Positions 1 through 29,158 of a stretch of 29,158 nucleotides of DNA are shown here, piece by piece (the first letter of the stretch is position 1; every line of letters starts with the position of its first letter). The notes below the pieces were generated by a model, which did no database searches, was not told the origin of the DNA, and saw only the letters and a program-made list of their open reading frames with translations. The stretch covers positions 1 to 29,158 of the IMG/VR virus record IMGVR_UViG_3300043446_001896. One strand, given 5' to 3'. This DNA is from a virus. The position numbers and the translations under genes were made by a program.

Positions 1-1
1 A

Positions 2-205
2 GGTGGAACGCACTGGAATGTACCCGGCCACGATGGTCATTTTGGGTTTGGGGGTACGTGTTTTCCAAAAGACATAAATGCCTTAATTAAATATGCAAAC
101 CAAAATGGTCAAAATACTCCATTATTAAATGCGGTATGGGAAAAGAATTTAGAAGTCCGTCCCGAAAGGGATTGGGAATTAGACAAGGGTAGAGCGGTAA
201 TATAA
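2..205 (+). CDS. Nucleotide-sugar (UDP-glucose-type) dehydrogenase, C-terminal part
   Basis: This open frame enters from the left edge and ends at TAA 203-205, giving 67 residues. It carries the active-site signature GFGGTCFPKD of the UDP-glucose/GDP-mannose dehydrogenase family, whose Cys is the thioester-forming residue in NAD-dependent oxidation of UDP-glucose to UDP-glucuronate. Cellular enzymes continue for well over 100 residues after this Cys with a UDP-binding domain. Here only about 45 residues follow, ending in a WELDKGRAVI-like tail. From memory, short forms like this occur in marine T4-like phages, so I read it as a natural short form rather than a truncation. A role in sugar decoration of virion or host surface is inference. 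The 5' part is outside the window. Confidence 0.85.
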   Translation, partial: GGTHWNVPGHDGHFGFGGTCFPKDINALIKYANQNGQNTPLLNAVWEKNLEVRPERDWELDKGRAVI

Positions 206-216
206 AGTATTTATAC

Positions 217-252
217 AGACCCCTTGACAAATACACTAGACCCCTATATATT
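217..252 (+). promoter_or_regulatory. Sigma70-type promoter for the tRNA cluster
   Basis: TTGACA (224-229) and TATATT (247-252) are separated by 17 bp, just after the dehydrogenase stop and 10 bp before the first tRNA. The 15-mer AGACCCCTTGACAAA (217-231) recurs exactly in front of uvsE at 6171-6185, where the -10 spacing is also 17 and the -10 is again TATATTTA. This suggests a host-RNA-polymerase (early-type) promoter. It was read by eye only. Confidence 0.75.
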
Positions 253-261
253 TAAGGTATC

Positions 262-335
262 GGGTGGTTAGCTCAGTTGGTTAGAGCATCTCGTTTACAC
301 CGAGAGGGTCGGGGGTTCGAGTCCCTCACTACCCA
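262..335 (+). tRNA. tRNA-Val (anticodon TAC)
   Basis: A cloverleaf can be folded. The acceptor GGGTGGT pairs with ACTACCC with one G-T wobble. The D arm contains GCTCAGTTGGTTAGAGC. The anticodon stem TCTCG/CGAGA encloses loop TTTACAC, giving anticodon TAC, which reads GUA. The T arm contains GGTTCGAGTCCC. The discriminator is A335 and CCA is not encoded. It is the first gene after the promoter at 224-252. Confidence 0.95.
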
Positions 336-338
336 TTT

Positions 339-410
339 GCGAGTGTCATATAACGGCTATTATCCTAGCCTTCCAAGCTAGAGACGCGGGTTCGACTCCC
401 GCCACTCGCT
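339..410 (+). tRNA. tRNA-Gly (anticodon TCC)
   Basis: Acceptor GCGAGTG pairs perfectly with CACTCGC. Anticodon stem CTAGC/GCTAG encloses loop CTTCCAA, giving anticodon TCC (reads GGA). The T arm is CGGGTTCGACTCCCG. The discriminator is T410 and no CCA is encoded. It starts 3 nt after tRNA-Val, so both are probably cut from one transcript. Confidence 0.93.
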
Positions 411-414
411 CTTT

Positions 415-496
415 GCTCTTGTGGTGGAATGGTATACACGATTGTCTCAAAAACAATTGCCCTACGGGCTTGTGAGTTCGAGTCTCACCGAGAGCA
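415..496 (+). tRNA. tRNA-Leu (anticodon CAA)
   Basis: An 82-nt class II tRNA with a long variable arm (TGCCCTACGGGCT region). Acceptor GCTCTTG pairs with CGAGAGC with one wobble. Anticodon stem ATTGT/ACAAT encloses CTCAAAA, giving anticodon CAA (reads UUG). The T arm is GTGAGTTCGAGTCTCAC. The discriminator is A496 and no CCA is encoded. Confidence 0.95.
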
Positions 497-497
497 C

Positions 498-525
498 TTG
501 ACAAATCAAAATGATTCACTATATT
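498..525 (+). promoter_or_regulatory. Probable sigma70-type promoter between tRNA-Leu and tRNA-Glu
   Basis: TTGACA (498-503), again followed by AA, and TATATT (520-525, continuing TTA) with 16 bp spacing. It directly follows the tRNA-Leu discriminator base and lies 14 bp before tRNA-Glu. Its sequence style matches the promoters at 224-252 and 6178-6206. Confidence 0.6.
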
Positions 526-539
526 TATTGTATTACCAC

Positions 540-611
540 GCCGCCATCGTCTATCGGCTAGGACACTAGACTTTCACTCTGGTAAGAGGGGTTCGATTCC
601 CCTTGGCGGTA
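540..611 (+). tRNA. tRNA-Glu (anticodon TTC)
   Basis: Acceptor GCCGCCA pairs with TGGCGGT (terminal G-T wobble). Anticodon stem CTAGA/TCTGG encloses loop CTTTCAC, giving anticodon TTC (reads GAA). The T arm is GGGGTTCGATTCCCC. The discriminator is A611. The body resembles bacterial tRNA-Glu (TCGTCTA and GGACAC motifs). Confidence 0.93.
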
Positions 612-632
612 TGAACGTTCAATGGAGTTATT

Positions 633-725
633 ATGCCACATCCAAAGAAATGCGGGAAGGGTCGTAGAAAAATCGGCTCAAAGAAACGCAACAATCGTTG
701 GAAAAACAGAAAGCGTAAACATTAG
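633..725 (+). CDS. 30-residue highly basic peptide
   Basis: ATG at 633 is preceded by GGAG (624-627) at a 5-nt spacing, and the frame ends at TAG 723-725. About half of the 30 residues are Lys or Arg, and there is one Cys. The middle of the peptide reads GRRKIGSKKR. I do not recognise it with certainty. Short basic peptides of similar look occur in T4-like phages, from memory. A nucleic-acid-binding role fits the charge and its place inside the tRNA cluster (22 nt after tRNA-Glu), but that is inference. The good SD and clean start and stop support it as a gene despite its size. Confidence 0.6.
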   Translation: MPHPKKCGKGRRKIGSKKRNNRWKNRKRKH

Positions 726-740
726 TACTATCCGAGGCCT

Positions 741-903
741 TTACCCTACCTTTCACCTCGTTAACAGCCTTCGGGCGAATGGAAAGTATTATTGATAGGG
801 CGGCTACTACTGTCGTTAAGGCGTAGGCACTTTTTGACTAGTTTAGTGACGATAAGCTAGTAGGCGGTTGGGGAAGTTCGACGGAATGTGTGTCCGCCTT
901 TTT
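741..903 (+). ncRNA. Candidate structured non-coding RNA between basic peptide and tRNA-Gln
   Basis: The stretch 726-947 has no credible gene but several nested or adjacent helices. CCCTA 744-748 pairs with TAGGG 796-800. Inside that, CTTTC 750-754 pairs with GAAAG 782-786. Inside that, GCC 767-769 and GGC 774-776 are capped by a TTCG tetraloop. A 9-bp stem (one wobble) pairs 837-845 with 853-861 around loop GTGACGA. AGGCGG 862-867 pairs with CCGCCT 894-899 and is followed by a T run. I recognise no known RNA family; it is not a tRNA, RNase P RNA or 6S RNA by the motifs I know. Boundaries are estimates. Confidence 0.45.
862..903 (+). terminator. Possible intrinsic terminator at the end of the structured RNA
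   Basis: AGGCGG (862-867) pairs with CCGCCT (894-899) and TTTTT follows at 899-903. The 26-nt loop is long for a terminator, so either there is inner structure or this is just the last helix of the RNA at 741-903. The mature tRNA-Gln begins 45 nt downstream. Confidence 0.4.
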
Positions 904-947
904 ATAGTACAGAAGAGAGCTGATACCTCTCAACACATACCCCGCAT

Positions 948-1018
948 TGCCCTCTCGTTCAATGGCAGGACTGCGGACTTTGGATCCGCTAATCGTGGTT
1001 CGAATCCACGGGGGGCAA
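948..1018 (+). tRNA. tRNA-Gln (anticodon TTG)
   Basis: Acceptor TGCCCTC pairs with GGGGGCA (one wobble). Anticodon stem GCGGA/TCCGC encloses loop CTTTGGA, giving anticodon TTG (reads CAA). The T arm is CGTGGTTCGAATCCACG. The discriminator is A1018 and no CCA is encoded. The 3' side of its anticodon stem supplies one of the few GATC sites in the window. Confidence 0.93.
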
Positions 1019-1058
1019 CTTTAAGCAGGTTATTTTTACCCTTTATGGAGAGTACACA

Positions 1059-1238
1059 ATGTACAAGTTCATTCTCGCAGTTGCAGTAGTTGGTTTGACC
1101 GCTTGCGGTTCAGCAAAGGAAGAAGTTCAAGGTGAAGTTGCGGTTGATAGTGCAGCAGTAGTTGTAGATTCAACCAAGCTTAACACCGATTCAGTCAAGG
1201 CAGACAGCAACGTAGTAACCGGCGAAGCTGCTAAGTAA
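1059..1238 (+). CDS. Small predicted lipoprotein (59 aa)
   Basis: ATG 1059 has GGAG at 1047-1050 (8 nt away) and the frame ends at TAA 1236-1238. The N-terminus is a short type II signal: MYK, then a hydrophobic core, then lipobox LTAC with Cys16. Cleavage before Cys16 and lipidation by the host Lgt/Lsp pathway would give a mature protein of about 44 residues. The rest is low-complexity, rich in Val, Asp, Ala and Ser, with repeated (A/V)DS motifs, so probably extended. A hairpin terminator follows directly. Phage lipoproteins often act in superinfection exclusion or in lysis, but nothing here decides the function. Confidence 0.7.
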   Translation: MYKFILAVAVVGLTACGSAKEEVQGEVAVDSAAVVVDSTKLNTDSVKADSNVVTGEAAK

Positions 1239-1261
1239 GTTTTAATTGTTTTATAACAATT

Positions 1262-1299
1262 TGGGGGATTCTGTCAACACCGATGGAATCCCCCATTTT
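1262..1299 (+). terminator. Intrinsic terminator after the lipoprotein gene
   Basis: A perfect 10-bp inverted repeat (TGGGGGATTC 1262-1271 with GAATCCCCCA 1286-1295) has a 14-nt loop and is followed by TTTT. It lies 23 nt after the lipoprotein stop codon. Confidence 0.8.
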
Positions 1300-1315
1300 A
1301 CTCAACGGAGGTTAT

Positions 1316-1447
1316 ATGCATCCAAATGAAATTAAAGTATTAGAGATGGAAGAGCAGTTTATGCAGGAAGCGAATTCTCTTGGTGAACGATATGTTGAAG
1401 CATTAAAGGAACAGATTTCTCGTCAAAAAGAAGGAAAAGGAAAGTAA
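1316..1447 (+). CDS. Hypothetical 43-aa acidic/basic helical protein
   Basis: ATG 1316 has a strong SD, GGAGG at 1307-1311, 4 nt before it. The frame ends at TAA 1445-1447. The sequence is almost free of helix breakers after residue 4 and is rich in Glu, Gln and Lys with a Lys/Gly-rich end, so one amphipathic helix is likely. I recognise no family. It follows the terminator at 1262-1299, so it needs its own promoter or readthrough, and it precedes the C39-like peptidase gene by 36 nt. Confidence 0.65.
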   Translation: MHPNEIKVLEMEEQFMQEANSLGERYVEALKEQISRQKEGKGK

Positions 1448-1483
1448 ACTGATATTTAAGTAGGTCTACTATTTGGAGAGGTT

Positions 1484-1930
1484 ATGGAACGTTCTATTAA
1501 GTACGTAAAAGCAAATATTACAAATAGTTGCGTTCCGGCGTGTCTTGCAATGGTCACGGGAAAAACCCTCAAACGTATTATCAAAGAGATTTACGAACAT
1601 TGGGAAAACGAAGGTCGGTATCAGGGTATAGATGATGACATCGTTGACCAGTATCTTTCTAAAAACGGGTATGCAGTCCAACGTATTCCTCACGAATACG
1701 AACCCAATAAGTTGTTGATTAAAAAGTGGCCTGTCAAACCATTCGCTCCAATTCACATTGTAGATGTATGGTCCACAAATCCGCCTGGAATGCATGCGGT
1801 AGTAATGCTAAAAGACGGGACGATTTACGACCCGTCAAACAGACGAATCAAGGATATTTCAATGTATCAAAGAGTATTCGCAGTTACAGGTATCTGGAAG
1901 GTCACTGATAATATATTTGATGTAAAATAG
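1484..1930 (+). CDS. C39-like (papain-fold) cysteine peptidase
   Basis: This 148-aa protein has the layout of bacteriocin-processing C39-type peptidases. The nucleophile motif NSCVPACLAMVTG holds Cys16, the His is in GMHAVVMLKDG (His104), and the Asp is in IYDPS (Asp117). The usual oxyanion Gln before the Cys is not obvious; Asn11 or Asn14 could stand in. There is no ABC-transporter part and no signal peptide, so it would act in the cytoplasm. SD GGAGAGG lies just before ATG 1484. Its TAG stop overlaps the first base of the tmRNA, so mRNA and tmRNA precursor are physically linked. The substrate is unknown. The call rests on motifs and residue order; the fold is inference. Confidence 0.7.
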   Translation: MERSIKYVKANITNSCVPACLAMVTGKTLKRIIKEIYEHWENEGRYQGIDDDIVDQYLSKNGYAVQRIPHEYEPNKLLIKKWPVKPFAPIHIVDVWSTNPPGMHAVVMLKDGTIYDPSNRRIKDISMYQRVFAVTGIWKVTDNIFDVK

Positions 1931-2265
1931 GGCCTGTCATGGTTTCGACGGGATGTAGATGATTAGGCTTTGTGCCTCGTTTGGTAAGACGAGTAAAACA
2001 GACCAAAAAATTCAACTGGCAATCAATTAGCCCTCGCTGCTTAATGCAGCCTGACGATTTGACCTGACCCATATACGGTCACCTCGTTCATAACATATGG
2101 TGTAGTATTGGAAAGACGAACTGGTATCCAATATCAAATTTACAAGTTCTTGTCTACGTGGTTTTGCTGATTATTTAAAACGTAGAGACAACCGACAATC
2201 GGCTACGCACATAAAAACTTAATAGGAAGCAGTCTCGGACGCGGGTTCGACTCCCGCCAGGTCCA
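1930..2265 (+). ncRNA. ssrA: Transfer-messenger RNA (tmRNA)
   Basis: The 5' end GGGCCTG with ATGGTTTCGACGGG matches the conserved tmRNA start. The 3' end has a T arm GCGGGTTCGACTCCCGC, acceptor strand CAGGTCC pairing with GGGCCTG (one wobble) and discriminator A2265. No CCA is encoded. The tag frame ends ...GNQLALAA with TAA 2042-2044. An in-frame TAA at 1994-1996 limits the tag to at most 15 codons (1997-2041). A hairpin CTCGT/ACGAG (1976-1993) precedes the tag as PK1 usually does, and GCTGC/GCAGC encloses the stop as in helix 5. It would rescue stalled ribosomes and mark proteins for host ClpXP-type proteases. Host or phage SmpB is needed; none is seen here. Confidence 0.95.
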
Positions 2266-2301
2266 TAAAGTTTACGAATTACAATTTTTTTGGAGAAGTG
2301 T

Positions 2302-2589
2302 ATGTACAAAAAAATTCTTGGTAAAATTCGTGAACTTTTCTTTAAAGAAGAGCGGTATGATACCTCACTTCGTCGTCAATGTATCATAGAAGAATATAAA
2401 GATATATTTACTAAAATACGAGAGTCAAATGACTTGACAAAGTTATTAGAATCACGTAAACTAATTAGAGACTTCCAACAAGGTACAATAGACGTTGGTG
2501 AAGAACAATGGTCACGCCAATATTTAATGGATTTACATCGGGTGTGGACTATAAAGTACAAGTACTGGAAACGTAATAGGAGTAGATAA
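2302..2589 (+). CDS. Hypothetical protein, 95 aa
   Basis: I chose ATG 2302 because GGAG (2292-2295) lies 6 nt before it; a TTG at 2290 in the same frame overlaps that SD and is unlikely. The protein is rich in Lys, Arg and Glu, probably all-helical, with a basic C-terminus (KYKYWKRNRSR). No family is recognised. It begins 36 nt after the tmRNA, and its stop overlaps the next ATG in a TAATG arrangement, so the two are translationally coupled. Confidence 0.7.
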   Translation: MYKKILGKIRELFFKEERYDTSLRRQCIIEEYKDIFTKIRESNDLTKLLESRKLIRDFQQGTIDVGEEQWSRQYLMDLHRVWTIKYKYWKRNRSR

Positions 2590-2936
2590 TGTTAAAGAAA
2601 CGGGTTACAAAATTTACTGGTGGTAAGTTGAATGTAATGGAACGTAAAACACTGGTTTGTAGCGTTTGTAATATTACTACTGTTTCCGTAGCGTCAGATA
2701 TTGGCGCGGTAACTTGTGCATATTGTGTTCAACGACAAGTCGCTCCACCAGAAGGTATCAAACCAAAACCAGAAGGTGAAAAATTCCCCCGCGGTTGGGC
2801 ACTCAAAGCACGATATGTTCACACCGATGGTCGAGTATTTGAGAAGGGAAGAGATACGGGTGAAGTAGTCACACCAGAAAAACCAAAGAAGGAAAAGAAA
2901 AAGGTAACGAAGAAAACTCCAAAACGGAGAAAGTAA
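2589..2936 (+). CDS. Zinc-ribbon protein with lysine-rich tail (115 aa)
   Basis: Two CxxC knuckles, Cys24/Cys27 and Cys43/Cys46, form a likely zinc ribbon. A middle region carries GWALKARYVHTDGRVFEKG, and the last 25 residues are very Lys-rich with Thr and Pro, resembling a nucleic-acid-binding tail. It is coupled to the upstream gene by a 1-nt overlap, with AGGAG about 8 nt before its ATG. The next gene starts directly after its stop. A nucleic-acid-binding or transcription-related role is inference; no specific family is recognised. Confidence 0.7.
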   Translation: MLKKRVTKFTGGKLNVMERKTLVCSVCNITTVSVASDIGAVTCAYCVQRQVAPPEGIKPKPEGEKFPRGWALKARYVHTDGRVFEKGRDTGEVVTPEKPKKEKKKVTKKTPKRRK

Positions 2937-3254
2937 ATGCTTCAATTACCAAAAAATAAGTCGTTTCCAGTAATACAAAAATTTCTTCAAGACAACGAAC
3001 CGTTGGTATACTGGTACATGACATTAAGTATTTCAAAGTCTATTAAAGAAAATGAAGATAAGACAGAATTATTTTCGTTTGGCGGTAATAATGAAAACAT
3101 CGCAGTAGTCAAACAAACAGACTACGAAAAGGTGTTAACTGACGCAATAAAGCATTTTAGTAAGGCAGAAGAATACGAACATGCCGCCTTCGCACGAGAT
3201 TTGTTGGCAAAATGGAAGATTGAACAAGTATTAAACGATAAACCAACGGAGTAA
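2937..3254 (+). CDS. Hypothetical protein with UVR-motif-like helix (105 aa)
   Basis: ATG 2937 directly follows the previous TAA. Residues about 72-93 (KHFSKAEEYEHAAFARDLLA) resemble the UVR motif of UvrB/UvrC and of Clp/McsA proteins, a short two-helix protein-protein contact with the pattern A..E.YE.AA..RD. The N-terminal 60 residues match nothing I know. The similarity is to a short motif only, so a repair role should not be assumed. It is followed 3 nt later by the HNH gene. Confidence 0.6.
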   Translation: MLQLPKNKSFPVIQKFLQDNEPLVYWYMTLSISKSIKENEDKTELFSFGGNNENIAVVKQTDYEKVLTDAIKHFSKAEEYEHAAFARDLLAKWKIEQVLNDKPTE

Positions 3255-3257
3255 TCT

Positions 3258-3770
3258 ATGGGGCTGGATACTACGAGATGCGTAGTCCTAAATGCCACAT
3301 ACGAACCCATTACAATTGTCTCATCCAAACGAGCACTTATCTTGTTTCTTGAAGGTAAGGCGATGATTGTAGAAGAACATCCAGAATTGGTGGTGCGGTC
3401 ACCGAGTCAGACGTTCCCTGTTCCTACGAGTATAGTGCTGAAGCACTTCGTAAAGGGTCGTATGGTATTTCGGACCAAAGCACTTCTTACACAACGTAAT
3501 TTATTTATTCGTGACCAATATACTTGTCAGTATTGTGGTCGCTCGAAACAACAAATCAAATCATCCGAATTCCTTACACGGGACCACGTAATGCCGCGGC
3601 ATTTGGGTGGTAGGGATATTTGGGAAAACGTTGTGACCTGTTGTAATTCGTGTAATAACAAGAAGGCGTACCATCTATTAGAAGATATTAATATGACCCT
3701 CTTGAAAATTCCGACAGCACCTACTATATTTGAATTGTGGACCAGACAACAAAAACGATTACATCACTAA
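3258..3770 (+). CDS. HNH endonuclease (McrA/COG1403-type)
   Basis: 170 aa. The C-terminal HNH module has all expected parts: zinc knuckles C90xxC93 and C129xxC132, the catalytic RDH (Asp109-His110) and the Asn of DIWENVV (Asn124), followed by NNKK. The N-terminal ~80 residues (VLNATYEPITIVSSKRA...) are the typical lead-in of the bacterial and phage HNH family whose proteins start LVLNA.YEP. GGAG lies just before ATG 3258. In phages these enzymes can be free-standing homing nucleases or genome-processing nucleases; the conserved N-terminus favours the non-mobile family. It is part of the operon 2302-4410. Confidence 0.88.
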   Translation: MGLDTTRCVVLNATYEPITIVSSKRALILFLEGKAMIVEEHPELVVRSPSQTFPVPTSIVLKHFVKGRMVFRTKALLTQRNLFIRDQYTCQYCGRSKQQIKSSEFLTRDHVMPRHLGGRDIWENVVTCCNSCNNKKAYHLLEDINMTLLKIPTAPTIFELWTRQQKRLHH

Positions 3771-3780
3771 ACGAGGATAA

Positions 3781-4410
3781 ATGGTTATGTTAGACGAACA
3801 AAAAATTGAAGAGAATTACAACAAGTTTATGGAGTATGTGAAGGCAGACTCTCGTGCTGACCAACTTGTTGCTATGTATGAAGATTATGGTAACGAATTA
3901 CTGACAGCCCCGGCTTCGGGAAAGGCGCACTACCATAATACATTTCCAGGCGGTTATATTGACCACGTACTTCGTGTTGTAGATACTACTCTTCATATTT
4001 CTTCGTTATATAAAAAGATGGGTGGTACTATCAACTTCACAAAAGAAGAGGCTGTATTTTCTGCACTTCACCATGATTTAGGTAAGTTGGGTAATCCAGG
4101 TTCCGCCCCATACTACTTGGACCAAGACTCTGATTGGCATCGTAAGAGGGGAGAACTATATAAACATAATCCTAATTTGCCGTATATGCAGGTTCCTGAC
4201 CGCGCATTAATGACGTTACAAAAGTACGGAATCAAGTTAACAGACACAGAATGGTTAAGTATCAAGTTGTCTGATGGGTTGTATGATGAAAGTACGAAGG
4301 CGTACCTTAAAACGTTTACACCCTATCCGTTAGAAAATAGTCTCCCACGTATTATTCACGTAGCAGACTATCTATCAAGTCAAGTAGAAAACGACTTTAC
4401 AAGATTTTAA
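3781..4410 (+). CDS. HD-domain phosphohydrolase
   Basis: 209 aa from ATG 3781. An in-frame ATG at 3787 is also possible; GAGG at 3773-3776 is 4 and 10 nt away respectively. The metal-binding pattern of HD hydrolases is present: HYHNTFPGGYIDH (His50/52, Gly57-58, His62), the HHDLGK doublet (His98-Asp99) and a final Asp in HVADYLSS (Asp196). The H...GG..H lead resembles the HD domain of YhaM-type 3'-5' exoribonucleases and phage relatives. Substrate could be nucleotides or RNA ends; the sequence does not decide. A strong hairpin terminator follows, closing the 2302-4410 operon. Confidence 0.82.
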   Translation: MVMLDEQKIEENYNKFMEYVKADSRADQLVAMYEDYGNELLTAPASGKAHYHNTFPGGYIDHVLRVVDTTLHISSLYKKMGGTINFTKEEAVFSALHHDLGKLGNPGSAPYYLDQDSDWHRKRGELYKHNPNLPYMQVPDRALMTLQKYGIKLTDTEWLSIKLSDGLYDESTKAYLKTFTPYPLENSLPRIIHVADYLSSQVENDFTRF

Positions 4411-4420
4411 TATTGTATAA

Positions 4421-4452
4421 TATAACCGTTCAAAAACACTTGGACGGTTATA
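4421..4452 (+). terminator. Intrinsic terminator after the HD-domain gene
   Basis: A 13-bp stem (TATAACCGTTCAA 4421-4433 with TTGGACGGTTATA 4440-4452, one T-G wobble) closes a 6-nt loop AAACAC and is followed by TTTATATA. It lies 10 nt after the stop codon. Confidence 0.75.
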
Positions 4453-4477
4453 TTTATATAAGACCAGCACACAACGT

Positions 4478-4530
4478 GAGGTCATTCAACCGTGACGCTC
4501 AATACTGAGGTCACATAATATAGGAGGTCA
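4478..4530 (+). repeat. Three GAGGTCA repeats in the hsp20 leader
   Basis: GAGGTCA occurs at 4478-4484, 4507-4513 and 4524-4530; the third includes the hsp20 SD. Between copies 1 and 2, GTG 4492 opens an 8-codon frame ending at TAA 4516-4518, just before the hsp20 SD. The copies could be operator half-sites, decoy SD sites or a leader-peptide device. Chance remains possible. Confidence 0.4.
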
Positions 4531-4534
4531 TTTT

Positions 4535-5014
4535 ATGACTCATTTAGTATTTCGCCCATTCGGGTCAACGGTTTTGAACAACAGAGAAAATTTCATCAGC
4601 ACCTTTGATAAGATGTTTGATGAAATCACTCGACGAGATTTCCCCGAACTCTTTCAACATTGGGGTGCAGAACCGTTTGGAAAGGCAGCATATCCAAAGG
4701 TCAATGTAATTTCGCAAGACGAGTCTGTGACGATTGAAGCAGAACTCGCCGGTTACAAGAAGGATGAAATTGATATTGAGGTTAAGGAAGGTGTCTTGAC
4801 CATTTCGGGTGGCGCATCGCAATTGAACGAGCAAACTGATAAATCCGTTTATCTACTTCGTGAACTGAAGCGTAGTTCGTTCAGTCGTTCATTTAAGCTC
4901 GGTGACCAATTGGATGCCTCAGCAGTAGACGCACAATTTGATAATGGGTTACTCACGGTTACAATCCAAAAATTGACAAAGGAACCAGCAAGTAAAAAGG
5001 TTACAATTAAGTAA
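4535..5014 (+). CDS. Small heat-shock protein, Hsp20/alpha-crystallin family
   Basis: 159 aa, the normal size for a bacterial small Hsp. The alpha-crystallin domain spans roughly residues 53-146, with the hallmarks GVLTISG (86-92), a LLRELKRSSFSRSFKL strand (about 107-122) and A.FDNGLLTVTI (133-144). The C-terminal tail ends KKVTIK, whose V-T-I can serve as the IxI-like anchor. Small Hsps hold unfolding proteins without ATP; T4-like phages of marine bacteria often carry one. AGGAGG (4522-4527) lies 7 nt before ATG. It is preceded by a terminator and repeats, and followed on the same likely transcript by a Cys-rich microprotein. Confidence 0.95.
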   Translation: MTHLVFRPFGSTVLNNRENFISTFDKMFDEITRRDFPELFQHWGAEPFGKAAYPKVNVISQDESVTIEAELAGYKKDEIDIEVKEGVLTISGGASQLNEQTDKSVYLLRELKRSSFSRSFKLGDQLDASAVDAQFDNGLLTVTIQKLTKEPASKKVTIK

Positions 5015-5042
5015 TTCACACTTTAACCAACAGGAGGTTTGT

Positions 5043-5099
5043 ATGTGCTGTTGCGTAGAATGTAAGTGTAGTTGCTGTATAAACCACATAACCGACTAG
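5043..5099 (+). CDS. 18-residue cysteine-rich microprotein
   Basis: ATG 5043 has a perfect AGGAGG (5032-5037) at an ideal 5-nt spacing, and the frame ends at TAG 5097-5099. The peptide reads MCCCVECKCSCC then INHITD: seven Cys in the first 12 residues, in CC, CxC and CxxC spacings, as in metallothionein-type metal clusters. I know no named family. It lies 28 nt after hsp20, and its last codons form the left arm of the hairpin at 5086-5126. A metal-binding or redox role is inference from composition. The very strong RBS argues that it is translated. Confidence 0.55.
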   Translation: MCCCVECKCSCCINHITD

Positions 5100-5126
5100 C
5101 GAGGAGGTGATCCTTATCGGTTATGT
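5086..5126 (+). other. Hairpin displaying a 12-nt complement of the 16S rRNA 3' end
   Basis: A perfect 10-bp stem (ACATAACCGA 5086-5095 with TCGGTTATGT 5117-5126) exposes a 21-nt loop that contains AGGAGGTGATCC (5102-5113). This is the exact complement of the conserved bacterial 16S 3' tail GGATCACCTCCT, twice as long as a normal SD. No usable start codon sits at a proper distance: ATC 5116 is not a standard start, and ATG 5123 is 15 nt from AGGAGG and opens only 6 codons. A second start-less AGGAG follows at 5147-5151. It could be a 30S decoy, a standby site or a regulatory RNA. Confidence 0.6.
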
Positions 5127-5168
5127 CTGGTATCCAACCTTAATTTAGGAGATAGACTAGAAATATAA

Positions 5169-5205
5169 CGAGCCGGACTGGTTCTTACTGGTTCGGTTCG
5201 TTTTT
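5169..5205 (+). terminator. Intrinsic terminator after the anti-16S hairpin
   Basis: An 11-bp stem with three G-T wobbles pairs CGAGCCGGACT (5169-5179) with GGTTCGGTTCG (5190-5200) across a 10-nt loop. TTTTTCTTT follows. It ends the hsp20-microprotein transcript and lies just before the SD of the next gene. Confidence 0.85.
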
Positions 5206-5218
5206 CTTTGGAGAATAT

Positions 5219-6169
5219 ATGAGTAAAATTTTTAATTTCAAAACACTGGTTTCATTATCTGCATTAGCAATCGCAGGATGTGCCGCATTGTTCTCTGTGA
5301 CGGGTATCGGTACCTTGTTCGCAGGAGCAGCGGTTTCTGCTATGGTTATGGCAAGTGCTTTGGAATTGGGTAAGTTGGTTGGAATTTCGTTCCTATATCG
5401 TTACTGGTCAGAGATTCCAAAAGCATTAAAAAGTTATATGTCGGTTGCAAGTGTCGTGTTGATATTGATTACTTCAGCAGGTATTTATGGTTATCTATCA
5501 TCCGCATATGCGAAAGTCGCAGCAGAACCACTAAAGATGAATGCAGATATTCAAATCTATAATTCACAAGCTACAACTCTTGATGAAGAAATCAAACGTA
5601 AGACCGCACGATTAGACCAAATTATCGCACTTCGTGGTCAACAAGAAAATCGTATTGACAACCTTATCAGTAAAAGTACCACAGGGTCTAATACCACAAT
5701 TCGGTCAGCACAAAGTAGTTTAGCAGAATTGAATAGAACTGCAACACAACTGCAAAAAGAAATCAATCAATCATCTGCTCAACGGGATAGTTTGAAAGCA
5801 CGTAGTTTAACCAAGGAAGTTGAAATAAACACCAACTCAGATATTGGAACGTTTGTGTATATTTCAAAAGCTATCGGTGTTGAATTGGACACAGTGGTTA
5901 AATGGTTTATATTAATTATTGTATTGGTATTTGACCCCCTTTCTATCTGTTTAGTATTAGCGTACAACTTTTTGGTCAAACGAGAACAACCAAAAGAAGA
6001 AATAAAGACATTTGCGGTGTACGATGAAAGACCTGAAAACAAACAAGCAGAATTAGACCCAAATGACCCATATCCTCAATATATGACAAAGGAAGAAACA
6101 GAAGAGGTATTAGAAAACTTCTGGAAAAAGAAAACTATGGCTAAATATAAAGATATTAATATCTTTTAA
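5219..6169 (+). CDS. Membrane protein with cytoplasmic or periplasmic coiled coil (316 aa)
   Basis: GGAG (5210-5213) lies 5 nt before ATG 5219. Hydrophobic segments lie at about residues 8-29, 31-58, 74-95 and 229-252. Between the third and fourth, residues 110-205 form a long Gln/Asn/Ser-rich helix with heptad-like spacing (LDEEIKRKTARLDQI...), and a charged C-terminal tail of about 60 residues follows. The segment ALELGKLVGISFLYRYW is a notable conserved-looking patch in the second membrane stretch. I recognise the general type from phage genomes but not a function; lysis control, membrane remodelling or superinfection exclusion are possible. Its transcript ends near the hairpin at 6183-6232. 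Confidence 0.75.
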   Translation: MSKIFNFKTLVSLSALAIAGCAALFSVTGIGTLFAGAAVSAMVMASALELGKLVGISFLYRYWSEIPKALKSYMSVASVVLILITSAGIYGYLSSAYAKVAAEPLKMNADIQIYNSQATTLDEEIKRKTARLDQIIALRGQQENRIDNLISKSTTGSNTTIRSAQSSLAELNRTATQLQKEINQSSAQRDSLKARSLTKEVEINTNSDIGTFVYISKAIGVELDTVVKWFILIIVLVFDPLSICLVLAYNFLVKREQPKEEIKTFAVYDERPENKQAELDPNDPYPQYMTKEETEEVLENFWKKKTMAKYKDINIF

Positions 6170-6170
6170 T

Positions 6171-6206
6171 AGACCCCTTGACAAAATCCCCAATTAGGTG
6201 TATATT
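6171..6206 (+). promoter_or_regulatory. Sigma70-type promoter for uvsE operon
   Basis: TTGACA (6178-6183), 17 bp, TATATT (6201-6206). The upstream 15-mer is identical to that of the tRNA-cluster promoter (217-231). Transcription would start near 6213, inside the loop of the hairpin at 6183-6232 and about 20 nt before the GTG start at 6234. Confidence 0.8.
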
Positions 6207-6232
6207 TAGTATACTACTTAATTGGGGGTTTT
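6183..6232 (+). promoter_or_regulatory. Hairpin that pairs the uvsE SD with the promoter spacer (terminator and/or translation switch)
   Basis: CCCCAATTA (6188-6196) pairs perfectly with TAATTGGGG (6219-6227). Flanking A and T runs extend it to 14 pairs with one wobble (6183-6196 with 6219-6232), giving a bidirectional-terminator shape for the gene ending at 6169. The right arm contains the uvsE SD (GGGGG 6224-6228). Readthrough RNA would contain both arms and hide the SD; RNA started at ~6213 would lack the left arm and leave the SD free. Confidence 0.65.
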
Positions 6233-6233
6233 T

Positions 6234-7133
6234 GTGCCTATCAACGTTGGTTACTGCTGTATCAATAATACGCTCAACAAACGTGGTATCACTACGGGTC
6301 GTGCAATGCGTAAAGCAACCTTTGAAGCTAAGGGGTTAAAATACGCATCTGAACTTGCTCTTGCGAATGCCAAAGACCTCCTTGAAATACTGATGTGGAA
6401 CGCAGATAACGGTGTCAAAGTGTTCCGTATGGGGTCTGGTATTTTCCCGTGGGGTACCGAATATAAAGAAACCCACCTTCCAGACTATTTTGAGATTGTT
6501 AGTACGCTTAAGATGTGCGGTAACTTCGCCAAAGCTACGGGTCAGCGTATCACCGCACATCCAGACCATTTTGTGAAGTTAGGGTCTGATAAAGAAAAAG
6601 TAGTACTCAATTCTATCAAGGATTTAGAGCTACACTCAATGATATTTGACTATATGGGTCTGGAGGCAAGTCCATACAATGCTATTAATATCCACGTTGG
6701 TATGAACTTCTCTGAAGAAACAGCTCAACGTTGGATTGACAACTATCGGCGGTTGTCACCAAATCTTCAAGCACGTATGGTAGTCGAGAACGATGACAAG
6801 GAATCGGCATTCTCCATTATCCAGTTGTTCACCCACCTCCATTCAGAGTTGGGTATTCCACTTACCTTTGACTATTTCCATCACCAGTTTCACCCCGATG
6901 GATTGACTACCCAAGAAGCAGCAGAACTTGCCGCAGGTACATGGCCGGAAGGTATCACCCCACTTTTCCACTACAGTGAGAGTAAAAATGTTAATGAGAA
7001 CGTTACGGGGAATCCTCGTGCTCACGCTGATTATGTGTTTTCTCGTATTGACGATTTTGGACTCACGTTGGATGTTGACCTCGAAGCAAAAGCTAAAGAA
7101 CTAGCACTTTTCAAATATCGGGAGCTCCCATGA
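6234..7133 (+). CDS. uvsE: UV-damage endonuclease (UvdE/UvsE family)
   Basis: 299 aa from GTG 6234, chosen because GGGGG (6224-6228) is 5 nt before it and the family begins close to ..GYCCIN; a TTG at 6222 lies inside the SD. UvdE enzymes are TIM-barrel metallonucleases that nick DNA 5' to UV photoproducts and other lesions. Expected ligands are visible: HPDH (109-112), His134, NIHVG (His154), VVEND (Glu185), FDYFHH (Asp213, His216, His217), HYSES (His246) and HADY (His264). It heads an operon with ATGA overlaps to the next two genes and has its own promoter with the hairpin at 6183-6232. The family is known from Bacillus, Deinococcus, fungi and some phages. Confidence 0.95.
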   Translation: MPINVGYCCINNTLNKRGITTGRAMRKATFEAKGLKYASELALANAKDLLEILMWNADNGVKVFRMGSGIFPWGTEYKETHLPDYFEIVSTLKMCGNFAKATGQRITAHPDHFVKLGSDKEKVVLNSIKDLELHSMIFDYMGLEASPYNAINIHVGMNFSEETAQRWIDNYRRLSPNLQARMVVENDDKESAFSIIQLFTHLHSELGIPLTFDYFHHQFHPDGLTTQEAAELAAGTWPEGITPLFHYSESKNVNENVTGNPRAHADYVFSRIDDFGLTLDVDLEAKAKELALFKYRELP

Positions 7134-7279
7134 GTTTACTACTTGACATTTTTAACGGAATTGTATATTTTATTGTATCCCTTATAATTTTGTCTATTAT
7201 AAGTGTGATTTATTTGGGATTCGTATTGTATGTCCTTGTTCAAGAATTCATTAAGTACCTCTACAGAAAGTTAACATGA
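7130..7279 (+). CDS. Small membrane protein (49 aa)
   Basis: ATG 7130 overlaps the uvsE stop (ATGA), and its own TGA at 7277-7279 overlaps the next ATG in the same way. The peptide is one long hydrophobic stretch (about residues 3-38, rich in Ile, Leu, Val, Phe and Tyr) followed by a basic end KYLYRKLT, predicting one or two membrane passes with the C-terminus inside. The SD GGGAG lies in a perfect 10-bp palindrome GGGAGCTCCC (7120-7129), which could fold over the start. Coupling at both ends strongly supports translation. No family is recognised. Confidence 0.7.
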   Translation: MSLLLDIFNGIVYFIVSLIILSIISVIYLGFVLYVLVQEFIKYLYRKLT

Positions 7280-7908
7280 CACCACTCATTTCATTCGCAA
7301 TTACGACACACAACGAAGGTGAATATATTCGTGATTTGTTCGACCAACTTGTTCCGCATTGTGAACAGACTGGCGATGAAATTATTGTGGTTGATGATAA
7401 TTCCACCGACCCGTTTACGTTAAATCTATTGTATGATTATGCAGATAAAAATATTATTCAACTGTATAGTCACGAACTGAATCACGATTTCGGTGCCCAC
7501 AAGAATTTTCTGAATAGTAAGTGTAACGGCAAGTATATTTTTCAAGTTGATGCCGACGAAAAGTTTAATCAAAATCTTTTGACATATCTTCACGATATTA
7601 TTGACAACAATGATATTGACCTGTATATGATTCCACGCGTCAACATTGTCAATGGACTTACCGAACAAGATATTCGTGGATGGGGATGGCGAATTAATGA
7701 AAAGGGTTGGGTAATGTTCCCAGACTATCAAACCAGATTGTATAAGAACATTCCAGAAATCAAATGGGAAGGGAAAGTACACGAACGTATTACTGGATAC
7801 AAGACCACTGCTCCACTTCCAGAGGAAGAAGAATGGTGTCTGTATCATATCAAGGATATTGACCGTCAACGTAAACAAAATGACTACTATGACACAATTA
7901 CACGCTAA
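7276..7908 (+). CDS. Glycosyltransferase family 2
   Basis: 210 aa with the GT-A fold signature. LISFAITTHNEGEYI opens the nucleotide-sugar fold, VVDDNSTD (38-45) is the UDP-binding loop, and QVDADE (90-95) is the DxD-type metal motif. A later WEGKVHERI patch is the acceptor-side element seen in short GT2 enzymes. There is no membrane segment, so it acts in the cytoplasm. In phages such enzymes glycosylate DNA bases, virion proteins or host envelope sugars. The dehydrogenase at 2-205 could supply a nucleotide sugar, but the link is speculative. Its end overlaps the start of the IMPDH-like gene by up to 29 nt. Confidence 0.88.
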   Translation: MTPLISFAITTHNEGEYIRDLFDQLVPHCEQTGDEIIVVDDNSTDPFTLNLLYDYADKNIIQLYSHELNHDFGAHKNFLNSKCNGKYIFQVDADEKFNQNLLTYLHDIIDNNDIDLYMIPRVNIVNGLTEQDIRGWGWRINEKGWVMFPDYQTRLYKNIPEIKWEGKVHERITGYKTTAPLPEEEEWCLYHIKDIDRQRKQNDYYDTITR

Positions 7909-8920
7909 ACAAGCATACACCTACGACGACATTCAACTGATTCCCGCACATTCGGATATTGATTCTCGTCAAAATATCGACCTTACTACGAAGTTGACTA
8001 CTAATTATAGTATTAGACTTCCGTTTGTCGCGTCACCGATGGATACTGTCTGTGATAGTGAGATGGCAATTGCTTTAGCTGAGCTTGGTGGAATCGGTTG
8101 TATTCATCGGTTTATGACGATTGACCAGCAAGGAAAAGAAGTAGAAAAGGTCAAGACGTACACCAGAGGATTTGATGGTGCAACACATCACGTAATGGCA
8201 GCTATCGGTGCAAATGGTGATTACTTTGAACGGGCGTTTGAGTTGGTCACCAAAGGTGCCAACATTATCTTGATTGATGTCGCACATGGACATCATACGT
8301 TTGTACGGGACGCACTTCACAGACTAAAGAAAGAACTTCCGTCCTATATTGATATTGTGGCAGGAAATGTTGCTACGGCAAAAGGTGCACTTGATTTACA
8401 ATCGTGGGGAGCGGACGCTATTCGCGTCGGCATCGGTGGTGGGTCACTTTGCACCACTCGTATCAAGACCGGATTCGGGGTTCCGAACGTAACTTCACTA
8501 CAAGATTGTGCACGTGAAGTCACGGTTCCGATTCTCGCGTGTGGTGGTGTTCGGTCAAGTGGTGATATTGCAAAGGCACTTGCAGTCGGAGCTGATTCTG
8601 TCATTCTTGGGTCGCTGTTAGCAGGAACCAAGGAAGCGCCTGGTGCAATTATTGAGAAGTCGAACGGATTATACAAGCGGTATCGTGGAGCTGCGTCATT
8701 GGAAACGAAGAGTGTCCATAACCAAGCAAAGCGAAATGTTGAAGGTGAGTCTACAGTAATTCCTTTTAAGGGTGGTGTGAAATTTATCGTGGAAGGATTG
8801 ACTGATGGATTACGTTCTGCTCTGTCTTACGCTGGAGCACGGAATCTTGGGGAATTCTTTCCAGAATATGTGGTGGTCACGGGTGCTGGTATGGCTGAGG
8901 CTCGTCCCCACTTACTCTAA
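7880..8920 (+). CDS. guaB: IMP dehydrogenase / GMP reductase family enzyme without CBS domains
   Basis: About 346 aa. The start is uncertain: ATG 7880 or 7889, neither with a good SD, so translation is probably coupled to the upstream gene; a TTG at 7859 is less likely. The TIM-barrel core has YTYDDIQLIP, the substrate loop GGGSLCTTR with catalytic Cys191, DVAHGH and GGVRSSGDIAKA. The flap KRYRGAASL and the C-terminal TGAGMAEARPH pattern (IMPDH TxAGxxEsHPH) favour IMPDH over GMP reductase. The regulatory CBS pair of cellular IMPDH is missing, as in GMP reductases. IMPDH makes XMP, the committed step to GTP, so it would raise guanine nucleotide supply for phage synthesis. Confidence 0.88.
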   Translation: MTTMTQLHAKQAYTYDDIQLIPAHSDIDSRQNIDLTTKLTTNYSIRLPFVASPMDTVCDSEMAIALAELGGIGCIHRFMTIDQQGKEVEKVKTYTRGFDGATHHVMAAIGANGDYFERAFELVTKGANIILIDVAHGHHTFVRDALHRLKKELPSYIDIVAGNVATAKGALDLQSWGADAIRVGIGGGSLCTTRIKTGFGVPNVTSLQDCAREVTVPILACGGVRSSGDIAKALAVGADSVILGSLLAGTKEAPGAIIEKSNGLYKRYRGAASLETKSVHNQAKRNVEGESTVIPFKGGVKFIVEGLTDGLRSALSYAGARNLGEFFPEYVVVTGAGMAEARPHLL

Positions 8921-8931
8921 ACGGAGGAACA

Positions 8932-9459
8932 ATGAGATATCTTGCTAGTTTAATTATTGCATTAATGGTTCTTGTTGTAGGTACACAAAAGAAAGTATAT
9001 ATCCCAAATGGTGTCGTTCGGTCAGAACCTACGGAACTTGAAAAGTTCCTCAATCATATGGCACATCGGGAAAGTGACAATACACAACACGTTGTGAATA
9101 AGTTCGGTATGATGGGTAAATATCAGTTTGACCCTAATACTATTAGAGTACTTGGATATAGAGTAACACGCTCTCAATTTTTATTGAACGATGAACTCCA
9201 GGATAGTGTAATGGTTACATACATGAGGAGTAATAATAGATTACTTGACCAACTTATTGAACGATATGAAGGTCGGAAGTTCAAGGGAATTCTTATTACT
9301 CGGTCTGGTGTTCTTGCGGCAGCTCATTTAGCTGGGGCAGGTAACGTAAGAAAGTATTTTGCAGATGGTGACATGAATGGTCGCACGGACGCAAACGGTA
9401 CATCAATCCGTGACTATTTGGAAGAATTTAATAAGTACAAATTACGGGAAAATTTTTAA
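8932..9459 (+). CDS. Membrane-anchored or secreted lysozyme/transglycosylase-like enzyme
   Basis: 175 aa with GGAGG 4 nt before ATG. Residues 3-17 form a signal anchor or signal peptide (LASLIIALMVLVVG). The HMAHRESDN motif with Glu47 and the following KFGMMGKYQFDP resemble the catalytic Glu region of lysozyme-like muramidases. AAHLAGAGNVRKYF (130-143) and NGTSIRDYLEEF (155-166) match the C-terminal part of that fold in phage proteins. It would cleave peptidoglycan glycan strands in the periplasm, as an endolysin with a signal-arrest-release type export or as an entry enzyme. Which of these is not decided by sequence. It overlaps the next ATG by 1 nt. Confidence 0.75.
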   Translation: MRYLASLIIALMVLVVGTQKKVYIPNGVVRSEPTELEKFLNHMAHRESDNTQHVVNKFGMMGKYQFDPNTIRVLGYRVTRSQFLLNDELQDSVMVTYMRSNNRLLDQLIERYEGRKFKGILITRSGVLAAAHLAGAGNVRKYFADGDMNGRTDANGTSIRDYLEEFNKYKLRENF

Positions 9460-9752
9460 TGTTAATTTTGTTAATCGTAATCTTAACAAGTCTTGTGGGA
9501 ATCTTAGGTTTTACCACATATAATTTGCTAAGAAAAAACGAAGAATTAGAGGACGTAATTAATGAGTTTTACGGTAGAACAAACGCTACCGTAAGACTCA
9601 TGCGCGTTCTTGATAGTCGTCAGATATTTGAAGAGGACGACGAAGTAGGATCTGTTTTTAAACAATTGGTAGAATGTGTAGATTTACTCTACTCATTCGT
9701 TACGGAGATTCGTAATGGTGACAACAACTTCGACGAGGAAGAAGAGCGATAA
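9459..9752 (+). CDS. Small membrane-anchored acidic protein (97 aa)
   Basis: Starts in a TAATG overlap with the lysozyme-like gene. Residues 1-23 form one N-terminal membrane segment (LILLIVILTSLVGILGF). The rest is soluble, acidic, probably helical, with EELEDVINEFYGRT and EEDDEVGSVFKQL patches and an acidic end. By position next to a cell-wall enzyme it could be a lysis accessory (spanin- or holin-like), but it lacks a clear spanin lipobox or the usual holin layout. Its last 38 nt overlap the sigma-factor gene in another frame. Confidence 0.65.
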   Translation: MLILLIVILTSLVGILGFTTYNLLRKNEELEDVINEFYGRTNATVRLMRVLDSRQIFEEDDEVGSVFKQLVECVDLLYSFVTEIRNGDNNFDEEEER

Positions 9753-10461
9753 GGTATATTTCACAGAAGAAACTGAAAAGGCAATAATCGCGTACAACAA
9801 GTCTAACGATTTAGACGAAAGAGAACAAATATTTAGAAGTAAAATTCAAGGACCGCTTGATAAGCTAGCAGAAAACGTTATCAATCGGTTCAAATTTCCA
9901 TATATGGAGGGTACCTTCGACGAGATTAAGGCGCAGGTAGTCTCCTTTCTGGTTATCAATCTTCATAAATTTACGGAAGATAAGGGGAAAGCATTCTCAT
10001 ATTTTAGTGTAATCGCAAAGAATTATCTTATATTACACAACAATAATTCATATAAGGAAGAAAAGCGGGTACTATATTTCTCAGACCAAACTGAAGATTC
10101 TTTTACGTTAGAAGAAATGTTGATTGTAGAACCAGAAACAAAAGATGGTACAGTTGATATGAAGGAATTCCTAAAGTTACTGGTAGAATACTGGGAGTTT
10201 AACTTAGATAGGTTCTTTAAGAAAAAGAGAGACAGAGAGATTGCGGCCGCGATAGTCAAACTTATAGAACGTATCGACAATATTGATAATTTTAACAAGA
10301 AAGCCCTCTACCTAATGGTACGGGAAATGACCAATTATAAGACTGCTCACATTACCAAGGTCATTAACAAGATGCGACCCCAAATTTTGAAGATGCTTGG
10401 AGAATTCCGTCGTTACGGACATCTTTCCGACCCCACCACATATTTCTCGTATAAAAAATAA
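9715..10461 (+). CDS. gp55: Late-transcription sigma factor, T4 gp55-like
   Basis: 248 aa. ATG 9715 lies inside the upstream gene, with GGAG (9704-9707) 7 nt before it. T4 gp55 is a minimal sigma protein that directs host RNA polymerase to late promoters with the sliding clamp. The features I recognise are the N-terminal VYFTEE...IIAYNKSND block, NVINRFKF, and the sigma region-2-like core HKFTEDKGKAFSYFSVIAKNYLI (about 84-107). The C-terminal part (Lys-rich helix and ITKVINKMRPQILKMLGEF) resembles the DNA-contacting end. The gene sits directly before the baseplate and tail genes that such a factor would be expected to transcribe. A hairpin overlaps its stop codon. Confidence 0.85.
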   Translation: MVTTTSTRKKSDKVYFTEETEKAIIAYNKSNDLDEREQIFRSKIQGPLDKLAENVINRFKFPYMEGTFDEIKAQVVSFLVINLHKFTEDKGKAFSYFSVIAKNYLILHNNNSYKEEKRVLYFSDQTEDSFTLEEMLIVEPETKDGTVDMKEFLKLLVEYWEFNLDRFFKKKRDREIAAAIVKLIERIDNIDNFNKKALYLMVREMTNYKTAHITKVINKMRPQILKMLGEFRRYGHLSDPTTYFSYKK

Positions 10462-10488
10462 ATCCTATCTATTTATATTATAGGATTT
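10460..10488 (+). terminator. Hairpin between the sigma factor and structural genes
   Basis: AAATCCTAT (10460-10468) pairs perfectly with ATAGGATTT (10480-10488) over an 11-nt AT-rich loop; one more T follows, then AGGGGGTTTTT. The stem is AT-rich and the T run is weak, so it may terminate only partly. The next gene starts 12 nt later with SD GGGGG, and no promoter is seen between them other than AT-rich sequence in the loop. Confidence 0.5.
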
Positions 10489-10500
10489 TAGGGGGTTTTT

Positions 10501-10890
10501 ATGGATATTAATTCCGAATTATACGATGGGAAAAGTTTAGCAGACATTTTCTCAGAAATACACAAAAATACGGATAGTAAACGGGCTCAAATCAACTCGT
10601 TTATTATGAAAATGGTCCAACTCATTCGCACACCAGAAGATGCTGCGGTGATTGGACCTATTGTGCAGGGATTCTTAGAAGTGAACGTCAAAAATGATGA
10701 ACACTTGGTCCGAGTTGCTCAGATTGCACAACGTATTGTGTCGGTAGGGAGTAAGTCCCAAACCACACTAGATGGGTTACTGTCAGACTCAGAAAAAGAA
10801 GCATTATTAGGTGATATAAAAGCCGAAATCCAAGACCTTCAAGAAGATATAAAGGACTTGGATGATGTTTTTGCGGAGAGTTCTAAATGA
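10501..10890 (+). CDS. Conserved-type structural-region protein (129 aa), function unknown
   Basis: GGGGG (10491-10495) lies 5 nt before ATG. The protein is nearly all helical, with SKRAQINSFIMKMVQLIRTPEDAAVIGPIV in the N-terminal half, VKNDEHLVRVAQIAQRIV in the middle and an acidic coiled-coil end (DIKAEIQDLQEDIKDLDD). From memory, similar proteins sit next to the baseplate hub in marine T4-like phages, but I cannot name a T4 counterpart. It overlaps the hub gene by 4 nt (ATGA), so the two are probably made in fixed ratio; a hub chaperone or assembly role is a guess. Confidence 0.65.
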   Translation: MDINSELYDGKSLADIFSEIHKNTDSKRAQINSFIMKMVQLIRTPEDAAVIGPIVQGFLEVNVKNDEHLVRVAQIAQRIVSVGSKSQTTLDGLLSDSEKEALLGDIKAEIQDLQEDIKDLDDVFAESSK

Positions 10891-12236
10891 GTGGTTATGG
10901 TCCAAAGTCATATAATCTTGATATTAATCAACTTGGTGCATCAGCATATCCACGATTTGCCATATCACAGACTTCTCCTTATAAAGATGGGTTGGTAGAA
11001 GATATCATCTTAAATGAATCACACCCAGAATATTCTAAAGAATATGGTACAAATATAGGAATGGTCAGAATACGATTAATTCCTGAAGATAGAGGGGTAC
11101 CTAGTGAGTTATTAAACTGGGTAATGCCATTAGACACAACAGTTCGTGAATATCCATTAAAAAATGAGTTAGTACTTATTTTTTATTCGTTGGGAAGAAT
11201 GTTTTATACACGAAGAATCAACTCAACTAATAAAATTACAGAAAGTTCATGGCCTGGATTACGTGGAAAGTTTTCACCTCCTCAAAACGAAACAAATAAG
11301 TCAGAAGATATAACTATATCTGCACAAGGAGGCCCATCGTATCGTCCTTGGGGAAATAGACAATCCGAAACGTTAGGTGATGAATTTGCAGAAAACCCAA
11401 CGGCTAAAATGGTTCGACCGAATGAAGGTGACACAATAATACAAGGTAGATTCGGTAATATAATCCGATTCGGGTCTAGTTTATTCAGTAATCCAGTCAC
11501 CTCTACCCCAGAACCAAATTTGTTACTAACAGTTGGACAAGATGGTAACAAATTTGTATCCACTAAAAACCCTTCACCATATTCATTGGTGTATGAAGAT
11601 ATAAATAAAGATAAAAGTTGTATCTGGATGGTAACAGACGAGAAAATAACATTAGAACCGGCTACTATAGATAGTAAATCACATTTACGGTCGGCGGACT
11701 CTTCTGATTCCACCAAATACACCGGAGCTCAAATTTTTATAAACTCTGATAGAGTAATAGTTAATAGTAAACAAAATGAAATATCTTTGTTTGCAAAAAA
11801 GGAAATAAATTTAAGTGCGGTGGAATCTATTACTATTGATTCGTCAAAGATGGTTGAAATAACAGCCGATGAAGATATTCGGTTAACCACTCCAAAAGAT
11901 ATAGTACTTACGGGACGGACTATTTCTATTAATAGTCCAAACGATATTTCCCATGGAACGTCTGGAAACTACGTAATATCGGGTAAAAAGATATTTATAG
12001 GTGCGTCATCAAATGATACAACACAACCTATGGTTTTGGGTGGTGAGTTAGCAACTTGGTTACAAAGCTTGATGGATGCATTCATTGTTCAAATTCCTAG
12101 GTCTATCGCAACATTGAATCCTACACCATTTGTTGAAGAAATAATAAAGTTACGAGCACAATTGACTCCATTAGGAACAGTACAGTCGGCTATATTCAAT
12201 AGTACTACTAATTTCACCTCTAAAGATAACAAATAA
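10887..12236 (+). CDS. gp5: Baseplate hub / tail-spike protein, T4 gp5-like (no lysozyme domain seen)
   Basis: 449 aa. After an OB-fold-type N-terminal part (MVRIRLIPEDRG..., about 57-110), the segment GDTIIQGRFGNIIRFGSS (181-198) matches the hub region of T4-like gp5 and VgrG-type proteins. Residues about 287-375 show short repeating strands (EISLFAKKEINLSAVESITID, then EITADEDIRLTTPKDIVLTG) typical of the trimeric beta-helix that forms the membrane-piercing needle. T4 gp5 carries a lysozyme domain between these parts; I see none here, and the separate enzyme at 8932-9459 might replace it. A helical C-terminal 80 residues follows the needle. Confidence 0.82.
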   Translation: MSGYGPKSYNLDINQLGASAYPRFAISQTSPYKDGLVEDIILNESHPEYSKEYGTNIGMVRIRLIPEDRGVPSELLNWVMPLDTTVREYPLKNELVLIFYSLGRMFYTRRINSTNKITESSWPGLRGKFSPPQNETNKSEDITISAQGGPSYRPWGNRQSETLGDEFAENPTAKMVRPNEGDTIIQGRFGNIIRFGSSLFSNPVTSTPEPNLLLTVGQDGNKFVSTKNPSPYSLVYEDINKDKSCIWMVTDEKITLEPATIDSKSHLRSADSSDSTKYTGAQIFINSDRVIVNSKQNEISLFAKKEINLSAVESITIDSSKMVEITADEDIRLTTPKDIVLTGRTISINSPNDISHGTSGNYVISGKKIFIGASSNDTTQPMVLGGELATWLQSLMDAFIVQIPRSIATLNPTPFVEEIIKLRAQLTPLGTVQSAIFNSTTNFTSKDNK

Positions 12237-12238
12237 TT

Positions 12239-12805
12239 ATGTCGATACCGAGTAATTTGTTACCGATAAATAATCCACTTAGAGAGGAACTGGGAGAAAT
12301 ACCAACTTCATCAATAGGTTTACCTAATATTGTCGGTGGAGTACCAAAAAATTTATTACCAGTAAACGCTAGTGACATATCAGCATCATTTCAATCTTTT
12401 ACGGGACAGATACCAACAGTAAATGCACCACAGATACCAGAATTTCCTATATTAAACACAATATTACCAGATAGATTATTTACAACTGGAAGTTTAGACC
12501 AAGTTAGAGCAAGAACTCTTAATGCAACAACAACATATTTGAATGGTTTACCTGCTTTACCAACGTTACCGTCTATACCTACAACTATAGTTCCTAGACC
12601 GAGAATACCATCATACGGTCAGATAAAAAATTTTATAAATACAAAAATTGATAGAATTAAACGTCAACGCCAGCAGGCATCGGTTAAAGCATTAAATGAA
12701 GAACTTAAACGACAGGAAAATCCGTTTACGTATCGTCAATCAATTAAAAATGAGCAAAGCACAGTAATACCAAGTAATATATTAGGTAGGTTTAATAACC
12801 AATAG
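12239..12805 (+). CDS. Proline-rich structural-region protein (188 aa)
   Basis: ATG 12239 follows the hub stop by 2 nt without a strong SD, so coupling is likely. The first ~115 residues are low-complexity, rich in Pro, Ile, Leu, Thr and Asn, with a repeated element PSNLLPINNP (4-13), PKNLLPVNAS (36-45) and a degenerate PSNILGRFNN at the end. Residues 130-168 are a basic helix (KIDRIKRQRQQASVKALNEELKRQ). I recognise no family. Being between gp5 and gp25 genes, it is probably a virion or assembly protein, possibly an extended linker on the baseplate; that is inference from position. Confidence 0.65.
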   Translation: MSIPSNLLPINNPLREELGEIPTSSIGLPNIVGGVPKNLLPVNASDISASFQSFTGQIPTVNAPQIPEFPILNTILPDRLFTTGSLDQVRARTLNATTTYLNGLPALPTLPSIPTTIVPRPRIPSYGQIKNFINTKIDRIKRQRQQASVKALNEELKRQENPFTYRQSIKNEQSTVIPSNILGRFNNQ

Positions 12806-12816
12806 AGGATAATATT

Positions 12817-13176
12817 ATGGACAAAGCATTATTTCGAGCATATGTCAAAGAATTGGTCAAGGAACAAATTGAAGAGTCGGTAGAAAAGGCGGTCAAGAAG
12901 ATTCTTCCAGAAATCCTTGGTGAAGCTGTTGCAGAAATTAAACAAAGTCAACCAAAGAAAGTGAATGAAGTAGCTACGGCAAAACCAAAACTTTCTCGTA
13001 ACCAACTTGCTCAAATGATGGGATTGGAACGTTTGGGTGACACTATTACAGCAACATCAAAGAATGTAGGACCAGTAATGCCAGCTCCACCAGAAGGGAT
13101 AGACCCCAACAATCCAGCATTCCAAGCTATCAATAAAGATTATTCTGCATTGATGAAAGCAATGAAGTTGGTCTAA
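12817..13176 (+). CDS. Helical structural-region protein (119 aa)
   Basis: GAGG about 7 nt before ATG 12817. An amphipathic N-terminal helix (about 2-45, rich in Glu, Lys and Val) is followed by KLSRNQLAQMMGLE (58-71) and a C-terminal IDPNNPAFQAINKDYSALMKAMKL. The last two patches look familiar from small uncharacterised proteins in the baseplate region of marine T4-like phages, but I cannot assign a function. It sits 12 nt upstream of gp25 in the same direction. Confidence 0.65.
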   Translation: MDKALFRAYVKELVKEQIEESVEKAVKKILPEILGEAVAEIKQSQPKKVNEVATAKPKLSRNQLAQMMGLERLGDTITATSKNVGPVMPAPPEGIDPNNPAFQAINKDYSALMKAMKLV

Positions 13177-13188
13177 TCGGAGAAATAA

Positions 13189-13692
13189 ATGGCTCAGAAG
13201 TTTATTGGAATTACATTACCAGTACGGTTGGGTGCAACAGGAATGTTTGACCAATCTACCACAGTAATTCAACAAGTTCGTTCTAACTTTAAGAATTTAA
13301 TTCTTACAAAGAAAGGTGAACGTGTTGGGCAACCTGATTTGGGATGTGACTTATGGAAAATATTATTTGAGCCATTAACCGAAGAAACATTAGAAAATGC
13401 TAGGTTAGCGGTCGCGGAAGCGGTAGACCGTTGGATACCATTTATCGAACTGACAGATTTTCAAATTACCCAAACAGATAATGAAAATATTATCAATATA
13501 AAATGTACTTATAGATTTAGACAAAATCCTAATGTGCAGGACCAAGTAAATGTATTGACTAATGCACTAGGTGCAAACGTAGTTTCATTTAGAACAGAAC
13601 CAACAACTCAAGAAGATATAAGTGCGTATGCTAGAGAAGTTGAAAATGCTCGTCGTATCAGAAGAATTCAAATGGGAGTAGCAAATGGCTAG
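13189..13692 (+). CDS. gp25: Baseplate wedge protein gp25 (GPW/gp25 family)
   Basis: 167 aa; GGAG precedes ATG 13189. The family hallmark NLILTKKGERVGQPDLGCDLW (about 36-56) is complete, with Glu/Arg of KGER and the PDxGCDL turn. The fold is related to phage lysozyme-like gp25 proteins that connect the sheath to the wedge and trigger sheath contraction. A C-terminal ~45-residue extension beyond the family core is rich in charged residues. It overlaps gp6 by 8 nt, the standard gp25-gp6 order of T4-like phages. Confidence 0.95.
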   Translation: MAQKFIGITLPVRLGATGMFDQSTTVIQQVRSNFKNLILTKKGERVGQPDLGCDLWKILFEPLTEETLENARLAVAEAVDRWIPFIELTDFQITQTDNENIINIKCTYRFRQNPNVQDQVNVLTNALGANVVSFRTEPTTQEDISAYAREVENARRIRRIQMGVANG

Positions 13693-15607
13693 TAATCAAT
13701 CAGTAACTATACAACCCAGACCAAATGTTAAGCAAATCAATTATGTTGCAAAGACATTTACTGACTTTAGACAAAATCTTATAGATTTTGCTAAGGCATA
13801 TTACCCAAACGCATACTCCGACTTTAACGAAACATCTCCAGGTATGATGTTTATAGAAATGGCATCATACGTAGGAGATGTTCTTTCATTTTATATCGAT
13901 AATGCATTTAAAGAAAATTTGTTAGCATATGCAGAACAACAAGAAAATGTTACTAGCATAGCACAATTTTTGGGATACAAACCCAAATTAACTTCTCCCG
14001 CGACAACAACGGCAACGTTATACCAACTTGCCCCAGCAAAAATAGTTAATGGCGAATACGTACCCGACACTAAGTTTTTAATTAAAATTGGTAGGGGAAG
14101 TACGTTTCTCACATCAGGCCAAAACACGAACGTATTCAGACTAGTTGAAGACATAGATTTTTCAGATATTACAGCTGAAGATTATATTGTTAATACTTTT
14201 GATAGTGGAAATCCTTCTACATTTATCGTAAGTAAACCTGCAAAATTAGTAGCAGCTGCAGAAAAATTGACAACATTTTCATTTGGAGCTGCACAACGAT
14301 TTACGTCGGTAACAATTACAGATGATAATGTAATTGGTATAGAAAGTGTGGTTGATTCTAACGGGAATACATGGTACGAAGTGGATTATTTAGCCCAAGA
14401 AGTTATTATGGATGATGTAGAAGTCACTACCAACAATGAAACAGGAATATTACCATCATCAAAATTAAGACTTCGTAAAGTTCCACGTAGATTTGTTACG
14501 AGAATTAACAGAAATTCAAGAATGGAACTTATATTTGGATCTGGAACAAACAATGATGCAGAAGTTAATACTACATTAGATTCTAGACAAGTTGCAACAT
14601 CGCAATATGGTTCTACCATAGAAACCACATTAGGTAATGTCGCGATTAATAATGTTAATTTTTTAAATAGTAATACATACGGAACATCTCCGTCTAACAC
14701 TACCCTAACAGTACGTTATTTGGTTGGTGGTGGTGTAGAAAGTAACACTCCATCCAATACTATTAATATCGTAGGTCAACTGATAACACAAAATGATACC
14801 ACTGGATACACCACGCCGGAACTAAATGCATTTAATGCAGCGGTGCAAAGTATTTCGATTAATAATGACCTTCCGGCTACGGGTGGTGGTAATGGAGAAT
14901 CACTTGATGAAATTCGAGAAAATGCATTAGCATTTTTTAATGCACAAAATCGTACTGTTACTGTAGAGGATTATGCAGTACGATCATACGCACTACCGTC
15001 TAGATTTGGCCGTATTGCTAAAGCATATGCCGTTCGTGATGAACAAATTAACAGAATATTATCTACGCAAAGTGACCGTGTATATGTAGATAATCCTGTT
15101 CGTCCAAATGTAATTAATTTGTACACATTAGGATATGATACTAACGGAAAGTTAACAACACTTAACACCGTAGTTAAAGAAAATCTCGCAAGATATCTCG
15201 AACAATTTAGAATGTTGACCGATGATGTTAATATCCTTGACGCCTTTATTATTAATATTGGGGTTCAATTTGACATTTCAGTGTTGAGAAATTATAACGT
15301 TAATGACGTACTTGCAAGAAGTATCGGTTCAGTACAAGACTTCTTTAATACTAGTAAGTGGAATATCAATCAACCAATTATTTTAGCAGATTTAATGTAT
15401 AATATTGGTTTGGTAGAAGGTGTACAAAATGTAAAAAGTGTTAGTGTTTTCAACAAATATCAATACAAAGATGGTACAGGATACCAAAACTATAGATATG
15501 ATATTGATGAAGCAACAATTAACGGGGTTATATATCCAAGTCTTGACCCAAGTATCTTTGAGTTGAAGTACCCAACAACAGATATTATAGGAAACGCTAC
15601 CCAATGA
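13685..15607 (+). CDS. gp6: Baseplate wedge protein gp6 (baseplate J-like)
   Basis: 640 aa, close to T4 gp6 in size. The N-terminus (NYVAKTFTDFRQNLIDFAKAYYP...DFNETSPGMMFIEMASYVGDVLSFYID) is the classic gp6 start. A later NGESLDEIRENALAFFNAQNRTVTVEDYAVRSYALPSRFGRI region is the conserved J-like core. gp6 dimers join neighbouring wedges into the baseplate ring. It overlaps gp25 by 8 nt (SD GGGAG inside gp25) and the next gene by 4 nt (ATGA). Confidence 0.95.
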   Translation: MASNQSVTIQPRPNVKQINYVAKTFTDFRQNLIDFAKAYYPNAYSDFNETSPGMMFIEMASYVGDVLSFYIDNAFKENLLAYAEQQENVTSIAQFLGYKPKLTSPATTTATLYQLAPAKIVNGEYVPDTKFLIKIGRGSTFLTSGQNTNVFRLVEDIDFSDITAEDYIVNTFDSGNPSTFIVSKPAKLVAAAEKLTTFSFGAAQRFTSVTITDDNVIGIESVVDSNGNTWYEVDYLAQEVIMDDVEVTTNNETGILPSSKLRLRKVPRRFVTRINRNSRMELIFGSGTNNDAEVNTTLDSRQVATSQYGSTIETTLGNVAINNVNFLNSNTYGTSPSNTTLTVRYLVGGGVESNTPSNTINIVGQLITQNDTTGYTTPELNAFNAAVQSISINNDLPATGGGNGESLDEIRENALAFFNAQNRTVTVEDYAVRSYALPSRFGRIAKAYAVRDEQINRILSTQSDRVYVDNPVRPNVINLYTLGYDTNGKLTTLNTVVKENLARYLEQFRMLTDDVNILDAFIINIGVQFDISVLRNYNVNDVLARSIGSVQDFFNTSKWNINQPIILADLMYNIGLVEGVQNVKSVSVFNKYQYKDGTGYQNYRYDIDEATINGVIYPSLDPSIFELKYPTTDIIGNATQ

Positions 15608-16644
15608 GAACTATATTAACCGCATCTAAAGACGCTACACTATATCAAGCATTTCCTAATTTAAATGCTGGAGTAGGAGAAATACTTGAAATTGGTAAGG
15701 TCATAAAAACATCCGCGCCAACCAGTTCTACGGACTATGCAACTGGGTCAGCCCGTAGTGTACTATACTTTGAATTACCAACAACCGCAAGTGTACCAGC
15801 GACTGCTAGTTATTTTTTAAATTTAAAATTAGCGAATGCAGATAATGTTAAGAGAAATCAAGAAATTCTTATCTATCAAGTATCTCGGTCATGGGATGAG
15901 GGTAGTGGATATTTTTATCAAGATGTAGAAAATATAGAAGACGGTGCTTCATGGGTACGTTGTACTTCCACTGTATCGTGGAGTAACGCGGGCGGTGATT
16001 TTCTAACAAGTTCTACTAGTCAAAGTATTAGATTATCTTCATATCCCTTACAAGATATTCGAGTTGATGTAACAAACATTTTACGACCAATAGTAAGTCA
16101 ATCATTACAAAATACTTTCTACGGGTTGGCATTACAATTTCCTGTTGTTGATGAACAAGATTATACTAATAAAGGAAATGTTAAAGTTTTTTCAACACAA
16201 ACTCATACAATTCATCAACCAACATTGGAAATTGCATGGGACGCACAGTCGGCCATTACAGGAAGTCTACTTCCAATTCCAACATTAAATGTAAAAATAG
16301 TCGCATCTAATTTACGAGAAACATATGCAAAGGGTGATATAGATAAAGTAAACTTTGTGGTTCGTGATCAATATCCACTTAAATCATTTGATTCTGTATT
16401 ACGATACAAGAATAAATACTACTTACCCACCTCTTCATATTTCTCAATTGTGGATGCACAAAGTAATACAGTAATAATACCGTTTGACGACTATAGTAAA
16501 GTCAACACGGATACAACAGGGTCATATGTAATTCTTGATACATCGCCGTTGTATTCTGGCAGATTCTATACGTTAAAATTAAAAGTTGTAAATGGTAGTT
16601 ATTCTAGAATAATCGATACAGACACTCTATTTAAAGTTGAATAG
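15604..16644 (+). CDS. Tail/baseplate protein with DNRLRE-like beta-sandwich
   Basis: 346 aa. The first ~210 residues have the layout of the DNRLRE (CBM96-like) module: an opening ASKDATLYQAFPNLNAGVGEIL strand pair, SVLYFELP, a central SRSWDEGSGYF motif with W and G-rich turns, and a closing LEIAW. Such modules are found in cell-wall and surface proteins and in phage structural proteins. The C-terminal 130 residues look like one or two further beta domains. ATG overlaps the gp6 stop. By position it would be a wedge or peripheral baseplate component; binding to host surface sugars is inference. Confidence 0.65.
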   Translation: MRTILTASKDATLYQAFPNLNAGVGEILEIGKVIKTSAPTSSTDYATGSARSVLYFELPTTASVPATASYFLNLKLANADNVKRNQEILIYQVSRSWDEGSGYFYQDVENIEDGASWVRCTSTVSWSNAGGDFLTSSTSQSIRLSSYPLQDIRVDVTNILRPIVSQSLQNTFYGLALQFPVVDEQDYTNKGNVKVFSTQTHTIHQPTLEIAWDAQSAITGSLLPIPTLNVKIVASNLRETYAKGDIDKVNFVVRDQYPLKSFDSVLRYKNKYYLPTSSYFSIVDAQSNTVIIPFDDYSKVNTDTTGSYVILDTSPLYSGRFYTLKLKVVNGSYSRIIDTDTLFKVE

Positions 16645-16646
16645 TT

Positions 16647-16919
16647 ATGGCAAACTATTTGTTAGATATACCAAATCCAGACAGTGAAAGCATATCACGA
16701 AAAGATCAGATAGACATATCATTGTCATTATTCGATGTTTCCGCATCAGGACACTATGGACAAATTCAAACTAATTATTCGGTAACATCGCAAACAATTA
16801 CAATACCAGAAGTAAATTTACTTGTAAGTAGTTCATATTATACTCCTATATATAAAGAAAAATTAAACTATAATGTGTGGTTAACTAGGATTAACAAAAA
16901 TTTTGAAGAGTTAGACTGA
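16647..16919 (+). CDS. Small structural-region protein (90 aa), unknown
   Basis: Begins 2 nt after the previous stop without a clear SD, and ends in TGATG shared with the next start, so coupling on both sides is likely. The protein is Ser-rich, with a beta-type middle (QIQTNYSVTSQTITIPEVNLLVSSSYY) and a C-terminal NVWLTRINKNFEEL. No family recognised. Its tight place inside the baseplate operon is the only functional clue. Confidence 0.65.
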   Translation: MANYLLDIPNPDSESISRKDQIDISLSLFDVSASGHYGQIQTNYSVTSQTITIPEVNLLVSSSYYTPIYKEKLNYNVWLTRINKNFEELD

Positions 16920-17797
16920 TGCCAAACACACAAAATTTTAAAACGGATATTACAGAATTATCTAGTTTGTATACGAGATACACCGTGTCTCGTGTTATTG
17001 CAAACAAGCAAGATGACTTGCTTGATATGGAAGTACCTGCGGATTTTTCCGAAGCACTATTACAAAATACCGTAGAAGTAAATCTTTATAGTCTGGCCGA
17101 CAATTCATTAATTTTCTCAGATTTTATTAAGAATGTTAGTGGGTCACTTTATACAGAAAGTTTAAAGTACGACGATGATACACAACGTAGATTTTTATAT
17201 ATTGATTTTGCTAAAGTAATTCCAAATTTAGGATTACCTTCTGGACGGTATTCGGTCACGTTAAATTTCTTTGCCGATGAACTTGGTTCATACGATAATA
17301 GAATACTTAAGATCAACAGAATTTCAACCTCACGTACCGAAGTAGAATTAAAGTTAACAGATGTAACCCAACAAAACACATTAGAACAATTTGCAATACC
17401 AAAAATTCCAGCAGAATTCATCAAACCAATATTAATACAAATTTTTAATCAAGAAGGCGCAGACGATTTGTTGCTACCAACAAGTCCAGTAAAAATTGAT
17501 AGTTCATCATTATATCAAAACTTTGCAAGTGGTTCCGGTGAAAAATTACTTCAATATAACTTTGATGATGACGATGGTAGTCGTGTTGGTATTAATACTA
17601 TTACACAAAACGTACTGGATGATGCATATCCTATAGCATTAAAAACCGTAGCAGATATGATATTTTTATCGGGTAGTACTAGTTTTACTGAAACAGAATT
17701 ATCACAATATGTAGTTGATGCAATTGATATAGCATATGATGCGGCATTAGATGATGAAGCACAAAATCCACAAAATTATCGGTTTGATTTAATATGA
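16919..17797 (+). CDS. Baseplate-region structural protein (292 aa), unknown
   Basis: Starts in a TGATG overlap and overlaps the next gene by 4 nt. Mostly beta in the first half (alternating hydrophobic strands such as YTVSRVIANKQDDLLDM and FLYIDFAKVIPNLGLPSGRYSVTLNFF), with an acidic helical C-terminus (QYVVDAIDIAYDAALDDEA). The SGRYSVTLNFFADELGS stretch resembles an Ig-like strand pair. I cannot match it to a T4 wedge protein by sequence; its location between gp6 and the giant tail protein suggests the wedge or its periphery. Confidence 0.6.
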   Translation: MPNTQNFKTDITELSSLYTRYTVSRVIANKQDDLLDMEVPADFSEALLQNTVEVNLYSLADNSLIFSDFIKNVSGSLYTESLKYDDDTQRRFLYIDFAKVIPNLGLPSGRYSVTLNFFADELGSYDNRILKINRISTSRTEVELKLTDVTQQNTLEQFAIPKIPAEFIKPILIQIFNQEGADDLLLPTSPVKIDSSSLYQNFASGSGEKLLQYNFDDDDGSRVGINTITQNVLDDAYPIALKTVADMIFLSGSTSFTETELSQYVVDAIDIAYDAALDDEAQNPQNYRFDLI

Positions 17798-18546
17798 GTA
17801 CTTATAATATTCGTGAAAAATTTTCATATATTCTTGCAACAAGTAGTATAGAATATATTAGAAATTATAACTTTAATACGTCAACCGTCAGTGATATACC
17901 ATTGACTATGAATAATTCGGATGAAGTAATACCAATCACGGTGAATATCACCACGACAGTACCGTGGATGCAAGTTGTAGATGTGACCACTGGAAAAAGT
18001 CTAAAGTTTCCAGAAGGAAATGTAGTCTTAGAACCTACAAGTAGTAAAGTAGTGTTGGTAAAAATAGACCTACCACCAGAAATTGAAAATGAACGTGCTC
18101 CACAACCACTACGTCCTAATATAAGTTTAGACATTAAGTCTGGTAGTTTTCCTATAATACCACCAACAACGTCATCACAACAAACTCCAAAAAATACTAT
18201 AACAGTTCCACAAACTACATATACAATAGACCCAGGAGAAAGAGTACAGGTAGATATTACTGTGTATGATAACGAGGGTAATCTAGAAAAAAATACAAAT
18301 GTTGTTTGGAAGTCAAATAATATGAGTGTTGTACAAGTAGAAGAACCACAAAATACTCAAGTAGACTATAATCCATATACTCCACGAATTATTAGAGGTA
18401 TATCTCCAGGAGAAACAACGGTTATGATTACCGCAGGTCCAGAACGGGAAACTAGTATAACGTTTATTGTTAGAGACACAGTATCTAGTCCACCGCCCCC
18501 GACAACTCCTGGCCCAGGCCTAAGGGAAGTTGACACTCAAAATTAA
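17794..18546 (+). CDS. Structural protein with bacterial Ig-like (BIG2-type) domain
   Basis: 250 aa. An N-terminal beta domain (about 1-95) is followed by a Pro/Thr-rich linker, then a BIG2-like module at about 135-227: TITVPQTTYTIDPGERVQVDITV, a WKSNNMSVVQV strand and GISPGETTVMITA, ending SITFIVRD. A PPPP-containing tail follows. Ig-like domains on tailed-phage virions usually sit on capsid, tail tube or baseplate surfaces and help weak adhesion to cells or glycans. Host binding here is inference. It overlaps the previous gene by 4 nt. Confidence 0.7.
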   Translation: MSTYNIREKFSYILATSSIEYIRNYNFNTSTVSDIPLTMNNSDEVIPITVNITTTVPWMQVVDVTTGKSLKFPEGNVVLEPTSSKVVLVKIDLPPEIENERAPQPLRPNISLDIKSGSFPIIPPTTSSQQTPKNTITVPQTTYTIDPGERVQVDITVYDNEGNLEKNTNVVWKSNNMSVVQVEEPQNTQVDYNPYTPRIIRGISPGETTVMITAGPERETSITFIVRDTVSSPPPPTTPGPGLREVDTQN

Positions 18547-18557
18547 GAGAAATTCTA

Positions 18558-21500
18558 ATGAGTCATAGAATATTTGTCAATACGCAAAATGCAAAATGGA
18601 AAGCAATTACTAATAATGCAAAGGGAAACCTATGGGGATTAGGTATACCTACAGAATTAAGTGATGACGAGCGTAATGAACTACGTCAATTGGCATACGA
18701 AGTATATTTTAGTGCTGCTGATTTACGAGATAAAAAACGTAAACTTCAAATCATATTTGACAGTTTAATTGACCCAAAATTTTTTAGTGATGGTGCGATA
18801 AATCCTACAAAAGTTGGAACATATTTAAAAGATTTAGAAGTTAAATTAAAAACGACATCTGTTGGCGGAGAAAATAATACTTTAGTAAACGCAACTCAAA
18901 TTGGAGCTACCGCCGCAGCAAGTTTGGTTGTTGGAGGTGCTATAGAAGCTACTGGTTTAGGATTTTTGTTTGGGGGACTTTCTGGCGGGTTAAGTGTATT
19001 ATCAAATCTCACAAGACTGTTTCCTGCAGCAGGAATAATAAGTGGCGTATTAGCTATTGTGAACACCGCCGCGGCCCGTAGACAACAAGGTAGAGAAGAT
19101 AATGCCGCTCCGTGGAAAATGACACGTAAAGATTTTCCAAATATTACTTCTCAGGCTATCCAAGGAAATAGTAATCGACGTTCTATTGAAAGATTATACG
19201 ATTCTAGAAAAGAATCAGACATACAATTTAAACGTAATCAAGTCTCTACAGAAGAAGCAATTGAATTACTTGTACGAGAATCATTAGCAGACGCATTATT
19301 CTGTATATCTGTTCCAGACGGGACAGGTATTACGTCGGATGAACATCCTGGTCCTGGTGGGAATGGAACTCAAAGACCAGATTGGGTTAATAAAGATGCA
19401 TTAAAAAGACATTTTCCATTTTCTGAAGGAAACGGACTTCTTAAAGAATTGCCGGGTAGTTCTGATAAAAAGGAACGTGTGTATGCTGCTGCTTTAATTT
19501 ACATCAATTCATATATTGAATTAATTGATGAAATTTTAAATTTACAAAATCAATCATTATCTCGTTCGCCTGATGTGGAAGAAGCACTTATTAATATTCC
19601 ACTTACAATTACACTAGCGACGGCAAACGTACAGTTATTTAGTGCTCTAACCGCAACAGCCCGTCAAGTTGTTCGTGAGAAAGTATTAACTTTCTTTGAC
19701 GAAAATAGAGAATACAAAACATTACTTAACTTTGGTAATGATAGACAATATGTTGCAGAAGCATGGAGACTTGCACCAAGAGATACGGGGTCACTACAAT
19801 TAAAACTTACCAGTCCGCTTGACACAACAGCAACAGTAGACACCCCTACATTTATCAGTAGAGAACTTGCGGAATCTGTTGTTGATATCATCAATTTTGA
19901 GTTTGGACCATTAAAAGATACAACTCCATATCTACGTCCGTATAATATCGACTCTAGAAATTATATAGATGGAAAGATGTTTTCATCAAACACTACCCTA
20001 ACCAGTTTAGGATTAGCAACTGGGTCGGAAGGGACTAGAGTAAATAGTACAACTATTTCTATTGAAGATGATGTGTTCCGTCGTTGGTTCACTGGGGACT
20101 TCAAGTCATCAGAACTTAATATTGACTTTACTGATTATAATAATTTCGTACACTTTGGTTCCGCATACAAACGATTAGACGCGTTTAATGAAAAACTTAT
20201 AAAGATTGATGAACTTACATCGGCAAGTAAGTATGATTCTGCAAGTGTATCAAGTAGTACGATATCAAATATTTTCAAATTACAAGAAAGAGAAAATATT
20301 ATTCGTAACTTTGACCCTTACGAACAATTCTTATATTATGCAACAAGTTCTCTCCCATACTCAGCAAGTGCATTCTACGTAACAGGAGAAGTAGAATATA
20401 ATGCTACGGGTTCATGGCCAAAACAAGTAGACGGAACACCATATAGTCCATATAGTACGACTGCTATAAATTGGTTAGGTGCTCAAACCGCTATTGCACA
20501 ACGATATGATTCAAATAATCCAAATTATTTAATATTAAATCTTCCAAAGTATATTCAAGAAGATGCCGATTCTACTGATTTCTTGACACTATTTGAAATG
20601 GTGGGTCATTTGGTTGACAATATTAAGGTATATATTGACCAATTCCCAAACATTTATTCAACTAAAATTGACCCATTAAAAGAACTATCAATGGACCAAG
20701 TGTATGAAGTTGCACAATCGTTTGGATTAAAACTTCCAAACGTATACGCACTTGAAAATCTCCAAACATTTAATGCACAATTTACTGGTGAAAGTGGGTC
20801 GCGTTCGTATGTAGCAGAAACATGGAAACGATTCCTTCACAGTATGGTGTACTTTAACAAAACCAAGGGGTCACGTACCTCATTTGATGCGTTGTTAAGT
20901 ACATATGGTATTAACTCACCAGTTCTCCAAATCAAGGAAACTACACATCCATCTTCTGGAAATTATATCCGTTCAGATGAATTAACATATGGATTGCAAT
21001 TCACTGGGTCAGCGACCAACTATGTTACAGTACCGTTTGTATCAGGGACATTGACGGCATCATCGGTACAACTATCGTTCAATCCAATTGCGCGTCGTAG
21101 TTCATCGTTACTTACAACAGATAATTGGGCAATTGATTTAATTCCACATCCGTCCGCATCAAAGTTGGATTATGGTAGAATTCATGTGGTGAGTGGGTCT
21201 GGTCGTACAATTATTGCAACCAGTAGTTACTTCCCACTCTTTAGTGATGACTATACTAACATTATGTTACGTAGTCAATCGTATGATATTTCTATTATCC
21301 AAACTGACGGTGACCAAATTCTCTTCCAAGAATCTGCATCGGTAAGTAAGTTTAGTGGTTCATTGTGGAACAATGCTCAATTTATGTATGTTGGTGGTTC
21401 TGGGTCAATGAAGTTGGGTAATAACTTTGATGGTGTGGTGGATGAAATCAGAGTATGGGGTGAAGATATATCAAACGATGATTTCGTATCACAGGCATAT

Positions 21501-23480
21501 GACCCAGGTTCATACTATGGTGCAACATATACATCATCATATACCAGTTTATATGTTCACGTTCCTTTTAGTCAACCTCTTTCATCAATTACTTCATCGG
21601 TAACTAACGAAAGTCCATATCAAAATGTATCAATTGTAGCAACACTACCGGCGGTTGGCTTCACTACAGCATCGTTTACAAGAATACTTCGTAGTATTAA
21701 ACAATTTACTCCAATTGTAGGGTCTACTATATACACCAATAAGAAAGTAGTAGTAGCAGACCCACCAGTATTCAATCAACAATTTGTCGATGAAAATGAC
21801 ACAAAGATATTAAGTAGACTTACTAGTATTAAAGCAGTAGAAGAAAAACAATATAATAGTGGTCAAAATGTGGTGTCGTTTGCAGTCGCACCGACTGATT
21901 TTATTAATCAAAACATTATCCGTTCAATGGGTGTGGTTGATGTAAATAATATTATCGGTAGTCCACGATACATCACTGGTTCTGGATATTCAAGTCTCCA
22001 GTCAATTCAAAAGGATTATACTGAATATTTTAATAAAACAATTAAGCCGAATGATTACATCCGTTTCTTTAAGGACTTAACTCAGGGCCCAAGTGAAATG
22101 GCAGATGGGATGTCACCTGCCCGAACTAAGCTACTTGATGGTATCGTAATTGAATCATCTGTACTTTCACGTAATAAAGATACTACCGTTCGTTCAATCG
22201 AAGTTGATGGTAGTGCGACAAAAAACTTTATCGCATACACGTCGGGGTCAGGGTCATCATGGGATAGTATAACCACGGTTGGGGCATACGACTTTAGTGT
22301 ACAACCACAAAATGTCAACACCATGCCAGATGTGTTAAGTGATACGTTACCTATAGATGCAACAATAGGTATGTCTGGTAGTGTGGATATTAAAGAAAGT
22401 ACAAAATCAACTGAATTACCTATCGCACATCGTGTGTTACAAAAAATTGGAAATGATTTTGTAACTTCTTCGATAATGGACACCAATAGTTCATACGCAA
22501 CTCTTGAAGGACTAATCACATCGGTTGTGTCATCTAGTACTACTCAATCTGGGTATCCACGAGTTCCGTTTACTGGCGTTCCTCCATTGACCGGATCGAT
22601 TGTACCACGTGTAGAAAGTGAAGATAATACATTAATACCATTCTATAATATTCCACCACGGTCTGATTTTAGTGATGTTGGAAGTTTCACGTATTTCCAT
22701 AAACGAACTGGTGTATATTCGTATGATATTTATACATTATATAAGACACCATATGTCACCAAACTAGACACAACAACGGATATACCAAGTAGAAGATTAT
22801 ATTCACCAATTACGTTATTGGCGTCAGGGTCTACACAAGTAGAAGAATATGGAAGAAATACCACTTTCATACCTACCGAGAGCTACTCGTCAGGAGAACA
22901 ATCTTCGGGTGTTCTTAACGTAGCAGGTTTATTTACATTATATGGAGTAGATGGTCCCTACGGACTTCGTTTACGACTTTATGCAGACCCAGCCGCACAA
23001 ACCCTTGACTCCGCAAGAAGTTTTAGTACATTACCTACAGGTAGTCACGGTGTATTATTTGACGGATTATTATCGGGTTCTTCGGATGTATTCCCATATG
23101 TGATGATGCAAAGTATTGATTCTACATTAATCTATTATACAATAGATAATGTGTCTGCAAACGAAATAGTTTCATCGGTGATAATGAGTTATTTCGCTTA
23201 CGAGCCAGATGATTTATTACCTCGCGGGTATCTACCCCGTCATTATAAGTTCAGTCGGGATAATAATACAGCACTAAAACGAAGAAATTACCTCGGATGT
23301 CGTGACGTTAACACAACATTCGATGAACAATCACCATTCAGTGTGTCAATTTCTACTAAGAACACCGTGGTGGTCAATAGCCAAACCGCACCGGCCCCGG
23401 CAGGGTCGGGTACCGTCCAAATTCCAAGTCAAAATACGAATATTAAATTCGGAGGTGGTGGTCGGTTAGGGGTAGAATAA
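18558..23480 (+). CDS. Giant tail/baseplate protein with LamG-like domain (1640 aa)
   Basis: The largest gene here. The N-terminus is helical and basic, then residues 114-171 are Gly/Ala-rich and hydrophobic (GATAAASLVVGGAIEA..GVLAIVNTAA), unusual in a tail protein. Residues about 805-985 have the concanavalin/LamG pattern: LQFTGSATNYVTVPF, a run of strands, then GNNFDGVVDEIRVWGEDIS near its end. Long beta-rich, Ser/Thr-rich stretches follow. In gene order it takes the place of T4 gp7-type wedge proteins, but I cannot show homology. The LamG module suggests sugar binding and thus host recognition. AAGAGA lies about 10 nt before ATG. Confidence 0.75.
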   Translation: MSHRIFVNTQNAKWKAITNNAKGNLWGLGIPTELSDDERNELRQLAYEVYFSAADLRDKKRKLQIIFDSLIDPKFFSDGAINPTKVGTYLKDLEVKLKTTSVGGENNTLVNATQIGATAAASLVVGGAIEATGLGFLFGGLSGGLSVLSNLTRLFPAAGIISGVLAIVNTAAARRQQGREDNAAPWKMTRKDFPNITSQAIQGNSNRRSIERLYDSRKESDIQFKRNQVSTEEAIELLVRESLADALFCISVPDGTGITSDEHPGPGGNGTQRPDWVNKDALKRHFPFSEGNGLLKELPGSSDKKERVYAAALIYINSYIELIDEILNLQNQSLSRSPDVEEALINIPLTITLATANVQLFSALTATARQVVREKVLTFFDENREYKTLLNFGNDRQYVAEAWRLAPRDTGSLQLKLTSPLDTTATVDTPTFISRELAESVVDIINFEFGPLKDTTPYLRPYNIDSRNYIDGKMFSSNTTLTSLGLATGSEGTRVNSTTISIEDDVFRRWFTGDFKSSELNIDFTDYNNFVHFGSAYKRLDAFNEKLIKIDELTSASKYDSASVSSSTISNIFKLQERENIIRNFDPYEQFLYYATSSLPYSASAFYVTGEVEYNATGSWPKQVDGTPYSPYSTTAINWLGAQTAIAQRYDSNNPNYLILNLPKYIQEDADSTDFLTLFEMVGHLVDNIKVYIDQFPNIYSTKIDPLKELSMDQVYEVAQSFGLKLPNVYALENLQTFNAQFTGESGSRSYVAETWKRFLHSMVYFNKTKGSRTSFDALLSTYGINSPVLQIKETTHPSSGNYIRSDELTYGLQFTGSATNYVTVPFVSGTLTASSVQLSFNPIARRSSSLLTTDNWAIDLIPHPSASKLDYGRIHVVSGSGRTIIATSSYFPLFSDDYTNIMLRSQSYDISIIQTDGDQILFQESASVSKFSGSLWNNAQFMYVGGSGSMKLGNNFDGVVDEIRVWGEDISNDDFVSQAYDPGSYYGATYTSSYTSLYVHVPFSQPLSSITSSVTNESPYQNVSIVATLPAVGFTTASFTRILRSIKQFTPIVGSTIYTNKKVVVADPPVFNQQFVDENDTKILSRLTSIKAVEEKQYNSGQNVVSFAVAPTDFINQNIIRSMGVVDVNNIIGSPRYITGSGYSSLQSIQKDYTEYFNKTIKPNDYIRFFKDLTQGPSEMADGMSPARTKLLDGIVIESSVLSRNKDTTVRSIEVDGSATKNFIAYTSGSGSSWDSITTVGAYDFSVQPQNVNTMPDVLSDTLPIDATIGMSGSVDIKESTKSTELPIAHRVLQKIGNDFVTSSIMDTNSSYATLEGLITSVVSSSTTQSGYPRVPFTGVPPLTGSIVPRVESEDNTLIPFYNIPPRSDFSDVGSFTYFHKRTGVYSYDIYTLYKTPYVTKLDTTTDIPSRRLYSPITLLASGSTQVEEYGRNTTFIPTESYSSGEQSSGVLNVAGLFTLYGVDGPYGLRLRLYADPAAQTLDSARSFSTLPTGSHGVLFDGLLSGSSDVFPYVMMQSIDSTLIYYTIDNVSANEIVSSVIMSYFAYEPDDLLPRGYLPRHYKFSRDNNTALKRRNYLGCRDVNTTFDEQSPFSVSISTKNTVVVNSQTAPAPAGSGTVQIPSQNTNIKFGGGGRLGVE

Positions 23481-23543
23481 TGAACTTAAATTAAAATACT
23501 TTATACTTATAATTGTTGTACTTCACTCAGGAGATTTTAGACT

Positions 23544-24203
23544 ATGGGATACCTAGATAAATCCACAATTACTGTGGACGCTATATTAACTAATCGTGGA
23601 CGGGAACTTTTGTCGCAAGGTACCGGCACAGGTAATTTCCAAATTACCAAGTTTGCAGTTTCAGATGACGAAGTAGATTACGGTCTTTATAACACCGCAC
23701 ATCCACTTGGTTCAAACTATTATGGTGCCATCATCGAAAACATGCCAGTATTAGAAGCAACTCCTGATGAAACACAAATCATGCGATACAAGTTGGTCAG
23801 TATCACAGGTGATGACCTTACAAGATTTGGAAGTGTTGTTATCCCACAAATCCAAATTCAAGGTACAACCATCCCGGCATCAGGTACGGTAAGTATTTAT
23901 TATAACCCAACAGCAGGATCAACGAGTTTCACCATCCGTCCAACCACCACATACACATCCACGGTATCAGAAGCAGAAAGTAGTTATACATTACTTCTCG
24001 CAGACAGTAGTTTGGCAACCGTAGAAGTCAGAACTCCAGCAACAGGTGTGGTGCCAGCAAATAATCGTGGTTCAATTGTCGCAAACGGACTTGAATTCAC
24101 AATTACCGCTCTTAACAAAACAGGTTCAACCTCAGTTTCTATCTTTGGTGGAACTTCTGGAGCAGTTTATAACTTTACGTTGTCCACCACCGCTTCCGCA
24201 TAA
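23544..24203 (+). CDS. Conserved phage virion protein (219 aa)
   Basis: AGGAG (23529-23533) precedes ATG 23544 by 10 nt. The opening GYLDKSTITVDAILTNRGRE with GNFQITKFAVSDDEVDYGLYN (about 2-50) is a block I recall from structural proteins of marine T4-like phages. The remaining ~165 residues are Thr/Ser-rich beta sequence that looks like one or two Ig-type domains. It follows a 63-nt gap, the largest in the tail block, which holds a TATAAT at 23508-23513 without a good -35. It precedes a pair of related proteins. Confidence 0.7.
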   Translation: MGYLDKSTITVDAILTNRGRELLSQGTGTGNFQITKFAVSDDEVDYGLYNTAHPLGSNYYGAIIENMPVLEATPDETQIMRYKLVSITGDDLTRFGSVVIPQIQIQGTTIPASGTVSIYYNPTAGSTSFTIRPTTTYTSTVSEAESSYTLLLADSSLATVEVRTPATGVVPANNRGSIVANGLEFTITALNKTGSTSVSIFGGTSGAVYNFTLSTTASA

Positions 24204-24223
24204 TTAACTCCTAGGAACATCTT

Positions 24224-25297
24224 ATGGCATATAATATCTTTACAGCACTCAGTCTTAATGATGACATAACATCACTTCGTGGTACCGAAGTTACTACGGG
24301 GATGTGGTCGGGAGACACAGGAAGTCTTGCTACCATCTTTACATCAAGTGTACAATTCGCAAACTCTGGTGAATTCTACTACGACTTGTACAATTTAAAT
24401 CCTTCTACCAGTGATTCAGCAGAAGTTCAATTCTCTGTCGCATATGGTCATCGTTTAGGTTCGGGTTCTCCAAGTCTCAGTAGTTTAAACACTTCAACAT
24501 TACCAACCCAAGTCACTTACGTTCAATATCGTAACATTTTGTTAGGAAAAGATGTTGAAAAGTTCACATTTGACCAAATAGAATCAGATGACATTTATGT
24601 AATTAATATGCAACGTTCACGCCTTCGTCAAGCGATTGACCCAGGCAACTGGCAATTGGGATTAAAGGGAACAACCCGTACTTCTACTTTCATCGATGAT
24701 AGTGGACTTGGTACCTCCGTAGTTGGAAATCTAGTAGCAAATAATGTATATAACATTCGTTCTGGTACCATTGACGATGGATTCGCAACAGGAGACACCA
24801 CGGTTTATGGACTAGTATTTCCTGATTATGGAGTGATTGTTTTACATCCTAATGCAATTAGACAAGCGATAGGAATGGTTGCCCCAGCAAATGGTAACAG
24901 AGCACTTACGGCATCACCATATGCACCATATACTGGTAGTGGTATTACTTCTTATCAATATGACCACGAAGGGTTGGTTCGTGCAATTTCAGCATCAATG
25001 GCAGTAGCTGGTGGTGCTGGTGACTTCCAAGCGCGTTCGGCAGAGACTATTACTTCTACCAACTACTTCATTCGTTTAAGAAATAACCAATACAACTATT
25101 CAAATAACCCAACATACTATACTGGTTCAAATCCACAAAATGTACTTGAACCATTCCGTGTAAAACCAATTACTTATGTAACCACCATTGGGTTATATAA
25201 TGACTCAAATGAATTACTTGCAGTAGCAAAACTCAGTAGACCAATTCAAAAGAGTACCGATAAGGAAGCATTAGTTCGCGTTCGATTAGATTACTAA
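24224..25297 (+). CDS. Phage structural protein, paralogue A (357 aa)
   Basis: Its last 40 residues (318-357) contain TTIGLYNDSNELLAVAKLS followed by PIQ. This matches the end of the next gene product almost position for position. Earlier, IDDG...VYGLVFPDYGVIVLHPNA (about 185-206) also has a counterpart there (GRIFYDKGIAIIKPTS). The N-terminal ~100 residues are Ser/Thr-rich. This C-terminal motif is familiar from T4-like marine phage virion proteins, but the structural role is not known to me. It is followed after 22 nt by its paralogue. Confidence 0.7.
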   Translation: MAYNIFTALSLNDDITSLRGTEVTTGMWSGDTGSLATIFTSSVQFANSGEFYYDLYNLNPSTSDSAEVQFSVAYGHRLGSGSPSLSSLNTSTLPTQVTYVQYRNILLGKDVEKFTFDQIESDDIYVINMQRSRLRQAIDPGNWQLGLKGTTRTSTFIDDSGLGTSVVGNLVANNVYNIRSGTIDDGFATGDTTVYGLVFPDYGVIVLHPNAIRQAIGMVAPANGNRALTASPYAPYTGSGITSYQYDHEGLVRAISASMAVAGGAGDFQARSAETITSTNYFIRLRNNQYNYSNNPTYYTGSNPQNVLEPFRVKPITYVTTIGLYNDSNELLAVAKLSRPIQKSTDKEALVRVRLDY

Positions 25298-25319
25298 ACC
25301 GCTTAATAGGTGGATATTT

Positions 25320-26147
25320 ATGACCATACCTGTTACTGCGTATAAATCTTTAGCACCAAACGAATACACGATAACTCCGTTTCGGGCATACGCTTCGCAT
25401 ATATACACGTATGTGTCTGGGTCTACAACAAATTCTGTAGATGCACAAATTTCTTTAGGAGTTAAGTTCAATACGGCATCACAGGGATTACGTACTGAAG
25501 ATAGTACATATGAATTGTTCGATTCTATTGTTCAAACGTTTTATTCTCCAATTCCGTATACATCATACGGTATACAATCTTCATCATACCATCCAACAGG
25601 ATCGGTATTTGTTGTAAGTGTAACACAAGATATATTTGGTGAAGAAATTAAGCCTGGAACGTTTACAGTAAAAGTTGGTACTTCATCATCTATTGATGAT
25701 GGTTATGGTAACTTAATTGTATCCGAATCCGGGACTGGTTCTAAGATTGGTCGTATCTTTTATGATAAGGGTATAGCTATTATTAAACCAACTTCTAGTA
25801 TTTCTGGTGGCGGATTGGTAAGAAATGGTATATGTATCGTGAGCGGAACCAATGTACAAGTGCAATTTACATCGTCGGTTAAACTATTCGAACATAATAT
25901 TCGCGTAAGACTAAACCCAACAGACTTTTTGTATTCAGTATACAACCCATCGGTAAATAAAGTTATGTTTACTGGTTCTACCGAAACTCCATTAGAATTA
26001 ATGGCATCACAAAGTCTATATCCGTATATCACCACAATCGGGTTATATAATCCAGATAACGAGTTAATGGCGGTTGCAAAGATATCAAATCCAATTCAAC
26101 GCACCGACTATACCGTTCAAACATTTGTTGTCAAATTTGACACTTGA
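25320..26147 (+). CDS. Phage structural protein, paralogue B (275 aa)
   Basis: Shorter relative of the preceding protein. The C-terminus (about 236-275) has TTIGLYNPDNELMAVAKIS followed by PIQ, and the middle has SSIDDGYGNLIVS and GRIFYDKGIAIIKPTS. It lacks most of paralogue A's central insertion. The pair most simply reflects an old tandem duplication with divergence. GGTGG lies before ATG 25320. Likely both are in the virion, as related subunits of one ring or fibre, but that is inference. Confidence 0.7.
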   Translation: MTIPVTAYKSLAPNEYTITPFRAYASHIYTYVSGSTTNSVDAQISLGVKFNTASQGLRTEDSTYELFDSIVQTFYSPIPYTSYGIQSSSYHPTGSVFVVSVTQDIFGEEIKPGTFTVKVGTSSSIDDGYGNLIVSESGTGSKIGRIFYDKGIAIIKPTSSISGGGLVRNGICIVSGTNVQVQFTSSVKLFEHNIRVRLNPTDFLYSVYNPSVNKVMFTGSTETPLELMASQSLYPYITTIGLYNPDNELMAVAKISNPIQRTDYTVQTFVVKFDT

Positions 26148-26155
26148 GGATTCCT

Positions 26156-26521
26156 ATGTCACTGAAAGATATTTACGAAGAATGGACATTCAAACCATTA
26201 CGAGGGGTTGGAGCAGGTGATACCCCAATCAAACAATCAGAAGGTAAAGTAAATGTAGATTTTTTACCAAATACTTATCAAGAAGAAGTAGTAAATCGTG
26301 AGCCTGGTGATAAGGTGGTAACACAAGCTACCGAAGATAATGCAACCGTAGGAATGTTTAACGAAGGAGCATTAGGATACTATTCAACTTTAGTTGATAG
26401 TACACTTAAGACTTATAAAACTAAAGTTGTACACAAGTATAATAACACAAACACAAGTTATTTAACATCAATGGAAGTAAGAAATACACCAGGTGCATTA
26501 TATATCAATCTTAATGATTAA
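26156..26521 (+). CDS. Hypothetical structural-region protein (121 aa)
   Basis: ATG 26156 was chosen because GAGGA (26146-26150) is 5 nt before it; an in-frame TTG at 26144 overlaps the previous stop. The sequence starts SLKDIYEEWTFKPLRGVGAGDTPI, which looks like an exposed N-terminal arm, followed by polar sequence with many Asn, Thr and Tyr. No family recognised. It is the last gene of the structural block and is followed, 19 nt later, by the nuclease gene. Confidence 0.65.
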   Translation: MSLKDIYEEWTFKPLRGVGAGDTPIKQSEGKVNVDFLPNTYQEEVVNREPGDKVVTQATEDNATVGMFNEGALGYYSTLVDSTLKTYKTKVVHKYNNTNTSYLTSMEVRNTPGALYINLND

Positions 26522-26540
26522 TTAAAATAAAGAGGTTACG

Positions 26541-26891
26541 ATGAAACCACGTAGTGCAAAAAATAAAGGTAAACGGTTACAAAATGCAGTACGAGATATG
26601 ATTTTGGAAAACTTCACACAATTGGAACCAGATGATGTGGTTTCAACATTGATGGGTGATAGTGGAACAGATATTAAATTGTCACCTGCGGCGCGGAAGC
26701 TATTTCCTTACTCTCCAGAGTGCAAAAACCAAGAAAAGATGAACATCTGGGCGTCTCTGGAACAAGCAGAAGCGAATACGAAAGAAGGAACGACTCCCGT
26801 TCTTTTCTTTAAGAGAAACAATACACCGGTGTACGCGGTTATCCCCGCAGAACACTTCTTTCAATTAGTTAATAAAAAACCAGTTGAATAA
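26541..26891 (+). CDS. PD-(D/E)XK nuclease, resolvase-like (116 aa)
   Basis: The nuclease core is clear: GDSGTDI with Asp44, then ECKNQE with Glu60, Lys62 and Gln64, the (D)...(E)xK metal site of this fold. The N-terminal PRSAKNKGKRLQNAVRDMI provides the basic first helix with a possible Glu-less start. TPVLFFKRN and YAVIPAEHFFQL complete the core strands. Small phage proteins of this type act as Holliday-junction resolvases or nicking enzymes; which one is not settled. AGAGG precedes ATG. It lies directly upstream of the primase promoter, linking it to replication and recombination. Confidence 0.75.
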   Translation: MKPRSAKNKGKRLQNAVRDMILENFTQLEPDDVVSTLMGDSGTDIKLSPAARKLFPYSPECKNQEKMNIWASLEQAEANTKEGTTPVLFFKRNNTPVYAVIPAEHFFQLVNKKPVE

Positions 26892-26897
26892 GAAAAC

Positions 26898-26926
26898 TTG
26901 ACAATTTGCAGAAGAGGGGTTAGATT
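26898..26926 (+). promoter_or_regulatory. Sigma70-type promoter directly before the primase gene
   Basis: TTGACA (26898-26903), 17 bp, TAGATT (26921-26926). The -10 is imperfect. Transcription would begin about 7 nt later, at or next to the A of ATG 26933, so the mRNA would have almost no leader. No SD is found at a useful distance from that ATG (GGGG at 26916-26919 is 13 nt away and upstream of the start point). Confidence 0.55.
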
Positions 26927-26932
26927 CCATAT

Positions 26933-27841
26933 ATGAATCTAATCTCTCTTTTGTCGCAAATATTAGGTGATTATAAAGAATTTGGGAAAGGTGAAGTGTA
27001 TTTCACCTGTCCTTTTTGTCATAATCACAAGAGAAAGTTCGCAGTCAATGTATTAAAGAATGCGTTTCATTGTTGGCATTGTGGAGCACGAGGACGTTCT
27101 TTAATAACACTATTTAAAAAGTTGGATGTTTCTCCATCGCAACTAAAAGAACTACGGTCACTCTTATCTGATGACCAAATAAAAAATTATATTGAAGAAG
27201 AGACAAATACTGACCTCTATCTTCCTCCTGGATATAAACCATTATGGATATCCTCTCATAATATCCATTATTTAAATGCACTTAAATATCTAAAGAACAG
27301 AGGAATTGCAGGATACGATATTATCCGTTATCAAATGGGTTATACGATGGATGGTCCGTATAGTGGTCGTATTATTATTCCTTCATTTGATGCGAACAAC
27401 AAACTGAATTATTTTCTTGCAAGAAGTTTTTACGAAACAAATTTAAAATATAAAAATCCCCCTGTTTCCAAAAATGTGATTGTGTTCGAGAATCAAATTA
27501 ATTGGAAGATGCCATTGGTGTTGTGTGAAGGTGTGTTTGATGCTATCGCCATTCGTCGGAATGCAGTCCCGTTGTTAGGAAAGTTTGTCCCCAAGAAGTT
27601 GTTGAAGATGATGATTAAGAACCAAGTCAAGGAAGTATATGTCGCACTGGATGACGATGCAATTACCGAGGCGCGAGAGATCGAACAGAATCTCTCTCAA
27701 TATGGCATTGACGTAAAGTTGGTCAACCTTGACAAGAAAGACCCCTCGGAGTTAGGTTTCACAGATACGTGGGAGTGTATCAAAAATGCAAGTCGTAGTA
27801 CTTTTAAAGACTATATTGGTGGAAGGTTACAGAATATATGA
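26933..27841 (+). CDS. DNA primase, DnaG-type (zinc finger plus TOPRIM)
   Basis: 302 aa. The N-terminal zinc-binding domain has CPFC (Cys26/29) and CWHC (Cys47/50) around HKRKFAVNVLKNAFH, the phage variant of CHC2. The TOPRIM fold spans about 195-272, with catalytic Glu199 in LVLCEG and the acidic triad ALDDDA (Asp240-242), then KKDPSEL. No helicase-binding domain follows, so it is about half the length of bacterial DnaG and similar in plan to T4 gp61. It makes RNA primers for lagging-strand synthesis. Its stop overlaps the next start (ATGA). See the promoter entry for its probable leaderless start. Confidence 0.9.
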   Translation: MNLISLLSQILGDYKEFGKGEVYFTCPFCHNHKRKFAVNVLKNAFHCWHCGARGRSLITLFKKLDVSPSQLKELRSLLSDDQIKNYIEEETNTDLYLPPGYKPLWISSHNIHYLNALKYLKNRGIAGYDIIRYQMGYTMDGPYSGRIIIPSFDANNKLNYFLARSFYETNLKYKNPPVSKNVIVFENQINWKMPLVLCEGVFDAIAIRRNAVPLLGKFVPKKLLKMMIKNQVKEVYVALDDDAITEAREIEQNLSQYGIDVKLVNLDKKDPSELGFTDTWECIKNASRSTFKDYIGGRLQNI

Positions 27842-29158
27842 AAATTAACGTACCATTTACAAAGTTAAGAAAAATTGTACATACTGCAGATATTCACATT
27901 CGTCTATTCAAACGACACGAAGAATATCGGGAAGCATTCAATACCTTTTATGACCAACTCCGTCAGACGGATTTAACTGACGGAGTAATCGTTGTTGCTG
28001 GTGACATCTTACACGCAAAGACTGATATGAGTCCAGAGATGGTGGAACTCGCCTCAGAGTTTCTTCGTAATCTTGCCGATATCGCTCCTACGTTCGTCAT
28101 CGCAGGGAACCACGACCTCAATCTGTCCAATATGAATCGGTTGGATAGTCTTACGCCGATTATCAAGAATCTCAATCATTCCAACTTACATTATCTTAAG
28201 CACTCCGATATCTATCAAGTTGCTGACGTAGATTTCGCAGTGTGCTCTATACTTGATGACCGTGAACAATGGCCGTCCGTGGAAGATTGTCGAAAGAACG
28301 TAAAGAAGATTGCACTCTACCACGGACCCGTCCACGGCGCCCAAACGGATATCAAGTACGTCATCACCAATCGTCACGTAGATGTAACTACGTTTGAAGG
28401 ATACGACATCGTACTCCTTGGTGACATCCACAAGTATCAAATTCTTCAAGAAAGTAATCCCGTCATCGTGTATTCCTCGTCACTCATTCAGCAGAATCAC
28501 GGGGAAACGGTCAACAATCACGGATGGTGTTTATGGAATGTGGAGGATTGTACACATACTTTTAACGAACTTCCGAACGCCTATGGATACTACACGTTAG
28601 AACTCCAAGACGGAAAGATTAATTTCCCAACCGATATGCCAAAGAATGTCCGCCTTCGTTTATTTACGGGGACGGCAGATACGTCATTGGTCAAGAAGAC
28701 CACGGCGGCATTACGGAAACGGTACAACATCATTGAACTCAGTATCAATAAGAATCGTTTCAATCAAGCAAGTAACGTCAACCGTAAGGGAAATCACGTT
28801 ACTACGGATGTCACAAACGTCAATACTCAGAATACATTGATTCAAGATTGGATTGAACGGAATCACGAAACTGTTGATGATGACTTGATGAAAAAGATTA
28901 TTGGTATTAACAATACGTTGAACGCCCAAGTCAATCACGAGGACCAATCACGGAATATTCACTGGCGTCCGTTGAAGTTTACGTTCTCTAATATGTTCTC
29001 GTATGGGGAAAACAACGAGATTGATTTTGAGAATCTCCAAGGTATTCACGGTATCTTCGCGTCAAACGCATCGGGAAAGAGTTCGTCAATGGATGCACTC
29101 ATCTTCTGCTTGTACGATAAGACACCACGTGCGTTCCGTGGTGACCACATTATGAACA
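27838..29158 (+). CDS. gp47-gp46: Fused SbcD-SbcC (gp47-gp46) recombination nuclease, 3' end outside window
   Basis: ATG 27838 overlaps the primase stop (ATGA) and the frame stays open for 440 codons to the window edge. Residues 14-200 are a Mre11/SbcD/gp47 phosphoesterase with all metal motifs: DIH (18-20), GD (55-56), GNHD (90-93), YHG (His162), H166 and GDIH (195-198). A capping region follows to about residue 385. Then PLKFTFSNMFSYGENNEI begins a Rad50/SbcC/gp46 ATPase head with Walker A ASNASGKS (408-415). In T4 these are two genes (47 and 46). The complex resects DNA ends for recombination-dependent replication. Only the start of the ATPase half is visible; coiled coil and Walker B lie beyond the window. 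Confidence 0.88.
   Translation, partial: MKINVPFTKLRKIVHTADIHIRLFKRHEEYREAFNTFYDQLRQTDLTDGVIVVAGDILHAKTDMSPEMVELASEFLRNLADIAPTFVIAGNHDLNLSNMNRLDSLTPIIKNLNHSNLHYLKHSDIYQVADVDFAVCSILDDREQWPSVEDCRKNVKKIALYHGPVHGAQTDIKYVITNRHVDVTTFEGYDIVLLGDIHKYQILQESNPVIVYSSSLIQQNHGETVNNHGWCLWNVEDCTHTFNELPNAYGYYTLELQDGKINFPTDMPKNVRLRLFTGTADTSLVKKTTAALRKRYNIIELSINKNRFNQASNVNRKGNHVTTDVTNVNTQNTLIQDWIERNHETVDDDLMKKIIGINNTLNAQVNHEDQSRNIHWRPLKFTFSNMFSYGENNEIDFENLQGIHGIFASNASGKSSSMDALIFCLYDKTPRAFRGDHIMN

Follow-up and report, generated by a model that had tools for sequence, protein, structure and literature searches.

The contact between the SD and the anti-SD is the best known of bacterial translation, and the sequence GGAUCACCUCCU is established as the 3' tail of bacterial 16S rRNA. 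In Bacillus, SD sequences that lack a start codon protect mRNAs when located near their 5' ends, and the STAB-SD mRNA stabilisers of the cry3A type harbour a strong start-less SD that is thought to bind the 30S subunit. In influenza B virus and caliciviruses, TURBS motifs complementary to 18S rRNA are believed to tether the post-termination subunit at the stop codon. The termination-coupled case of influenza B virus is described in a published report (PMC3035654). Here, we present an element of uncultured phages in which a complement of the 16S tail is located in a hairpin loop, next to the stop codon of a short ORF and with no start codon behind it.

The window that we analysed is the whole of a 29-kb fragment of an uncultured virus (IMG/VR record IMGVR_UViG_3300043446_001896; 29,158 bases), in which T4-like baseplate genes are encoded. 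Five tRNA genes are found at 262-1019, and a tmRNA is encoded close to them at 1930-2268 (Rfam RF00023, 115 bits; ARAGORN made no call). On the other side of the locus described below, a near-consensus promoter (TTGACA / 17 nt / TATATT, 6178-6227) lies within the terminator-like repeat that separates the membrane-protein gene from a UvdE gene. The region 6234-8920 codes for a UvdE-type UV endonuclease, a family 2 glycosyltransferase and an IMP-dehydrogenase-like protein, the latter assigned by protein sequence alone, and this gene block is largely kept among relatives.

The centre of the locus is a hairpin at 5086-5126, which consists of a perfect 10-bp stem and a 21-nt loop (Table 1). The loop sequence AGGAGGTGATCC is the exact complement of the 3' end of bacterial 16S rRNA. 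The stem and this 12-nt complement had been reported in a preliminary description made from the letters of the DNA, together with a second start-less AGGAG at 5147-5151 and a strong terminator at 5169-5205. The first two match exactly in sequence and position, the second AGGAG is present, and the terminator was called at 5167-5202. The view that a 12-mer match of this kind is unlikely by chance also held, as it occurs once in the window and in none of 100 dinucleotide shuffles; together with its conservation in relatives, this rules out a chance match of the loop to the 16S tail. A 208-nt fold of the hairpin region is far better than those of shuffled sequences (z = -3.8). The pairing of the loop with the 16S tail is predicted at -22.2 kcal/mol, compared with -12.0 for the best SD and a median of -6.9 among the likely genes of the window. 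These energies take no account of how a 10-bp helix would fit into a ~21-nt loop. As had been claimed, the loop SD is devoid of a suitable start codon, with no ATG, GTG or TTG at working distance on its 3' side in the window. An ATG at 5123 is 15 nt away from GGAGG, within the stem, and it is missing from diverged copies.

Table 1. Features of the locus, in coordinates of the window.
Feature	Position	Strand	Remarks
Upstream hsp20 gene	4535-5014	+	Neighbour, no fixed part of the unit
SD of the short ORF, AGGAGG	5032-5037	+	SD at the same place in relatives
Short ORF, 18 codons, MCCCVECKCSCCINHITD	5043-5099	+	ATG at 5043; stop codon TAG inside the loop
Stem, 5' arm	5086-5095	+	ACATAACCGA; doubles as the last codons of the short ORF
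Loop, complement of the 16S tail	5102-5113	+	AGGAGGTGATCC; conserved core GGAGGTGATC at 5103-5112
Stem, 3' arm	5117-5126	+	TCGGTTATGT
AACCYT ... GGAGA stretch, start-less	5137-5152	+	AGGAGA at 5147-5152; kept in the main group and the L090/L286 group
Intrinsic terminator, 16-pair stem and T tract	5167-5206	+	Called at 5167-5202, plus T tract
Membrane-protein gene, 316 aa	5219-6169	+	About 10 nt past the T tract

Relatives were gathered by searching 2.9 million viral contigs with the membrane protein and Hsp20 and by pattern searches, which gave about 35 distinct copies of the element in related uncultured phages. Once duplicates were removed, 32 copies passed a filter for the loop, the stem and an SD-preceded short ORF, with a row of L024 at position 5023 representing a false hit. 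Beyond these, there are two clear copies (L035 and L393) and two diverged ones (L054 and L299). Using a covariance model, and leaving minus-strand shadows aside, we found one copy per genome in 15 related records totalling ~1.3 Mb. Among known isolates, distant blastn searches returned no match in 50,697 phage records, and the covariance model identified no copy in seven phage records with membrane-protein relatives, a set that contains no positive control. Membrane-protein relatives without the unit are also found in L041, L062 and L063. The membrane protein has no Pfam or PHROG match; it has hydrophobic ends and a polar middle, and its relatives occur in phages of Flavobacterium, Stenotrophomonas, Xanthomonas, Pelagibacter and Microcystis. 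Bacterial genomes searched with this protein yielded no relative, hence no host clue.

In an alignment of 27 hairpins, 93% of the cells are paired, and four pairs have changed on both sides. The covariation in these 27 copies amounts to 0.172, vs 0.117 in shuffles, and it is above that of all 500 shuffles and all slid controls. The stem arms are ACATAACCGAT/ATCGGTTATGT in the main group, AACGTAACTG/CAGTTACGTT or AACATAACTT/AAGTTATGTT in a second group and ACGTAACCGAT/ATCGGTTACGT in a third one, and L035, L037, L038 and L281 each have a stem sequence of their own. The preliminary description had named the loss of stem and loop in relatives as evidence that would count against the element; inspection of the relatives showed that both are kept, with compensatory changes. 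The nine outer stem pairs harbour 10 G-U vs 1 A-C, and because G-U outnumbers A-C ten to one, the working RNA most likely corresponds to the plus strand.

The loop of the 32 filtered copies is GGAGGTGATC or one of its single-base variants GGGGGTGATC, GGAGGTGATT and GGAGGTGGTC, the filter having admitted a few other loop variants, not all. These three are the least damaging of the 30 single substitutions for the pairing energy with the 16S tail, each of them swapping a Watson-Crick pair for a G-U pair. Weaker-pairing loops, GGGGGCGATC in L054 and GAAGGTGATC in L299, accompany poor stems. In the 15 related records, all eight exact matches to GATCACCTCC/GGAGGTGATC correspond to the element itself, and neither another exact copy nor an exact complement was found. 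There is therefore no evident phage partner, and the obvious partner is the host 16S tail; a partner RNA within the phage was rejected on these grounds. The loop can also pair weakly with itself (GGA/UCC), in a manner that tolerates two of the three variants. That the pairing of the loop with the 16S tail is under selection is well supported by these comparisons.

GATC is strongly avoided across the window (12 sites vs about 93-100 expected), in agreement with the preliminary description. Among relatives, the avoidance is strong in L005 and L294 and absent in L033, L092 and L286. The GATC of the loop is mostly retained among copies despite the avoidance in some genomes, and the loop variants GATT and GGTC abolish the site, yet pairing with the 16S tail persists via G-U. 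As GATC is palindromic and hairpins form on both strands, one might envision a kissing dimer mediated by GATC or a mimic of the 16S tail on the minus strand. Both proposals are hardly credible, however: GATT and GGTC persist and destroy the palindrome, the wobbles of the stem fit the plus strand, and the loop variants would weaken the pairing of a minus-strand mimic with SDs.

In unrelated viruses, used as a control, GGAGGTGATC is in most cases either part of an ordinary RBS that has its ATG 5-9 nt further on or a match by chance, with no long stem. Since the combination of this sequence with an ATG at that distance is a common RBS, the loop might be the ordinary or decaying RBS of an undetected gene that starts at a non-standard codon. 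We found, however, no start codon at a usable distance past the loop in any lineage, and no ORF follows. In addition, the bases between the loop and the stem vary freely, and on the 3' side a stem arm is maintained by compensatory changes, which makes such an RBS very improbable. The start-less lineages and the stem covariation also rule out the disrupted RBS of a downstream gene.

According to the preliminary description, there was no gene to start at this hairpin. The part of this claim that concerns the start-less SD stands, but almost all lineages have a short ORF whose end lies in the loop. In the window, its TAG stop codon at 5097-5099 is located in the loop, 3 nt ahead of GGAGG. Across copies, the short ORF comprises 14-26 codons, has its own SD and is often Cys-rich. 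In 30 of the 32 filtered copies, its stop codon ends 1-4 nt and most often 2-3 nt ahead of GGAGG; in the other two, the stop codon overlaps the first base of this motif. Under a strict test, which called for an SD, an ATG, 10-35 codons and an open frame, 13 of 14 lineages have such an ORF that terminates at the loop, compared with 0-1.5% for shuffled upstream DNA; the exception is L281, whose ORF has a weaker SD. The encoded peptide is Cys-rich (CxC) in most copies, with the exception of those of L033, L035, L037, L038, L281 and L393. As several lineages have lost the Cys-rich peptide and kept the stop codon, the position of the latter is conserved more faithfully than the peptide. With a short ORF ending in the loop, the likely mechanism is no longer a free decoy; it becomes a capture that is coupled to translation termination.

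On the basis of these sequence comparisons, we consider it probable that the RNA element captures 30S subunits through pairing of its loop with the 16S tail and holds them without initiation, an assessment that applies to the capture and not to its outcome. Ribosomes would load at the SD of the short ORF and terminate inside the loop, thereby melting the stem. The post-termination 30S subunit would then meet an exceptionally strong SD within reach, with 10-12 bases of the loop available to pair with the 16S tail. Lacking any start codon ahead of it, and with the 3' arm of the stem closing right behind the SD, the subunit would remain there and not initiate. We infer both that the 30S subunit binds and that it does so after termination, and the captured subunits are probably those that have just finished with the short ORF. 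The RNA nature of the stem, the 16S complementarity, the missing start codon, the stop codon in the loop, the single copy per genome and the plus strand are supported by comparison of the copies. Arguing against capture, the two diverged copies (L054 and L299) combine poorer-pairing loops with weak stems, and a stem so near the SD may hinder the 30S subunit as well as hold it.

The unit is made up of the short ORF, the hairpin, GGAGA and the terminator, usually followed by the membrane-protein gene. In L012, L017 and L024, an ATG follows GGAGA. A hairpin is also present at the terminator position in relatives, and its T tract is weak in L037 and L054. The membrane-protein gene is found 3' of the unit in most lineages, and the place of the unit in the gene block is stable. 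Nevertheless, hsp20 does not adjoin the unit upstream in L035, L037, L054 and L281, a gene is inserted between the terminator and the membrane-protein gene in L034, and an opposite-strand gene separates the unit from the membrane-protein gene in L294; thus, neither neighbour is strictly required. The four lineages without adjoining hsp20 rule out an hsp20 3'UTR element as a general reading.

A 30S subunit parked at the loop could act in cis, by setting how long the transcript lasts or how much transcription reads through into the membrane-protein gene, or alternatively in trans, by draining 30S subunits from weak-SD messages. We lean towards the former over a decoy acting on the 30S pool of the cell, and cis control, exerted on the transcript of the unit itself and on read-through to the membrane-protein gene, would be a plausible outcome, although somewhat short of an even chance. 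In the trans scenario, an abundant, short, terminated transcript would titrate free 30S subunits, to the detriment of weak-SD host messages and to the benefit of strong-SD phage messages. It is consistent with the unit having its own terminator, with both neighbours being changeable (hsp20 is missing in four lineages, and the membrane-protein gene is cut off in L294 and L034) and with a loop pairing far stronger than that of any RBS of the window. However, the unit keeps one gene-block position in most lineages, nothing indicates an abundant transcript, and the main group has no evident separate promoter ahead of the short ORF, so that a trans decoy appears doubtful. We propose only tentatively that the locus represents a phage micro-gene whose main product would be an RNA trap for 30S subunits, with the short ORF delivering ribosomes into a loop that would pair with almost all of the single-stranded 16S tail and retain the subunit, thereby shifting which messages are translated in the infected cell.

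In most lineages, the short ORF, the hairpin, the terminator and the gene follow each other in this order within ~180 nt, with only ~10 nt between the T tract and the gene and thus no room for a promoter, and most copies harbour many Cys codons. These features are reminiscent of a leader-type attenuator, in which the translated short ORF, perhaps as a sensor for the supply of cysteine or ribosomes, would govern the formation of hairpin and terminator, and the membrane-protein gene would be expressed by regulated read-through; the loop would then matter through the position of the ribosome. We deem such an attenuator unlikely, as no alternative leader/terminator pairing stood out in the one form tested, several lineages have lost the Cys codons, which are few or absent in L033, L037, L038, L281 and L393, but kept the stop codon and the loop, the unit of L294 persists though an opposite-strand gene splits off the membrane-protein gene, and a leader would not need the full 16S complement. 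A Trp-like switch between the 3' arm and the conserved AACC was discarded; the corresponding pairing is possible in most copies, but it is no better than in shuffles. L294 and L034 also weaken the case for a strict leader of the membrane-protein gene.

The presence of a strong start-less SD beside the 3' end of the unit raises the question of RNA-end protection, by which a 30S subunit next to the terminator would shield the hsp20/short-ORF message from nucleases. The principle is familiar from the Bacillus mRNA stabilisers, but the location is 3' rather than 5', and hsp20 is not always upstream, making this role quite unlikely. Nothing that we found points to a role in 16S maturation, which had also been suggested in the preliminary description.

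If 30S capture is true, a conserved natural RNA uses the SD/anti-SD contact for a purpose other than initiation, in a manner coupled to a stop codon. This would offer a direct way to probe the fate of 30S subunits after termination and to ask whether phages use RNA to steer translation via the 16S tail. Because the element is small, it is testable in standard E. coli systems.

In Rfam, no family reached the gathering score for the element; only tRNA and tmRNA were identified elsewhere in the window, and the best local hits were far below threshold. The literature on SD decoys, start-less SD hairpins, phage small RNAs, poly-cysteine leaders and termination tethers, in a search that left subscription journals mostly outside, contained nothing matching. 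The absence of a counterpart in these sources is in line with the preliminary description, whose author knew of no phage element of this kind.

Several known systems nevertheless share features with the element. As with CsrB, an SD-like sequence in the RNA would serve to titrate a cellular factor, but CsrB is a sponge that binds the protein CsrA via many GGA sites, whereas the element has one site and its target would be rRNA. Ribosome standby sites hold a 30S subunit on structured RNA, as the element would; they feed a nearby start codon before initiation, and no lineage has one downstream of the element. Leader-peptide attenuators of the amino-acid and poly-cysteine types combine, as most copies of the element do, a short ORF rich in one residue with a hairpin, a terminator and a gene. 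In contrast with them, the element has a peptide that some lineages do not conserve, its loop complements the 16S tail, and the one switch form tested gave no antiterminator. The STAB-SD has in common with the element a start-less SD complementary to the 16S tail. It is unstructured and located near the 5' end, whereas the element is a conserved hairpin loop at the stop codon of a short ORF, by a terminator and in phages; in the window, it follows hsp20 and the short ORF and precedes the terminator stem by 53 nt. TURBS resembles the element in being an rRNA complement adjacent to a stop codon. However, TURBS is eukaryotic and upstream of the stop codon, with re-initiation nearby, whereas the element is bacterial and downstream of the stop codon, with no start; the next gene begins 120 nt on, beyond the terminator. 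In its putative function, the element comes closest to the start-less Bacillus SD stabilisers or, conceptually, to the termination tethers of some eukaryotic viruses, but it lacks a defining feature of each. The pairing in itself is that of an ordinary SD contact.
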